A stretch of DNA of 60,692 nucleotides from Archaeoglobaceae archaeon (GTDB lineage: Archaea > Halobacteriota > Archaeoglobi > Archaeoglobales > Archaeoglobaceae): the NCBI GenBank assembly GCA_015523335.1, contig WAKM01000039.1, positions 1 to 60,692 of the forward strand. Reading direction: 5' to 3'. A model generated the notes under the pieces. The model was not told the DNA's origin. It saw only the letters and a list, made by a program, of their open reading frames with translations, and did no database searches. Shown piece by piece: positions 1-60,692 of the stretch; position 1 is the stretch's first letter; every line of letters begins with the position of its first letter. Made by a program: the position numbers and the translations under genes.

Positions 1-64
1 CGTCAAATTTCCTCATGTTTTCAAACCCAAATTGTTTTATAGTTTCAAATTTTGATAGGAATAT

Positions 65-136
65 GCGGCCGCCGGGATTTGAACCCGGGCGACGGGCTCG
101 GGAGGCCCGCGTCCTGCCAGGCTAGACTACGACCGC
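65..136 (-). tRNA. tRNA-Gly (anticodon CCC)
   Basis: Read on the minus strand, a full cloverleaf can be drawn. The seven-pair acceptor stem is GCGGTCG with CGGCCGC (one T-G pair). The anticodon stem is CGGGC/GCCCG around the loop CTCCCGA, and the T-arm holds GGGTTCAAATCCC. The anticodon CCC reads GGG glycine codons. The 3' CCA is not encoded, as in many archaeal tRNAs. There is no intron. A TATA-like stretch lies about 25 bases upstream (near 159-166), shared with the divergent thioredoxin gene. Confidence 0.95.
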
Positions 137-156
137 TTAAAGAATTTAGCGAAAAT

Positions 157-168
157 GTAAATATATCT
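157..168. promoter_or_regulatory. Shared divergent TATA element between tRNA-Gly and thioredoxin
   Basis: Only 50 bases separate the tRNA 5' end (136) from the thioredoxin ATG (187). The only TATA-like sequence between them is the AT stretch around 159-167. It sits about 24 bases from each start, the archaeal TATA-to-start distance, so one element may serve both directions. The thioredoxin mRNA would then be leaderless or nearly so. This is inferred from spacing and base content. Confidence 0.45.
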
Positions 169-186
169 ATTTCGGTTGGTCTTTTG

Positions 187-462
187 ATGGACTTATCAAG
201 AGGTAAGTACATCTTGGATTTCTATTCGGAAAGATGCGCAACTTGCAAGGCAGTCGAGTCTATCATGAATAAGCTCATGAAGGAATACGGCGATGTTAAG
301 CTCGTAAAGATTGACGTTCAAAAGAACAGGGATCTCGCCAAGAAATTTGGAGTAATCGCTCTGCCGGTTTTGGTATTCATCAAGAACGGTGTGGAGATAG
401 ACAGGATTAAAGGCGCGAGGACTGAAGAGGAGCTTAGAGAATTTATAGAACGGAACAGGTGA
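187..462 (+). CDS. Small thioredoxin/glutaredoxin-like protein
   Basis: A 91-residue thioredoxin-fold protein, likely a cytoplasmic thiol-disulfide exchange protein. The redox motif is Cys17-Ala-Thr-Cys20 at the end of the first strand (DFYSERCATCK), and the cis-proline loop IALPVLVF lies near residue 60. The reading frame is open further upstream, but that part lies inside the tRNA-Gly gene. I therefore chose the ATG at 187, which is preceded by a TATA-like element about 24 bases away. CATC is an unusual active-site dipeptide compared with CGPC or CPYC, so the redox potential and partners are hard to guess. The next gene starts 4 bases after the stop, so the two are probably co-transcribed. 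Confidence 0.85.
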   Translation: MDLSRGKYILDFYSERCATCKAVESIMNKLMKEYGDVKLVKIDVQKNRDLAKKFGVIALPVLVFIKNGVEIDRIKGARTEEELREFIERNR

Positions 463-466
463 TGGT

Positions 467-1444
467 ATGCTGTTCTTTACGGATTGGGAGGGGCCTTGGG
501 TTCTAACGGACTTCGCATATGAAGTTGCAATAGCATTTTTCAACAACCACGAATTTTTTGAAAGACTAAGCCAATACGACGATTACCTAGTTCTGATCGA
601 AAAGAGGAGGGGATACGAAGCCGGAGATACATTGAGACTGCTTGCACCGTTCATCGTAGCCTTAGGAATTTCATCGGACGAGCTGAGAGAGCTGGCTGAG
701 AAAGTCTTAGCCTACACACCGGATGCGGAAGAATCGATGCGATATCTGCTGAAAAAGGAAATTGAACCGGTTGTGATTTCAACAGCCTACGAGCACTTTT
801 TGGAAGTTTCAGCTAAACCCCTAGGCATACAAAAGATCTATGCAACTGCTTTCAAGCCGGAAAATTATCGTCTGCCAAAAGATGAAAAGGAGTTTATACT
901 TCAAGCAGTGGAGGTCATTGCTTCTCTTCCCGAAATCGACATACCACTTAACGATCGCTCAAAAAGTTCCGTTGAATGGTTAAACGACTTCTTCTGGAAT
1001 AAGCTTGCGAAAATGGAAGCCGGAAGGATTTTGGATGAAGTTAGGGCTGTGGGTGGAAAAAGGAAGCTTGACGTCGTTAGGAGCTACGGTATCTCAAATC
1101 CCGTAGTCATCGGAGATAGCATATCCGATCATGCGATGCTCTCATGGGCTAAAGAAAACGGATTAGCGGTTTCTTTCAACGGAAATGAATTCGCTGTCAA
1201 AAATTCGAAGTTGGCTATAGTTAGCGAAACGACGTTTGCCGAAGCTTACATCGTTGAAGCATACTTAAGCGAAGGTGTAGAGGGTGTCAGAAAATCCGTA
1301 AGACGGGAGTTCGACAGTGATATAGCAGATAAGCTAAAAGGGACGGAGTTTTACTGGATCGACGAATCAAACGTCGACGAAGTCATAAATAAGTCGAAAG
1401 CGATGAGGAAAAGGCTGAGAGGTTTGGCTGGTGCCTTAAGCTGA
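467..1444 (+). CDS. HAD-superfamily protein, EhaR-like
   Basis: This 325-residue protein belongs to the haloacid-dehalogenase superfamily and resembles archaeal EhaR-type proteins (named for the energy-converting hydrogenase A operon, function unproven). The N-terminal motif I is FTDWEGPW, the serine/threonine motif II is VISTAYEH near 103-110, a lysine-bearing motif III is GGKRKLD near 197-202, and the acidic motif IV is GDSISD at 216-221. Motif I reads D-W-E instead of the usual DxD, so phosphatase activity is not certain. A cap-like helical insert fills residues 30-100. No Eha hydrogenase genes lie nearby. The start has GGTGATGG just upstream. It follows the thioredoxin gene by 4 bases. 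Confidence 0.7.
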   Translation: MLFFTDWEGPWVLTDFAYEVAIAFFNNHEFFERLSQYDDYLVLIEKRRGYEAGDTLRLLAPFIVALGISSDELRELAEKVLAYTPDAEESMRYLLKKEIEPVVISTAYEHFLEVSAKPLGIQKIYATAFKPENYRLPKDEKEFILQAVEVIASLPEIDIPLNDRSKSSVEWLNDFFWNKLAKMEAGRILDEVRAVGGKRKLDVVRSYGISNPVVIGDSISDHAMLSWAKENGLAVSFNGNEFAVKNSKLAIVSETTFAEAYIVEAYLSEGVEGVRKSVRREFDSDIADKLKGTEFYWIDESNVDEVINKSKAMRKRLRGLAGALS

Positions 1445-1456
1445 CGAAATTGATTT

Positions 1457-2608
1457 ATGCAGAGATTCGAACTTTCTCCTATGATTCTCGAAAAGATCGA
1501 GCCTCTAACTCCGGGGCAAGAGAAGATACTCGACGCTCTGAATGACGATTACGATATAATCGGAATATTCGGTCCCACTGGAACGGGTAAATCACTCTTC
1601 AGCTTAGCCTACGGCATAGATGACGTTTTGGAGGGAAACCACAGGAGGTTCATAGTCGTCAAGCCGATAGTAGATGTGGTAACCGGCGAGGAGCTTACAA
1701 TGGCTAAAGCCGGCGAAGAGTTTCTCAAACTCGCTAAGGAATACGTTAGAGATGTTATAAGCGAGTTCGTTGAGTGGAATAAGCTTGAGGAGTTGATAGA
1801 TGACGGAAGATTGGTTTTTGTCGATTCTCACTACCTTAAGGGAAGAACTTTCGACGATGCGATCATATTTTTGGACGAGGTTCAGGCTCTGAAGCCGGAA
1901 AGTCTGATAGAAGTTTTGGTCAGGGTCGGAAGGAACAGCAGGCTGATAGTGGCCGGAGATCCGGTTTTTCAATCGCTTAAAGCAGTTGAGAACGATCCGG
2001 CAACTCTTATTAGAGACGTTCTGATGAGCGAGGAGAACGCAAAGGTAGTAGACTTAGGAATCAAAGACATAGTCAGAGAAGGGGCAAAGAGAGGACTCAG
2101 GCTTCTAATAGAATACAGGATGAGAACTAGGGAACTGAGCGACGAAGAAGAGGACATTCTAGAAGCTACGAGGATACATTCGCCAGATGCTGACGTCATC
2201 ACGGTCGTGGAATTCAGCGAGGAGAAGGAGAAGTTCGAAATTACTTCCGAGCACACACCGGATGCTTTGATCATAGTGAAACAGGGTCACTTCGGAAGAT
2301 TGGTGGGCAAGGGCGGTGAGAGAATCAACGCGATAGAGGAGGAGACGGAAAAGAGAATTAGAGGAGTTGAACTCACGTTGGACTTCAGAGAGCTTATAAG
2401 AGCCATTCACCCCGTTTCTTGGATCTGGAAACATATCGAGGATATCGACTTCGCCGGGCCAACTCTTGCCGTGAAGGTTAACGAGAGCGCATTCGGAGCG
2501 TTTGTTGGACAGAAGGGCAACCACGTCAGGTTCGTCGACGCCGTGATCAGAAAGCTGATGGGAGTCGGAGTCAGGGCTATAGAGGTTAAAGGCAAGCGTA
2601 GAAGGTAA
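1457..2608 (+). CDS. PhoH-like ATPase with two KH-type RNA-binding domains
   Basis: This 383-residue protein has an N-terminal PhoH-type P-loop ATPase domain: Walker A GPTGTGKS at 39-46 and Walker B AIIFLDEVQ near 135-143. Two KH-like segments follow, with the GxxG loops VGKGGERI (about 275-285) and VGQKGNHV (about 350). The arrangement is that of archaeal PhoH proteins, thought to be RNA-dependent ATPases or helicases, with a basic tail ending in KGKRRR. It starts 12 bases after the HAD gene and probably belongs to the same transcript. The exact substrate is unknown; RNA binding is inferred from the KH loops. Confidence 0.85.
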   Translation: MQRFELSPMILEKIEPLTPGQEKILDALNDDYDIIGIFGPTGTGKSLFSLAYGIDDVLEGNHRRFIVVKPIVDVVTGEELTMAKAGEEFLKLAKEYVRDVISEFVEWNKLEELIDDGRLVFVDSHYLKGRTFDDAIIFLDEVQALKPESLIEVLVRVGRNSRLIVAGDPVFQSLKAVENDPATLIRDVLMSEENAKVVDLGIKDIVREGAKRGLRLLIEYRMRTRELSDEEEDILEATRIHSPDADVITVVEFSEEKEKFEITSEHTPDALIIVKQGHFGRLVGKGGERINAIEEETEKRIRGVELTLDFRELIRAIHPVSWIWKHIEDIDFAGPTLAVKVNESAFGAFVGQKGNHVRFVDAVIRKLMGVGVRAIEVKGKRRR

Positions 2609-2625
2609 TTCGTCGAAAGTCGAAT

Positions 2626-2641
2626 GGAAATTTTTATTTCC
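2626..2641. promoter_or_regulatory. Palindromic promoter element before the thiolase gene
   Basis: GGAAAT-TTTT-ATTTCC is a perfect 6-base inverted repeat with a 4-base centre. It covers the only TATA-like stretch in the 54-base gap, and the thiolase ATG follows 21 bases later. It may be simply an AT-rich promoter, or an operator overlapping TATA. Confidence 0.35.
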
Positions 2642-2662
2642 TCGAAATTTCTTTGATGAACG

Positions 2663-3850
2663 ATGGAAAGGGACGTTGCAGTATTGGGCGTCGGGCAGAC
2701 GAAATTCGGCTCGCATCCGGATAAAACCCTGCCGGAACTTTTTGCGGAAGCATTCTTTGAAGCATTCGATTCATCGAACATCGAGCTAAGAGATATCGAA
2801 GCGATATACTTCGGAAACTTCGTCGGAGAAATAACTGACGGAGCGGCAAACTTAGGCGGTTTCATAGCTGATGAGATCGGGCTGAGAGGGATTCCGGCTT
2901 ATAGATTCGAAGGAGCCTGCGCATCATCTTCCGTAGCTTTCAGGGATGCCTATTTGGCTGTGAAGCACGGTATCTACGATTGCGTTCTCGTCGGCGGAGC
3001 CGAGAAGTTATACTCAGCTGGAACACCCATCGGAACGAGAGCATTAGCCACCGCTTTGGATTCCGCTTACGAAGTGAATTCTGGTTTGACTTTCCCTGGA
3101 GTTTTCGCTCTGATAGCGAGGTTATACGCGAAAACCTACGACATCCCTTTGGAGAAGCTCAGAGAGAAGATTGCGCACGTTTCAGTTAAGAACCATAAAT
3201 ACGGAGCGATGAATCCTAAAGCTCAGTTCTACAACAAGTTCGGTGATCTGAAGGTCGAAGACGTTCTCAATTCGAGGATGATCTGCTCCCCGCTGACGCT
3301 ATTCGACTGCTGTCCGATGACTGACGGAGCTTCGGCTGTGATCATAGCAACGGCAGATTTTGCGAAGGATAGAATTGACGAGCCGATATACGTGCGGGGA
3401 GCCGGACAAGCTTCAGCTGGAAGCCTTTTCAGACAGAAATGGGATGTAGTGAAAGCTTTGCCGAGAAAGAGGTCTGCGGAGATGGCTTACAGAGAGGCCA
3501 GAATGACTCCGAAGGATATAGATGTGGCATTCGTGCACGACTGTTTTACGATCGCTGAGGTTATAGCTACCGAAGCTATGGGATTCTTCGAATACGGAAA
3601 GGGTGCTGATGCTGTTGAGGAGGGACTGACTTGGGCTGACGGTGAGATTCCCGTAAATCCGGACGGCGGTTTGATCGGCAAGGGTCATCCCGTTGGAGCA
3701 ACGGGAACCGCTCAGATATATTCGGCAGTTAAACTGCTCAGAGGTGAGCTGGATTTCGTAAAGATCGATGCAGAGACGGCTATTACAGATACCTTGGGCG
3801 GAGATTTCGGGACGCTTGTAAACGTAATTCTGAGCGTCCACAGGAGGTGA
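2663..3850 (+). CDS. Thiolase of the archaeal SCP-x/lipid-transfer type (acetyl-CoA acetyltransferase-like)
   Basis: This 395-residue thiolase should carry out acyl-CoA/acetyl-CoA condensation or cleavage. The nucleophilic cysteine is Cys86 in EGACASSSVAF, a histidine sits in VAFVHDCFTIAE near 290, and the GKGHPVGATG histidine motif lies near 340. The C-terminal cysteine motif of classic thiolases is replaced by DTLGGDFG, as in the archaeal SCP-x type. The next gene, 4 bases on, is a zinc-ribbon/DUF35 protein. In archaea such thiolases form complexes with a DUF35 partner, sometimes with HMG-CoA synthase for mevalonate synthesis. No HMG-CoA synthase is present here, so the exact acyl substrate is open. 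Confidence 0.85.
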   Translation: MERDVAVLGVGQTKFGSHPDKTLPELFAEAFFEAFDSSNIELRDIEAIYFGNFVGEITDGAANLGGFIADEIGLRGIPAYRFEGACASSSVAFRDAYLAVKHGIYDCVLVGGAEKLYSAGTPIGTRALATALDSAYEVNSGLTFPGVFALIARLYAKTYDIPLEKLREKIAHVSVKNHKYGAMNPKAQFYNKFGDLKVEDVLNSRMICSPLTLFDCCPMTDGASAVIIATADFAKDRIDEPIYVRGAGQASAGSLFRQKWDVVKALPRKRSAEMAYREARMTPKDIDVAFVHDCFTIAEVIATEAMGFFEYGKGADAVEEGLTWADGEIPVNPDGGLIGKGHPVGATGTAQIYSAVKLLRGELDFVKIDAETAITDTLGGDFGTLVNVILSVHRR

Positions 3851-3854
3851 TATC

Positions 3855-4256
3855 GTGTTTAAAGATTTCTTTTCCGCGCTTATGGGGGGAAAGCTGATTG
3901 GTGCCAAATGCAAGGACTGCGAGGAAATCACATGCCCGCCGAAGTCAACTTGCAACAGATGCGGGAGTAGAAATCTCGAAATTGTTGAGCTCTCCGGCAA
4001 AGGAAAGGTAGTGAGTTACACAGCCACATACGTCGCACCATTGGGATACGACGGGGAGGTTCCATACGTAGTTGCGATCGTCGAGCTCGACGAGGGAGCT
4101 TGGATCGTCGGAAGGCTCGACGTCGATGCGGAGAAAGCCGACAAAGATGATCTTATAGGCAAGAGAGTCGAAGTTTATGGCAAAGAGTTTCCGACGGAAC
4201 AATTCTATCCCGATAAGCAGAGGAGAGTCGTTCCGATGTTCAGACTTGTAGAATGA
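3855..4256 (+). CDS. Zn-ribbon/OB-fold protein (DUF35), thiolase partner
   Basis: A 133-residue protein with an N-terminal rubredoxin-like zinc ribbon made of two CxxC pairs (CKDCEEITC and CNRCGSRNL, roughly residues 18-40), followed by an OB-fold (GKVVSYTATYVAP onward). It starts with GTG, preceded by the strong ribosome site GGAGGTGAT that overlaps the thiolase stop. DUF35 proteins bind CoA and bridge thiolase to its partner enzyme, and the tight coupling here supports a heteromeric complex. Confidence 0.85.
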   Translation: MFKDFFSALMGGKLIGAKCKDCEEITCPPKSTCNRCGSRNLEIVELSGKGKVVSYTATYVAPLGYDGEVPYVVAIVELDEGAWIVGRLDVDAEKADKDDLIGKRVEVYGKEFPTEQFYPDKQRRVVPMFRLVE

Positions 4257-4290
4257 CAAAATTTTAATATATTTTTGGACGATCGCGATT

Positions 4291-4548
4291 ATGGACTGCC
4301 CTTCGTGCAATTTCAGAGTTCCGTTGGGAATGGGCAAAGTTGCCGAAATGCTCACGGAAAGATTCAGACTCAACGGCTTTTGCATAACCTCGGAAGGGCT
4401 GGGGGTTTTCATGTATCTATTCACCGAGCACTTCGGCGAAGTTAACGACGACGATGTTGATGAACTCTGCTACTTCGTAGAGAAAAACTACGACACCAAG
4501 GTTATAGATGTAGATCACGTCAAAGCGTATTTTGCCGGATTCGAGTAA
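4291..4548 (+). CDS. Small conserved-looking protein with N-terminal CxxC
   Basis: An 85-residue protein that I do not recognise. It opens with MDCPSCNFRV, so Cys3 and Cys6 could bind metal or be redox active. The rest is mostly helical and acidic, with the cluster NDDDVDEL near 52-59. A TATA-like run (AATTTTAATATATTTTT) lies just upstream, giving it its own promoter. The following 60 bases are AT-rich with T runs and face a convergent gene, so both transcripts probably end there. Confidence 0.6.
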   Translation: MDCPSCNFRVPLGMGKVAEMLTERFRLNGFCITSEGLGVFMYLFTEHFGEVNDDDVDELCYFVEKNYDTKVIDVDHVKAYFAGFE

Positions 4549-4608
4549 CTCCAGCAAAAAACAATTAAATAAAATTAAAATCTAAAATTTTTTGATAATT
4601 TATTTAAC

Positions 4609-4818
4609 CTACTCCACAACTTCGGCAAACGCGTATTTCTTCAAAACTTTCGTAATTCTTATTTTAACAACGTCGTTCAAATTCGTTCCCGGAACAAACA
4701 CTACGTAGCCCTTAATTTTTGCTATTCCGTCTCCACCGTTTCCCATAGCCTCAATTCTAACTTCCCTTACATCTCCCACATTTACGGGAGGTCTTTTATC
4801 CAAATTCGGCACCTCCAA
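4609..4818 (-). CDS. Stand-alone TRAM-domain RNA-binding protein
   Basis: A 69-residue protein consisting of one TRAM domain: VREVRIEAMGNGGDGIAKIKG with the glycine-rich turn, then YVVFVPGTNLNDVVKIRI. TRAM is an OB-like RNA-binding fold. In methanogenic archaea single-TRAM proteins act as abundant RNA chaperones. Its promoter faces the gap to the next gene (TATATTATATAAAC on the minus strand just upstream). Confidence 0.85.
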   Translation of the reverse strand: MEVPNLDKRPPVNVGDVREVRIEAMGNGGDGIAKIKGYVVFVPGTNLNDVVKIRITKVLKKYAFAEVVE

Positions 4819-5097
4819 TTTAGTTCCCCACGCTTGATTTCTATATTATATAAACTTTTTGCTCGAAATTATCGGGTTATCCGAATAAGCATAAAACCAC
4901 ATAAATAATTAAACATCAATTTATTATCTTTTATGGTAATAGCGTATATAACGGACAACCTCATCAAGAGGGGGTGTTAGTTATTCAGACAGGTCAGAAA
5001 TTATTTTGATAAATTATATATAGTAATTAGTAGTCAGTTCCGGCTCAATTGATCGCCAATTCGATAATTTTATTAACACCTCATCAGATGATACCGC

Positions 5098-5847
5098 ATG
5101 AGATATTATAGCGCCTCGTTTATATTTGCAGTCGGTGTTGGTCTATTAATTTTAGGTCTTTTCATGATTCTGTTCTTTCAGCTTCATTACGGTTCTGAGC
5201 CGTTTAAAGTAAAGGTAACGTTCACGATCATAGGTGTTGCCGTTCCGATAATAGTTTACGGCTTGAGCCAGATGCTCAGCAGTCGAAGGGGGTCGAAGGT
5301 TATCGCAACCTTCGGCTTCGCTCTTTCAATTTTAGCAGTCATTTTATTTGATTTTTACTATCCCGAGGAGTGGTATTATCCGAACGTAACATACGTTGCG
5401 ATAATTTACGCTTTGGGATTGATTACTCTTTTCGGAAGCTCATTTGCCGATGCAGTTGAGAGGATAATAGAAAGCTCGAGCAAGACCATAATGAAGGTTA
5501 TCCACCATGAAATAGCAGAGGAAAAGCCGAAATCGACGGAAGAACTCCCACCACTCGAAGCTAAGTTCGCGTTTCCAACGAAGGCTGAAGAACCCAAGCT
5601 TGAAATCAGAGATATAACGATACCGTCGGATTTAAAGCCGGGGAAGGCTTTGGAGAAGTCGAGGGTAGGTAAGATAGTCAAAGTTAAGGATGAGGTCGGT
5701 AAAGAGGCTGAAAAGCTCGTTAGAGTTAAAGAAGGAGAACTTAAAGTTAAGAAGTCCGATTCGGACATTTTGGAGGTTACAAAAGCTTTAAAGTCAATTG
5801 AAGGGAGGATGGGGAAGGAGGATAAAAAGAAGATTTTTGGGGGTTGA
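5098..5847 (+). CDS. Four-helix membrane protein with long charged cytoplasmic tail, partner of actin-like gene
   Basis: I do not recognise a named family. The 249-residue protein begins with four hydrophobic helices at about 8-28, 40-60, 68-87 and 98-118. A tail of about 130 residues follows, very rich in Lys and Glu, with a proline-containing middle (STEELPPLEAKFAFP) and a basic repeat-like stretch (KVKDEVGKEAEKLVRVK). With two hairpins the tail would be cytoplasmic. It ends 3 bases before the start of an actin-fold ATPase, so the two are almost certainly co-translated. I infer that the tail recruits or nucleates the actin-like protein at the membrane; it could instead be an unrelated small permease. 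Confidence 0.7.
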   Translation: MRYYSASFIFAVGVGLLILGLFMILFFQLHYGSEPFKVKVTFTIIGVAVPIIVYGLSQMLSSRRGSKVIATFGFALSILAVILFDFYYPEEWYYPNVTYVAIIYALGLITLFGSSFADAVERIIESSSKTIMKVIHHEIAEEKPKSTEELPPLEAKFAFPTKAEEPKLEIRDITIPSDLKPGKALEKSRVGKIVKVKDEVGKEAEKLVRVKEGELKVKKSDSDILEVTKALKSIEGRMGKEDKKKIFGG

Positions 5848-5850
5848 GCT

Positions 5851-6828
5851 ATGGCTAAGGGGCTGGATGTCGGAACTATGAATATTGTTTGTGCGGAGAT
5901 GGAGGGAGAAAACGTAGTTTTCGTCCAGCAGAGAAACGCCTTCTTGGAATTGGACTACAGCGACCTTACGAAGATGATGCTCGACAACGCGAACGTTCAG
6001 TATGTCGTTAAGGGCGACAAGATATACGTACTCGGCGATGATGCGATGAAATTCGCTACGGTTTTCAGAAAGAGCACGAGGAGACCGATGAAGACTGGAA
6101 TTCTCAGTCCAGAGGAGAAGGAGGCGGTTCCGATAATAAAGCTCATCGTCGAAAAGGTTTTGGGAGAACCGAACTACGAGAACGAAGTAGTCTGCATATC
6201 GTCCCCAGCGAATCCGATCGACTCCGACATCGAAACTACATACCACAGAAAGACCATGGAAGCTTTGGTTAAGAAGTTGGGATACCGCCCGTTTACGATC
6301 GACGAAGGTCTTGCGATCATCTATTCGGAGCTCGCCGATAACAGCTTCACGGGAATTGGCATCAGCTTTGGAGCGGGAATGACGAATGTCACGGCGGCTT
6401 ACTTCGCCGCACCTATCGTTTCGTTCAGCATTGCCAGAGGAGGAGATTGGATCGACGAGAATGCGGCGAAGGCAACTGGAACTCCGAAGGAGCAGGTTTG
6501 CGCGATCAAGGAATCGAACTTCGAGCTGAAGTATGAGGTCGAGCTTGGAAGCGTTGAGGGAGCCTTAGCGATTTACTACGACTACCTGATCACGTATGTA
6601 GTCGAGAATCTGAAGAGGAAGTTGACGGAAGTTACACCTCCGCAAGTAGATTTCCCGGTTGTGTTAGCCGGAGGAACTTCGAAGCCGAGAGGGTTCAAGA
6701 GGGTATTCGAGGAGAAGATTTCGCAGGTTGGATTGCCAGTTGATGTTTCCCAGATCAGAATGGCTAAGGATCCGCTCTTCAGCGTCGCAAGAGGTTGTTT
6801 GATAGCGGCTAAGACGAAAGAGGAGTAG
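5851..6828 (+). CDS. Archaeal actin/MreB/Hsp70-fold ATPase
   Basis: This 325-residue protein has the actin-superfamily nucleotide motifs: phosphate-1 GLDVGTMN at 4-11, phosphate-2 GIGISFGAGMTNV near 168-180, and the adenosine motif VLAGGTSKPRGF near 270-281. A connect-1-like segment TIDEGLAIIYSEL lies near 150. Length and layout fit the MreB/ParM/crenactin range rather than full Hsp70, which needs a substrate domain. The gene is coupled to an upstream membrane protein. A role in a membrane-attached filament (shape, polarity or division) is inference. It could be related to the haloarchaeal actin homologues, which I cannot test here. Confidence 0.75.
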   Translation: MAKGLDVGTMNIVCAEMEGENVVFVQQRNAFLELDYSDLTKMMLDNANVQYVVKGDKIYVLGDDAMKFATVFRKSTRRPMKTGILSPEEKEAVPIIKLIVEKVLGEPNYENEVVCISSPANPIDSDIETTYHRKTMEALVKKLGYRPFTIDEGLAIIYSELADNSFTGIGISFGAGMTNVTAAYFAAPIVSFSIARGGDWIDENAAKATGTPKEQVCAIKESNFELKYEVELGSVEGALAIYYDYLITYVVENLKRKLTEVTPPQVDFPVVLAGGTSKPRGFKRVFEEKISQVGLPVDVSQIRMAKDPLFSVARGCLIAAKTKEE

Positions 6829-7053
6829 ACGTAATTTTTTATTTTTTATTTCTGCATATATCAAGGATCCGCCGAATCCGTTAGGGGAAAGTGAGGTGGT
6901 GAGGTTATCAAGATGTTATATTTTTATAATAGCAATTTATTAAGTTATATAATAAAGCGAAAGATTTTAGCAGGTTAGGGTAGATCTGAATTACACTTTG
7001 TTTTTAGGGAATCTATTATCTTTTTTGTTCTTGCTTTGAGCAAAATTGATCTA

Positions 7054-7454
7054 CTACGTTTCTTTATTTCTCATTTTTGTAAGCCAAGTCTTTCGAAAAC
7101 CTCTATCGACGATGAACTTAGGTTTATTTTTAATTTTAGATCTTATGAATTCAGAGACGACAAATTGATGTCTACATGGAAACCCAAATTCCTAAGCATT
7201 CTTTATTCTACGTCTATTGCTGCCCAGACAAATACTTTCCAATCTCCTATTCTAACAATCGTTTCGTCTACTGCAATTAATTTCATAGGTTGCTTTAGAA
7301 TATACTTAAGCCTGTGGTAATATTTTCGAACAGACTCGTGTGAAATTTCCTCAAATAAAGACATGAATAAACTCGTTTTCCTTAATGAAAGCCCAAAGAA
7401 ATATACTTCTAAACTTTTTCCTCTTAAATACCTTCGATCTCTTAACCCCCTCAA
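7054..7454 (-). pseudogene. Decayed IS6/IS240-like transposase
   Basis: A DDE transposase fragment reads on the minus strand: IAVDETIVRIGDWKVFVWAAIDVE around 7203-7272, with the first catalytic Asp in AVDE. After a stop the similarity continues in other frames. One frame gives NKECLGIWVSM and the next gives KNKPKFIVDRG, which holds the second Asp. At least two frameshifts and several stops disable it. No terminal inverted repeats were recognised. The flanks 6829-7053 and 7455-7614 hold only AT-rich sequence and the promoter of the next gene. The open frame on the opposite strand is a shadow. Confidence 0.75.
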
Positions 7455-7614
7455 TAAAACCTCGCATAATAAATATTAGTCAATTCTATTCTAAACCCTT
7501 GTCTTGACAACCTTTACCAGTGAGGTTTTTATATATGAGCTTCTTTTCGCATAAGGTAGCGCGCGTTGTCCTTAGGCATAAGGAATATTAATAACCTCCG
7601 TTCAACTTTAGGAC

Positions 7615-8691
7615 GTGAACAGATATAAGAGAAACAACGAACAGCCGAGAGTTGGAGAGGTAAGGTATTTGGTGCTAAGACCCTTGGGATACCCCCTGAA
7701 GGCAAGCTATCACGAGTATCCGGTAGTAGATAACCCGAGAGTATTTGAGAAATACGCGAAGGATCAGTGGAAAGGTGAGTATGTTTCGAAGGGCAAGCTT
7801 TTGTTTGACTATAGAATGTTTCCCGATTTCGCGTTTGAAGTTGTAAGTGCTGAGCCAGATGGAATTATTACGGATTCGACTATCATACTCGTTGAAAACC
7901 CGACGAGGATCATTGAGACTGAAATAGTTAAGGATGTCAGACTTGAGGATGTTGTTGGGCAGGAGGATGCGAAGAGGAAGGTAAAGGTGATTCTGGAATA
8001 CCTCAAGAACCCCGAAAAGTTCGGAAAATGGGCACCCAAGAACGTTCTGTTCTACGGTCCACCGGGAACCGGAAAGACCATGACTGCCAAAGCGTTGGCT
8101 AACGAGGCTAACGTTCCCTTCCTTTCGGTTAAATCGACCAAGCTTATTGGGGAGCATGTCGGAGATGGGGCAAGGAAGATACACGAGCTCTACGAGAAGG
8201 CAAGACAGGTTGCTCCTTGTATAGTCTTCCTGGATGAGTTCGATTCAATAGCTCTGGATAGAGGATACCAAGATCTAAGAGGAGACGTCAGCGAAGTTGT
8301 AAACGCCTTGCTTACCGAACTGGACGGAATTCAGAAGAACGAAGGAATATGCACGATCGCCGCTACGAACAGAATCGAGATGCTCGATCCTTCGATAAGG
8401 AGCAGATTCGAGGAGGAGATCGAGTTCACCTTGCCGGGCTACGAAGAGAGACTAAAAATTTTGAAGAACAACCTGAAGGACTTCCCGCTGAAGGTCAAAG
8501 CGAACTTGGACGTTGTTGCGAGAAACACGGAAGGGTTCTCGGGAAGGGATCTAGTTGAGAAGGTGATCAAGTCCGCTTTGCACAAAGCTATCGCGGATGG
8601 AAAGGATGCCATAGAGACCGAAGATCTGCTAAGTGCGGTTGAGAAGGTAAAAACACCTTCAAGACATCCGCCGAAACAGATGTTCGTTTAA
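7615..8691 (+). CDS. AMA-type AAA+ ATPase (proteasomal/unfoldase-like)
   Basis: This 358-residue single-ring AAA protein has a small N-terminal beta domain of about 100 residues, then one AAA module: VVGQEDAKRKV, Walker A GPPGTGKT at 148-155, Walker B CIVFLDEFDSIA near 201-212, sensor-1 TIAATN and the arginine-finger region SIRSRFEEE. Size and layout match AMA ATPases of Archaeoglobus and methanogens, hexameric unfoldases reported to act with the 20S proteasome. The last residues are MFV, close to the HbYX tail used to open the proteasome gate but with Phe for Tyr. The start is GTG; the upstream TTTTTATATATG is a likely promoter. The cupin gene follows 5 bases later. Confidence 0.85.
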   Translation: MNRYKRNNEQPRVGEVRYLVLRPLGYPLKASYHEYPVVDNPRVFEKYAKDQWKGEYVSKGKLLFDYRMFPDFAFEVVSAEPDGIITDSTIILVENPTRIIETEIVKDVRLEDVVGQEDAKRKVKVILEYLKNPEKFGKWAPKNVLFYGPPGTGKTMTAKALANEANVPFLSVKSTKLIGEHVGDGARKIHELYEKARQVAPCIVFLDEFDSIALDRGYQDLRGDVSEVVNALLTELDGIQKNEGICTIAATNRIEMLDPSIRSRFEEEIEFTLPGYEERLKILKNNLKDFPLKVKANLDVVARNTEGFSGRDLVEKVIKSALHKAIADGKDAIETEDLLSAVEKVKTPSRHPPKQMFV

Positions 8692-8696
8692 CGTTT

Positions 8697-9017
8697 ATGA
8701 AGCTAAAGGGTAAAGGTTTCATCGATTTGGGAACGGAGAAAATCTACGAGATCCTGAGAAATCCAAACTTCAGTTTGGCTTTTGCCGAAATTCGTGAGTC
8801 TAAGCTTCATCTCCACAGAAGATCCACGGAACTATACTTGGTATGCGACGGCGAAGGTGTTCTGTTTCTGAATAAGTCCAAAATCAGGATTCGTAAAGGA
8901 GACGTGATTAAGGTCTCTCCGAACACACCCCACAAAGTCGTTTCTAAGGGTTGGGTAAAGTTGTTCGTCGTAAGCTACCCACCTTGGAACAAGGGCGATC
9001 ACATCCTGCTGGAATGA
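8697..9017 (+). CDS. Small single-domain cupin
   Basis: A 106-residue cupin. The metal-binding pattern is visible: His38 and His40 plus Glu45 in LHLHRRSTE, then His79 in PNTPHKV. The glycine turns DGEG and RKGD and the double-stranded beta-helix pattern fit. Its substrate is unknown; relatives include mannose-6-phosphate isomerase-like and sensor cupins. It is coupled to the AMA ATPase (5-base gap). Its stop codon directly abuts the 3' end of a C/D box sRNA on the opposite strand. Confidence 0.8.
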   Translation: MKLKGKGFIDLGTEKIYEILRNPNFSLAFAEIRESKLHLHRRSTELYLVCDGEGVLFLNKSKIRIRKGDVIKVSPNTPHKVVSKGWVKLFVVSYPPWNKGDHILLE

Positions 9018-9073
9018 TCAGCCGACATCCCTGTCATCATCTTTTATCAGACCCGATGGGTTTCATCACCCGA
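9013..9073 (-). ncRNA. C/D box guide sRNA (cluster copy 1)
   Basis: On the minus strand the order is C box GTGATGA (9063-9069), a 12-base guide, D' box CTGA (9047-9050), C' box ATGATGA (9034-9040), a 12-base guide (9022-9033), and D box CTGA (9018-9021). Box identity and the 12-base spacing from each C to the next D are textbook for archaeal 2'-O-methylation guides. The terminal stem is weak. Targets (rRNA or tRNA) were not determined. Confidence 0.85.
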
Positions 9074-9100
9074 TCGAAGTTCGATTTAATGAAATAAAAA

Positions 9101-9159
9101 GTTTATCAGTCCCGCGCACATCATCACCTCTCAGTCCGGGTCGATCTCATCATCCAAAC
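9101..9159 (-). ncRNA. C/D box guide sRNA (cluster copy 2)
   Basis: Minus-strand order: stem GTTT, C box ATGATGA (9147-9153), a 12-base guide, D' box CTGA (9131-9134), C' box GTGATGA (9121-9127), an 11-base guide (9110-9120), D box CTGA (9106-9109), stem AAAC. The flanking GTTT/AAAC pair closes the terminal helix. Both boxes are canonical, making this one of the clearest members of the cluster. Confidence 0.9.
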
Positions 9160-9188
9160 GTTTTTAAGTATCGACGGTTATTTAATCT

Positions 9189-9246
9189 GGCGGATGATGA
9201 CGTCCGGCCCTCCTGAATAATGAGGAGACGTTTTAGGTCTGACGCC
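9189..9246 (+). ncRNA. C/D box guide sRNA (cluster copy 3)
   Basis: Plus strand: stem GGCG (9189-9192), C box ATGATGA (9194-9200), a 12-base guide, D' box CTGA (9213-9216), a weaker C' box (AATGAG near 9219-9224), a second guide of about 13 bases, D box CTGA (9239-9242), stem CGCC (9243-9246). A TATA-like TTATTTAAT lies just upstream (about 9178-9186) and may start transcription of copies 3 and 4 together. Confidence 0.9.
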
Positions 9247-9300
9247 GATGATGACCTTGCCCTTCTCTGAATTGTGACGATACCCAGGGCACGCTGAGGC
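9243..9300 (+). ncRNA. C/D box guide sRNA (cluster copy 4)
   Basis: Plus strand: stem GCC, C box ATGATGA (9248-9254), a 12-base guide (9255-9266), D' box CTGA (9267-9270), C' box GTGACGA (9274-9280), a 13-base guide (9281-9293), D box CTGA (9294-9297), stem GGC. Its 5' stem uses the same bases as the 3' stem of copy 3, so the two cannot both keep the helix in one precursor. They must be processed alternatively or share bases. Confidence 0.88.
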
Positions 9301-9337
9301 AAAAGCCTTTTATGAAAATTTGTCTCAAAATGACTGC

Positions 9338-9393
9338 GCCCGATGAAGAAAAAACAGTGCTGAACAGTGATGAATTTGCCGATTGCCGAGGGC
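9338..9393 (+). ncRNA. Probable C/D box guide sRNA (cluster copy 5, variant D box)
   Basis: Plus strand: stem GCCC (9338-9341), C box core GATGA (9342-9346), a guide of about 13 bases, D' box CTGA (9360-9363), C' box GTGATGA (9367-9373), a 12-base guide, then CCGA (9386-9389) where CTGA is expected, and stem GGGC (9390-9393). Spacing and terminal stem fit well, but the C box is short and the D box is a variant, so this copy is less certain. Confidence 0.68.
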
Positions 9394-9400
9394 TCAATGG

Positions 9401-9436
9401 TAAAATTTATATCGGTATCGATATATCGGTATCGAT
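9401..9436 (+). promoter_or_regulatory. TATA box plus tandem 12-base repeat operator of the padR operon
   Basis: AAATTTATAT gives a TATA element at about 9403-9412. Overlapping and following it, the 12-mer ATATCGGTATCG occurs twice (9409-9420 and 9423-9434), 14 bases apart centre to centre. It ends two bases before the PadR start codon at 9437. The element contains TATCGATA palindromes. The position over the transcription and translation start suggests autorepression by the PadR protein it precedes. Confidence 0.75.
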
Positions 9437-9955
9437 ATGGAAAAGATTCCGCGCGGTGTTCTGAAGTATCTAATTCTAAAGCTGTTGGACGAAAAACCCG
9501 ATACCGGTTACGGTATAATAGTCAGAATTCGTGAGAAGACTGGATTCTGGAAACCGTCAACCGGATCAATATATCCGCTCCTCGATGGTCTGGTAACCAA
9601 CGGTTTCGTAGAAAAATGCGAGCTTGACAACAGGTGCGTTTACAGGTTAACGGAAAAGGGAAAGGAAGCTTTAAAGGAGACGAGCAAAATAAAAATGGAA
9701 CTGCTCGAAAAGATAAAGAACGCGCACATAGTCTTGGCGAAGATTTTCGACGATCCCGACTTGATGATGGTTGCCGAGAGAATCGACGATAAAATTAAGA
9801 GGGGAATCCCCATATGCGCACTGATTCCGCGCGATTTTATAGATACCCTCGAAAAACTGTATCGATCTAACGTGGATAGAGATGCTGTTCTGGCTATACT
9901 CGAAGAAACTAGAAGAAAACTTGAAGATTTACTAAGAGAGGTCGATGAGAAATGA
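9437..9955 (+). CDS. PadR-family transcriptional regulator
   Basis: A 172-residue regulator. The N-terminal PadR winged helix shows the family signature LKYLILKLLDEKPDTGYGI followed by GSIYPLLDGLVTNGFVE, and the wing is CVYRLTEKGKEAL. The C-terminal helices (about 85-172) would form the dimer. PadR proteins usually repress neighbouring efflux genes and release on binding a hydrophobic ligand. A repeat operator overlaps its start codon, and it overlaps the next gene by ATGA. The operon goes on to a surface protein and a drug exporter, which fits toxicant-responsive control. Confidence 0.88.
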   Translation: MEKIPRGVLKYLILKLLDEKPDTGYGIIVRIREKTGFWKPSTGSIYPLLDGLVTNGFVEKCELDNRCVYRLTEKGKEALKETSKIKMELLEKIKNAHIVLAKIFDDPDLMMVAERIDDKIKRGIPICALIPRDFIDTLEKLYRSNVDRDAVLAILEETRRKLEDLLREVDEK

Positions 9956-11967
9956 TCAGACGGGTTTTGCTTGCAATCTTATTGGTATTGTCCGTAGGAG
10001 TCGCAAAGGCGTCCAACAATTTTCACGTCGTAATATTGGGAGACAACAAGCTCCATCCCGGAGAGGAGACATATATAACCCTTCTCATCGAGAACGAGGG
10101 AATTGTAAGCGGATTTTACTTGAACGAAAGCACGGCACCAGCTTTACGACTGATAACTACGGCTAAAGATCTCAGAATTAAAATCAACGACGAATTCGTT
10201 CCGATTAAGGTTGAATCCGCCAATCCGTTTTTGATAGGTGATCTACCAGCTGGAAGAGTTGCAAAGGCCGTTTTTAAGGTCAGAGTTGACGAAAACGCCA
10301 AGATGGGGGAATACAGGATTCCCGTAGAATTAAGATATACGAGCGTTAGATACGAGAAAGCCAACGGCGGTGTGATAATAACCTATTCCGAAAACGATTG
10401 TGATACGAAATATGTAACGGTAAACGTAACCAAGAAGGACTACGATTTCGCCGTTATAAGAGTCAACGCGAATTTAAAAACCAACGGCGAGGGATCGGTT
10501 GAAGTTACGATCGAGAACACCGGACTTTACGAGATGCGCAATGCGGTTCTAATACTGAACGCTACACCTCCGCTGTTGGTCAATCCCAAAGCGATGTCTG
10601 TTTATCTCGGCAATTTAAGTCCCGGAGATGTTGCCAAAGCCGAATTTAAGGTCTACGTCTCCGAAGGTGCGCTGAATCAAACTTATCCAGCCACTCTCGT
10701 TTTAAGATTCAAAACCACCGGAGATATACCAAAGATACTGACAAGGCAGATCGGATTGAAGGTAGTAATGGAAACGACTTTCGGAGTCCTATCCGTTAAA
10801 AGCCTCATAACCGCTCCGAAAACGATTCCGAAGCAATACGGTATGCAAAAGCCATCGTTAATGCAGATGCAAACACGAGACGATGCCCAAACGATCACGA
10901 TACCTTCGAGGGGTTTTGTTGAAGTCGAGATTAAAGCCGAAAAAACAATGAACGATGCGGTAGCCGTGCTAACCTTCGACACTCCTCTAATTCAAGCCGA
11001 AAACGAACCATATTTGGGCAACCTTAAGAGAGGAGAAACGAGGATCGTTCTGTTTTACATAAGAGATTCAGCCCCCGTCGGAACATACGGAGCCAGCTTA
11101 ATATTGAGATACAAAAACGCTCTCGGAGATGATGTCGTAAGCGAAAGGCATTACGTCGAAGTCACGGTAACTTCGTCCAGTCCTATCAAAATAGACAGAA
11201 TAGAAACGAGAAACGTTGGAGTCGGAATGAAAGGTAGCGTTACGATTCAGCTGAGCGGGAAAGGTATCAGAAACCTCAGCCTTTACCTCGTATCTCCAGA
11301 TCCAACCATAACCCCCATCAGCCCGGCATACTTCGTTGGAGATCTCGGCGTAAAACGGGCAACTTTCAGACTTTACATTTCTGGAGATGCGGTAAGCGGA
11401 ACTCACAAGCTATACTTAATAGAGAGATTCGACTTCGGAGACGCAAAGGATCTGGTCAGCGTTGAATCATTTCCAATAATAGTGAAACCCAAGATTGCAT
11501 ACTTCGAAATAGTATCTATAAAGAGCGAGCTTTATCCGGACGAAACGGGAAATGTGGAGGTTGTCGTGAAAAACATAGGCAGTCTCACAGTTTACAACGC
11601 GGTTGTGGAGCTTGAACTCAGCCCGCCATTGACGATAGCCGGCGGAAGTTCTTTAAGTAGCTTAATCGGAAAATCCCAGCCGGGATTATACTTCGTAGGA
11701 ACTCTGAAACCGAATCAGACCGCAGTTGCAAAATTCAAGGTTGACGTAAGCAAAGATGCGGGAGCGGGCTACTATCCGGTTAACATAGTGATCGAATACT
11801 ACGACAGCCAAGGATACAGACATGTATCGAGTCCCATAACCGCATCTGTCGAGGTTAGGGAGAAACCCTTCATAACCCCTCTAATGGCTACGTCGATAGC
11901 TTTGGCTATAACCGGCTTAGCGATTGCCGTTGCATTCGTAAGGAGGGCTAAACGTGGAAAGAGTTAA
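9952..11967 (+). CDS. Secreted, membrane-anchored S-layer/CARDB-like protein (COG1361 type)
   Basis: This 671-residue protein has an N-terminal signal peptide (MIRRVLLAILLVLSVGVAKA), several Ig-like/CARDB repeats, and a C-terminal membrane anchor (MATSIALAITGLAIAVAFV) with a basic stop-transfer end. Repeats recur with the pattern glycine-glutamate-(V/T)-x-hydrophobic-x-(I/V)-x-N-x-G (for example SVEVTIENTGLY and NVEVVVKNIGSL), each followed by a YLGNL- or FVGTL-like turn. It lies outside the cell on the anchor. It overlaps padR by ATGA and the MFS gene by 14 bases. I infer a periplasmic-space accessory to the exporter, comparable to extracellular adaptors, though it may be only a cell-surface protein. 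Confidence 0.8.
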   Translation: MIRRVLLAILLVLSVGVAKASNNFHVVILGDNKLHPGEETYITLLIENEGIVSGFYLNESTAPALRLITTAKDLRIKINDEFVPIKVESANPFLIGDLPAGRVAKAVFKVRVDENAKMGEYRIPVELRYTSVRYEKANGGVIITYSENDCDTKYVTVNVTKKDYDFAVIRVNANLKTNGEGSVEVTIENTGLYEMRNAVLILNATPPLLVNPKAMSVYLGNLSPGDVAKAEFKVYVSEGALNQTYPATLVLRFKTTGDIPKILTRQIGLKVVMETTFGVLSVKSLITAPKTIPKQYGMQKPSLMQMQTRDDAQTITIPSRGFVEVEIKAEKTMNDAVAVLTFDTPLIQAENEPYLGNLKRGETRIVLFYIRDSAPVGTYGASLILRYKNALGDDVVSERHYVEVTVTSSSPIKIDRIETRNVGVGMKGSVTIQLSGKGIRNLSLYLVSPDPTITPISPAYFVGDLGVKRATFRLYISGDAVSGTHKLYLIERFDFGDAKDLVSVESFPIIVKPKIAYFEIVSIKSELYPDETGNVEVVVKNIGSLTVYNAVVELELSPPLTIAGGSSLSSLIGKSQPGLYFVGTLKPNQTAVAKFKVDVSKDAGAGYYPVNIVIEYYDSQGYRHVSSPITASVEVREKPFITPLMATSIALAITGLAIAVAFVRRAKRGKS

Positions 11968-13450
11968 TCCCTGGCTCTCCTTACTACCAGTCGCCTTGGG
12001 ACTTTTCATGGTTATAATAGACGCAAGTGTTTTGAACGTGGCACTGCCGAGCATAGCTCAGGAGTTCAAAGCTACGGCGACGGATGTAGAATGGATACTG
12101 AACGCATACACGATAACTTTGGTCATACTCCTCATTCCGTTCGGAAGAATAGGAGATATGGTGCGAAGAGATCTGCTTTACTGCGTCGGAATGTCGGTAT
12201 TCGTAATCGGGAGCTACCTCTGCTCCCAATCGTGGAACGTAACAGTCTTTATAATTTTTAGGGTTATTCAGGCTGTAGGCGGTGCGATAATTTCTGGAAA
12301 CGCTGTAGCTATGCTCGCTGAACTGTTTCCTCCGGGCAAAAGAGGAACTGCGATGGGCGTTCAGTCTATCATAATAGCAACCGGCTTCAGCCTCGGCCCC
12401 GTTTTGGGGGGATGGCTAACTACAAACTTAAGCTGGCACTGGGTTTTTTACATAAACATACCGGTGGGAATAATTTCCGTCATTCTGGGGCTAACATTAC
12501 TTCCAGCTTTAGGCGAAGGCGTAAGGGAGCCGATAGATGTCGTAGGCGTTGTTCTGCTCGCGATAGGACTTGGATTTCTCACCCTTGGCTTAATAAAAGG
12601 TCAGGAGTGGGGATGGGATTCGGAAAAGACTGTAGCAAGCTTTGTCATATCCATTCCCTATTTGATCGCGTTCGTGGTTAGGGAGCTGACATACGAGCAT
12701 CCCATCCTCGACTTGAGCTTATTTAAAATAAGGAATTACAGTGTATGCGTGATTTCCCTCTTCTTCATGTTCATGGGGTTATCCCTTTCGATGTTTCTGT
12801 TGCCCTTCTTCCTTCAGGGAATAAAGGGGCTTACGGCAGAAGAAGCCGGTATATGGGTTCTACCCATATCTATACTAAACACGATAGTTGCCCCGTTAGC
12901 CGGAAGGTTGAGCGATAAGATAAATCCAAAGATAACGATGTGCGTAGGACCGATCTTATTCGCGACCTCACTCTACCTTCTGAGCCATCTAAAGATAAAC
13001 GTCAGATTTTGGGATCTCGCTCCCATTTTAGCGATGCTCGGAACGGGAATGGGACTGGTAATGGCTCCGGCGATGAACGTCATGATAACCGCAATTCCTC
13101 CGCAAAAAGCCGGTATGGCAAGCGGAACCATCAGAACGTTTAATACGCTCGCCCAAGCGATGGGCGTTGCGTTTGGAGGAGTTCTGTTCACGGGAAAGAT
13201 GAACGAACTCATACCCAACTACGGAAATCAGCTTCCGAATCCTTTGCAAATTAAGATGCTCGGAATCCTTGCGATGAAAGGTTTCGGAGCTCCACTCGTG
13301 CTGATAGTCGAAGCATTCATGAGGAGCTTCAGACACGTCTTCGTGAGCGCGATACCGTTAATAGTCGTTGGTTTCATCGTCATTCTGCTTTTCCTTAGAG
13401 GTGAAGAGCACTTAAAGATAGTTAAAGGGTCAGCATTCATGGTGGCTTAG
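11954..13450 (+). CDS. MFS multidrug exporter, DHA2 (EmrB/QacA) family, 14 helices
   Basis: A 498-residue transporter. Motif D1-like VIIDASVLNVALPSIAQEF comes at 21-39, motif A GRIGDMVRR in loop 2-3, motif C-like ATGFSLGPVLGGWL in helix 5, and GRLSDKINPK in the second half. The hydrophobicity supports 14 membrane helices, so proton-driven efflux of hydrophobic compounds is likely. The start is GTG inside the end of the upstream surface-protein gene, which couples their translation. PadR control is implied by the operon. Its stop codon lies inside the terminal stem of a convergent C/D sRNA. Confidence 0.88.
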   Translation: MERVNPWLSLLPVALGLFMVIIDASVLNVALPSIAQEFKATATDVEWILNAYTITLVILLIPFGRIGDMVRRDLLYCVGMSVFVIGSYLCSQSWNVTVFIIFRVIQAVGGAIISGNAVAMLAELFPPGKRGTAMGVQSIIIATGFSLGPVLGGWLTTNLSWHWVFYINIPVGIISVILGLTLLPALGEGVREPIDVVGVVLLAIGLGFLTLGLIKGQEWGWDSEKTVASFVISIPYLIAFVVRELTYEHPILDLSLFKIRNYSVCVISLFFMFMGLSLSMFLLPFFLQGIKGLTAEEAGIWVLPISILNTIVAPLAGRLSDKINPKITMCVGPILFATSLYLLSHLKINVRFWDLAPILAMLGTGMGLVMAPAMNVMITAIPPQKAGMASGTIRTFNTLAQAMGVAFGGVLFTGKMNELIPNYGNQLPNPLQIKMLGILAMKGFGAPLVLIVEAFMRSFRHVFVSAIPLIVVGFIVILLFLRGEEHLKIVKGSAFMVA

Positions 13451-13512
13451 TTTCAGGGCTGGAACTACTCATCATCTTTAAATCAGATACGGCCGCATTC
13501 ATCATCCGTAAG
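13446..13512 (-). ncRNA. C/D box guide sRNA (isolated copy 6)
   Basis: Minus strand: stem TTAC/CTTA flank, C box ATGATGA (13499-13505), a 12-base guide, D' box CTGA (13483-13486), C' box ATGATGA (13469-13475), a 12-base guide (13457-13468), D box CTGA (13453-13456), and a TAAG/CTTA terminal pairing (13446-13449 with 13509-13512). All four boxes are perfect. It overlaps the last codons of the convergent MFS gene. The rest of the gap to 13673 shows only a weak GGTAG/CTACC hairpin and the pgk promoter. Confidence 0.9.
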
Positions 13513-13673
13513 GGTTGTAGGAATACAACAGATAAAACTTTTGGCAAACTGAGTTAACAATTTGGTAGATGAATTGTTTACACCGCCCAATTCCCGAGAG
13601 CCTATGACCTACCGTTTGGATCTTTCGTCTCAAAACGAATGTATTTTATAATCATTAATTCCACAAACATTTG

Positions 13674-14909
13674 ATGATCGATGGCTTGCCCACTCTCGAC
13701 GATGTAGATTACGACGGTAAAAGCGTCTTGCTCAGACTCGATATAAACGCTCCCATAGTCAATTCGACGATATTGGACACGACGCGTTTTGAAAGTCACG
13801 TTCCGACTCTCAAAGACCTTGAAGATTCGAAAGTCGTGATTCTTGCCCACCAAAGCAGACCGGGTAAGAAGGATTTTACGACGCTCGAAATTCACGCTAA
13901 GGTTCTGTCCGAGCTTTTGGGGAGGGAGGTAGTATATCTCGATGAAATATTCAGCAGTCGCGTTACGGAGAAGATAAAGAACATGAGTGTCGGAGAGGTC
14001 ATGTTGCTCGAAAACGTCCGATTCTACTCGGAGGAGCAACTTAAAAGAAGCGCCGAAGAGCACGCTACATCCCATATGGTGAGAAAACTGAAGGATTACT
14101 TCGATCTATACGTAAATGATGCCTTTTCTGCTTGTCATAGAGCCCATGCCTCTTTAGTTGGCTTCCCTCCCGTTTTACCTTCCGTAGTTGGTAGGCTCGT
14201 CGAGAAGGAAGTTTTTGCTCTCTCTAAAGCTCTGAAGAGCGAGGGAAGAAAGGTTTTCATCTTGGGTGGAGCAAAGATCGAAGACGCCGTTAAGGTGATG
14301 AAGAACGTTCTAACTAAGGGGATCGCAGAGAAAGTTATTCTAACGGGAGTCGTAGCCAACTACTTCCTAATGCTCGCCGGAAATGACATCGGCGATATAA
14401 ACCGAAAGGTGGTTGAGGAAAACAAGGAGGGCGTAGACGACAAGGAGATGATCGAACTCTATAACAGATTCAAAGACAAGATAGTTTTGCCGGTGGATGT
14501 CGGAGTGGAGATTAACGGTGTCAGGAAGGATATCCCACTGGACAAATTCGACGGAAAAGCGAAGATAATGGATATAGGTATTGAGACGATATCCATGCTC
14601 TCCGAGGAGATTCCGAAGTATGACGTCGCCGTGATAAATGGCCCAGCGGGAGTGTTCGAAGACGAAAGGTTCACGTTGGGAACGTTCGAGATACTCAAAG
14701 CCGTATCCAAAGCGAAATATTCGGTAGTCGGAGGAGGTCACATCTCAACGGCCGCAAGGATGACAGGAATCGACAAGAAGATGGATCACGTTTCCGTAGC
14801 CGGTGGTGCATGCATAAGGTTCCTGAGCGGTGAGAAGTTAATCGCTTTGGAGGTTATCAAAGAGTATTGGGAGAAGAAGTGGAGTAAGGTTGTAGGGAAT
14901 AAATCTTGA
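13674..14909 (+). CDS. pgk: Phosphoglycerate kinase
   Basis: This 411-residue archaeal phosphoglycerate kinase converts 1,3-bisphosphoglycerate and ADP to 3-phosphoglycerate and ATP, or the reverse in gluconeogenesis. Visible motifs are LLRLDINAPI and AHQSRPG (substrate arginines), LLENVRFYSEE, NDAFSACHRAHAS, the hinge GGAKIEDAVK, and C-terminal nucleotide-binding INGPAGVFEDERF plus VVGGGHIST. The frame opens at a TTG three bases earlier. I prefer the ATG at 13674, about 27 bases after the TATA-like TATTTTATAATC. It is transcribed alone. Confidence 0.93.
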   Translation: MIDGLPTLDDVDYDGKSVLLRLDINAPIVNSTILDTTRFESHVPTLKDLEDSKVVILAHQSRPGKKDFTTLEIHAKVLSELLGREVVYLDEIFSSRVTEKIKNMSVGEVMLLENVRFYSEEQLKRSAEEHATSHMVRKLKDYFDLYVNDAFSACHRAHASLVGFPPVLPSVVGRLVEKEVFALSKALKSEGRKVFILGGAKIEDAVKVMKNVLTKGIAEKVILTGVVANYFLMLAGNDIGDINRKVVEENKEGVDDKEMIELYNRFKDKIVLPVDVGVEINGVRKDIPLDKFDGKAKIMDIGIETISMLSEEIPKYDVAVINGPAGVFEDERFTLGTFEILKAVSKAKYSVVGGGHISTAARMTGIDKKMDHVSVAGGACIRFLSGEKLIALEVIKEYWEKKWSKVVGNKS

Positions 14910-15126
14910 CTTTGCTTTAATATTATTTTCTACCTAATAATATCTAATATTAATCATCATAGTAGAAAGCAAGGGGCTTAAAGCCCAAAATGGCAATGAT
15001 AATCTAAATTTAGACAAAATATTGGTCAGGGGATCCACTTTTATCAAAAAGATCACCGTAATGGTATTAACCTACACAACATTTATTGTAGTATTTCAAC
15101 ATCAAAATTCTCGTGAACTCTTTTTA

Positions 15127-15334
15127 TCATCTCATGATCGAAATGTCTGAAAATAGATCAAGCAAGATATTAAGCTCTTTTTCGCTGTTTCTTGTCAGTT
15201 TTACGTCTCCTAAGCAATTCGTAAACACTTGCAGAAGTTACCTTAACTTCTTCATCGATCTTATTTTTAATATTCTTGAAGAACCCTTTATCCTTTAAAA
15301 AAATTTGTAGAACTATAGATGTGTCAAATATCAA
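15127..15334 (-). pseudogene. Truncated, frameshifted VapC-like PIN-domain toxin
   Basis: A TTG at 15334, overlapping the antitoxin stop, would start LIFDTSIVLQIFLKD, matching a PIN-domain N-terminus with the first Asp. It runs on as EEVKVTSASVYELLRRR and then hits a stop. The next stretch (SEKELNILLDLFSDISIMR) is in another frame and also ends early. The C-terminal acidic residues needed for RNase activity were not found between 14910 and 15126, a region with no other gene. The toxin is therefore probably dead. Confidence 0.65.
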
Positions 15335-15515
15335 ATCTCCTCACCTCAAATTTCTTCCTTTCATTCATCACGATCTCAAACAGATCGCTCTCCGAAAGTC
15401 TTCCAGCAACTCTTTCAAAAACATCTAAAGATTTTGTCTTTGTCTTAATATAACATCTGACTTTCTTCAACCTTAGCAGTTTTTCGTAGGCCTCATCCCT
15501 CACCATTGTAGACAT
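15324..15515 (-). CDS. VapB-like antitoxin, orphaned
   Basis: A 63-residue protein of the archaeal VapB/DUF217-like type (DEAYEKLLRLKK near the N-terminus, then a helical region ending VRRFDI). It would neutralise a PIN-domain toxin and repress the operon. The downstream vapC overlaps its stop codon but is frameshifted, so this looks like a surviving antitoxin. The upstream region to 15583 is AT-rich and holds its promoter and the end of the reductase gene. Confidence 0.6.
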   Translation of the reverse strand: MSTMVRDEAYEKLLRLKKVRCYIKTKTKSLDVFERVAGRLSESDLFEIVMNERKKFEVRRFDI

Positions 15516-15583
15516 ATATGGATTCTGTTATCCCAATTTGATAAATTTTGATAAATATAAAATTCAAAAAGTAAATTTCAATA

Positions 15584-18500
15584 TCACCCACACCTCGTAA
15601 ATCCGCAAACTCTGCAGGTTTCGCATCCTTCCGAATACTCAAGAATGTTACCGCATTCTGGGCAAGGGGTTCCTAACCTTCTACTCTTTTCTTCTTTGAA
15701 TTCCTTAAATTCAGTTAGCGGCTTGACTTTCTTAGCATCTCCCCTCAAATATCTCTCTAAGGCTTTCGCTATTCCGTCCGCACACGAAGTAACCATCTCT
15801 CCCTCGTCAAATCCAACCGACGGACATCTGATCCCCTTAAGCTGGTCTATTATCGCCTCCGGGTTAACACCGCTCCTCAAAGCTATGGAGATCAGTCTAC
15901 CTATTGCTTCGGTCTGCGAAGCAAAACAGCTACCGCTCTTGCCTAAGTGAACGAAGACCTCCGCCAATCCGTAATCGTCTTCGTTTATAGTAACAAATAG
16001 AGATCCGCAACCTGTTCTGATCCTAATGGTTTTGCCGGATGTAACTTTGGGACGAGGTCTCGGCTCTACGAACCTCCTAAGTTTTTCGGTCTTCTTAGTA
16101 ACCAAAACCTGCTCTTCCCTACTACCATCCCTGTAAACCGTAACACCTTTGCATCCAAGCTCGTAAGCCATCAAAAATACATTGGCAACGTCCTCTTTCG
16201 TTGCATAGTTCGGTAAATTCACGGTTTTAGCCACCGCGTTATCAACGTATTTCTGGAACGCCGCCTGCATTCTCACGTGCCAGCTCCAGTGAATGTCCAA
16301 AGCGCATTTGAACACCCTTCTTATCTCCTCTGGCAATTCCTTCATTCCCTGAATGCTACCCTCCTCGGCGATCTTTGCAATAAGTTCGTCGCTGTACAAT
16401 CCCATCTCTCTTAGGGTTTCCTCAAAAACCGGATTGATCTCGAAGAACTCCTCCCCATTCAGTATGTGAGTTCTCTTATAAGCTAAAGCATAAACCGGTT
16501 CAATACCACTGCTACAACCAGCTATAATGCTGATCGTGCCGGTAGGAGCTATTGAAGTCGTGGTTGCGTTTCTCATCTTTATGCCCTTCTTTTCCCAGAC
16601 GCTACCCTTCCAATTCGGAAATACCCCCCTTTCCTCAGCTAAAGCTTGCGAAGCCTTGTGGGATTCCGACTGAATGAACGACATCAGCCTTTCAGCCAAT
16701 TGCAAGGCATCTTCACTATCATACGGAATTCTGAGTTTGAACAATAGATCAGCCCATCCCATTACGCCCAATCCGATCTTTCTATTCGCTTTCGTCATCT
16801 TTTCGATTTCGGGAATTGGATAGCTGTTTACATCGATGACGTTATCTAAAAACCTAACAGCCAACCAGACTACTTCCTTAAGCTTATCCCAATCTATATC
16901 TTTACCTTTCACGAATTTTGAGACATTTATACTTCCCAAATTGCAAGATTCGTATGGAAGGAGTGGAAGTTCGCCACAGTTGTGGACTACAAAGCCGTTT
17001 GCATCGAACGCATGGATTTCCTTAACGTGAGCATCGTAAACTTCCTCATATCCTTCAAAATCTATAGACTCCACAGTTGCAACGAACCTCGTTCTGTTCG
17101 GCTTTCGCTTGTAGCTCGTAATTAATTTTTCAAGCTTCTCCGCTTTTTCAACATCGCCGAATCCGATCTTTCTATAGAACTCAAAAACGTCTTCGTTTGA
17201 GATAACAAGCTCGTGCTGAGCTTTAATATTATACTCCTTCAGACCACCCCTGCCATCGGGAAGCTTTCGCTTTCCAGCCTTTCTCCTGTTTTTGTATATC
17301 TTTGAGTATATTCCAAGCCTTAGAAGCATCCTCTGAACGGCTTTGAGAATCCCCAGATCGCTCTGAGATAGTCTTATACTGATACCCTTCTTCTGCGAAC
17401 CTTGGACTGATCCATCAGCGTCGAACAATCCTCTCAAAAATCCGATGTAAAAGTCCTTAGATGCTTTTTCGATCTCCGGTGTGATTGCTTTCCCATTGGG
17501 CATCAATCTTCTCGCAAGCTTCGTTATGTAGGCTGTTCTGTATTTGTTTCTTCTCTTTATCCAGCCTTTGAAGTCCTTTCTATGCGGGAACGAGCGAGCA
17601 TACTGGTAAGCCATTTCCCTGATCGATCTTACACCTCTACCATCACCATAAACTGAAAGAATAGCCTTCTCCTTGCCATCTCCTAAAAGCAAACCCATTA
17701 GGTATCCTTCCTTTTCGCTATACTTACCACCCCATCCCTCAAATTCCCTGTGGTTGTTCAAAACGACCTTATCTCCGGGCTTGAGATCGCAAGCTTTAAC
17801 CCACTCCGTCTCAAGCACGTATCTCGTCATCTTCTTTACCTTAAGAACGGGATGATCTCCAGTCAGTCTTAGCTCGAAACCCTCCTTAGCCTTAAGCCTG
17901 TAAACTTTCTTAATGCCGGTAAAGTAGAAACCGTCACTCTCATATTTTCGTCCATTCACAACGGCAACGAACTTCCTGCCAATTAGATCCTTAACCTGCC
18001 TTGGACCTTCGGCAGTCATTATCCATGTATCAGCTGTAACGCAAGGATTCGTAGCTTCGATTTTTCCGACATGGGGAGTAGGATTATATTTATTTATTGT
18101 GTCTATAAAAATCATTCCCGGCTCGCCGTTTCTCCAAGCTCCTTCGACTATCAAATCGAATATCTTCTTTGCGGGAATCTTTCTAACTACCTTCCCAGTT
18201 CTCGGATTTATAAGATCTATATCGGCATCGTTCTTGAGTGCTTCCATAAAATCGTCCGTAATCGCAACGCTGATGTTGAAATTTCTGAGCACACCTTCTT
18301 CCCACTTCACCTTTATGAACTCTTCTACGTCGGGATGGTGGACGCTCAAAACGCCCATGTTCGCTCCCCTTCTCTTCCCACCCTGCTTTATCTGCTCCGT
18401 AGCGCAGTCGAAGATTTTCATGAATGAAACGGGTCCGCTCGCTACTCCTTTGGTTGATCTTACTATGTCTCCTTTAGGTCTTAAGCGAGAAAAGCTAAAA

Positions 18501-20191
18501 CCAGTGTTGTGAACTACGATAAATCCATTCTTCGTTCCAGCCAAGTAGTTTTCATAGTGTTCGACAGATAAATCGTAGAAAGGTTCGTCGGAATATATCC
18601 TAACGATTTCCTTAACTTCCTCAACGAGTTCGATCAGCCTTCTTACTTTAGCGAGCTTCTCTCTCAGCTCATTGTCAGCCAACTCTTCAGCTTTTCTAAG
18701 GATATTCAGAAGTTTGAATCTTGAAATCCTTCCCCTAACCTTCCACTGACTGAGACTTACTACCGATCCATCTTTAAGCACGATCTTAGTCTCAGAACCG
18801 TTTGTAATCTCTCTGATAATCAGAGGTTTTAGCAGATTAACGAAAGCATCATAACTCAATTTTAGTCCATGAGTGCTATAAGACCGTTTAGTAACTTCTT
18901 TTAGCTTTTCACTCTTCTTGGATTTTAGATATCGACCAACAGTGTTGCTAAATTTAATGATGTTAGGTAATTCCGTTATTTGAAGACGATACTCCACCCA
19001 ACCATCCGCAGCAATCTTTTCCCTTATACTTGATTTAATTCCGACCAGATTCAATAGAATAGAAGTATCTTTTACGACATCTTTGCTTCTCATTGTTATC
19101 TCTAACTCTGGCTTCTCATTTACATACCCCTCTGCATCGAAAAGTCCAGCTAAGAATGGATTTATCAGCGCTCCATCTAAAACAAACTCTGGAATAAACC
19201 TGTCCTCTGTCTCTATACCCTTTTTATAGAATGGAACCCTAAGAGCTTTTTCAACAAATTTAGTTATACCTTTGCCCTGATAAACCAAGTAGGGAATATT
19301 ATTTTCGTAGTTTATCTTAACATGAGTTCCAAACTCTCTTGAAATTACATCTCTTATATAATTCAGACTTTTCTTACCAACAGCTCCAAATGAACCATCC
19401 CCAAGGATAAAACCAAGAACATACGCCAAATCATCGCTAATAATCTTGCCATTTTTACGATCTAAGACATCGCCCAAATCTGCCCTTATCACTAAATCTC
19501 CAACTTTAAGTTCATCACCCCTCTTCGTAACCAGTCTAAAGTCTTCAGCTAAAACAAAGAAGGGGTGCCAGTCTGATGTCTGGATCTCGATATTTCCAAC
19601 TCTGACCTTAAATTTGGCAAATTTGGGAACGTCAAATATCCAAACTTTTGTTATCTTTGCTTTCTTGAATTCGCAATTTATAGGATCAAACGCGTAGGTG
19701 TACAAACCATCAACTTCAACATATTTCCCGTTTCCGAACTCTTTAAGCTTCTTTCCAGCAGTAACTCTTTCGAACAGCTCTCTTATCTTTAGGATTTCTC
19801 TCTTACCATCTTCGTGCTCAATGAAAATTAAGGAATCGCCGTTTATACAGCCTCCACCACTCTTTTGCACCTTAGCCATGTCCCAAAGCGCTTTAAAGAT
19901 CCCATCTATGGAGTCCTCAATCGGAATAACGAAACAAGCGGAAAGCTGGTTTAGCTCAGTCCCGGCATTCATCAGAGTGGGGGAATTCGGTAAAAACAGC
20001 TGTTCGTCCATTATTTTAAAAAATTTCTTTGCCATTTCACTTGGATTTCCGCCGTATAACTCCTCAGCTTTAGCTATCGCGTTTGCAACCCTCCAGAGCA
20101 TCTGCTCAGGAGTTTCTATGACATTTCCTTCATCATCCCTCAGTAGATACCTCTTCTTCAGCACGATTTCAGCCGTTTTCGTTAGCTTCAT
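15584..20191 (-). CDS. nrdJ: Class II (adenosylcobalamin-dependent) ribonucleotide reductase with two inteins
   Basis: This 1535-residue precursor contains about 732 residues of extein once two inteins (115-562 and 717-1071) are removed. The enzyme makes deoxyribonucleotides from ribonucleotides using a B12-derived radical. Extein landmarks: the first redox Cys86 (LNQLSACFVIP), the SGGGTGFSFSRLRP loop rebuilt by splicing, the catalytic N-P-C-G-E motif also rebuilt by splicing, and YESCNLGSINVS. The phosphate loop is TTSIAPTGTISIIAG, and a C-terminal zinc ribbon is built from CPECG and CRVCG. No small radical subunit is nearby, consistent with class II. The gene appears monocistronic. Confidence 0.93.
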   Translation of the reverse strand: MKLTKTAEIVLKKRYLLRDDEGNVIETPEQMLWRVANAIAKAEELYGGNPSEMAKKFFKIMDEQLFLPNSPTLMNAGTELNQLSACFVIPIEDSIDGIFKALWDMAKVQKSGGGCINGDSLIFIEHEDGKREILKIRELFERVTAGKKLKEFGNGKYVEVDGLYTYAFDPINCEFKKAKITKVWIFDVPKFAKFKVRVGNIEIQTSDWHPFFVLAEDFRLVTKRGDELKVGDLVIRADLGDVLDRKNGKIISDDLAYVLGFILGDGSFGAVGKKSLNYIRDVISREFGTHVKINYENNIPYLVYQGKGITKFVEKALRVPFYKKGIETEDRFIPEFVLDGALINPFLAGLFDAEGYVNEKPELEITMRSKDVVKDTSILLNLVGIKSSIREKIAADGWVEYRLQITELPNIIKFSNTVGRYLKSKKSEKLKEVTKRSYSTHGLKLSYDAFVNLLKPLIIREITNGSETKIVLKDGSVVSLSQWKVRGRISRFKLLNILRKAEELADNELREKLAKVRRLIELVEEVKEIVRIYSDEPFYDLSVEHYENYLAGTKNGFIVVHNTGFSFSRLRPKGDIVRSTKGVASGPVSFMKIFDCATEQIKQGGKRRGANMGVLSVHHPDVEEFIKVKWEEGVLRNFNISVAITDDFMEALKNDADIDLINPRTGKVVRKIPAKKIFDLIVEGAWRNGEPGMIFIDTINKYNPTPHVGKIEATNPCVTADTWIMTAEGPRQVKDLIGRKFVAVVNGRKYESDGFYFTGIKKVYRLKAKEGFELRLTGDHPVLKVKKMTRYVLETEWVKACDLKPGDKVVLNNHREFEGWGGKYSEKEGYLMGLLLGDGKEKAILSVYGDGRGVRSIREMAYQYARSFPHRKDFKGWIKRRNKYRTAYITKLARRLMPNGKAITPEIEKASKDFYIGFLRGLFDADGSVQGSQKKGISIRLSQSDLGILKAVQRMLLRLGIYSKIYKNRRKAGKRKLPDGRGGLKEYNIKAQHELVISNEDVFEFYRKIGFGDVEKAEKLEKLITSYKRKPNRTRFVATVESIDFEGYEEVYDAHVKEIHAFDANGFVVHNCGELPLLPYESCNLGSINVSKFVKGKDIDWDKLKEVVWLAVRFLDNVIDVNSYPIPEIEKMTKANRKIGLGVMGWADLLFKLRIPYDSEDALQLAERLMSFIQSESHKASQALAEERGVFPNWKGSVWEKKGIKMRNATTTSIAPTGTISIIAGCSSGIEPVYALAYKRTHILNGEEFFEINPVFEETLREMGLYSDELIAKIAEEGSIQGMKELPEEIRRVFKCALDIHWSWHVRMQAAFQKYVDNAVAKTVNLPNYATKEDVANVFLMAYELGCKGVTVYRDGSREEQVLVTKKTEKLRRFVEPRPRPKVTSGKTIRIRTGCGSLFVTINEDDYGLAEVFVHLGKSGSCFASQTEAIGRLISIALRSGVNPEAIIDQLKGIRCPSVGFDEGEMVTSCADGIAKALERYLRGDAKKVKPLTEFKEFKEEKSRRLGTPCPECGNILEYSEGCETCRVCGFTRCG
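16979..18043 (-). mobile_element. Intein 2 of ribonucleotide reductase (355 aa), at the catalytic cysteine
   Basis: The insert starts with Cys717 (CVTADTWIM) after ATNP and ends with FVVHN before Cys1072. Block B is TGDHPVLKV (778-786). The LAGLIDADG motifs are LMGLLLGDGKE (831-841) and FLRGLFDADGS (918-928). Cys1072 is the Cys of the NxCxE motif, which by family knowledge carries the substrate thiyl radical. It also serves here as the splicing +1 nucleophile. The reductase cannot work until this intein leaves. Confidence 0.92.
18506..19849 (-). mobile_element. Intein 1 of ribonucleotide reductase (448 aa, LAGLIDADG type)
   Basis: The insert starts with Cys115 (CINGDSLIF) after SGGG and ends with VVHN before Thr563, the +1 nucleophile. 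Splicing block B is probably SDWHPFF (206-212). Two dodecapeptide motifs are present: VLGFILGDGSF (258-268) and FLAGLFDAEGY (346-356), with the acidic residues intact, so the homing endonuclease may be active. Blocks F and G are FYDLSVEHYENYLA and GFIVVHN. Confidence 0.92.
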
Positions 20192-20248
20192 TCTCAGTCA
20201 CCTTAATTCGCAGATTTGACTTCTTCCTATTTACGCTTTCCGAACGCA

Positions 20249-21186
20249 CTAAGTAAAGAGCTCTATCAAAAATTTAGGTATTTCTTTTTCGTTCAGCACG
20301 ATTACACCTTTTGGATATCTTCTATGAGGTTTTCCAGCCTTAACTTCTACTTTTAAATCGGCAGCAATGCAATCTATTTCGTAAGAGTTTCTGTAATAAT
20401 ATATTTCGCCGAACCTCCTGAACAAATGCTCCTGAACGACGTTTTCAACCAAAGCCGAATATAGGTAACTGGCGCCGCTCCAAGCTGAGAATACGTTTAA
20501 GAGGAGGGGATCTCTGAAGAATATCTTTTTCTCCTTCCTATACAAAACCCTCGATCCCTGTTTTAGATAGGCGAAGTCCAATACGTAGATGTTTTTAAAG
20601 AATTCGATGTATTCTTGAACGGTTTTGTAAGAGTAGCCGGAGGTATCCTGAGCTATAACCCTAAAGCTTAGAGCTGATGGTATCTTTGAAATCAAAGATG
20701 CAAATACCTCCTTGGTTATCTCTAAGCTCTTACCGAATCGAATGATTTCACCCACTATCGCATTCAGGACGTGAGAAGAGGAGAAACCGTTTATCGTCAG
20801 AGGAAATCCTCCAGTCTCCAAATACCTCTTAAACAACTCTAGAACCCTATCGTATTCGAGCCTGTAATTCCTAACCCCGTGAACCTCCACGAACTCCTTG
20901 AAGTTCAAGGGTAAAACCTCATATAACCCTCCCAAATCCCGTTCTTCCGGGAAACAGTTCCATATCCCTTCGAACTCTCAAAGAACTAGAACCCGTAACG
21001 GCAACAACACACTTCTCCAATTTTTCTACGTCGATTAGATACTTCACGGCCTTCACCACTCAGCTACGCTCGTTACCTCGTCAAGAAAGATGTATTTAGT
21101 TTCATCAGACTTTACGGCATTCAAGTATTCCTTTATAGCTTCTCTCAAGCTTACGAAATCTGGAAAGATGTCGCACGCGATTGCAA
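20249..21186 (-). pseudogene. Broken archaeal AAA_14/DUF4143 ATPase
   Basis: The C-terminal DUF4143 part is one open frame (20249-20935: FKRYLETGGFPLTING, then VKAGKPHRRYPKG near the end with its nuclease-like core). The ATPase part upstream is in pieces: YIFLDEVTSVAEWW (Walker B), then AVTGSSSLRVRRDMELFPGR in another frame. Its P-loop region is missing. At least two frameshifts separate the pieces. These DEXX-box ATPases are common, often mobile-associated genes of unclear role. Confidence 0.75.
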
Positions 21187-21723
21187 GCTGAGTGGAAGTA
21201 ATTATCTACTTCTTCCAGCGGTATCAACCTCCCGTTCTCAATCTCAATCGTGTAAAACCTTACAACTTTTTGCTTCATATTCATCCAGTCTTTGTAGAGT
21301 TCCTTAACAAGCTTAGAATAGTCCTTAATATGCCTTATGAACGTAGGATTATCGAGAACATTTTTTAATGTCAGTGTTTTCGTATTTCTTAAACGTCTCT
21401 CGAAGCTTGTCTCTTACAGTCTTTCCGCCTCTATCCTCAGCAAACAACGTTTCAACTTCGAAAACTTTTCTGTCCACATATACATCCATTCTGACACATC
21501 CACTTTCACATTCGGTTTTAATGTATTCTTAGATCTCTGTTGGAATCTTAATCAATCCCCGTTCATCCTTTTATGCTTGCTCAAAAAGCACTTACTCCTA
21601 CGTTGCATTCGAAGACGGCTGAATTTTGTGTTCCATCGAAGTATATTTCAAATGGGTTTCCCTACGAGTTTTCGCCAACTTCAAACCCTAAAACTTATAT
21701 CTCTCTCCAAAAGCTTTGAAGTT
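21187..21723. other. Relic sequence and promoter upstream of S-adenosylmethionine synthetase
   Basis: No intact gene is seen. Minus-strand fragments read MDVYVDRKVFEVETLF and VVRFYTIEIENGRLIPLEE, separated by stops, and do not look like the ATPase to which they now join. They may be remains of one or two other genes. The open frame on the plus strand leading into the synthetase gene has no family features. AAACTTATATC at about 21690-21700 is the likely promoter for the synthetase. Confidence 0.45.
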
Positions 21724-22923
21724 ATGAGAAACATTTACGTTCAAGAGCTCAAGCAGATTCCGGTTGAGCAACAGATGATCGAGATCGTCGAAAGGAAGGG
21801 TATCGGGCATCCCGACAGCTTGGCAGATGGAATCGCAGAGGCTATGAGTCGGGCTTTGAGCAGGGAATACATAAGGAGGTACGGGGTAGTTCTGCATCAC
21901 AACACCGATGAAACTCAGATCGTCGCAGGAAAAGCCAAACCCGCTTTTGGAGGTGGCGAATTAATACAGCCCATTTTCATCCTGCTCGTCGGTAGAGCTA
22001 CGAAGGAGTTTGACGGTGTTAGCATTCCGGCGGACAGAATAGTTCTAAAGGCTGCGAAGGATTACATAAGGAGTGCGATGGCTAATTTGGATCCAGAAAC
22101 CGACATAATATTCGACGTTCGAATCGGGGAGGGTAGCACGGATCTCAGAGATGTGTTCGCGAGAAGGAAGGGTGAAGTTTCGATGGCTAACGACACGTCA
22201 TTCGGCATAGGCTTCGCCCCGTTCACGGAAACCGAGAACTTGGTTTACAACGTAGAGAGGAGGATTTACAACGAATTCAGAAAGCAGGAGAAGGCTGTAG
22301 GTGAGGATGTGAAAGTTATGGGGCTTAGGGAAGGAGATAAGATCACGCTAACGGTTGCGTGCGCATTCGTAGATAGATACCTGAACAACATCAAGGAATA
22401 CATCGCCGTGAAGGATGAACTCACGAACTGGATCAAGGAGATCACGGGCGAATATACTGAGAGGGAAGTGAACGTCCAAGTGAACACAGCCGACGATTAC
22501 GAGAGGAATTGCGTTTATCTCACCGTCACTGGAACTTCAGCCGAGCAGGGTGACGACGGTAGCGTTGGAAGGGGTAACAGATGCAACGGACTCATAACAC
22601 CCTGCAGACCGATGAGCATGGAAGCTTCGAGTGGTAAGAATCCTATAAATCACGTCGGCAAGATCTACAACATCCTCGCAAACTTAATAGCTAAGGACTG
22701 CTACGAAAACATCGAAGGGATAGTGGAAGTCTACGTTAAGATTCTGAGCCAGATCGGAAAGCCGATAAACGAGCCCCGTGCTTTGAGCATTCAGATAATT
22801 CCGAAGAAGGGTTACGAAGTGGAAAAGATGGAGAAGCAGGCTGTGGAGATAGCCGAAGGTTGGTTGGACAACATTCTGAAGATCACGGACATGGTCATAG
22901 AAGGGAAGGTAAGCACCTTCTAA
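21724..22923 (+). CDS. mat: Archaeal S-adenosylmethionine synthetase
   Basis: This 399-residue enzyme makes S-adenosylmethionine from ATP and methionine. It is the archaeal family, distant from bacterial MetK. Signatures: [49 protein letters not shown], and [18 protein letters not shown] with [18 protein letters not shown]. The open frame extends much further upstream, but the ATG at 21724 gives the normal family N-terminus (MRNIYVQEL) and has a TATA-like element at the right distance. Confidence 0.95.
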
Positions 22924-22975
22924 TTCTAATTTTAGGAAAGGGGTTGGGATACCCGCAAATAATAAAAAATTTTTG

Positions 22976-23935
22976 TTAGATTTGCTCGAAAGCCTTCTGC
23001 AACGGCGGAACGACCTGCTTCTTTCTCGACATTACACCATCAAGCCAAACGCTCTTACCCTCAAGCTTCTTGCCGAACGCGATCTCTACTACCTGCGGGT
23101 AGTCCGTAACGACCAGTAGCTCCGTTCCCTCCTTCATGATGTCCGTGAGCATCAGGAATATTCCGGCGTAGCCACCCTCTTCCTTCATCTTCTTCATCTC
23201 TTCGTAGATCTCGTCGATCCTGTCCTTGATCAATCCCAAGTCTACGAGCTCGATCTGACCTATTCCGACCTTCTTTCCAGCCATATCAAAGTCCTTGAAG
23301 TCCCTCGTTATGATATCCCTTGCAGACATTCCTTCTACTGCTGAAAGCTTAGCCTTGAGATCGATTCCGAACTTCGTTATGTCCTCTATCCCGGCTATCT
23401 TCGCCAACTCTTCAGCTACAGCTTTGTCCATGTCCGTCGTCGTTGCTGACTTGAAGATCACAGTATCGCTCAATATTGAAGCCAACATGAGTCCGGCCAT
23501 CTCCTTCGGAATCTCGATTCCCGTCCAGTCGAAGAGCTTCTTGAGGACAGTTCCGGTGCATCCAACCGGGAAGTTCACGAAGAGTATCGGGTTCGGTGTC
23601 GTTACATCTCCGATCTTGTGGTGATCGACAATCGCGATTATCTCAGCCTTGTCGATGTTGTCCGGAGCCTGAGTCTTCTCGCTGTGATCGACCAGAGCTA
23701 TCTTCTTTCCTTCCGCATCCGTCATTATCTCCGGAGTTGAAACTCCGAACGTTTCAAGAACGAACTTCGTTTCTGGGTTCGGCTCTCCCTGAATAACCGG
23801 CACAGCCTCGCCGTCGATCTTAATCAATCCGCCCCTCTCCTTCCACTGGTTGAGCAAGTATGCAAACACGATCGCAGAACAGACGGAGTCCGTGTCCGGG
23901 TTCTTGTGTCCGACAACATACACCTTTTCCGCCAT
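22976..23935 (-). CDS. ppaC: Manganese-dependent (family II) inorganic pyrophosphatase
   Basis: A 319-residue DHH-family pyrophosphatase that hydrolyses pyrophosphate from biosynthesis. Metal ligands are seen in VVGHKNPDTDSVCSA (N-terminal His and two Asp), ALVDHSE, and the DHH motif IVDHHKIGD. The C-terminal substrate-binding motif is SRKKQVVPPL near 306-315. No CBS or DRTGG regulatory insert is present. It converges on the synthetase gene with a 52-base AT-rich gap. Confidence 0.93.
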   Translation of the reverse strand: MAEKVYVVGHKNPDTDSVCSAIVFAYLLNQWKERGGLIKIDGEAVPVIQGEPNPETKFVLETFGVSTPEIMTDAEGKKIALVDHSEKTQAPDNIDKAEIIAIVDHHKIGDVTTPNPILFVNFPVGCTGTVLKKLFDWTGIEIPKEMAGLMLASILSDTVIFKSATTTDMDKAVAEELAKIAGIEDITKFGIDLKAKLSAVEGMSARDIITRDFKDFDMAGKKVGIGQIELVDLGLIKDRIDEIYEEMKKMKEEGGYAGIFLMLTDIMKEGTELLVVTDYPQVVEIAFGKKLEGKSVWLDGVMSRKKQVVPPLQKAFEQI

Positions 23936-23997
23936 GGTGCTATGATAACATTGCTAATAGATAACACTTTCGAATTTTTTTGACTTTAAGATGTTTC

Positions 23998-24690
23998 TTA
24001 ACGGCTCGATCGACGGGAAACTACCCGCCACCTCGTGAGCACACCTTTCCCGAGTTTTTCAACCGAAATCAATTCGAGTTCTATAGGCGGGCTGAAGGAA
24101 TATCCATCCACGACCGTCGGCGCTTTTGCCCCGCCGATTATCATATTGCCGTAGTATACGTAAATTTCGTCCACCAAACCTTCTTTAAGCAGTCCGTAGT
24201 TCAGCGTTGCCCCGCCTTCCACCATAACCTTCCTTACACCTATTTCGTGGAGGTAATTCATAAGTGCAACCAAATCAACCCTGCTCTCACCGAAGCAGAC
24301 GACTTTCGCCCTCTCTTTCAGCTTTTCAACCTTGCTTTTATCAGCCAACTTCGATACGGCTACAATCGTCTTTGCATCATTGTTTAGGATTTCAGCATTT
24401 AGGGGAATTCTGCATTTGCTATCTACGACGATTCTAATGGGATTCTCGGGCTTTCCTTGCTCAATCCTCCATCTTCTGAGTTCGTAGCTTTTAACGGTTA
24501 GGCGCGGGTCGTCCGCTAAAACCGTTCCGATTCCCACCATTATCGCATCGCTTTCAGCCCTAAGCCTATCGACTCGCTTGAAGTCTTCCTCGCACGAAAT
24601 CTTAATCTGCCTCCTCTTTTCGTCGCTGATCTTTCCATCCACGCTCGAAGCTATGTTAATGAACACGAAGGGTTTCACGATACTAATCAT
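23998..24690 (-). CDS. arfC: 2,5-diamino-6-(ribosylamino)pyrimidinone 5'-phosphate reductase (riboflavin pathway)
   Basis: This 230-residue RibD-C/Rib7-type reductase uses NADPH to reduce the ribose of the early riboflavin intermediate, feeding FAD and F420 (deazaflavin) biosynthesis in archaea. Motifs: VFINIASSVDGKISD, IMVGIGTVLADDPRLTV, and VMVEGGATLNYGLL with GLVDEIYVYYGNMIIGG. The ATG lies about 25 bases after AGAATATATTAC. It stands alone, with a FAD synthase (ribL) elsewhere in the window completing the flavin theme. Confidence 0.88.
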   Translation of the reverse strand: MISIVKPFVFINIASSVDGKISDEKRRQIKISCEEDFKRVDRLRAESDAIMVGIGTVLADDPRLTVKSYELRRWRIEQGKPENPIRIVVDSKCRIPLNAEILNNDAKTIVAVSKLADKSKVEKLKERAKVVCFGESRVDLVALMNYLHEIGVRKVMVEGGATLNYGLLKEGLVDEIYVYYGNMIIGGAKAPTVVDGYSFSPPIELELISVEKLGKGVLTRWRVVSRRSSR

Positions 24691-24766
24691 TCAATAACGG
24701 TGTAATATATTCTACCGTTGGTAATCTCTCAACGATATTTTGCATTAGTAGGGAGTATAAAGAAGA

Positions 24767-25945
24767 CTAAGTCCGCTTTAGGATTACTATAAACTCCCTA
24801 TTCATAGTCTCAACTTTATCTCCCCTAACGTTTGAGGGACTCGATTTCTTTGGTAATCTCTTACTTGGGATCTCTCTTATTACAGTTTCCAAATGCTCGT
24901 AGCCCAAGCTTTGGAAGATCTCGGCCATTATAATATCAGTGGGGATGTTGACCTTGCAAACCGTTCTGTTACCGATCACGAGAGCTATGATATAATCCTT
25001 AAAGAAAGTGTAAACGTCCAACTTTTATTTCATCTAAGACTTCGTAAAGCGTTGGTGATTTTACGTCACTCAGGATTCTCTTAGCCCTGATTCCTCCAAG
25101 GGACAGTTTATCTATTTATCTTTTCATAATCGAATCCGAGCCACTGAAGTGAAAGTCGAGAAAATTGCTCATAAGCAACCGTCGTTCTCGAATCTCTCCG
25201 TATGGGGGAGAAGTTAAAACTATATCGGCGGAAACATCAATCCCGTTTCGAACGTCACCCAAAAAACGTCTGCAGAAATTCGATCGAGTAGCTTAGTTAT
25301 AATAGGATAGTATTCGACCGCAAATCTAACGTTCCTGTCCAAGATTTCCAAGAAAATTCCTATAGCGTTTGGATTCCAGCTTTTCAGCTTGCTTTCAGGA
25401 ATTCTGAACAGCTTATACTCACTATCCCTCGTGTTGCTGACCTTTCTAACCGTTTCGCTAAAAGCGACGAAGAGGAAATCTCTGATATTGTCATCTTCAA
25501 CCTCTCCGATAACGCTTTTGATGAACGACAGCTGTTTGATCACGGAGGGCTTGAACCAGTAGTCGATGTTGAAGAACTTAGGAACTTCAACGCTTTCAAA
25601 AATCTTCGGATTAAACTGTGCGATTGAAAGTTTTTCCTCTATCCTCTCAGTTTCCAAAAGTAGAGTCCTTACGTTTAGAGATGTAATTCTAACCTTAGAA
25701 ATTAAAATTGCGAGTGGGTTTATGTCGTATCTAAAAGCGTTTTTACCGCTTAAAATTCCTTCAACCAAAACGGTTCCAGAATCACAGAACGGATCTAAAA
25801 TGGTCTTCTTATCTCTACCATACTTCTCGATCAACTTCTTTGCGATCTGAGGTAGCATCATCGCTGGATATGTGTGAATTCCGTGAATACCTATTATTGC
25901 AGTTTCTCCTCTGAAATCCCAGCTTTTGTCTCTAATTCTTAGCAT
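24767..25945 (-). pseudogene. Decayed N4/N6 DNA methyltransferase
   Basis: The first 240 codons (25945-25220) hold the SAM motif KTILDPFCDSGTVLVEG and then lose frame in a T6 run (GACGTTTTTTGGG). One frame over, the sequence continues NGIDVSADIVLTSPPYGE, with the catalytic SPPY motif. It then shifts again to RTTVAYEQFSRLSLQWLG and again to LSLGGIRAKRILSDV. The end is the 84-codon fragment 24767-25021 with VYTFFKDYIIALVIG. Three or more frameshifts and stops mean this is a pseudogene, not a single sequencing slip. Recognition specificity cannot be read. Confidence 0.85.
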
Positions 25946-26121
25946 CCGCTCACCTTATCTTTCAATTTTTCAGATAGTATTGATTTTTCGGAAAGCCAAG
26001 CTATTATAATGTTCCTGACGACTTCCGAATCACTCGAACCCATCTAACCTTTAAGTTTCTGAATCAATTCGTATTGTTCTTTGGTTAGCACGACTTGAAT
26101 TCTCACACTTTCGTTACTCAT
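25939..26121 (-). pseudogene. Small ribbon-helix-helix (CopG-like) gene with nonsense codon
   Basis: An ATG at 26121 begins MSNESVRIQVVLTKEQ, a ribbon-helix-helix DNA-binding fold. Codon 26 is TAG, after which the same frame continues MGSSDSEVVRNIIIAWL to a stop at 25939. The stop overlaps the methyltransferase ATG (ATGCTAA), so the two once formed an operon. A single-base change of AAG or GAG to TAG would explain it. Too short to have been noticed as an intact gene. Confidence 0.65.
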
Positions 26122-26133
26122 ATTAAAATACTG

Positions 26134-26636
26134 TTATACCAGTCTTTCGAAAGTATCTCTTTTAATAAATGCGAGTGGGTATGATAGGGGATAAAATACT
26201 TTTTCAGCATTGTTTTTTCTTATCAGTTCCTTAAACTGCTCGTAAACGCTATCCGGAATGAAAACGAACTTCATACCTTCATCGAGCATAGCTCTAATTT
26301 TATCTTCCCTAAAATCGGTTTTTTTTCGCTTATACAAACGAAAACCGCGTTTTTGAACTTCGAGAATATTGAGGTGTCTTCTCTCCATCGCTCTCTTAGA
26401 GTTCTTTTAACTGCAAGGGCTACGGATCTGTCAAGATCTTGCATAATTTTGTTCCAGCTTGGAACTGCTAAATCAGATAAATACTCTTCTTTTTTCTTCT
26501 TTTTCAAAACCTCACATTCAATTCCTTTAAAATCCCTTAAAGCTATTTGCAGTAGTTGATTTTCTCCTTCAGCAATTCTTTGGCTTCTTTTAAAATCTCA
26601 TCGACCGACTTTATCCTCTCCGACAGCTTCCTCAAT
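26134..26636 (-). pseudogene. Broken gene of unknown function
   Basis: Three overlapping minus-strand frames seem to be pieces of one protein. The first is ALRKLSERIKSVDEILKEAK, directly after the CinA-like gene. The second is GENQLLQIALRDFKGIECE through KKKKKEEYLSDLAVPSW. The third is KIRAMLDEGMKFVFIPDSVY, ending at 26134. A one-base shift divides each pair. I do not recognise the family. A lysine run and the helical start are the only features. Confidence 0.45.
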
Positions 26637-26639
26637 GCA

Positions 26640-27329
26640 TCACCCTTTCAAAAGTTCCTCCAATCTCTTCTTCGCCTTTTCAACTCTTTCCCTATCTTTT
26701 CCGGAGAACTTTATTATTACGTATCCAGGCTTCGGGTAAGAACCGATCTGAACGTCTTTAAACTCCTCCACAACCCTATTCAGCTGATCCAGAATTTTCT
26801 CTTCGTATCCCTCCACGTTAAGCGTTGTTTCGTAGTATTCTTTCTCTCCAAACCTCGGCAAAATCTTTTCAAATACATCCTCCATCTCCGCGGGAACGCC
26901 GGGCATAACTGCAACGTTCTCAACCACGTAACCCGGTGCAACGCCTACATCGTTATCTATAACTTCGGAACCCTCGGGAAAGGTGCAAACCTTTTTCAAA
27001 GCTTCTTCGTTCGCATTCGGATACTTCCGCTTTAGTTTCTCAAAAACGTCTTCGTAGAGCACGAGCTTTCTGCCCAAAGCCTTGGCTATGCCTTCCGTTG
27101 TAACGTCGTCATGCGTCGCACCTAAACCTCCAGTAACGAGCACGAAATCGGCCTTCTTCCTTGCTCTATCAACTTCTTCGGCTATATCATCGATGATGTC
27201 TGGCACGGTTATGATCCTGATAACCCTATGTCCCTTCCGCGTGAGCCTACGAGCCATATATGTGGCGTTGGTATTAGAAATGTCCCCGCTGAGAATTTCG
27301 TTACCTACGCTGACGATTATAAATTCCAT
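26640..27329 (-). CDS. CinA N-terminal/MoaB-like molybdopterin-binding-fold protein
   Basis: A 229-residue protein of the COG1058 family. Motifs: SVGNEILSGDISNTNATYMA, FVLVTGGLGATHDDVTTEGI (the MPT-binding-fold GGxGxTxDD signature) and VAVMPGVPAEMEDVFE. The C-terminal deamidase domain of bacterial CinA is missing, as usual in archaea. Relatives act as pyrophosphatases on ADP-ribose or related nucleotides, but this one is unassigned. The downstream region is degraded. Confidence 0.85.
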   Translation of the reverse strand: MEFIIVSVGNEILSGDISNTNATYMARRLTRKGHRVIRIITVPDIIDDIAEEVDRARKKADFVLVTGGLGATHDDVTTEGIAKALGRKLVLYEDVFEKLKRKYPNANEEALKKVCTFPEGSEVIDNDVGVAPGYVVENVAVMPGVPAEMEDVFEKILPRFGEKEYYETTLNVEGYEEKILDQLNRVVEEFKDVQIGSYPKPGYVIIKFSGKDRERVEKAKKRLEELLKG

Positions 27330-27367
27330 GCGATTTTATAGGTTTGAAATAAGAAAAATTTTGCGAT

Positions 27368-28057
27368 CTACTCTTTCTCAGTTACGAATTTGGTTACCAA
27401 ATTCGATGGAATGAGCTCGAAGAGCATATCCTCGCTGAATGATGTGTTTACGACCTCCTCAAAATCGACATCTCCGAACTTGTAGCTCGGCGATGCCACG
27501 TAAAATTCCTTGGAGAAGTGTTTAGCCGTCAAAGCCAACGGCAGTGTGCCTGTTTTGTTTATGAACGCATCGCTAAGCACGGCATCTGCACCAACTACGA
27601 CCAAATCGCAAGCCTTAACTGCATAGCTAATAGCGGAATCCGGGAAGGTCGTTGCCAGAAGTCCCCTTCCCCTAAGATACCTCGCCATCTCTAAACCTTC
27701 CTTGCCCGGAGTCGACTCAAGAACTATCACATGCTTGGCTTTAAGCAAAGCCCTTTCGACTATGTGGCTCCTGCTAATCGTAGCAACTATTTTACCTTCA
27801 ACTATCTTCTCAAGATTCTTCGCACATCCGTCGTCCATCTCCTCTATCTCCGCCTCGATCTCCGAGATGGATTTCCCCTCTTCAACGCGCTTAAGCAACC
27901 ACCTAAGTCCAGCCATAGCTTTATGAGCCGAACAAACTTTCTTGCAGATCTCGATTCTGTCACCCTTCTTTCTTGTCTTCTTGAGAAGCTCGATCGTCAT
28001 TCTGATAATCCTCGACTGTCCGCTCGATCTATCCTTAAGAATGGTCTCAAGATCCAT
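27368..28057 (-). CDS. eIF2B-alpha/ribose-1,5-bisphosphate isomerase-like protein
   Basis: A 229-residue protein of the eIF2B/methylthioribose-1-phosphate isomerase superfamily. Typical segments: VIVLESTPGKEGLEMARYL, DSAISYAVKACDLVVVGADAV and INKTGTLPLALTAKHF with the conserved NKxGT. At about 230 residues it is shorter than R15P isomerase (about 320), so it may be a regulatory or divergent member. The frame opens with a TTG five codons upstream. The ATG at 28057 lies about 25 bases from AAAATAATATC and is preferred. It is divergent from the PHP gene. Confidence 0.75.
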   Translation of the reverse strand: MDLETILKDRSSGQSRIIRMTIELLKKTRKKGDRIEICKKVCSAHKAMAGLRWLLKRVEEGKSISEIEAEIEEMDDGCAKNLEKIVEGKIVATISRSHIVERALLKAKHVIVLESTPGKEGLEMARYLRGRGLLATTFPDSAISYAVKACDLVVVGADAVLSDAFINKTGTLPLALTAKHFSKEFYVASPSYKFGDVDFEEVVNTSFSEDMLFELIPSNLVTKFVTEKE

Positions 28058-28104
28058 GATCAAATTTAGCAAACGATATTATTTTTACCTTTTGAAATCC
28101 CTCC

Positions 28105-28743
28105 ATGATCGACCTCCACATCCACTCAATTTTCAGCGATGGAGAGCTTATTCCCTCCGAAATAATTAGAAGGATGGCGCAGTTGAGGAACGAAGGATTG
28201 GCAATTACAGATCATGCGGACTTCTCGAACATAAGCTGGATCATGCAGAACTTAAGGAGGTTCATGGATTTCAGAGACGATTACGAATTGGACGTTCTGT
28301 TCGGAGTCGAAATAACCCACGTTCCTCCTAAGCTCATCGGCAAAGCCGTAGAGCTGGCTTGGAAGGAGGGGGCGGAAATTGTCATCGTTCACGGCGAAAC
28401 GATAGCCGAGCCGGTTAAGGAGGGAACGAACATCGCTGCTGTTCAGGAGGAGATAGACATCTTAGCGCATCCCGGACTTATAGATATAAAAACAGTGGAA
28501 CTTGCTAAGGAGAATGGAGTCTATTTGGAGATTTCAGCCAGAAAAGGACACTGCCTAACCAACGGACACGTTGCAAAGATAGCTCAAGAGGTTGGATGCA
28601 AGCTTGTAATTAACACAGACTCTCATTCACCAGCGGACTTCATAGACACGAATACAGCGATAAAGATTCTAAAGGGGGCTGGAGTTGATGACGTCGAGGA
28701 TGTTTTTGAAAACTCTAAGAAGATTATAAAGAAAAGACTTTGA
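28105..28743 (+). CDS. PHP-domain metal-dependent phosphoesterase
   Basis: A 212-residue PHP-fold protein. Metal-binding motifs are DLHIHSIFSDGEL (3-15), ITDHADFSN, the GVEITH strand, IVIVHGE, and LAHPGLIDI, ending with INTDSHSP. It is compatible with a histidinol phosphatase-like or other phosphoesterase role; no his genes adjoin it. It overlaps the following frame by four bases, though the real start of the next gene is 53 bases later. Confidence 0.8.
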   Translation: MIDLHIHSIFSDGELIPSEIIRRMAQLRNEGLAITDHADFSNISWIMQNLRRFMDFRDDYELDVLFGVEITHVPPKLIGKAVELAWKEGAEIVIVHGETIAEPVKEGTNIAAVQEEIDILAHPGLIDIKTVELAKENGVYLEISARKGHCLTNGHVAKIAQEVGCKLVINTDSHSPADFIDTNTAIKILKGAGVDDVEDVFENSKKIIKKRL

Positions 28744-28796
28744 CATTCGTTGACAAGCCAAAAAACTTTAACAGTTTAGAATTGATACAGATTAGC

Positions 28797-29750
28797 ATGG
28801 AAATAAGGAAACTCCAGCTTATCGGTGGTTCGAGTTACATGATAAGTTTACCGAAACGCTGGATTAAGGAGAACAACCTAAATCAAGGTGACGAACTCAT
28901 CTTGCAGGTCGACAAATGCGTAGTTAAGATATACCCAAAAAAAGGTGCTGAAAACGTTTTTAGAGTTAAGATCGACAAGATACCGAGAGCCGACGACAAA
29001 TTCCTGAGGAGATTCATTTACGCTTTATACGTTCAGGGTTCCGACGAGATAATAATTGAGGACACGCTGTCGCCGAAGATAATTACGAAACTAAGCGAAA
29101 TCGTTAGGGATCTAATCGGAATGGAGATAATCGATGTTACCGACTACAAAGTGGTTATAAAATGTCTTACAGCTTCCGATCTCGATATCGAAGGCGTTCT
29201 TAGGAGGATGTGTCAGATCGTCACAGAGATGATCGACATAATCGAGGAGTTTCTGAGGAGGAGAAAACCATCGACTGTAAGCGTAATACCTAAGCTTGAG
29301 GAGGAGGCTGACAGATTTTATCTCTTAGCCGTCAGACTTGAGCACAAGCTTTTGAGGGAGCTATCTTGTCCGACAAAGTGGAACGAGATGAAACAGCTTT
29401 TGGGCATGAGGATAGTTGCGAAACTGCTTGAAAAGATTGCCGATGCTTTGTATGACGCCTCCGAATTCGTTTTAAGCGTTGAGGAAGGTGAAGTGCTTCC
29501 GATTCTGCTCGATTTGAGAAGGATATTCAAGATAGTTTTGGACTCATACTTCAACGGAAACGTTGAAGTGTGTGAGGACGGAATAGAAATGGCTGAGGAG
29601 CTTGAAGAGAAAATACTAAGGGCGAGAAGTGGTAAAGATGGAGTTCCTTGCAAATTGGCTTTGGAATCGTTACTTGAAGCTTGCAGACACGTCAAGTCCA
29701 TTGGAGAGATAGCTTTTAATAAAGCGGTCAGGGAAACGGTTATGGTGTGA
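28797..29750 (+). CDS. SpoVT/AbrB–PhoU-domain phosphate-responsive regulator
   Basis: A 317-residue protein with an N-terminal AbrB-type swapped-hairpin DNA-binding domain (IRKLQLIGGSSYMISLPKRW, then NLNQGDELILQVDK) and a C-terminal PhoU-like helical region (about 120-310). This arrangement is a common archaeal regulator tied to phosphate transport. The frame is open from a TTG at 28740, but those residues are not AbrB-like. The ATG at 28797 follows a TATA-like AAAACTTTAAC. No phosphate transporter lies nearby. It may also bind metals through the PhoU acidic patches. Confidence 0.82.
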   Translation: MEIRKLQLIGGSSYMISLPKRWIKENNLNQGDELILQVDKCVVKIYPKKGAENVFRVKIDKIPRADDKFLRRFIYALYVQGSDEIIIEDTLSPKIITKLSEIVRDLIGMEIIDVTDYKVVIKCLTASDLDIEGVLRRMCQIVTEMIDIIEEFLRRRKPSTVSVIPKLEEEADRFYLLAVRLEHKLLRELSCPTKWNEMKQLLGMRIVAKLLEKIADALYDASEFVLSVEEGEVLPILLDLRRIFKIVLDSYFNGNVEVCEDGIEMAEELEEKILRARSGKDGVPCKLALESLLEACRHVKSIGEIAFNKAVRETVMV

Positions 29751-29753
29751 TTT

Positions 29754-30095
29754 ATGCCGAACTACCTCGTAGTTTTACAGGGTGCGTGGATAGTCAGGAA
29801 TGCCAGAACCATAAAGGACGCGATGAACATAGCTGTTGCTGAGGCTGGAAAAAGGTTGCATCCCGATCTCGACTTCGTCGAGATAGACGTCGGAGTTACG
29901 CAATGCCCGAAGTGTCACGAAAATCTCAAGAGCGTTTTCATGGTGGCTGGAACTGCTTTGGTTGGGCTAATCTTCGAGATGAAAGTGTTCAACGCTCAGA
30001 GTAAGGAGCATGCGGCAAGAATAGCGAAGTCCGAAATAGGTAAGAGGTTGCAGAGGATTCCGCTTGAGGTGCTGGAGGTCATCGAAATAGAATAA
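29754..30095 (+). CDS. UPF0212/DUF555 family protein
   Basis: A 113-residue archaeal protein matching the UPF0212/DUF555 type. It starts NYLVVLQGAWIVRNARTI, has a CPKC pair (TQCPKCHENL, near 62-65) and ends with a second alpha/beta repeat (AQSKEHAARIAKSEIGKRL). The two halves look like a tandem duplication around the CxxC. Function is unknown. It starts 3 bases after the PhoU-like gene and is probably co-transcribed. Confidence 0.8.
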   Translation: MPNYLVVLQGAWIVRNARTIKDAMNIAVAEAGKRLHPDLDFVEIDVGVTQCPKCHENLKSVFMVAGTALVGLIFEMKVFNAQSKEHAARIAKSEIGKRLQRIPLEVLEVIEIE

Positions 30096-30097
30096 AT

Positions 30098-30970
30098 TCA
30101 TTCGATCAATTTATCGACCTCATCCTTCGCTGGGAAGTTTCTTGCTCCGTAATACCGGATGTTGTAGCTCGCCACGAAGTTTCCGAGTTTCAAGCACGTT
30201 TCGAGAGGCAAACCTTTCAGAAATCCGTATAAGAATCCGGCTGAGAATGCGTCTCCGGCTCCCGTTGTGTCAACTACCCTATCAACGCTGAAAGCCGGCT
30301 GATAGAACGTTTCATTCTTCGTAACGGCTTTGCTTCCCCTGCTTCCGAGGGTAATTACAAGAATTTCGACGAACTTCAGAACATCTTTTTCGGAAACTTT
30401 TAGACTTTTGAATTCGGGCTCAGATATTATGACCAAATTTGTGAACTTCAAAAGCTCCTTAAGTTTCTCGAAGCCCAACTTGGTGTATGGATAGCCAGGA
30501 TTTAATATTACGAACTTCCCATGCTTTTTGGCATTCTTTGCTATTTCCAAATGAACGTCGAAGCTTTGCTTTGACGGAAATGGATCCAAGTAGAAGTAAT
30601 CAACCTCCTCGTAATCCTTATCGCTTACATCCAATTCGACTACGCCGGATGCGTTCGGATGAACGAAGAAAGTTCTTTCTCCATGCCTATCAACGTAAAC
30701 GTCAACTCTGCCAGTGAGATCGTGAGTGACCTTCAGCTTCAGCTCCACATTTTTCATACTCTCTATGAAGAACTTCGCATTCTCATCCCTTCCGATGGTG
30801 GAATAGAACCTGCATTTTACGCCGAAGTTCGCCAATCCGGCTATTACGTTTGCACATGCACCGCCGGGCATCCTTACGAAGTTCTTGACGATCGCATGAC
30901 CTCCTCTCTGGGGATATTCGTCGATCGCATAGATGTGATCGACCAAAGCCGGACCTACTCCGGCTATCAT
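30098..30970 (-). CDS. PfkB-family sugar/nucleoside kinase
   Basis: A 290-residue ribokinase-fold kinase. The PfkB signatures are [17 protein letters not shown] near 34-50 (signature 1) and the catalytic anion-hole motif [13 protein letters not shown] near 236-248 with its Asp base. An ATP-site strand reads [14 protein letters not shown]. The sugar or nucleoside substrate cannot be told from sequence. It converges on DUF555 with a 2-base gap and is divergent from hel308. Confidence 0.85.
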
Positions 30971-31029
30971 ATTTCGAGGATCTTCGCAGAACCGATAAGC
31001 TTTTTCTTAACTTAACCGAGCTTGGTATT

Positions 31030-33093
31030 ATGGATGTTGACGAGCTTAAGGATCATCTATCAAGCTACGTAATCGATGTTCTCAAGCGGAACGGTATTGT
31101 AAAGCTCTTTCCCCCCCAGATCGAAGCCGTAAAGAGAGGACTTTTTGATAGAAAGAATATGGTCATAGCAATTCCGACGGCAAGCGGAAAGACGCTCATA
31201 GCCGAACTTGCGATGGTAAAAGAGGTTATAGAGGGTGGTAAATGCCTTTACATCGTCCCTCTCAGAGCTTTAGCCAACGAGAAGTTCGAGGAATTTAGGA
31301 AGTGGGAAAGTATTGGGATAGATGTCGGAATAACGACCGGCGATTACGAATCCAAAGACGAGTGGCTCTCGAACAAGGATATAATCGTTGCAACCGCCGA
31401 GAAGGCAGATTCCTTGCTTAGGAATAGAGCGGGCTGGATGAGGGAAATTACATGTTTGGTTGTGGATGAGATCCACCTTTTGGATTCAGCCGACAGGGGG
31501 GCCGTTCTTGAGATTCTAATTGCTAAGATGAGAAAGATAAATTCCGAACTTAGAATAATTGCTCTCTCAGCAACGATTCCAAATGCGGACGAAATAGCAG
31601 AGTGGCTTAATGCTGAGCTTGTGAGAAGCGACTGGAGACCTGTTCCGCTGTATGAGGGTGTCTTCGTGAACGGAAAGATAGAGCTTTACGGTGATGGATC
31701 GTTGGTGGATACGAAAATAGTAGGCGAAAGCATTGAGGATCTCGTTGAGGATTGCCTTAAGGAGGGAGGACAAGTTCTCGTATTCGATTCAACGAGGAGA
31801 AATGCTGAGAATACTGCTTTAAAGCTTGCAAAGGTAACCGCAAGGTATTCTGATCCGAAAGAACTCAGGGATGTTGCAAAGTCGGTTTTGGAGGAAAACG
31901 ATGGTGAGATGAGCAGAAGGCTGTCGGAATGCGTTGCCATGGGTTGTGCATTCCATCACGCCGGACTGCTGAGCTCTCAGAGAATGGCGATAGAGAGGGC
32001 TTTCAGGGAGGGAAAGATCAAAGTGGTATGTGCAACTCCGACGTTATCGGCTGGAGTTAATCTGCCGGCGAGGAGAGTTATAATAAAAAGCTACCGCAGA
32101 TTCGACGGATTTTCGAAGCCTATTAAGGTTATGGAATACAAGCAGATGGCTGGAAGGGCTGGAAGACCGGGAATGGATGAAAGGGGTGAGGTTATATTGA
32201 TAGTTAGGAACGAAGCTGAAAAGAACAGGGTTCTGAAGAGGTTCGTCTTCGGAGAGGTTGAGAAGATAAGATCGAAGCTCGGAGCCGAGAATCACCTCAG
32301 ATTTCACAGTCTATCGCTGATAGCGGAAGGATTCGCGAAGAGCTTGAAGGATCTCGAGGATTTCTTCTCTCAGACTTTCTTTTTCCATCAGAACGAAATC
32401 CCGCTATCTTACGAGCTCGAAAGTGTTGTTTTGCAGTTGGACAGCTGGGGGATGGTTGAATTCGATTACGACAGCGTTAAGCCGACCGAATTGGGAAAAC
32501 TTGTATCAAGACTTTATATCGATCCCCTAACTGGTTATCTTTTCGTTGAAGAGCTTAAGAGATCTGAATTTCTTTCGGAATTCGAAGCTCTCTATTTAAT
32601 ATGCAGAACGCCGGATATGGAGACGATATACGTCAGGAAATCGGATTTAAACTGGCTTACCGATGAAGCGCTGATGCGTGGAATTCCGCTGAACGACTGG
32701 AGTCTTAGAGAACTCAAAACCGCTCTGTGCTTGCGAGATTGGATAAACGAGGTGGATGAGGATGCAATATGCTCCAAGTTCGGCATAGCTCCCGGAGATC
32801 TCAGAAGACTGATTGAAACCGCAGAATGGCTGACAAATGCTTTGGCAAGAATTGCGGAGTTTTTGAACGTTGAAGGACTTGACAGATTGGTCTTGAGGAT
32901 AAAGCACGGTGTTAAGGAGGAGTTGCTCGAACTCGTCGAGCTTAAGGGAATAGGAAGGGTCAGAGCCAGAAAGCTGTTCAGAGCGGGAATAAGAAGTAGG
33001 GAAGATATTTTGAGAAATAAAGAAAAGCTTCCGTCGTTGCTCGGCAAAAAGATCGCCCAAAACGTGCTTGAGCAGTTGATCAGCGAGCCCTGA
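31030..33093 (+). CDS. hel308: Hel308-type DNA repair helicase
   Basis: This 687-residue superfamily-2 3'-5' helicase unwinds lagging strands at stalled forks. Motifs: Q-motif [11 protein letters not shown], Walker A IPTASGKT (48-55), DEIH (146-149), motif III LSATIPN, motif [17 protein letters not shown] and motif [12 protein letters not shown]. The ratchet domain follows, then the C-terminal helix-hairpin-helix [17 protein letters not shown]. Length matches the Archaeoglobus enzyme whose structure is known. The last codons overlap the convergent methyltransferase gene by 14 bases. Confidence 0.95.
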
Positions 33094-33646
33094 TACAAAC
33101 GACATCCTTTCCATACTTAAGATCTGCGAACTCAATCCTTTCTATTTTAAATCCAGCGTTCTCAAGCATCTTTACGATTTCATTCGAGCTGTATAGCTTA
33201 GCGTTTGCGTAAAATGGGCTGTCCTTCCTCTGACTGTATTCCTTTCCGAGTTTCGAATCCGCGGGAACGCCGCACACGACAACGACCCTTCCCACTCTGC
33301 GAGCTTCTGCCAAAGCTTTCAAAGGATCATCGAGAAAGCACAGCGTAAATGCGAAGAGAACCAAATCGAAGCTCTTATCTTTAAACGGCAGATTTTTAGC
33401 ATCGGCTTTTATAACTTCTATTCCCCTCGATTTCGCGAGCTTCAGCATCGCATCCGCCAGATCCACTCCGTATCTTATTCCAAGCTCCTTTGCGAATCTG
33501 CCTGTTCCGACTCCGACTTCAAGTCCGAGCTCGAACTTTCCGGCACCTCTTTTTATCAGTTCAACCTCCTTCAGAAACCACTCCCTGTTGCGATCATACC
33601 ATGAATCGTATCTCCCGGCGAATCTGTCAAAAATTTCGACGATCAT
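33080..33646 (-). CDS. Class I SAM-dependent methyltransferase (UbiE/type 11 like)
   Basis: A 188-residue Rossmann methyltransferase. The SAM loop is [15 protein letters not shown] (about 42-56), the acidic motif II is [16 protein letters not shown], motif [13 protein letters not shown], and motif [18 protein letters not shown]. The substrate is unknown. The stop is 14 bases inside the convergent hel308 gene. It starts 12 bases after the FAD-dehydrogenase stop on the same strand, so they form one transcript. Confidence 0.85.
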
Positions 33647-33658
33647 AAAAATTGAAGA

Positions 33659-35065
33659 TTATCTATCCTTTTTCTCCTTTCTGAGTATGCTCTCAGCCGC
33701 TATCAAGCCCGTAACTGCAGCACCAACGATTCCCCTGCTTATTCCCGCTCCGTCTCCGATTGCGTAGACATTCGGAATGTTCGTCTCCATTTCGCTGTTG
33801 ACCTTCAGCTTAAGCGAGTAGAACTTGATTTCCGGAGCATACAGAAGAGTCGAATCGTCGGCTACGCCGGGGATAACCTTATCGAGCGCTTCGAGTGCAT
33901 CCAAGATGTCGTCAACAACTCTACCGGGATAAGCCAAGCTTATGTCTCCCGGAATCGCCGTTTTCAGCGTCGGCTGGACGAGACGGTTGTTCTTTATTCT
34001 CCTTTCCGTGCTCCTCCTCCCCAACCTCAGATCCTTAAGCCTCTGCACTATAGGATTACCTCCGCCAAGCTTCGTAGTTATCCTCGCAAGATCCCTACCC
34101 CACTCGTTTGGATATTCGAAGGGCTCCGTAAATTCGTAATGTCCGAGCAGAGCGAAGTTAGTGTTGTTAGTCTTCTCCTTAGCCTTGCTGTGTCCGTTGA
34201 CCAAACAGAAGTCTCCGTAATCTTCTCTGATAACCCAACCTCTTGGACACGTGCAGAACGTTCTGACGTAATCGTCGTGCCTCTTCGTAAGTATCCTTAG
34301 CTTCGGATCGTATATGACTGAAGTTATCTCGTCCATTATCGAAGCAGGAACCTCAACCCTAACTCCGACGTCTATCGCCTTCGCATTCTCACTCACGGCG
34401 ATATTGTATTTCTTAACCCACCTCTCGAGCCACTCTGATCCACCTCTTCCGACCCCGATGATGAGGTAGTCGTATTCGTATTGCTTTCCGTCGTGCAGAG
34501 TGATCTTTTTCTCTTTTGGATTGATATCCATAACCGTCTTCCTCGTGTATATCTTGACGCCGTTATCCTTCAGATACTTCTCTATACTCTTTATAACCTT
34601 GGGTAATTCGTCGCTCCCCACGTGCCTCTGCTTAAGCGGAACGAACTCAATTCCGGCGGCGTTGGCCCTCCTCATAAAATCTTCGATCTTCTCCTTGTCA
34701 GTCCCGTAAACTTCATCCGGCGCTCCGTGTTGCAAAAATATTTTATCAACTTCCTCCATCTTCTTCAGCAGATACTCCGCATCGATCAGATCGATCAGAT
34801 CTCCGCCGACGGTGTAGCTTGAAGGATACTCCGGAATCGCATAGTTCAGCTTTCCGTCGGAAAGACCACCAGCCCCTCCGACGCCGAAGGTTATGTTGCA
34901 GGGTTTGCACTTCGTGCAGAAACTTTCGGAAAGATCGCTGGGACACTTTCTTTTGTCGATATCTCTACCGAGCTCGAAGATCGCAACTTTCAACTTTCCG
35001 GCAAGCTTATATGCGGCGAACAAACCACCAGGGCCAGCTCCAACGATTATGACATCGTATTTCAT
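33659..35065 (-). CDS. FAD-dependent dehydrogenase (COG2509 type)
   Basis: A 468-residue flavoprotein. The FAD-binding motif is DVIIVGAGPGGLFAAYKL at 4-21. A cysteine-rich segment CPSDLSESFCTKCKPC (about 38-53) precedes FGVGGAGGLSDGKLN. A second flavin motif, VYAIGDGAGISRGIVGAAV, lies near the C-terminus. The Cys cluster could bind an Fe-S centre or zinc. Members of this family are undefined dehydrogenases. It is probably co-transcribed with the methyltransferase. Confidence 0.82.
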   Translation of the reverse strand: MKYDVIIVGAGPGGLFAAYKLAGKLKVAIFELGRDIDKRKCPSDLSESFCTKCKPCNITFGVGGAGGLSDGKLNYAIPEYPSSYTVGGDLIDLIDAEYLLKKMEEVDKIFLQHGAPDEVYGTDKEKIEDFMRRANAAGIEFVPLKQRHVGSDELPKVIKSIEKYLKDNGVKIYTRKTVMDINPKEKKITLHDGKQYEYDYLIIGVGRGGSEWLERWVKKYNIAVSENAKAIDVGVRVEVPASIMDEITSVIYDPKLRILTKRHDDYVRTFCTCPRGWVIREDYGDFCLVNGHSKAKEKTNNTNFALLGHYEFTEPFEYPNEWGRDLARITTKLGGGNPIVQRLKDLRLGRRSTERRIKNNRLVQPTLKTAIPGDISLAYPGRVVDDILDALEALDKVIPGVADDSTLLYAPEIKFYSLKLKVNSEMETNIPNVYAIGDGAGISRGIVGAAVTGLIAAESILRKEKKDR

Positions 35066-35108
35066 ACATTTTTAGGCTCTTCTGGCAAAGTATATTTAAG
35101 ATTTTTTA

Positions 35109-35858
35109 TCAGACGTTCACTACTTTCAAGCATCTCCCTACTTCGACTGAGTTGATCACAGCCTTATAAACGAACTCCCTCGACTTCTTGCAAGCATCTT
35201 GTAGGCTCAACCCTTTAGCAAGGTGGCATGCAAGGGTGGAACTGTAAACACAGCCCGTTCCGTGGATCTCAGCGTCGACAATTTCGCCTTCGATTATGAA
35301 CGTTTTTCCAGTATTGGCATCGAATACGACATCTTTTCCACCTAAGCTCCCACCTGTAACTACTACCGAGCATCCGAATCTATCGGCAATTACCTTAGCC
35401 GCCTCCTCCGCGGATTCCGAATCCTCAATCTCGATTCCGGAAAGCTTGGATGCCTCATCCGCGTTCGGAGTTATGACGTCGCAAGCTTCCGCGAGGATAG
35501 AATAAACGTCCCTGCCGGAAAATTTAAAGCCGGTAGTTGCTTTGATTACTGGATCCACGACCTTGGGAACGTCGACACATCTCGTCAGCTTTGCAATAAC
35601 CTTCGCCTGATCTTTGGAGCAAACCAATCCTACTTTTATCCCGGCCAAGTTTAGATCGTCCAACACGGCAGAGATCTGTCTTTCGAGGCATTTCGGTTCG
35701 ATCTCGTAAATCCCGTAAACGCCACACGTGTTCTGATACGTTATAACCGTAACGGCTGAAGACGGAAAAAAGCCGAGAGCCTTTATAGTCTTAACGTCTG
35801 CGAGGATTCCAGCTCCACCGCTCGGATCCAATCCGGCTATACTCAATACGCTCCTCAT
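35109..35858 (-). CDS. thiD: Hydroxymethylpyrimidine/phosphomethylpyrimidine kinase
   Basis: A 249-residue ribokinase-fold kinase of thiamine synthesis. Motifs: LSIAGLDPSGGAGILADVKT at the start, VTVITYQNTCGVYGI, VVDPVIKATTGFKF, and the catalytic-site GTGCVYSSTLACHLAKG. The archaeal ThiN domain fusion is absent. Its start lies 68 bases inside the end of the upstream PAP2 gene in a different frame. Confidence 0.9.
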   Translation of the reverse strand: MRSVLSIAGLDPSGGAGILADVKTIKALGFFPSSAVTVITYQNTCGVYGIYEIEPKCLERQISAVLDDLNLAGIKVGLVCSKDQAKVIAKLTRCVDVPKVVDPVIKATTGFKFSGRDVYSILAEACDVITPNADEASKLSGIEIEDSESAEEAAKVIADRFGCSVVVTGGSLGGKDVVFDANTGKTFIIEGEIVDAEIHGTGCVYSSTLACHLAKGLSLQDACKKSREFVYKAVINSVEVGRCLKVVNV

Positions 35859-36591
35859 TTCGGAACCTCCAGCCGATGCAATTCGGTATTATGCATCCAA
35901 AAAATCCCGAGATCGGATACACTACCAGTTGGTTGATGATAGAACCGAAAAGCAGTATCGACAAGCCGATTAGGAACATAATAAATCTGAGCTTTAAGCT
36001 GTCGGGAAGTTCGTAGTTTAGGTAGTCCGTAGATAAGGTGTGTGCGACACCGAAGCCGAGCAGATACCCGCCGATCTTGAATGCGTAGTGTCCGATCAAA
36101 GGATGCAAGGAAAAGATGAGAAGGGACGAAATCACGATTCCCAAAAGCTTTGAACTTCTGTTTAAACTGATTTCTATCGAAGATGCGACGTATCCTATCG
36201 AAATTCCTATGATCAAACCTCCGATTACATCTCTAACGTAATGAACTTCGAGAAATATCCTCGACAGACCTACGAGACCAACCACAACAAACGCAACGGC
36301 GAAAAACCACACCTCCCTTATTTTAAACGCCAAGTAACTCCAGAAAGTCGCTGAAACTGTCGTATGTCCGCTCGGGAATCCGTAACCGCTTACGGATGTC
36401 TTCCACAGATACTTAGGAGGTCTCGGAAGCTTGAGAAAGTTCTTTAGGGTTATAACGGTTAAACTGCTCAAGACGAGCGCACAGAAGAGTTGCCATCCCG
36501 TTCTTCCATCGACCACGAAGTATACGAAAGGAACGAAAACTAAATACGCTTTTTCGTCTCCGAGTTCCGTAATCAACAACCAAAAGTTCAT
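35791..36591 (-). CDS. PAP2-family membrane phosphatase
   Basis: A 266-residue integral membrane phosphatase. The three PAP2 motifs are in order: KLPRPPKYLW (KxxxxxxRP type), GYGFPSGHTT (PSGH) and SRIFLEVHYVRDVIGG (SRxxxxxHxxxD), among about seven hydrophobic helices. It likely dephosphorylates a lipid pyrophosphate or phosphatidate. The final 22 residues (about NEERIEYSRIG to the end) are encoded over the start of thiD and look arbitrary. The true stop may have been lost. It overlaps hisS by ATGA. Confidence 0.82.
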   Translation of the reverse strand: MNFWLLITELGDEKAYLVFVPFVYFVVDGRTGWQLFCALVLSSLTVITLKNFLKLPRPPKYLWKTSVSGYGFPSGHTTVSATFWSYLAFKIREVWFFAVAFVVVGLVGLSRIFLEVHYVRDVIGGLIIGISIGYVASSIEISLNRSSKLLGIVISSLLIFSLHPLIGHYAFKIGGYLLGFGVAHTLSTDYLNYELPDSLKLRFIMFLIGLSILLFGSIINQLVVYPISGFFGCIIPNCIGWRFRNEERIEYSRIGSERWSWNPRRR

Positions 36592-37817
36592 ATCAAATCT
36601 AAGAGTTCATTCAAGCTTACGGCTTTCTGCTCACCGCTCCTCAAATCTTTAACAGCGACCTTCCCTTCTTTAAGCTCTCGCTCACCGACGATTACGGCTA
36701 AGTCCGCGTTTATGTCGTTTGCATAGCTGAGCTGTTTTTTGATGTTCCTTTCCATGACATCCGTAACGACAACCGCCTTGTCCCTCAGCGTATTCGCGAT
36801 CTTAAAGGCTTCTCCTTCCAAACCTCTGAAGCTTACAACGACAACCTTCTTCTTTCGTTCCAACTCAACTTCGCAGATCTCGGCAATCCTATCGAATCCC
36901 AAAGCGAAGCCTGTAGCTGGGGTATCTTCTCCTCCGAAAAGATGTGCCAAACGGTAGCTACCTCCTCCGCATATCTGATTCTGAGCTCCCAAGCCTTCTT
37001 TAGCGTAGGCTTCGAAGACTACGCCGGTGTAGTAATCCAGCCCCCTCGCAATTCCGAAATCGAGCTTGTATTTAACGTCGAGAGCATCCAATACGTCGCA
37101 CAACTTTTCTATGTGACCGAAATCGAAATCGGGGATAATCTCCTTAGCTGAGCCGATTACGTCCCTATCTCCAACGAGTTCGACCAAAGAAAATATCGAA
37201 TCCCGCAGATCCGAGCTAACCCCTACTTCGTCCAGATACTTCTCAAGACCTTCGACGTCCTTCTTATCTATAAGCCTCATGATCTTCGAAGCAACGTTCT
37301 CATCCAAATCTCTGAGCAGATGTCTCAGCAATCCGACATGACCTACGTGCAGATCGAACTTAATCTTAAGCTCGTCCATTATTCTGTATGCGAGGGATAC
37401 AACCTCGGCATCGGCTAAAGGCGATGAGGAGCCTATAAGCTCAACTCCGAACTGCCAGAATTCTCTGTATCTTCCTTTCTGAGGTCTTTCGTAGCGGAAG
37501 CAGTTTGCGAAGTAGTAGAACCGCAACGGTTTCGGCATTCCGACGCATTCGTTTACGAACATCCTGATTACTGGAGCTGTGAGTTCGGGTCTCAACGCGA
37601 GATCCCTTCCACCCTTATCCTTGAACGCGTATATCTCCTCGATTATCCCCTCGCCGGATTTTATCGTGAAAAGCTCCAAATGTTCGAACGTAGGAGTTAG
37701 AATTTCTCTGTAGCCGTAGCTTTCCGCAATTCTTCTCATGATTTTCTCAATGGTTCTTCTTTTTTCCATCTCATCCGGCAGAAAGTCCCTCGTTCCTCTC
37801 GGTCTTTCGATTTTCAC
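36588..37817 (-). CDS. hisS: Histidyl-tRNA synthetase
   Basis: A 409-residue class II aminoacyl-tRNA synthetase that charges tRNA-His. It opens with IERPRGTRDFLPDEMEKRR. Motif 2 is FRYERPQKGRYREFWQFG, followed by the histidine-specific signatures GLDYYTGVVFEAY (HisA region) and GGGSYRLAHLFGG, and motif 3 is TGFALGFDRI. The C-terminal anticodon-binding domain is present. It heads the hisS-PAP2-thiD run. Confidence 0.95.
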   Translation of the reverse strand: MKIERPRGTRDFLPDEMEKRRTIEKIMRRIAESYGYREILTPTFEHLELFTIKSGEGIIEEIYAFKDKGGRDLALRPELTAPVIRMFVNECVGMPKPLRFYYFANCFRYERPQKGRYREFWQFGVELIGSSSPLADAEVVSLAYRIMDELKIKFDLHVGHVGLLRHLLRDLDENVASKIMRLIDKKDVEGLEKYLDEVGVSSDLRDSIFSLVELVGDRDVIGSAKEIIPDFDFGHIEKLCDVLDALDVKYKLDFGIARGLDYYTGVVFEAYAKEGLGAQNQICGGGSYRLAHLFGGEDTPATGFALGFDRIAEICEVELERKKKVVVVSFRGLEGEAFKIANTLRDKAVVVTDVMERNIKKQLSYANDINADLAVIVGERELKEGKVAVKDLRSGEQKAVSLNELLDLI

Positions 37818-37893
37818 ATCCCAAGATCACCGGCATCTGTTTAAAAATTTGCTCAAAGGTTAAATTATTTATAAGGTTTGCATAGCTAAGGGT

Positions 37894-38217
37894 ATGGACA
37901 AAATAAACTTCGATGCAGAATACGTCAGACCCATAATAAGAGGAGAAAAGGTCACTACGATTAGAAAGGGAATCAAGAGCTATCCCGTTGGCAGAATAGT
38001 GGATCTCACGGTAAACTACACGCCGTTTGCAAGGGCAAGAGTTGAGAAGGTGGTCGTAAAGAGGGTTAGCGAACTCACCGATGAGGATGCAAGGAGAGAC
38101 GGTTTCAGCAGTAAGGACGAGCTTATCCAAGCTCTTAGGAAGATATACGGGGATATAAGGGATAGCGACTTCGTTACGATCGTCCATTTTGTAGTGGTTG
38201 AGAGTTACGTTAGATGA
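37894..38217 (+). CDS. ASCH-domain (PUA-like) protein
   Basis: A 107-residue protein of the ASCH type: FDAEYVRPIIRGEKVTTIRK matches the family start, where the gene product binds RNA-like ligands, with VDLTVNYTPFARARVEKVVV forming the barrel. Members are coactivator-, RNA- or cytidine-analogue-related; this one's role is unknown. It is divergent from hisS, with TTATTTATAAGG as a likely promoter. The following 85-base gap carries the purM promoter. Confidence 0.78.
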   Translation: MDKINFDAEYVRPIIRGEKVTTIRKGIKSYPVGRIVDLTVNYTPFARARVEKVVVKRVSELTDEDARRDGFSSKDELIQALRKIYGDIRDSDFVTIVHFVVVESYVR

Positions 38218-38302
38218 TCTCCCAAATCGATCGGCTTGCGGTTGATCATACGCGGTCAGACTAAACCGTTAAGTAATAAAGCTTGCTGGCAGTAATACAC
38301 GT

Positions 38303-39301
38303 ATGGAGAAGTTCAGCTACGCGAAGGCTGGAGTTGATATATTTCAAGAAGAGAAAGCCGTCAAAGCTCTCACGAGTCAGATAAAGCATGTTAGGAGCGG
38401 TTTTGGTAGGCCGATTTTGATGGGTCACTACGCGAGCGTCTTGGATTTCGGCGAGTTCGGAGTTGCGATAACCACCGATGGCGTCGGAACGAAGATAATG
38501 GTTGCTGAGAAGCTCGGTAAGTTCGACACCATCGGAATAGACTGCGTAGCCATGAACGTCAACGATCTCGTAGCCATAGGAGCCGAGCCGATAGCGATGG
38601 TTGACTACATCGCAACGTTCAAGCCGGATGAGGAGATCATGGCTGAAATTGCCAAGGGATTGGAGAAGGGATGTGAGATTGCAAACGTAACTCTCGTCGG
38701 AGGTGAAACGGCAACTCTGCCGGATCTAATCAAAGGATGGGATCTGGTGGGAACGGCGATAGGTGTTGTCGATAAGGATAAGATAATAACCGGCGAAAAC
38801 ATTCAACCGGGAGATGTGATCTTCGGAATTCCAAGCTCTGGGATCCACAGCAATGGCTTAACACTTGCGAGGAAGGTTATTGAGAGTGCCGGTTACGGTT
38901 ACAGCGACGAATTTGAAAACGGTAAGACGATCGGTGAGGAGTTACTAACGCCTACGAGGATATACGTTAAGGAGATTCTGCACGTAATCAGGAACTACGA
39001 GGTTCACGGACTCGCGCACATCACCGGCGGAGGTCTGCTCAACCTCAAGAGGCTCAAGAATGTTAAGTTCGTGATAGACGATCCCCTCCCGCCGCAGAAG
39101 ATCTTCAGGTTCATTCAGGAGTTGGGGAACATCGATGACGATGAGATGTTCAGAACATTCAACATGGGCATGGGTTTCGCAATAGTTATGCCCAAGGAGG
39201 AAGCTAAAAAACTCGAAAGAGCGGGTATAATTGATGGAAAGATCGTCGGATACGTGGAGGAGGGTGAAGGGGTTTTCGTTAAAGATTTGAGGATAGACTA
39301 G
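38303..39301 (+). CDS. purM: Phosphoribosylformylglycinamidine cyclo-ligase
   Basis: A 332-residue enzyme that makes aminoimidazole ribonucleotide in purine synthesis. Motifs: [33 protein letters not shown] (ATP loop), [48 protein letters not shown] and [13 protein letters not shown]. Standard PurS/PurM-family fold and length. Its end overlaps the convergent small gene by 4 bases. Confidence 0.95.
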
Positions 39302-39606
39302 TCCTTTTCGACCTCCTTTTTCAATAGCTTCTGTCTCTCCTTTGCCGTATAGCCCGTCAGTTCCTCTAAAAACTTGTTGTAAGTCTTAATCGTCTTAACC
39401 GCTACATCTTCGGGCACGTTCGGATTGGTTTTCGACTCAGCGTAGAGCTTTTTATCCTTAAGCCAGAGTCTTAGCTCTTCAATAGCCCCGAACCTGACGA
39501 TGTAAACGTCACCGTCCTTCTCGAACTCGCCGAAGTGCTTGACGATCATTTCCTCCAATCTCTCCTGCGTGGGCTTAAAACCTCTCTTGAATCTGTATTC
39601 TCTCAT
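39298..39606 (-). CDS. Small conserved archaeal protein (DUF5611-like)
   Basis: A 102-residue protein starting [20 protein letters not shown], which I match only tentatively to the archaeal DUF5611 family. It has a mixed alpha/beta pattern ([19 protein letters not shown]) and a Lys/Glu-rich tail. The frame is open further upstream, but the ATG at 39606 gives the compact domain and leaves room for a divergent promoter with the PAC2 gene. Function is unknown. Confidence 0.65.
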
Positions 39607-39654
39607 GCTATAAGCTATGGAAAAGGATAAATAAGCTTTTATCAATCCATAATC

Positions 39655-40386
39655 ATGGAAGATTTTGAAACAAGAATATTGGTCGACAAGGTGGATGTGA
39701 GAAATCCTATCGTCCTTACAAGCTTCCCCGGGATCGGACTCGTTGGAACGATCGCAACCTCGCACTTCATAATGGAGTTGAACTTAGAACAGATCGGTGT
39801 GATCGAGTCGAAAAACATTCCTCCGGTGGCTTCGCTCATGGACGGAATAATTCTACCGCCGATAAGGATATACCAATCAGTAGATTTAGGATTTGTTTTA
39901 ATCCATTCGGACGTTCCTATCGTCCCCTACGCAACTTACGAGATGAGTCAGAAGATAGTGGAATGGGCGATCGAGATAAACGCGAGAAGGATCTTCTCTT
40001 TAGCCGGGGTTGCAACGTTTGAGGACAAGAAGAGGGTGTTCGGAGCGGCAACTTCCAAGGAGTTGCTCGACGAAATCAAGGATTACGTTGAAATCTTTAA
40101 GAGCGGGACGATTTCCGGCATTGCCGGTTCGATTTTAAACGAGTGCGTTGCGAGGAAGTTCCCCGGCCTGGCTTTGCTCGGAGAAACTTTGGGATTCAAT
40201 CCCGATCCGAGAGCCGCTGCAGAAGTTATAAACGTTTTGAACAAAATGTTTAATTGGAACGTCAGCGTAGAGAAGTTGATTAAGGAGGCTGAGATGATAG
40301 AGGCTCAGATGCAAAAGCTTGCGGAACAAGCCAGAATGCACGAAGAGAAAGCTATGAAGAGAGAGGAGCTTCCGATGTATGGGTGA
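39655..40386 (+). CDS. PAC2-family proteasome assembly chaperone homologue
   Basis: A 243-residue PAC2-family protein (TSFPGIGLVGTIATSHFI at the start, SLAGVATFEDKKRVFGAAT, SGIAGSILNECVARKFPG). Archaeal homologues PbaA/PbaB assist 20S proteasome assembly. A C-terminal helix from about 205 ends in LPMYG, so the last three residues Met-Tyr-Gly fit the HbYX rule for docking into proteasome alpha-ring pockets. It is followed by DUF473. The context contains no proteasome subunits. Confidence 0.85.
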   Translation: MEDFETRILVDKVDVRNPIVLTSFPGIGLVGTIATSHFIMELNLEQIGVIESKNIPPVASLMDGIILPPIRIYQSVDLGFVLIHSDVPIVPYATYEMSQKIVEWAIEINARRIFSLAGVATFEDKKRVFGAATSKELLDEIKDYVEIFKSGTISGIAGSILNECVARKFPGLALLGETLGFNPDPRAAAEVINVLNKMFNWNVSVEKLIKEAEMIEAQMQKLAEQARMHEEKAMKREELPMYG

Positions 40387-40391
40387 TGATC

Positions 40392-40781
40392 ATGAGATGT
40401 TTGGTCATCACCGGGGTCTCCAAAAGAGTTCTCGACGAGTTGATGAGAAGGATAATAAAAACGATTGAATTGAGAAGTGCTCACAACGTTGCGACAGCTT
40501 TGAGGGCTGATATAGGAGATAAGGTTTTGCTTACGACTTCGAAGTTGCACGATGTGGATAAGGGAACTGTCGGTGTAATAGCCGAAGTTGTCGGTAAAGA
40601 GGTTATATCGCATTCTTTGATCTTCGCATCCGAAAGCATGATTCAGGAGAACGAAATGACGGTGGTAAGGCTGAAATTGGATGTAAAAGGAGTGGGTAGG
40701 ATAGTGAAGTTGTATAACGCCGGAATTCTCGACACAACCGAAGCGGATGTGGTTGAAGTTAGCTACTTCGATGCCCGATAA
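40392..40781 (+). CDS. DUF473 family protein
   Basis: A 129-residue archaeal protein of the DUF473 type (MRCLVITGVSKRVLDEL, then IGDKVLLTTSKLHDVDKGTVGVI). Three in-frame starts exist (GTG 40383, ATG 40386, ATG 40392). I chose 40392 because GGGTGAT lies 4 bases before it. Function unknown. Linked to PAC2, so a proteasome-related or RNA-related role is possible but unsupported. Confidence 0.72.
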   Translation: MRCLVITGVSKRVLDELMRRIIKTIELRSAHNVATALRADIGDKVLLTTSKLHDVDKGTVGVIAEVVGKEVISHSLIFASESMIQENEMTVVRLKLDVKGVGRIVKLYNAGILDTTEADVVEVSYFDAR

Positions 40782-40827
40782 TTTTTATTATTCAAATATT
40801 TAATTTTTTGAAAAAAATATAGTTATG

Positions 40828-41643
40828 TTATTGGTAATTCACGTTGGGAATTACCCCGGGCCACGTAACGTTTATCAAGTTGGTGGCGCCGTAGCCTGTG
40901 GTGTTACCGTATACGATCGCCCATGCGGTTCCGTTTATCTTCCACTTCGTGATGTTCCAGTTATGCACGCCGTTTGACAGTGTAGCTGGATTGGTTATGT
41001 TTACGTCGAACTCCAAGCTTCTCGCGTGAGTCCAGTTAATTTTAACGGCAACGGCGGTATGGCAGGCTATGCAGGCTTCGTTTTCTCCCCTGAGTAGGGT
41101 CGAATTGTTGGCGGCTCTAACAAAAGCCAAGTGCGCCGCACAGCTTCCGGTATCTCCTGGATATGCTGTCAAACCGAATCCCCCGGCTATCACGTAACTA
41201 CTGCTGAAAACTCCCGGATTACCGTGACACTCGTAGCACGTCTGAGAGCCTATGCTTAGGTAGTAACCTACGTGATTAGGATTGTTGTATGCACCGTGGC
41301 AATCCATGCATCTTACGGTGCTCGCCGCATGGGCTTGAACACCGGGCGTATATTGTGTGTAACTGCCACTCACGCTTGCAAACGAAATTCCGTTGAAACC
41401 TCCCGCCCTATGGCAAAGTTGGCATTCGAATACGTAACCGGTTTCGCCGGTGTGCGGGCCTACGTGCGCTCTCATCTCTTCGTATATATCGGCGTGGCAC
41501 TTTTTACAGGGAACGTTATTTCCAGTTCCGCTTATGTTATACCAGTAGTGTTGCCCGGCGAACAGTGAAACCGTGCTGGGTAAAACGACCAATCCCGTTG
41601 CGGCGAGGACAACGGTTACCAGTAAAAGTTTGGCTAAGTTCAT
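40828..41643 (-). CDS. Exported pentahaem c-type cytochrome
   Basis: A 271-residue secreted protein. It has a signal or anchor sequence (LAKLLLVTVVLAATGLVVL, about 3-21) and five CxxCH haem sites at 46-50, 74-78, 112-116, 136-140 and 191-195. A sixth site is degenerate (CAAH at 168-171). Unpaired His residues (HVGPH, HVGYY, HAAS, HARS) can serve as distal ligands. It likely carries electrons outside the membrane. The start at 41643 follows the ribosome site AGGAGGGG; a frame ten codons longer exists. TATATATTTTTTAC on the plus strand near 41684 marks its promoter. Confidence 0.88.
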   Translation of the reverse strand: MNLAKLLLVTVVLAATGLVVLPSTVSLFAGQHYWYNISGTGNNVPCKKCHADIYEEMRAHVGPHTGETGYVFECQLCHRAGGFNGISFASVSGSYTQYTPGVQAHAASTVRCMDCHGAYNNPNHVGYYLSIGSQTCYECHGNPGVFSSSYVIAGGFGLTAYPGDTGSCAAHLAFVRAANNSTLLRGENEACIACHTAVAVKINWTHARSLEFDVNITNPATLSNGVHNWNITKWKINGTAWAIVYGNTTGYGATNLINVTWPGVIPNVNYQ

Positions 41644-41714
41644 ACCGTCCCCTCCTAAAAATAAGTTTACCACAAAAGTGTATATATTTTTTACTAAAAT
41701 GTATTTAATTTAAC

Positions 41715-41738
41715 AATAATGCCATGGTAATCATTATT
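41715..41738. promoter_or_regulatory. Inverted repeat between cytochrome and ferredoxin/fwd/cdh genes
   Basis: AATAATG and CATTATT flank a CCATGG centre in the 148-base divergent gap (41644-41791). It lies between the two outward promoters, so a regulator bound here could act on both the cytochrome and the fwd/cdh side. The inference rests on symmetry and position alone. Confidence 0.35.
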
Positions 41739-41791
41739 ATTTGCTGTTGGTTGCACAATCTTTAATTATTGTTCAATAGTAAATTTTCAGC

Positions 41792-42256
41792 ATGCCTTCA
41801 CCTATGGACATCTACAAGCTCCTTCCGAAGACTAATTGCAAGCTTTGCGGAGAGCAAACTTGCATGAGCTTCGCGTTCAAGCTGATTAAAAAGGAGAAGA
41901 AGTTGGAAGACTGCAAGCCGTTGTTCGAGCCCGAATTCGAAGAGCAGAGAAAAAAGATAGAGGAGATGCTGAAGGTAGTTGAAAAGGCGACGGAGACGGG
42001 TTTGGTCGTTAACGAAGACCTTTGCATAGGTTGTGGAAACTGCATCGTCGTTTGTCCGGTTCACGTTTACGAAGATCCCGAAGGGGCGGGCTCTGGATTC
42101 GGAGTAAGGCTCGAGAATCCCATACTCAGGGTAGAAAACGGAGTGGTTAGGGTTGTAGATGTGGGCTTATGCAGGAGATACAAGGAGAAGACCATCTGCG
42201 TTGCTTGTAGGGAGAACTGTCCCACTTCCGCAATAGCATTTCTGGAGGAGTTATGA
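41792..42256 (+). CDS. Three-cluster ferredoxin with CFeSP-type 4Fe-4S domain
   Basis: A 154-residue iron-sulfur protein. The N-terminal domain (LLPKTNCKLCGEQTC, Cys16/19/24/41) is the 4Fe-4S domain found at the start of CdhE, the corrinoid iron-sulfur subunit encoded 9 kb downstream. Two further clusters follow: CIGCGNCIVVCP (78-88) and a looser set at 127, 136, 139 and 143. It overlaps fwdB by ATGA, so it is probably the electron carrier for the FwdB/D pair. It may be related to FwdG-like ferredoxins. Confidence 0.82.
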   Translation: MPSPMDIYKLLPKTNCKLCGEQTCMSFAFKLIKKEKKLEDCKPLFEPEFEEQRKKIEEMLKVVEKATETGLVVNEDLCIGCGNCIVVCPVHVYEDPEGAGSGFGVRLENPILRVENGVVRVVDVGLCRRYKEKTICVACRENCPTSAIAFLEEL

Positions 42257-43389
42257 TGTGGGTCTGCACGGGTTGTTCGTGTTTGTGCGACGACATAGAA
42301 ATTGAAGGGGATGTCGTAAGGCATGCATGCAGGATAGGTGCCGGATTATATCTCAACCGATCCGTTGCAAGAGCCGAACCCCTCATCGACGGAAAGCGAA
42401 TGGACATCGATTCGGCAATCGAGAGAGCTGTGGAGATTCTTAAAGATTCGAAGAGCGTTGCAATTTACGGCTTAAACAATTCAACGCTCGAAGCTCAAAA
42501 GATCGCAATGAAGCTCGCGAAGAAGCTCTCCGCATACGTTGACAACGGATCGAAGTTCGGGAAATTAGCGGAGATGATCCTGAGGAAGGAGATACCTTCA
42601 ACTACGCTTGAAAACGTGAAGGATTACGCTTACGTTATATTCTACTGGGGATGCGACGTCCACAATTCGATGCCGAGGCACATGTCGAGATACACCTACT
42701 ATCCGAGGGGTAAGAAGAGGCAGAGGGGATACGAAGAGGACAGGTTCTTGGTCGTCGTGGATGTTAGAAGAAGCCACACCGCGATGCTCGCTAAGAAGAA
42801 CGCCGTCTTCATAAAGACGGACGACGACGGAAAACTCATTCGTGAATTCTTAACGGCACTGAACGGTGGAATAGCGAGCGGAGACGTTTTGAGAGTCGTC
42901 AAGGAGCTGAAGAAATCGGATTTCAACGTCGTATTCGGCGGAGGAGGGTTGATAGAGGGATTGAGCAACGAACTTGAGGAGTTCGTCAAACTCGTAAGCA
43001 ATGTGGGATACTTCGTTCCCGCGGACTATCGGACGAATTCGATGGGATTCTTCAAAAGCATCTTCGAAGCTGGAATACCGAAGGCGAACTTTGAGGATCT
43101 GCTCATCGACGAAAAAGTAGACACGGCGATCATCGTAGGTAGCGACCCGCTGAACTCGATGCCTTTCGAAGTAGCTAAAAGACTTGTGAAACTTAATTTG
43201 ATAGTTATAGATCCTAAAGTCAGTTTTACGTCAAAGATGGCGGATGTTGTAATTCCTTCAGCTATATCAGGTGTTGAATGTGGCGGAAAGATGCTTAGAA
43301 GCGATTTCGTGGAAGTTGAGCTGAAGCCAATTTTTAAATCGGAATTTGATGATGTTAAAGTATTAAAGAGTATTTCGGAGGGATTGTAA
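42253..43389 (+). CDS. FwdB-like molybdopterin/tungsten protein lacking the metal-ligand loop
   Basis: A 378-residue homologue of formylmethanofuran dehydrogenase subunit B, the catalytic subunit that fixes CO2 onto methanofuran. The N-terminal 4Fe-4S motif is CTGCSCLCDD plus Cys26, the strand FYWGCDVHNSMPRHMSRY fits the family, and ADVVIPSAISGVECGG is the pterin-binding tail. Family FwdB proteins I recall carry an SVCHGP loop, whose Cys binds tungsten and whose His is catalytic. Here the aligned residues 97-104 read DNGSKFGK. The protein is also about 50 residues shorter. It may be a non-catalytic or altered-reaction paralogue. Confidence 0.8.
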   Translation: MMWVCTGCSCLCDDIEIEGDVVRHACRIGAGLYLNRSVARAEPLIDGKRMDIDSAIERAVEILKDSKSVAIYGLNNSTLEAQKIAMKLAKKLSAYVDNGSKFGKLAEMILRKEIPSTTLENVKDYAYVIFYWGCDVHNSMPRHMSRYTYYPRGKKRQRGYEEDRFLVVVDVRRSHTAMLAKKNAVFIKTDDDGKLIREFLTALNGGIASGDVLRVVKELKKSDFNVVFGGGGLIEGLSNELEEFVKLVSNVGYFVPADYRTNSMGFFKSIFEAGIPKANFEDLLIDEKVDTAIIVGSDPLNSMPFEVAKRLVKLNLIVIDPKVSFTSKMADVVIPSAISGVECGGKMLRSDFVEVELKPIFKSEFDDVKVLKSISEGL

Positions 43390-43390
43390 A

Positions 43391-43756
43391 ATGCTGAGGT
43401 TCGCAAAATACCTAAAAAAGGTTGAACTGAAGCTTGTTACGTATAGAGACGGATTTCAGGTATCGGTTGCGGTGAAAGACAAGTTCGACGACGAATTCGT
43501 CGAAAAATCCGCAGTAGTGATCATACATCCAGATACGGCAAAAACCTTCGGATTCAAAGACGGGCAAATAGTGAAAGTTTCGTCATACGAAAGATGCGCG
43601 AATTTGAGGCTTAAAATCAGCGAGATTGCTCCGGAAAATGGAGCATTAATTCCTAAAAGCATCTACTCTTGCTATCTATATTCGGACAGGATTACAATAG
43701 AACCGACAGACGGCGAAATTACGACGCCGAACGAACTTCTCGAAAGATATACGTAG
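43391..43756 (+). CDS. fwdD: FwdD-like molybdopterin-dinucleotide-binding subunit
   Basis: A 121-residue protein of the formylmethanofuran dehydrogenase subunit D type (VVIIHPDTAKTFGFKDGQIVKVSS, the pterin-dinucleotide-binding double-psi barrel, then a PTDGEITTPNELL tail). It starts 1 base after fwdB, and FwdB plus FwdD together make the pterin cavity. No fwdA, C or F is seen in the window, so this is a partial set. Confidence 0.85.
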   Translation: MLRFAKYLKKVELKLVTYRDGFQVSVAVKDKFDDEFVEKSAVVIIHPDTAKTFGFKDGQIVKVSSYERCANLRLKISEIAPENGALIPKSIYSCYLYSDRITIEPTDGEITTPNELLERYT

Positions 43757-43841
43757 TTATTATTTAGTGTTAATGATCTATTAAGCAATAATACTGCATA
43801 AGCCAATAATTTAAAATGACAGATATTTCAGAAGAGAAAAT

Positions 43842-43868
43842 TTTATAATCTATAATGTTAGATCCGAG
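43842..43868 (+). promoter_or_regulatory. cdh operon promoter and ribosome site
   Basis: TTTATAATCTATAATG at 43842-43857 is the best TATA region in the 118-base gap before cdhA, and GAGGCGGGG (43866-43874) is a purine-rich ribosome site just before the ATG. The rest of the gap is AT-rich without other clear signals. Read-through from fwdD cannot be excluded. Confidence 0.5.
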
Positions 43869-43874
43869 GCGGGG

Positions 43875-46271
43875 ATGGTAATGGATCTCAGGGATGGTTT
43901 TATAGTTCTCGATGAAATGAGGAACGTCACGATTCGAATAGGGAAGGTTATCGAGGAGGATGAATGGGAGCCGATGGGCCCGACTCCGAAACCCCACATC
44001 CTCGACCTGAGATACTGGGATCAGAAGCTGTTGGAGAGATACGAGCCATTCTACGCTCCTATGCAGGACTTCTGCAATCTGTGCACGATGGGTCCCTGTG
44101 AACTGTCGCACAACAAGGAAGGTGCCTGCGGTATCGATCTAAAAACTCAGAAAGCCAGACTGGTCGTTCTCGCATGCCTCATAGGAGCCTCATCTCATAC
44201 CGCTCATGCGAGGCACTTGGTTCACTACCTCGTCGAAAAGTTCGGTAGGGATCATCCCATAGACTTAGGAAACAACGTGAACATCGAAGCTCCGAACGTG
44301 AGGCTCGTTTTCGGAATAAGACCAAAAACTATCGGCGATCTTGAGATGGTCTTGGATTACGTTGAGCAGGAGTTGGTTAGAGTCTTGCACACCCTTCACA
44401 CCGGACAGGAGGAAAGCTACTTGGACTACGAATCGAAAGCTCTGCACGTCGGAATGCTCGATCATGTTGCGATGGAAGTGGCGGACATAGCGCAGGTAGC
44501 GGCTTTTAACTATCCGAAAGGAGATCCGGATGCTCCGTTGGTAGAGACCGGTTTCGGCGTGCTCGATCTGAACAAGCCCGTAATTTTGATTATAGGACAC
44601 AACGTCCTTCCGGCGAGAAACATCGTCGACTATTTGGAGGAGCACGGTCTTGAGGACGAAGTCGAAGTAGCCGGTTTGTGTTGCACCGCAATAGACACAA
44701 CGAGATACGATCCCAAGGCTAAGATCGTCGGAACTTTGAGCTTCGAACTCAGAGCGATCCGTTCCGGAATTCCGGATGTCGTGGTTACGGATGAGCAGTG
44801 CATAAGAGCGGACACACTTAGAGAATGTTCCAAAATGGGAATTCCCGTTATAGCTACTTCGGAAGCAGCTTCAAGGGGATTGCCCGACAGAACCCACGAG
44901 AATCCCGATGTCATAGTAGAAGACCTCGTAAGCGGAAGAGCGAAGGGTGTTTTGATCAGAGATCCGGATAAGGTCGGAGAAATCGCGGTGAGAGTGGCTA
45001 TAGAGGTAAGAAAGAGGAAGGGTAGAAAGGAGCCCTTTATGGGTGAAGAGGAACTTAAAGCCGAAGTCCAGAAGTGCACCGGCTGTGCGAGATGCGTATT
45101 CTCGTGTCCGCACAATCTCCGCATCGACGTTGCGATGCAACATGCAAAGAAGAAAGGGGACTTCAGCAAGTTCAAGGAGATCGAACCGACGTGTATAGCT
45201 TGCGGAAGATGCGAGCAGGTATGTCCCAAGGGGATAAGGATCGTGGATGTCATAATGAAGTCGAGCCTGGATCAGCTTAAGTCGAAAACAGGCAAGAGCA
45301 GGGCTGGAAGGGGACCGATTCAGGATGTAGAAATTAGAAAGGTCGGACAGCCGATCGTTATGGGAACGATTCCGGGAGTCATCGCGGCAATAGGTTGTCC
45401 GAACTATCCGAGGGCAAGAGAGGAACTCGGGCAGATCATAGAGGAGTTTCTAAAGAGGAGATACATCGTCGTGACATCCGGCTGTCATGCGATGGATCTG
45501 GGAATGTATACCGACGAGGAGGGCAAGAGTTTATACGAGAAGTATCCCGGTTCTTTCGATGCCGGAGGGCTTGTGAACGTCGGAAGTTGCGTTGCTAATT
45601 CGCACATAAGCGGAGCGGTAATAAAGATAGCCGCTATATTCGCGCAGAGACCTTTAAGAGGCAACTATGCGGAGATAGCCGATTACATATTGAACAGAAT
45701 AGGAGCCGTCGGTTTGGCTTGGGGTGCATACAGCCAGAAAGCGGCGTCGATTGCAACCGGCTTCAACAGGCTTGGCGTTCCGGCTGTAGTTGGACCTCAC
45801 TCCACAAAATACAGACGAGCCTACATCGGTAAGTATTGGAAGAGGGAGAAGTGGTGGGTTTACGACATAAAGTCGAAGAAGAAGATACCGGTCGAACCCG
45901 CTCCAGATGCTTTGCTCGTTTGTGCCGAAACGAAGGAGGAGGCAATAGTTCAGCTTGCAAGGTTGTGCATAAGACCTGCCGACACTTACTTGGGAAGACA
46001 GATCAAGCTCACTCACTACATAGAGCTCAGCCAGAAGTATTTGGGTTGCCTGCCGGATGACTGGCATCTGTATGTTAGAACGGAAGCAGATCTGCCCGTC
46101 AAGATGAGGGACCAACTGTTGAAGATTTTGGAAGACGAGCACGGCTGGAAGATCGACTGGAAGAACAAGAAGATTCTTGAGGGTCCGATAAGGCAATACG
46201 ACGCAGGATTTAACCCGACGTTGGTTGAGCACGTTTACGAGAAGTATACCGGAGAGAAGATCATTAGGTGA
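43875..46271 (+). CDS. cdhA: CODH/ACS complex alpha subunit (CO dehydrogenase)
   Basis: This 798-residue carbon-monoxide dehydrogenase subunit oxidises CO or reduces CO2 at a Ni-Fe-S C-cluster. Cysteines at 67, 70, 75 and 85 (FCNLCTMGPCE) form the intermediate cluster region. Two ferredoxin motifs, CTGCARCVFSCP (401-412) and CIACGRCEQVCP (about 440-451), are the extra domain typical of archaeal CdhA. C-cluster cysteines are spread through the rest (for example VASGCHAMD-type and NVGSCVANSH). An in-frame ATG two codons later is an alternative start. It overlaps the cdhB frame by four bases. Confidence 0.96.
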   Translation: MVMDLRDGFIVLDEMRNVTIRIGKVIEEDEWEPMGPTPKPHILDLRYWDQKLLERYEPFYAPMQDFCNLCTMGPCELSHNKEGACGIDLKTQKARLVVLACLIGASSHTAHARHLVHYLVEKFGRDHPIDLGNNVNIEAPNVRLVFGIRPKTIGDLEMVLDYVEQELVRVLHTLHTGQEESYLDYESKALHVGMLDHVAMEVADIAQVAAFNYPKGDPDAPLVETGFGVLDLNKPVILIIGHNVLPARNIVDYLEEHGLEDEVEVAGLCCTAIDTTRYDPKAKIVGTLSFELRAIRSGIPDVVVTDEQCIRADTLRECSKMGIPVIATSEAASRGLPDRTHENPDVIVEDLVSGRAKGVLIRDPDKVGEIAVRVAIEVRKRKGRKEPFMGEEELKAEVQKCTGCARCVFSCPHNLRIDVAMQHAKKKGDFSKFKEIEPTCIACGRCEQVCPKGIRIVDVIMKSSLDQLKSKTGKSRAGRGPIQDVEIRKVGQPIVMGTIPGVIAAIGCPNYPRAREELGQIIEEFLKRRYIVVTSGCHAMDLGMYTDEEGKSLYEKYPGSFDAGGLVNVGSCVANSHISGAVIKIAAIFAQRPLRGNYAEIADYILNRIGAVGLAWGAYSQKAASIATGFNRLGVPAVVGPHSTKYRRAYIGKYWKREKWWVYDIKSKKKIPVEPAPDALLVCAETKEEAIVQLARLCIRPADTYLGRQIKLTHYIELSQKYLGCLPDDWHLYVRTEADLPVKMRDQLLKILEDEHGWKIDWKNKKILEGPIRQYDAGFNPTLVEHVYEKYTGEKIIR

Positions 46272-46276
46272 TTGCT

Positions 46277-46816
46277 ATGAGCCTCGATAAGGCTTTTGAG
46301 AAAGTTACGAGGATTTTTAATCCCGCAGACATCCAAGCGAGTAAGTGTGCGAGCATAATAAAGCCGAAGGTGGTAGCTACGATGATAAAGAAGTCAAAGC
46401 ACCCCGTTCTGATAACCGGAGGTAAGCTACTTGAAGATGAGAAGCTTGTAGATTTCGTCGTCAAGCTTCACGAGAAGACGGGAATAGACGTAATCGCTAC
46501 GGGTGGTTCGAGCAGACCTCTGATTGAGAGGGGAATAAAACCCATCGCTACCGTATTCACGCTCCACTACATCACCCAATACCTTATCGATCTTAATTGG
46601 AAGGGATTTGACGGTAAAGGTAACTACGATTTAGCGGTGTTCATAGGGTTCACAACTCCTTACTACCTTTCGAGGATGTTGTCTGCTTTGAAGCACTTCT
46701 CAAGGGTAAACACGATTTCGATATGCGAATACTATCAGCCACACGCCAAGTTTAGCTTTCCAAATTTGAATGAAGATCTGTATTATGAAGCTTTGAACAT
46801 GATTTTAGAGGTGTGA
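46277..46816 (+). CDS. cdhB: CODH/ACS complex epsilon subunit
   Basis: A 179-residue flavodoxin-like partner of CdhA, unique to archaeal CODH (SKHPVLITGGKLLEDEKLVDF, then GTGGSSRPLIERGIKP-like segment ATGGSSRPL and VFIGFTTPYYLSRMLSALKHF). It probably binds FAD or shields the alpha subunit's electron path. A GTG at 46268 is possible. The ATG at 46277 sits 5 bases after AGGTGAT, so it is preferred. It lies 3 bases before cdhC. Confidence 0.93.
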   Translation: MSLDKAFEKVTRIFNPADIQASKCASIIKPKVVATMIKKSKHPVLITGGKLLEDEKLVDFVVKLHEKTGIDVIATGGSSRPLIERGIKPIATVFTLHYITQYLIDLNWKGFDGKGNYDLAVFIGFTTPYYLSRMLSALKHFSRVNTISICEYYQPHAKFSFPNLNEDLYYEALNMILEV

Positions 46817-46819
46817 AGG

Positions 46820-48331
46820 ATGGTCGAAAGAAGGAAGGTCGAGATCCCCGAAGGGAAGAAAGTCAAGGTCAGCGTTGGTGAGGAGGATTTCCCGTTTGAG
46901 ATATCTCCGATGTTCGAAGGAGAGAGGATAAGAAAGGGAGACATGTTCGTAGAGTTAGCCGGCCCGAAGACGGTAGGATTCGAACTCGTGATCTCACTTC
47001 CCCCAGATCAGGTTGAGGACATGAAGGCAACGCTCGTAGGAATAGATCTCGACGAGATGGAAGAAGGTGGTAGGTATCCGTTCGCTATGATCTACTACAT
47101 AGCCGGCGAAAAGATCGATCCGGACATAGAGCCAGTGGTCGAGAGGAGAAACCACGAATTCCAGAATTACATTGAGGGATACATGCACATAAACTCGAGG
47201 GACACGATTTGGATTAGAATCGGAAAGAACGCGGTTAAGAAGGGTCTTAAAAGTCTGTTGCAGATAGCAAAAGCCACTATGTTGCTGTATAAGAACGAGA
47301 TGTCCTTCATAGAGAAGATAGAGGCGTTATACATAACAGACAGGGAGTTGATTGAGAAGCTACTGAACGAGCTTGCGAGACCTATCTATGAGGAGAGAGA
47401 CGCGAGGGTTGAGAAGTTGCATGACGAAGACGTCGATGAGTTCTACTCGTGTTCTCTATGCCAAAGCTTCGCTCCGACTCACGTTTGCATAATAAGCCCA
47501 GACAGACCCGCACTTTGCGGAGCGATAACTTGGTTCGATGCGAGGGCTGCATCCAAGATAGATCCGGAAGGTCCGAACAGACCCGTTCCGAAGGGGGAAT
47601 GCGTGGATCCGATAGGCGGGGAATACTCCGGTGTCAACGAATTTGCGAAGCAGGAGAGCGGTGGAAGTGTGGAGAAGGTTAAACTTCACAGCTTCTTCGA
47701 CAGTCCCCATACCTCATGCGGATGCTTCGAAGTCATCGGCTTTTACATGCCCGAAGTCGACGGAATCGGATTCGTGCACAGAGGGTATCCGCATCCAGCT
47801 CCAAACGGTCTGCCTTTTTCAACAATGGCCGGGCAAACAGGTGGAGGAAAGCAGACGGTCGGATTCTTGGGCGTAGGTATGGCTTACTTCAGAAGCAAGA
47901 AGTTCCTGCAAGCCGATGGCGGATGGTATAGGGTCGTTTGGATGCCGAAGGAACTGAAGGAGAAGGTTCTGAAGTATATCCCTGAAGATATGCGAGACAA
48001 AATCGCCACCGAGGAGGATGCGAAGACGATAGACGAGCTGAAGGAGTTTCTCAAGAGTGTGGATCATCCGGTCGTTAAGGGGGTCGTTAGACCGGTCGAT
48101 GGAAAGAAGATCACCGAAGGCTGGGTGGAGGAGAAGGAGGAAGAGAAGGCTGAAGAAGTTAAAGAGGTTCCGACAGAAGAAGAAGCTCCGGCAGTGTTAC
48201 CGACTCAGATGCCTCAGCTTCCTCAGATTCCGATTGCTCAGAGCATGCCCACAATAAGACTGATAATTAAGAACGCCAAGATCTACATCGATAAGGTGGT
48301 CGTTCGAAAGGTTGAAGATGAAAAGGGCTAA
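46820..48331 (+). CDS. cdhC: CODH/ACS complex beta subunit (acetyl-CoA synthase)
   Basis: This 503-residue subunit forms or cleaves acetyl-CoA from methyl, CO and CoA at the Ni-Ni-Fe4S4 A-cluster. A-cluster cysteines are visible in CSLCQSFAPTHVC (211-223), RPALCG and the Cys-Gly-Cys of PHTSCGCFE (300 and 302). The bacterial N-terminal CODH-contact domain is absent, as in archaea. After about residue 435 come an acidic linker (EEKEEEKAEEV), a Pro/Gln/Leu-rich stretch (TQMPQLPQIPIAQ) and a short tail with IIKNAKIYIDKVVVRK. The following microgene repeats this tail. Confidence 0.96.
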   Translation: MVERRKVEIPEGKKVKVSVGEEDFPFEISPMFEGERIRKGDMFVELAGPKTVGFELVISLPPDQVEDMKATLVGIDLDEMEEGGRYPFAMIYYIAGEKIDPDIEPVVERRNHEFQNYIEGYMHINSRDTIWIRIGKNAVKKGLKSLLQIAKATMLLYKNEMSFIEKIEALYITDRELIEKLLNELARPIYEERDARVEKLHDEDVDEFYSCSLCQSFAPTHVCIISPDRPALCGAITWFDARAASKIDPEGPNRPVPKGECVDPIGGEYSGVNEFAKQESGGSVEKVKLHSFFDSPHTSCGCFEVIGFYMPEVDGIGFVHRGYPHPAPNGLPFSTMAGQTGGGKQTVGFLGVGMAYFRSKKFLQADGGWYRVVWMPKELKEKVLKYIPEDMRDKIATEEDAKTIDELKEFLKSVDHPVVKGVVRPVDGKKITEGWVEEKEEEKAEEVKEVPTEEEAPAVLPTQMPQLPQIPIAQSMPTIRLIIKNAKIYIDKVVVRKVEDEKG

Positions 48332-48340
48332 GTTGTGATC

Positions 48341-48433
48341 ATGAAGGATGAAAGGCAGAACGCTGGAAAGTTTAAAATTATTTTAAAAGATGCTAAGATA
48401 TACATCGAAAAGGTCAGGTTCGAAGAAGAGTAG
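48341..48433 (+). CDS. 30-residue microgene repeating the CdhC tail
   Basis: An ATG nine bases after the cdhC stop opens 30 codons ending TAG at 48433; a GTG at 48335 is an alternative start. Its FKIILKDAKIYIEKVRFEEE matches the last residues of CdhC (RLIIKNAKIYIDKVVVRKVE): AKIYI is identical, and I/L/K/V positions agree throughout. GTGATC precedes the ATG. It fills the only gap in the operon and ends 12 bases before cooC. It may be a free peptide copy of a docking element, or a relic of a partial duplication. Confidence 0.6.
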   Translation: MKDERQNAGKFKIILKDAKIYIEKVRFEEE

Positions 48434-48445
48434 CGGGGATCTTCT

Positions 48446-49204
48446 GTGGTTGTGATAGCAGTGACGGGGAAGGGCGGAACCGGAAAGACTGCGATAGCCG
48501 CTCTGTTAGTTAAGTTTATCTCCGAAAAAACATCCAACATTTTAGCCGTAGATGCCGATCCGGATTCGAATCTGCCGGATGCTTTGGGTGTGGAAGTCGA
48601 GAAAACGCTCGGAGATGTTCGTGAGCTGTTTCAGGTTACGAGGGATTCCTTGGGAACTGTCGATAAGGGATTGTGGCTCGAAGGAAAGATATTCGAAGTC
48701 ATACACGAGTTCGAGAACTTCGATCTCCTCGTTATGGGTCGGCCCGAAGGGGAGGGCTGTTACTGCTTCGTGAACAACCTACTCAGGGGGATTTTGAAGA
48801 AGTTTATGAGGCACTACGATCACGTGATAGTCGATTGCGAAGCCGGATTGGAGCACTTCAGCAGGAAAACGATAGAAGGTGCGGATTACATAGTCGTAGT
48901 TACCGACACATCCCGAAAGGGTCTAAAGACGGCTAAGAAGATAAAAGATTTGGTTGAAGAGCTCAATCTAAACTTTAGGGAGATGTTCCTCGTCGGAAAC
49001 AAAATAGTGGGAGATGAGGCGAAGGAGGTCATAAAGAATTTCGCAGAGGAGGAAGGTTTCGTTCTACTTGATCTTCTGCCTTACGATGAAGAGGTCGTCG
49101 AGCTCGATCTCAAAGGTGAGCCCATAGTTAACTTATCCGAAGATTCGGAGTTCGCAAAGAGGGTTAAGCTTATTGCGGAAGTCCTAACGGGGTGGGGGTC
49201 GTGA
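48446..49204 (+). CDS. cooC: CooC-like nickel-insertion ATPase for CODH/ACS
   Basis: A 252-residue MinD/SIMIBI-type ATPase. The deviant P-loop is GKGGTGKT (8-15), with signature lysine, followed by VDADPDSNLPDALG. The metal-binding Cys105-Tyr-Cys107 lies in PEGEGCYCFVN, as in CooC/AcsF dimers that bind nickel, and IVDCEAGLEHFSR follows. It would load nickel into CODH or ACS. The start is GTG, and the gene overlaps cdhD by four bases. Confidence 0.92.
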   Translation: MVVIAVTGKGGTGKTAIAALLVKFISEKTSNILAVDADPDSNLPDALGVEVEKTLGDVRELFQVTRDSLGTVDKGLWLEGKIFEVIHEFENFDLLVMGRPEGEGCYCFVNNLLRGILKKFMRHYDHVIVDCEAGLEHFSRKTIEGADYIVVVTDTSRKGLKTAKKIKDLVEELNLNFREMFLVGNKIVGDEAKEVIKNFAEEEGFVLLDLLPYDEEVVELDLKGEPIVNLSEDSEFAKRVKLIAEVLTGWGS

Positions 49205-50496
49205 AGATAGACGACTTGTTCAAGCTGTTGAAGAAGTATAACGTTGAGGAGCTTGAGGGAGTGCGTATTGAGGGTGATATCGAAATAGAAATAGAATCCG
49301 GAGCGAATATTCTTCCGATCATTCAGGCTTTGGCTCAAGAGCTCGGAATGGCGGCTTACCATTTGGCAAGGGCTTCGAAGATCTTAGGATTTCCGGTTGA
49401 GCAACTCTTCGGCGGTGAGCTTAAGCCGGAAATTGAAAAAAAATTGGAGAAGAAAGAAAAGCTACCGCGAGAATTGATTAAAGCAGAATTTAAGCCATAC
49501 AAAGCTAAATTTCCCGGAAAGATAAACGAGGTGACGTTGGGAGCAACGCCAAAGGAGGGAGGAACGAGAAAGTATACAATCACAGTGGGTGGAGAGAGGA
49601 GTTTGCCTTTCTACTTCTTCGATGCCGAGCAACCCCATTTGCCGGTGATAACGATAGACGTTTTCGACAAGCCGGTTTCATTCCCGAAGGCCGTTAGAGA
49701 GCACTACGAGGATGTGATGGACAATCCAGCGGAATGGGCTAAGAAAGTTGTGAAGGATTTCGGAGCGGATATGGTTACGATTCATCTGATAAGCACGGAT
49801 CCGTTGCTCGATGATACTCCGATCCACGAAGCTGTCAAGACTGTTGAGGAAGTTCTTCAAGCAGTCAAATGTCCGATAGTCGTCGGAGGTAGCGGTAACA
49901 AGGAGAAGGATCCGCCCTTGCTCGAGAAGGTTGCTGAGGTGGCTGAAGGCGAAAGGGTATTGCTCGCATCTGCAACGCTCGATACCGACTGGGAGAGAAT
50001 TGCAAATGCGGCGAAGAAGCACAATCAGGTCGTTTTGGCTTGGACGCAGCTCGATATAAACTCCCAGAAAACTCTGAACAGGTATCTGCTCAAGAAGGCT
50101 GGATTATCACCAAACAGCTTGGTGATGGATCCCACAACCGCCCCCCTCGGATACGGCATAGACTACGCCTTCTCAAACATGGAAAGGATCAGACTCGCCG
50201 CTTTAAAAGGTGACGTGGATTTAGCCTTCCCGATTTCGAGCGGAACGACGAACGCATGGGGTGCGAGAGAGGCTTGGATGAAGGAGTCGCCGATTTCGGG
50301 CGACACCTCTTGGGGACCGAGAGAGTTGAGGGGTCCGCTCTGGGAGATCGTAACGGGACTGACGCTCGCTTTGGCTGGCGTCGACATATTCATGATGCTC
50401 CATCCAGCGAGCGTTGCCGTTCTTAAGGACGTTATAAGCATGCTCGGAGGAAAGTCGAAGGAGAGCGTCGATAAGGATTGGCTGGTGGTAGCATGA
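49201..50496 (+). CDS. cdhD: CODH/ACS complex delta subunit (corrinoid iron-sulfur protein, small)
   Basis: A 431-residue TIM-barrel subunit that partners CdhE to carry the methyl group. Typical segments: NEVTLGATPKEGGTRKYTITVGG, LPFYFFDAEQPHLPVI, ADMVTIHLISTDP and VMDPTTAPLGYGIDYAF. GTG starts lie at 49192 and 49201; the second follows GGTGGGGGT and overlaps the cooC stop, and is chosen. Corrinoid is bound at the interface with CdhE. Confidence 0.94.
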   Translation: MKIDDLFKLLKKYNVEELEGVRIEGDIEIEIESGANILPIIQALAQELGMAAYHLARASKILGFPVEQLFGGELKPEIEKKLEKKEKLPRELIKAEFKPYKAKFPGKINEVTLGATPKEGGTRKYTITVGGERSLPFYFFDAEQPHLPVITIDVFDKPVSFPKAVREHYEDVMDNPAEWAKKVVKDFGADMVTIHLISTDPLLDDTPIHEAVKTVEEVLQAVKCPIVVGGSGNKEKDPPLLEKVAEVAEGERVLLASATLDTDWERIANAAKKHNQVVLAWTQLDINSQKTLNRYLLKKAGLSPNSLVMDPTTAPLGYGIDYAFSNMERIRLAALKGDVDLAFPISSGTTNAWGAREAWMKESPISGDTSWGPRELRGPLWEIVTGLTLALAGVDIFMMLHPASVAVLKDVISMLGGKSKESVDKDWLVVA

Positions 50497-51914
50497 AGGC
50501 TAAGAGTCCGCTCGAAATTTACAAGCTTCTTCCCCAAACGAACTGTGGAGAGTGCGGATTCGACACCTGCATGAGTTTTGCCGCTCATCTATTGGACAGA
50601 TCAGCAAAACCGACGCAATGCAAGCCTTTGGTCGAGCAGGCGAAGAAGGATGAAAGGGCCAAGAAAAAGCTTCAGCAGATCGAAGAGCTCGTCGCTCCTG
50701 AGATAGCCGAAGTCGTGATAGGAACTGGAGATTACGCGGTTAAGATAGGTGGAGAGGACGTTCTTCATAGGCACGAGCTCACGTTCTTCAATCCCACAGC
50801 CTTCTTCTACGACATTCCCGACACGTTGGATGATAAGGAGATAGACGAGCGATGTAGCAAGGTCGTTGAATACAGGAAGTTCTACGTCGGAAAGTTCCTG
50901 ACGATCGAAGGAATGGCGGTTCGATGCGCTTCTGGTGATGCAAAGAGGTTTAGAGAGGTAGTTAAGAAGGTAGCCGGCTACGGAAGACCGATGATCTTGG
51001 TTTCGCTCGACCCGAAATGCATGAGATCAGCATTGGAGGTTGTATCTGATAAGAGACCTCTTATATACGCAGCAACTGAAGACAATTGGAGGGAGTTTCT
51101 GAAGCTTGCTCTGGAATTTAAAGTTCCTGTGACGTTGAGATCCAAGGATTTAAACACCCTCAAGAGCTTAGCCGTCACATTTAGAAAGGTAGGAGTTAAG
51201 GATATCGTGCTCGATCCAATTACTGAACCTTTGGGTGAAGGACTGAGAAGAACCTTCGAGAGGGTAGTTCAGCTCAGAAGAACTGCTATTCACGAAGATA
51301 AGGATATTGCTTATCCGATAATGGTAACACCCATCTCTGCATGGGTTATCGAAGGTGACGATGTCGCAAAAGCTTATTGGGAGTGTGTAATAGGTGCGAT
51401 ATTCATAGTGAAGTATGCTGACGTGATGATATTCAAGAGCCTTGAACCTTGGACGATAATGCCTCTCGTAATCTTGAGGCAGAACATATACACGGATCCG
51501 AGAGTGCCCGTGCAAGTCGAACCAGGTTTAAGAAAGATCGGAAATCCGGATGAGAATTCCCCGGTTATGATCACAACGAACTTCGCCCTGACTTACTATA
51601 CGGTCGAGAGCGATCTTACGAGCGCGAAGATAGACTGCTGGCTTTTAGTTCTCGATACGGGCGGAATATGCGTTGAAGCCGCCGTGGCTGGAGGAAAGTT
51701 CACCGCAAGCGGAGTCAAGGAGTTGATGAAGCAGACGAAGATAGAGGAGAAGGTGAAGCATCGGTATCTGATAATCCCCGGTTTAGCAGCAAGGCTAAAA
51801 GGTGCGATAGAGGATGAAACTGGCTGGAAGGTCTTGGTTGGGCCGATAGATTCGGGAAGGATTAAGGGTTGGCTCGAACAGAACTGGCCTCCTAAGAACG
51901 GAGATAAATCTTGA
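50493..51914 (+). CDS. cdhE: CODH/ACS complex gamma subunit (corrinoid iron-sulfur protein, large)
   Basis: A 473-residue subunit with an N-terminal 4Fe-4S domain (Cys18/21/26/43, TNCGECGFDTC), a TIM barrel (SLDPKCMRSALEVVSDKRPL, DIVLDPITEPLGEG) and a C-terminal corrinoid-binding domain (TNFALTYYTVESDL, AAVAGGKFTASGV). It carries the methyl group between tetrahydromethanopterin and ACS. ATGA overlap with cdhD fixes the start at 50493. It is the last gene of the cdh run and converges on ribL. Confidence 0.95.
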   Translation: MKAKSPLEIYKLLPQTNCGECGFDTCMSFAAHLLDRSAKPTQCKPLVEQAKKDERAKKKLQQIEELVAPEIAEVVIGTGDYAVKIGGEDVLHRHELTFFNPTAFFYDIPDTLDDKEIDERCSKVVEYRKFYVGKFLTIEGMAVRCASGDAKRFREVVKKVAGYGRPMILVSLDPKCMRSALEVVSDKRPLIYAATEDNWREFLKLALEFKVPVTLRSKDLNTLKSLAVTFRKVGVKDIVLDPITEPLGEGLRRTFERVVQLRRTAIHEDKDIAYPIMVTPISAWVIEGDDVAKAYWECVIGAIFIVKYADVMIFKSLEPWTIMPLVILRQNIYTDPRVPVQVEPGLRKIGNPDENSPVMITTNFALTYYTVESDLTSAKIDCWLLVLDTGGICVEAAVAGGKFTASGVKELMKQTKIEEKVKHRYLIIPGLAARLKGAIEDETGWKVLVGPIDSGRIKGWLEQNWPPKNGDKS

Positions 51915-51917
51915 AAT

Positions 51918-52385
51918 TTATTCGATTCCCCTCCTCTTAAAGAATTCCTCATACTCCTTCAACCTACTTTTAACGACATCGACGATCCTCTTGATTATTC
52001 TCGTGCTCGAACAGAACTCGCATTCCTCCTTCACCTTTATTCTAACAACCTTGGTGTTTAGCCCTCTTTTCCTCAATTCTTTTTCGAGCTTCTTCTCGTC
52101 GAAGTGCTGATCGTAGCCTAAAACAATTATGTCCGGCTTTAACTCCATTATCGGCTTGAACATGTCGTGCTCATCGCCCAAGATAGCTCTATCGACTGGC
52201 TTTAGAGCTTCTACGACCCTTCTCCTTTGCTCCTCTGGAATTATCGGCTTAGGTTTGTGCCGAACGTTTTTTTCTCTTGCAACGATGACTATGAGCTCAT
52301 CACCCAACTTCTTGGCTTCTTCGAGGAATCTGATGTGACCGGGATGGATTATGTCGAAAGTCCCGGTTGCCACCACTCTGACCAT
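51918..52385 (-). CDS. ribL: Archaeal FAD synthase
   Basis: A 155-residue cytidylyltransferase-fold enzyme that adenylates FMN to FAD. The nucleotide-binding motif TGTFDIIHPGHIRFLEEAK is at the start, followed by VLGYDQHFD and the cysteine-containing EECEFCSSTRIIKRI (Cys in the positions reported important in Methanocaldococcus RibL). The alternative, a glycerol-3-phosphate cytidylyltransferase, is less likely given this tail. Confidence 0.9.
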   Translation of the reverse strand: MVRVVATGTFDIIHPGHIRFLEEAKKLGDELIVIVAREKNVRHKPKPIIPEEQRRRVVEALKPVDRAILGDEHDMFKPIMELKPDIIVLGYDQHFDEKKLEKELRKRGLNTKVVRIKVKEECEFCSSTRIIKRIVDVVKSRLKEYEEFFKRRGIE

Positions 52386-52421
52386 GCAATCCGCATCGAT
52401 TTGTTTTGAATAAAAGCTTTC

Positions 52422-53222
52422 CTAAGGATTTAGGAGGTATCTAAATGCCAAAGCGAAAACTACTGTTGCGAGTATGACCCTTATCACCCTCTCTGGCACG
52501 TATCTCTGAACTCTCGCCCCGCAATATATCCCAGCCAAGCCACCCATTCCAAATAGGATCGCAACCTTCGGATTAGGTGGGTAGCCCATGAGAGCGTAGG
52601 ATGTGACTCCAACTGCTGAAGATACGAACGTGCTGAGCAATGTTGCACTTGCCGTAGCATGAATCGGCAAGCCGAAAGTGGTTACGAGCATCGGAGTTAT
52701 CAGCGCTCCGCCACCAACGCCGTAAGCACCGCCGATCACTCCGACGATAAAGGATACCGCCGAAATCGATAGGGTTGAAAAAACGTATGTTTTTCCTCCA
52801 AATTCGAACTCGACTCGAAAGAGGTTTGCTCGCTTGATTTTGATCTCCCTGACTATACTCGTCTTCCTTTGGGCTGTGAATAGCCTAACTCCAAAGTATA
52901 GCAAAACCAAGCCGACAAACCGCTTAAACGTCGCTTCAGGCATGAAAGCAACTCTGATAAAAGAGCCGAGGATGATGCCCGGAATCGAGCCGGCTAAGAT
53001 GGATAAAGCCAAAGCTGGAATGAATCTTTTTTCCGCTTTATACCCGTATATCCCGCTTGGAATCGCTATCAGGTTGTAGGCTAAGTTTGTCGAACTTGCT
53101 GTAGGTGAGGATATTCCAAGGAGACCGATCTGGATGGGTAGTAGTAGGAAAGCTCCGGATATTCCAGCTTGGGATGTGAAAAAAGATACGATAAACGCTA
53201 TTATCGGCAGAAGTTCGAGCAT
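52422..53222 (-). CDS. TauE/SafE-family membrane transporter
   Basis: A 266-residue protein with about eight membrane helices. The two-fold repeat hallmarks of TauE/SafE are visible: GISGAFLLLPIQIGLLGISSP in the N-half and GVIGGAYGVGGGALITPML in the C-half. It likely exports or imports sulfur oxyanions or small sulfonates. The adjacent genes are not sulfur genes. It lies 5 bases from the TrmO fusion gene on the same strand. Confidence 0.87.
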   Translation of the reverse strand: MLELLPIIAFIVSFFTSQAGISGAFLLLPIQIGLLGISSPTASSTNLAYNLIAIPSGIYGYKAEKRFIPALALSILAGSIPGIILGSFIRVAFMPEATFKRFVGLVLLYFGVRLFTAQRKTSIVREIKIKRANLFRVEFEFGGKTYVFSTLSISAVSFIVGVIGGAYGVGGGALITPMLVTTFGLPIHATASATLLSTFVSSAVGVTSYALMGYPPNPKVAILFGMGGLAGIYCGARVQRYVPERVIRVILATVVFALAFRYLLNP

Positions 53223-53227
53223 AACAA

Positions 53228-54079
53228 TCAGATATTCTCATGCTGATAGCTACCGGCGTAAGGCTCGGCTTCACAGCTAAGCTTGACGAAAACGAGTTGC
53301 ATTATTCTCGCGTTCTTTTTAAGCCAAATTCCGTTTTCGTTGTAAACCACCAATCCGACTTCGCTCCTCCCTCTGTATCCGGCATCCCAGACGGCTGTGA
53401 GTATATTCGCTCCAGCCCTGATGAGGGTCGAACGGGGTCTGCCGAAGGCCATCAAATTCGTCGGAAGGTTTACGATCTCGTTCAGATAGACCTTGTAGAA
53501 ACCCTTCGGCAGAAAAACCCATCCGTCATCGTCGAACTTCAACTCCTCAACTTCGGGCAGTTCCTTCGAATGAAAATCGATCCTTGCGGATCCTTTGATT
53601 CTGGCAACCTTCCTAAGCGTGCAGTCGAATCCGTTCGGTTGAAGCTGAACTTCAAGATCTATGTAATCCTCGATTAACTTGTCGTAGATTATCCTCTTTC
53701 GGATATCCTCCATGCATAGAACGCTTCCGAATGGCAGGTCGAACACCTCCGTATAGGGCTTTATATCTATAACCGGCGAGCCCTTAAGCGCATCCAACCC
53801 CTGAACGAAAACCCTCCTTCCCTCAACCTTCAAAAGTCTAACTGCAGACATGCCGATTCTGTTCGGTCTTGTTGGAGATCGAGTGGCAAACGCACCGCGA
53901 ATTTTCGTCCTATCACCGTGAGGATGGACGAGCAAAGCCTCTTCGGCTTTGTGGAAGTGGTAAAGAATCCAGAGGAGCTCGTGCTTCTCCAAATCCTTGA
54001 GTGCTTGCTCGAATTCTGGAAGGATTTCTACGACGTTATCGTCGATCACGTAGCCCACTGGCCTCAGCTCGATTTCCAT
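53228..54079 (-). CDS. TrmO (UPF0066)–dUTPase fusion protein
   Basis: A 283-residue protein that joins two domains in one frame. Residues 1-118 are TrmO/TsaA-type (VHPHGDRTKIRGAFATRSP and NRIGMSAVRLLKVEGRRVF, DALKGSPVIDIKPYT), a SAM-dependent tRNA A37 t6A methyltransferase. Residues 123-283 are a dUTPase/dCTP-deaminase-fold domain (LQPNGFDCTLRKVARI, FGRPRSTLIRAGANI, WDAGYRGRSEVGLVVY, KKNARIMQLVF). An internal ATG (Met123) could start the second domain alone. The two functions, tRNA modification and nucleotide sanitation, have no known link. Confidence 0.82.
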   Translation of the reverse strand: MEIELRPVGYVIDDNVVEILPEFEQALKDLEKHELLWILYHFHKAEEALLVHPHGDRTKIRGAFATRSPTRPNRIGMSAVRLLKVEGRRVFVQGLDALKGSPVIDIKPYTEVFDLPFGSVLCMEDIRKRIIYDKLIEDYIDLEVQLQPNGFDCTLRKVARIKGSARIDFHSKELPEVEELKFDDDGWVFLPKGFYKVYLNEIVNLPTNLMAFGRPRSTLIRAGANILTAVWDAGYRGRSEVGLVVYNENGIWLKKNARIMQLVFVKLSCEAEPYAGSYQHENI

Positions 54080-54115
54080 AGGATAGAGTGGTCAAAGCTC
54101 ATACTTAACAATTCC

Positions 54116-54733
54116 TCAGCAGTCCTCCTCGATCTCGAGTCCGTCCATAATGTAGTTCGGATCCGTATAACGTCTGATCAATCTTTCGAGCCAACACTCC
54201 GCTTTATCGGTGTTGGCACCCAAGAACTCGAAGAACTCGAGTATCTGCCTCTTCGGTCGTAACTCGTAGAATCGAAATGCGCCGGAAGTTAGAACGAACG
54301 GAGCATCGAACTTCTTTATTATTCTAATCAGATCCATCGTTTCCTCTATCAGCCTCAACCTCTTCAATCCTTCGGTATTAAGGAACTTGGAAAGGGATAT
54401 CTCGATGGCAACGTCCTTCTCCTTGGCCATCTTAACGGTTACGTAGTCAAGCTCTCTATCTAGAAAATCCAAGATTAGATCGACCCTCCTCCTCATCACC
54501 GCACTTCTCAAAACCTTAAGATCGCCCATCACTCCGACGAACCAGTCGTCCTTAGCCTGCCTAAGCTTCGCAATGAGATCTTTCCCGCTTTCAGCCTTTA
54601 CTATGTATCCTTTAAGCACCGAATCCGGCAAACTCGAAGGATTTTCGGAGAAGACAACAAAGTTTTCGAATCCGAAATCGTAAGCCTTTCGATCTGGAAC
54701 GAATCTGACGAAGTCTACGTTAACTATCTTCAT
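54116..54733 (-). CDS. rnp3: RNase P protein component 3 (Rpp30)
   Basis: A 205-residue archaeal Rpp30 (PHP/TIM-like fold), a protein subunit of RNase P that trims tRNA 5' leaders. Segments: VNVDFVRFVPDRKAYDFGFEN, VGVMGDLKVLRSAVMRRRVDLI, AIEISLSKFLN and APFVLTSGAFRFYELRPKRQI. It overlaps the following upstream gene by ATGA, as in the archaeal rnp3-RNA-binding pair. Confidence 0.9.
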   Translation of the reverse strand: MKIVNVDFVRFVPDRKAYDFGFENFVVFSENPSSLPDSVLKGYIVKAESGKDLIAKLRQAKDDWFVGVMGDLKVLRSAVMRRRVDLILDFLDRELDYVTVKMAKEKDVAIEISLSKFLNTEGLKRLRLIEETMDLIRIIKKFDAPFVLTSGAFRFYELRPKRQILEFFEFLGANTDKAECWLERLIRRYTDPNYIMDGLEIEEDC

Positions 54734-55173
54734 CGGTATCCCTTCTCTATGAGTTGCCTCGCGGCCTCGATTATCTTTTCCCTCTTCGCTGGATACGTGA
54801 CGATTTTCGTCTTAACAACGATCGCGTCTCCGCCTTCCGTTAGCTCAACCTCGCCCAGATACGCTTTCTGCTTATCGATTCTTATGTGCAGGACTCCTTG
54901 GTCGTCTATCTTCTCTTCGAGCATGTTGAGTAAAAACCTCTTTTGCTCGCCCAAGAGCTCCATGAGGTAGTTCCAGAACTCCTTTATCTGCCTCTTCTTG
55001 TTTATCTCAACCTCCAAGTAGAGGAGGGGATTTCCGTAGTGTCCCTTAGCCTCGCTTACCGTTATCTCGAATTCGAAGGGAAAAAGCGTTGCCATAGCTT
55101 CGCCGACCTTCTCTTTGTCTTCAGTCGAGTAAACGACTGCTGAGACAATAATTCTCTCGATCTTTACGTTCAT
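54730..55173 (-). CDS. COG1325-type exosome-linked RNA-binding protein
   Basis: A 147-residue protein of the archaeal family COG1325 (RNA-binding, exosome-associated). It begins VKIERIIVSAVVYSTEDKEKV, has the segment KGHYGNPLLYLEVEINK, and ends with VVKTKIVTYPAKREKIIEAA. It usually lies next to rnp3, as here. It likely aids RNA processing by RNase P or the exosome; the mechanism is unproven. Confidence 0.83.
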   Translation of the reverse strand: MNVKIERIIVSAVVYSTEDKEKVGEAMATLFPFEFEITVSEAKGHYGNPLLYLEVEINKKRQIKEFWNYLMELLGEQKRFLLNMLEEKIDDQGVLHIRIDKQKAYLGEVELTEGGDAIVVKTKIVTYPAKREKIIEAARQLIEKGYR

Positions 55174-55272
55174 AGCGGAATTATTTGGACTCGGAAGCCA
55201 AATATATGTTTCGCAGTTGAAATCGGATAACCGCCGTATATGATTTAATTGAGGTTACACATAACCTAAACT

Positions 55273-55785
55273 ATGCCGAGGATTCCATTGCTCATTGGCA
55301 ACGTGATATCGGTAGGTATGCTCGTCCTTCCAGTAGAAATTGCAAAGCACGCATACGCCCTTCCGGAGATCCCTAAAATAATAATTCTGATCATATGCTG
55401 GTTCATGATGCTCTACTTCTCCCATTGCCTATCCCATTACATAATCGGCAGGCTTTTGGGGATTAAATTCAGATACTACTTTCTCTCAAGTTCGATGCTA
55501 TCCAAAGCTGGCATTCCAATTATTTCGAGAATCTTCTCCGTAAAAGCGTTCCTAACACTCAAACTTGCTGAAAAATCGAGAGGTTGGAAGGGTTTTGCGA
55601 TGTTCATCGCCGGACCCTTGGCATCGATGCTTTCTCCACTTGTAATCGTTGGAATTGCATACAACTACGATATATTCGCTTCAGCGATCTTGCTCGTCCT
55701 AACGATTGGAAATGCAATCTTCACGGGCTACTTTAGCTATAAACATGGATGCATAAGGAAAGGGCTTAACGCGTTAAGAAAATAA
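55273..55785 (+). CDS. M50/site-2-protease-like membrane protein with altered zinc motif
   Basis: A 170-residue protein with about five membrane helices. The segment FSHCLSHYIIGRLLGIKF (50-67) matches the metalloprotease helix of site-2 proteases (HExxH then xxLLGIKF) but reads HCLSH, with no Glu. The second signature, MFIAGPLASMLSPLVIVG, resembles the M50 AGP-N motif. It likely folds like an M50 protein but may not hydrolyse peptides, or may be a divergent member. It has its own promoter region after the 99-base gap. Confidence 0.6.
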   Translation: MPRIPLLIGNVISVGMLVLPVEIAKHAYALPEIPKIIILIICWFMMLYFSHCLSHYIIGRLLGIKFRYYFLSSSMLSKAGIPIISRIFSVKAFLTLKLAEKSRGWKGFAMFIAGPLASMLSPLVIVGIAYNYDIFASAILLVLTIGNAIFTGYFSYKHGCIRKGLNALRK

Positions 55786-55812
55786 ATTTAATCCGGCACA
55801 CTACCTCCTACC

Positions 55813-56838
55813 ATGATCATTGTCGAGGAGATGCTGAAAGGTAGGAAGGGTGAGATAAAGCTCATCCCGGAGAATTTGGATGATCTTTGGCACCTCAAGT
55901 TCATAATAGAGCCGGGAGATGTAGTATTCGCTCTAACGAAAAGAGTTAGGGAGAGTTCGGATAAGCTGAGAAGCGACAAGGAGAAGGTTACCGTTAGGTT
56001 AGGTATAGAGGTTGAGAAGGTCGAGTTTCACAAGTTCGCAAACAGGTTGAGGATAACGGGCAGGATAGTTGCTGGAATCGAGGATTCGGGATACCATACG
56101 ATAAACATCCCAGTGGGAAAGGAGCTTAGTATAATAAAGGAGGAGTGGAAGGAGGAACAGCTTAAAAGGATAAGGGAAGCCGAAGATGCTTCGAAGAAGC
56201 CGGAAATAATAATAGTGACGATCGAAGAGGGGGAAGCCGTAATTGGAGTGGTGAGGCAGTGGGGTGTTGAGGAGATTTCGAACGTGAGGATGAGCTACGG
56301 AAAGGAATCGAGCCAGAGGATTGAGTTCTTTGCGGAAATTCTTCGCCAGCTTGAGAGTATAGATTTTAAATATCTCGTTATAGCCGGACCGGGATTCGCG
56401 AAGGAGGACTTCGCGCAATTCGTGAAGGATAAAAAGCCGGATTGGAACGTTGTAACTTGCGACGCATCGGCAATAGGGACGAGGGGTTTCTTGGAAGTCC
56501 TTAAGAGGGGAATTCTGAACAGGATCGTCGGAGAGATACGGCTTGCGGAGGAGGCTGAATACATAGACGTTCTGCTCGAGAGAATAGCAAAGGACGACAG
56601 GGTTGCCTACGGGCTTGAGGAGGTTAAGAAAGCATACGATTACGGAGCAATAGAGGTTCTGCTGATTGCCGACGAATTTCTTAGAGAACAGAGGGAAAAG
56701 TGGAACATCGATGAGTTCATGAGGAACGTCGAGGCTATGAAGGGTAAGGTAGTCATAATGAGCACGGAATTCGAACCGGGGCAGAGGCTCATGTCTTTGG
56801 GCGGTATAGCGGCACTGCTTAGGTTTTCGATCGACTAA
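55813..56838 (+). CDS. pelA: Pelota, ribosome-rescue factor
   Basis: A 341-residue aPelota that with aABCE1 frees stalled ribosomes and recruits RNases. The N-terminal Sm-like domain (EIKLIPENLDDLWHLKFIIEPGD), the central eRF1-like domain (ILRQLESIDFKYLVIAGPGFAKEDF) and the C-terminal eRF1 domain 3 (AIEVLLIADEFLRE, VVIMSTEFEPGQRLMSLGGIAALLR) all agree in order and length. It begins 27 bases after the M50-like gene. Confidence 0.95.
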   Translation: MIIVEEMLKGRKGEIKLIPENLDDLWHLKFIIEPGDVVFALTKRVRESSDKLRSDKEKVTVRLGIEVEKVEFHKFANRLRITGRIVAGIEDSGYHTINIPVGKELSIIKEEWKEEQLKRIREAEDASKKPEIIIVTIEEGEAVIGVVRQWGVEEISNVRMSYGKESSQRIEFFAEILRQLESIDFKYLVIAGPGFAKEDFAQFVKDKKPDWNVVTCDASAIGTRGFLEVLKRGILNRIVGEIRLAEEAEYIDVLLERIAKDDRVAYGLEEVKKAYDYGAIEVLLIADEFLREQREKWNIDEFMRNVEAMKGKVVIMSTEFEPGQRLMSLGGIAALLRFSID

Positions 56839-56870
56839 AAGTTTAAATTTCGCATAGAATATTTTACGCT

Positions 56871-57479
56871 ATGAGAATTTTGGTTGTTGCGGATCTCCAC
56901 GAAACTGAGGTGAAAGTTCCCCAGGATGTCGATGCGGTATTCATCGCCGGAGATTTTACGAACGCCGGTTCTCCAAGCTTTGCGGAGAATGTTCTCGATT
57001 CGATAAAGACGAAGGTCTTAGCCGTTCCGGGAAACATGGACAGGAAAGAGGTCTTGGATCTACTTGAGGAACGCGGTGTTTCAATTCACAGGAAGGTCGT
57101 GGACTTCAATGGATTTAAAGTCTTCGGATTCGGAGGTAGCTCCGTTACACCGTTCGGAACGCCCTTCGAATTCGATGATGAGCAGATCGAGGAAATGATC
57201 GCCGGCTATAAGGCGGACATTGCGGTGTTTCACGACACGCCTTACGGATTCTTCGACTGGGTCGGAGGGAAATCGGTTGGAAGCATGTCCATAAGGAGAT
57301 GGATCGAAAACGCAAAGCCGAAGTTGGTTTTCTGCGGTCACATACATGAACACAAGGGTGTTGCTAAATTCAACGAGACGCTTATCGTCAAGGTTCCTCC
57401 TGCTCATAAGAAGGAAGGAGTTCTCGTGGAGTTCGAGGACTTAGATAACGTTATCGTTAGGTTCGTTCAGTTGGTCTGA
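56871..57479 (+). CDS. Calcineurin-like metallophosphoesterase
   Basis: A 202-residue phosphoesterase. Metal-ligand motifs in order: VVADLHETE (D8, H10), FIAGDFTN, VPGNMDRKEV (GNMD in place of GNHD), FHDTP, and FCGHIHEHKGV. Likely a phosphodiesterase on nucleotides or other small substrates. The GNMD motif lacks the usual His, which may change the metal or the rate. It overlaps the convergent membrane gene by 23 bases. Confidence 0.84.
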   Translation: MRILVVADLHETEVKVPQDVDAVFIAGDFTNAGSPSFAENVLDSIKTKVLAVPGNMDRKEVLDLLEERGVSIHRKVVDFNGFKVFGFGGSSVTPFGTPFEFDDEQIEEMIAGYKADIAVFHDTPYGFFDWVGGKSVGSMSIRRWIENAKPKLVFCGHIHEHKGVAKFNETLIVKVPPAHKKEGVLVEFEDLDNVIVRFVQLV

Positions 57480-58170
57480 AGTTTAGCAGAGTTGTCTGCC
57501 TATTTTTAAGCTGAAGATACGCGTTGACGAATGCCAAATAGCTCCAAGCTCTGAAGACCGCAGTTATCGGAGCTTGAACAAAGGCGCCGATTTCCAGATA
57601 CTTGCCAAACTGGACTACCGACAGAGCCGACGTTATGAACGTGTTCATGAGAATTGAAAATAGTCCGATTATTATTAAAATTGAAAATGTAGCCCACCAG
57701 TTACCCCTCACAATCCTCCAGCTCGTTTTTAGAGATGATATCACGCCCTTTTCGTCTATCAAAATAGCGTCGATAAAGTAGTAAAGTCTGACAGCCAGAT
57801 AGATTCCGGGGATGACTAAAGCTATGGATCCCAACGCTACGATGAGCGCGTAAAGGATCATAGCTGTAGGGACTGTGGGATACTTCTTAAGGGCGAAGCC
57901 GAACGCTTCGAAAATCGACGATTTCGTGTATGCAAGCCTTACAACGACGGAATCAAAATATATGCCCAATAAAATTACTGCAATTGCAATTTCGAGGAGA
58001 TAAACGGCTTCGTTTGGGCTGATACTCCCTTCAGATTTAAGCTTCATGAGTAGGTAGATGTGGCAGGAAAATAGAAGGGATGAGGCAATGGAAGGAAATA
58101 TTATGCTCGGCTTTTCCAATATCGTTCTGAAACCTTCCGCAAGTGCAATTTCTATGTCGAGCTTTTTCAT
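57457..58170 (-). CDS. Five- to six-helix membrane protein, DUF7847/DUF4013-like
   Basis: A 237-residue membrane protein. Hydrophobic helices are at about 27-45, 57-77, 105-130, 155-178 and near 205. It has the pattern of the glycerophosphoryl-diester-like membrane domain family (LVIPGIYLAVRLYYFIDAILIDEKG, SLKTSWRIVRGNWWATFSIL). Function unknown. It starts right after the TBP stop codon (no gap), so the two share a transcript. Confidence 0.72.
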   Translation of the reverse strand: MKKLDIEIALAEGFRTILEKPSIIFPSIASSLLFSCHIYLLMKLKSEGSISPNEAVYLLEIAIAVILLGIYFDSVVVRLAYTKSSIFEAFGFALKKYPTVPTAMILYALIVALGSIALVIPGIYLAVRLYYFIDAILIDEKGVISSLKTSWRIVRGNWWATFSILIIIGLFSILMNTFITSALSVVQFGKYLEIGAFVQAPITAVFRAWSYLAFVNAYLQLKNRQTTLLNFRPTERT

Positions 58171-58725
58171 TTACATCAAGCCGAGGGCTTCCAACTCCTC
58201 CGCAATCCTCTCGACAGCTTTCCTCGCATCTTCGGGATCCTTTCCTCCGGTTACTACCATCTTCCCCGAACCGAATATAAGCACGACAACCCTCGGCTTG
58301 TCAAGCCTGTAAACCAAGCCCGGAAATTGCTCGGGCTCGTATTCTATGTTTTCCAGCCCCAGACCTATCGCTATCGCGTTCAGGTTTAAATCCACGCCAA
58401 GATCGGCTGAAGCAACTATGTTCTGAACCTTCACCTCCGGATCTTCGATGACGGGAATTCCCAAGCTCCCTATTATCTTTACAACCTGCTTCACAGCTCT
58501 CCTCGCATCTTCAACAGATTTTGAGCCAGTGCAAACCACCTTACCGCTCCTAAAGACTAAAGCCGCCGCCTTCGGATCCTTCGTTCTCAAAACCAATCCC
58601 GGAAACTGTTTCGGCTTATACTCCGCATCTTTAATTTCCCTTGCGATTTTGTTTAGGTCTATGTTCTCCCCTATCTGCGTAGAAGCCACAACATTCTCGA
58701 TCTTTATCTTAAAATCTCTTTCCAT
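58171..58725 (-). CDS. tbp: TATA-binding protein
   Basis: This 184-residue archaeal TBP has two symmetric saddle repeats. Repeat 1 is [17 protein letters not shown], then [27 protein letters not shown]. Repeat 2 is [20 protein letters not shown], then [27 protein letters not shown]. It recognises the TATA element and recruits TFB. Its promoter, CTATTTAAAAGG plus GTTTATAAACTC, faces the DUF1405 gene. Confidence 0.96.
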
Positions 58726-58792
58726 TACCTTTCACCCTTTTAAATAGAGTTTATAAACCCTATATATACCTTTGCTTGGTCTGAAGGTAAGT

Positions 58793-59371
58793 ATGATGAG
58801 GTTGTTCGAAAAGCCGAAGAGATGGATCTGGCTTGTAATATTCATCAACATAGGCGGAGCTATCTACGGCTGGTATTACTACGAATACCAACTGCTTTCA
58901 AGTCCCACTTACCTATGGATATTCATTGCTGATTGCCCGAATTCCGCGCTTATGGTTGCCATATCCCTTATTCTTATAGCCAAGAATCGTAAAAACGATT
59001 TTTTCAGCTTCTTCGCATCGTGCAACGCCCTAAAATACGGAATCTGGACGTGCTTCGTCATTCTTCTATATCACGACTACTTTTTAAGCCCGGAAAGACG
59101 GTTGCTCTATTCCTGCATGTTCATCTCTCACGCCTTACTTGCTACCGAAGCTATTCCCTTGGCTTATACGGTAGAATTTAACAAAAACTGTGTCTTTGCT
59201 TTGCTCTGGCTTTTACTGAACGATTTCATGGATTACGTTGTAGGGACTCATCCTTACATTCCCCTCAGCAAATTGAAGCTCGTTGCCGGATTTACGGTAT
59301 TTTTAAGCTTTTTCTCGTTTTCGATATGTTACTTAATTTCAAAAAAGAAAAGAGCCGCCGCCGGGATTTGA
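58793..59371 (+). CDS. DUF1405-family membrane protein
   Basis: A 192-residue protein with about five to six membrane helices, matching the DUF1405 type (GGAIYGWYYYEYQL, SPTYLWIFIADCPNSALMVAI, NDFMDYVVGTHPYIP). Function unknown. The frame starts from a TTG 21 bases earlier; the ATG at 58793 lies about 25 bases after TATATATACC. The stop codon TGA is formed inside the tRNA-Thr gene, so its last five residues (AAAGI) come from tRNA sequence. Confidence 0.78.
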   Translation: MMRLFEKPKRWIWLVIFINIGGAIYGWYYYEYQLLSSPTYLWIFIADCPNSALMVAISLILIAKNRKNDFFSFFASCNALKYGIWTCFVILLYHDYFLSPERRLLYSCMFISHALLATEAIPLAYTVEFNKNCVFALLWLLLNDFMDYVVGTHPYIPLSKLKLVAGFTVFLSFFSFSICYLISKKKRAAAGI

Positions 59372-59426
59372 ACCCGGGACCTGGTGATTACGAGTCACCC
59401 GCTCTACCAGGCTAAGCCACGGCGGC
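59354..59426 (-). tRNA. tRNA-Thr (anticodon CGT)
   Basis: On the minus strand, the seven-pair acceptor stem is GCCGCCG with CGGCGGC, the anticodon stem GGTGA/TCACC encloses CTCGTAA, and the T-arm contains GGGTTCAAATCCC. The anticodon CGT reads ACG threonine codons. No CCA is encoded and no intron is present. It overlaps the 3' end of the DUF1405 gene on the opposite strand. Confidence 0.95.
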
Positions 59427-59430
59427 GCAG

Positions 59431-59460
59431 TAGATTATATAGCCGATGAGATTAAAAGCT
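59431..59460. promoter_or_regulatory. Overlapping divergent promoters of tRNA-Thr and larE
   Basis: In the 39-base gap, GATTATATAG (about 59433-59442) lies about 25 bases before the larE ATG. TTTTAATCTC, read on the minus strand near 59448-59458, lies about 25 bases before the tRNA 5' end. The two promoters interleave, so transcription of one may interfere with the other. Confidence 0.45.
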
Positions 59461-59465
59461 TTTTG

Positions 59466-60161
59466 ATGAATGTGGTTCTGTTCAGCGGCGGTGTAGATTC
59501 GACAGTAGTAGCATACATGCTCAAGCTTAGGGGAATCGATTTTGTAGCGGTTACGATGGATGCCGAATTCATAGCAAGAAGGGAAATCGAGTTCGCGAAG
59601 AAAATTGCGAAAACATTGGGTTTCAGGCATAAAATAATGCGAATCGAACCGACCCCCGAATTTTTAAGAAACGACGATCTTAGGTGTTACTACTGTAAAA
59701 GAAAAATGTTAACTTCCGTTTTAAGCGAATTCGGAAACGTTACAATTTTCGATGGGACGAACAAGGACGATTTCAACGAATTCCGACCCGGGTTGAGAGC
59801 CAACGAAGAATTCGGAGTCGTAAGTCCGCTGAAAGACCTTAGCAAAGATGAGATTCGAGAGATTGCAAAAAGGATGGGTCTTCCGAACTGGAACAAACCC
59901 TCGAATTCATGTTTGGCGACGAGGATAGTCGGAGGTATAACCAGAGATAAGCTTAGAATGGTTGAGGAAGCCGAAGATTTTCTCTTATCACTTGGATTTA
60001 ACGTTGTCAGAGTTAGACACGAATTCGGAAACGCGAGAATTGAAGTCGAATGGCACGAAGTGAAACGAGCGTTTGAGCTCAAAAAGACAATCGTAAGAAA
60101 ATTCAAAGAGATCGGATTTAAAAGAATATCCTTAGATTTGGAGGGCAGATTTGATACGTGA
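59466..60161 (+). CDS. larE: LarE-type ATP-dependent sulfur transferase, three-cysteine form
   Basis: A 231-residue N-type ATP-pyrophosphatase. The PP-loop is SGGVDST (7-13), and Cys74, Cys77 (RCYYCK) and Cys149 (SNSCLATRI) give the three cysteines of LarE enzymes that hold a 4Fe-4S cluster, rather than the single sacrificial-Cys type. LarE makes the sulfur ligands of the nickel-pincer cofactor. larB and larC are not in the window. The ATG at 59466 is chosen over a TTG three bases earlier. Confidence 0.85.
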   Translation: MNVVLFSGGVDSTVVAYMLKLRGIDFVAVTMDAEFIARREIEFAKKIAKTLGFRHKIMRIEPTPEFLRNDDLRCYYCKRKMLTSVLSEFGNVTIFDGTNKDDFNEFRPGLRANEEFGVVSPLKDLSKDEIREIAKRMGLPNWNKPSNSCLATRIVGGITRDKLRMVEEAEDFLLSLGFNVVRVRHEFGNARIEVEWHEVKRAFELKKTIVRKFKEIGFKRISLDLEGRFDT

Positions 60162-60172
60162 TCTGAGCTACA

Positions 60173-60610
60173 TTACTTTAGATAAACACCCTTTTCTTCC
60201 CTTTTAATCTTCTCTACGAGCTTTTTAACGAAATCAACGACATCCAACGAGTCCACTTCATTCAGAGGAACCCACTTGGCATCGAGCGCATCGCTATTCG
60301 GCTTTAAGTTTCCTCCAACGACGTTCGCGAAAAAGTCAATAATTACGTAGTGGAATCTAATTTTCCCGTTCTCTTCAATTATCTCTTCGCTAACGCAAGC
60401 GACATCGCCGACATCAACCTTCAGTCCGACCTCCTCTTCCACTTCCCTCTTCAGAGCTTCGATCAGGCTTTCGCCGACCTTCACGATTCCACCGGGAATT
60501 GACCACATATACTTGTTGGGCTCGTTGCCCCTTTTGACGAGTAGGATCTTCCCATCTTTGATTATCACCGCCCCAACGCCCACAACCGGTTGGGTAGGAT
60601 ATTCGCGCAT
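60173..60610 (-). CDS. Nudix hydrolase (ADP-ribose/nucleotide pyrophosphatase-like)
   Basis: A 145-residue Nudix protein. The full Nudix box GGIVKVGESLIEALKREVEE at residues 40-60 (G-x5-E-x7-REUxEE) includes the catalytic REVEEEVG. It begins with a PVVGVGAVIIKDGKILLVKRG strand typical of ADP-ribose or NTP pyrophosphatases. It is divergent from nothing seen here; the last 82 bases of the window hold its AT-rich promoter. Confidence 0.88.
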   Translation of the reverse strand: MREYPTQPVVGVGAVIIKDGKILLVKRGNEPNKYMWSIPGGIVKVGESLIEALKREVEEEVGLKVDVGDVACVSEEIIEENGKIRFHYVIIDFFANVVGGNLKPNSDALDAKWVPLNEVDSLDVVDFVKKLVEKIKREEKGVYLK

Positions 60611-60692
60611 CCGAATCGATGTCGATTTTAAAATATAAAATGATTTTTGCTAATTTCTGTTATCATAAAAATCATTCGAAATATAAATATAC

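Follow-up and report, generated by a model that had tools for sequence, protein, structure and literature searches.

We find that five small RNA genes, packed into ~380 bases on both strands of an Archaeoglobaceae genome, very probably constitute one compact locus of ordinary archaeal box C/D sRNAs that guides 2'-O-methylation of rRNA, with predicted targets in 23S rRNA for sRNAs B, D, and E and in 16S rRNA for sRNA C, and for which we propose promoters and an assembly history. The RNAs are of a well-known type; what is unusual is only their tight, divergent packing, which is conserved throughout the genus. The window, by which we mean the whole 60,692-nucleotide stretch of DNA that was analyzed, comes from a 1.4-Mb genome (contig C39), and the cluster lies in it between a cupin gene and a padR gene.

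Archaeal box C/D sRNAs carry boxes C (RUGAUGA), D', C', and D (CUGA) in that order, with guides of 9 to 15 nt and a short spacer between D' and C'. Both strands were scanned for the pattern C-guide-D'-spacer-C'-guide-D. The scan returned five units at 9018-9389, listed here with the flanking genes:

8697-9017, + strand: cupin gene, flanking the cluster
9018-9069, - strand: sRNA B; C box GTGATGA, D' guide AACCCATCGGGT, D' box CTGA, C' box ATGATGA, D guide CAGGGATGTCGG, D box CTGA
9106-9153, - strand: sRNA A; four perfect boxes, guides GATCGACCCGGA and TGTGCGCGGGA
9194-9242, + strand: sRNA C; guides CGTCCGGCCCTC and GACGTTTTAGGT, C' box ATGAGGA
9248-9297, + strand: sRNA D; guides CCTTGCCCTTCT and TACCCAGGGCACG, C' box GTGACGA
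9343-9389, + strand: sRNA E; C box ATGAAGA, guide AAAAACAGTG, D' box CTGA, C' box GTGATGA, guide ATTTGCCGATTG, D box CCGA
9437-9955, + strand: padR gene, flanking the cluster

An earlier note on this DNA had read five C/D guide RNAs on both strands of the cupin-padR interval, and the scan and its controls bear this out, including the orientation of two units leftward (B and A) and three rightward (C, D, and E). In 20 dinucleotide (Markov) randomizations of the whole window, no unit had fewer than three box mismatches, and units with exactly three averaged 0.4 per window. Some details of the earlier description needed correction. Only A and B, not four units, have the full canonical set of boxes; C and D carry one C' mismatch each, and E carries two (in C and D). 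The guides measure 10 to 13 nt rather than 11 to 13, and the central gap, previously placed at 9159-9189, runs from C box to C box over 40 nt (9154-9193). The matching terminal stems ascribed to most units are visible as short stems in C (GGCG/CGCC), D (GCC/GGC), E (GCCC/GGGC), and, offset, A (GUUU/AAAC), with a weak one in B; the same CGCC bases serve as the 3' stem half of C and the 5' stem half of D. Minimum-energy RNA folds of the units were uninformative, as expected because k-turns need L7Ae. From C to D, the sRNAs span 47 to 52 nt, as in archaeal box C/D sRNAs, and the D end of sRNA B abuts the cupin stop codon, tail to tail.

At the Rfam gathering threshold, none of the five units was reported, and no sRNA of the window reached the cutoff. 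Below that threshold, all five match archaeal C/D families over their full length, C/D-type families top the match list for each, and the best E value per unit lies between 1e-7 and 0.002. The best match among the five is that of sRNA A to snoPyro_CD (42.5 bits against a cutoff of 45; E = 1.2e-7); the others, likewise below the gathering score, are sRNA D to snoPyro_CD (E = 2.1e-6), C to sR3 (E = 2.4e-5), B to sR5 (E = 1.8e-4), and E to sR14 (E = 0.0018). With archaeal C/D sRNAs (Rfam families snoPyro_CD, RF00095; sR3, RF01133; sR5, RF01304; sR14, RF01145; sR23, RF01138) the cluster has in common box order and spacing, dual guides, predicted rRNA targets, and full-length covariance-model matches. 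It differs from these families in its scores below gathering, in guides and targets that belong to its own lineage, and in the altered C/D box pair of E. C/D sRNAs are under-annotated in archaea (PMC7994747).

Targets were predicted by the D+5 rule, in which the modified nucleotide faces the guide base five positions upstream of box D or D'. Each pairing was scored as Watson-Crick pairs minus 0.5 per G-U and minus 2 per mismatch, and the stretch had to include guide position 5. We used the genome's own 16S rRNA and the 23S rRNA of a congener, G004, because the 23S gene is absent from the genome's own assembly and from three of its four congeners. Sites are numbered on these two sequences, and the E. 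coli equivalents are approximate, taken from pairwise alignment. Seven of the 10 guides scored at least 9, against a mean of 1.0 and a maximum of 3 of 10 in 100 shuffled sets, and the summed guide score of the cluster lies 7.1 SD above the shuffles (z = 7.1). Genome-wide, 56% of 70 guides from 35 candidate units scored at least 9, versus 11% when shuffled and 7% when reversed.

The predicted sites for sRNA B are 23S C2122 (10 bp; ~E. coli 2020) and G2150 (9 bp; ~E. coli 2048), and those for sRNA D are 23S G1426 (11 bp; ~E. coli 1303) and C1749 (11 bp; ~E. coli 1623). The D guide of sRNA C is predicted to address 16S A542 (11 bp, one G-U; ~E. coli A572), and its D' guide is ambiguous between 16S G471 (10 bp, one G-U) and 23S 623. 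For sRNA E, the D guide would direct modification of 23S C1799 (11 bp; ~E. coli 1672), and the D' guide pairs weakly with 23S G1893 (7 bp only; ~E. coli 1776). Individually weak against shuffles are the D' guides of B (P = 0.08), C (P = 0.35), and E (P = 0.05). The paired targets are 28 nt apart for B, 71 nt for C (if 16S G471), and 94 nt for E, in line with the spacing reported for dual guides (PMC7994747). The guides of sRNA A had no score above shuffles against the genome's own 16S and the G004 23S, and we found no convincing rRNA or tRNA target for it. The best tRNA candidate, 8 bp in a T arm, was unconvincing, and a 9-bp match of its D' guide to G005 23S at position 1158 was set aside, as the homologous G004 site is one base off (C for T). 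Aligning guides with rRNA and tRNA was the check that the earlier note had proposed, and for B, C, D, and E it gave rRNA complementarity far above the shuffled level. The further expectation that each RNA aims at a different site is supported for B, D, and E, with distinct predicted 23S sites, and for C, with a predicted 16S site; A has no convincing target. The five RNAs almost certainly steer rRNA methylation.

In archaeal C/D RNPs, L7Ae recognizes the k-turns, Nop5-fibrillarin joins the complex, and 2'-O-methylation falls on the target base that faces guide position 5 (PMC7994747). Boxes, spacing, conservation, and complementarity are directly observed in the DNA, as are the Nop5 and fibrillarin genes, which lie side by side in the same genome (Nop5-fibrillarin operon). 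We infer that the sRNAs of the cluster are transcribed, assembled into RNPs, and used for methylation. A k-turn (C/D) and a further k-turn or k-loop (C'/D') would form in each transcript; the folded sRNAs would bind L7Ae and Nop5-fibrillarin, and the RNP would place a 2'-O-methyl group on the rRNA nucleotide that the D+5 rule picks out.

Every genome of the genus, five in all, carries the five units. G001 shows 98% identity across the locus. Between the window and G004, the sRNA bodies are 86.5% identical and the spacers 54.3% (Fisher P = 5e-12); in G004 the locus is intact, but its neighbors are the AAA gene and genes for ribosomal proteins rather than cupin and padR. G004 lacks the cupin gene (L114 345-505), of which only a short stretch resembling the 3' end seems to be left beside sRNA B. 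In G003, there are ~300 extra bp between D and E, with a small open reading frame (ORF) weakly like a ribbon-helix-helix protein (L011/L119). G002 has a UPF0175 gene and a further ORF between B and A (L113 594-1144), as well as ~600 bp of AT-rich DNA between C and D. The extra DNA in these two genomes always sits between sRNA units and never inside one. It is possible that the UPF0175 gene with its ORF and the ribbon-helix-helix-like ORF are toxin-antitoxin-type insertions.

Across the sRNAs of the genome, the most AT-rich bin ahead of the C box is the one that begins at -30, with an AT content of 0.82. Around the cluster, candidate promoter elements, with positions relative to the C box, are as follows:

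9093-9101, - strand: candidate TATA box CTTTTTATT for sRNA B, -32 to -24
9154-9193, no strand: central gap with two AT-rich boxes in opposite orientation, a proposed bidirectional promoter; 40 nt kept in congeners
9160-9168, + strand: candidate TATA box GTTTTTAAG for the C-D unit, -34 to -26
9178-9186, - strand: candidate TATA box ATTAAATAA for sRNA A, -33 to -25
9307-9314, + strand: candidate TATA box CTTTTATG for sRNA E, -36 to -29

The central gap of 40 bp probably holds two back-to-back promoters, one for A to the left and one for C-D to the right, and B and E each appear to have a promoter of their own. sRNA D starts 5 nt after C, and with so short a spacer the two probably share a transcript. 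In G003, in which E is set apart from D by other DNA, CTTTTATG remains immediately upstream of E. A second divergent sRNA pair in the genome (C52) has the same design with a 38-bp gap, and a divergent pair in G004 (C9) has a gap of 41 bp. A gap of ~40 bp would be what two back-to-back promoters need if they are not to overlap the sRNAs. The suggestion in the earlier note that shared promoters account for the packing is supported, as shared or back-to-back promoters, by sequence only, through AT-rich boxes near -30 in both directions of the gap. Promoter motifs are reported for only 20% of genes in six model archaea (PMC7994747); unlike that picture, the cluster has AT-rich TATA-like boxes near most units.

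Beyond the genus, the five sRNAs have different distributions. In genus g12 (G015 and G050), B and D occur alone as a divergent pair, 37 to 38 bp apart, beside a radical SAM gene. sRNA E occurs without the other four beside it in genera g10, g11, and g12. sRNA A is absent from the other 50 genomes of the family, apart from one two-mismatch match in G009. For sRNA C, there are near-matches to the D guide in other genera, and none of those examined lies in a C/D unit. Because g12 has B and D alone at this spacing, A and C were probably nested between them later; alternatively, A and C may have been lost in g12. We infer an assembly order in which the B/D divergent pair came first, A and C were nested between, and E was added at the right end. 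A tentative generalization, which we hold to be somewhat less probable than its opposite, is that this is a bidirectional cluster growing by nesting from a B/D pair with a shared promoter region of ~40 bp, and that the genus keeps all five genes under selection, so that 16S and 23S guides are produced side by side.

Local duplication, the other explanation offered in the earlier note, might instead account for the packing: one or two founder sRNAs would have been copied in tandem or inverted, and the guides of the copies would have diverged afterward. The tight packing and the mirror-image nesting of B-A and C-D would fit such an origin, and guides are known to evolve fast (PMC7994747), so that similarity could have been erased. 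However, no guide pair in the cluster has 7 or more of 12 bases in common, and genome-wide guide-guide similarity is near the shuffled level; with guides this unrelated, local duplication is unsupported. The occurrence of E alone in g10, g11, and g12 also indicates that E was not made by duplication here. We consider this origin unlikely.

A still smaller probability attaches to the idea that some units, most of all E and A, are pseudogenes in decay or boxes that arose by chance. It draws on the two imperfect boxes of E and on the lack of a convincing rRNA or tRNA target for A, but the number of units expected by chance at such box quality is zero, the D guide of E, which four genera retain, pairs with 23S over 11 bp, and the boxes and guide cores of A are preserved in every one of the five genomes of the genus. 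The 3b:3n pair of the k-turn, in which the fourth base of the box C UGAUGA faces the second base of box D, is usually U:U in archaeal C/D RNAs (PMC5689011). In E and its orthologues (L116, L117, L118, L132, and L133), it is U:U in g10, g11, and G050, G:U in G015, and A:C in the window's genus, and the orthologues in g10, g11, and g12 carry a canonical D box. Both sides of the pair have changed in the window's genus, and the A:C change may be a compensation. The D' guide of E differs in genus g11. The orthologue in G014 and G053 (L118 and L133) keeps the D guide but has a different, CCCTCCCCTAG-like D' guide that matches elsewhere in 23S (10 bp plus one G-U; G005 23S at 1850).

TIGR arrays of TIGR-Tas systems, in which tandem C/D-like guides on one strand, with identical edge and loop repeats and DNA targets, serve an adjacent Nop-domain nuclease, Tas (PMC12045711), resemble the cluster in their dual guides flanked by box C/D motifs, but that reading has a negligible probability and was rejected, as the cluster genes lie on both strands without repeated edge or loop repeats, the flanks hold AAA/PRS2, cupin, and PadR genes with no adjoining Nop-domain (Tas) gene, and the guides match rRNA rather than DNA targets.

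With the five units read as ordinary C/D sRNA genes, their arrangement can be set beside known ones. C/D sRNA genes have been described in clusters of two or three (PMC7994747); C and D resemble these as adjacent, likely polycistronic genes, whereas the whole cluster differs in its five genes, which occupy both strands on either side of a central gap of 40 bp. It is an enlarged form of a known arrangement, with familiar parts and a familiar presumed mechanism, and larger published clusters may exist. Other sRNA groups in the genome (C10, C19, C41, C49, and C52) are tandem, convergent (gaps of 2 and 11 nt), or divergent (38 nt). The statement in the earlier note that archaeal C/D sRNAs are usually scattered is partly right for this genome, but small groups recur, one other divergent pair among them. 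For an Archaeoglobaceae lineage represented here solely by metagenome-assembled genomes, the locus supplies a definite list of predicted rRNA methylation sites. The series of arrangements, from B/D pair to nested five-gene cluster to split cluster, makes the evolution of sRNA gene order testable, along with that of compact bidirectional archaeal promoters.

Other features of the window were seen in passing. A sixth C/D sRNA with perfect boxes lies at 13453-13505 on the - strand, directly after an MFS transporter gene, and its guides pair with 16S 869 (10 bp) and 16S 40 (11 bp, one G-U). At 5851-6828, there is a gene for an actin-like protein that matches the Pfam family Volactin (E = 2e-135). 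Directly before padR, at 9402-9436, the palindromic motif TATATCGGTATCGATATATCGGTATCGATATGG is repeated and is likely a PadR operator; a similar motif precedes padR in G002 too, despite the different neighbors there.
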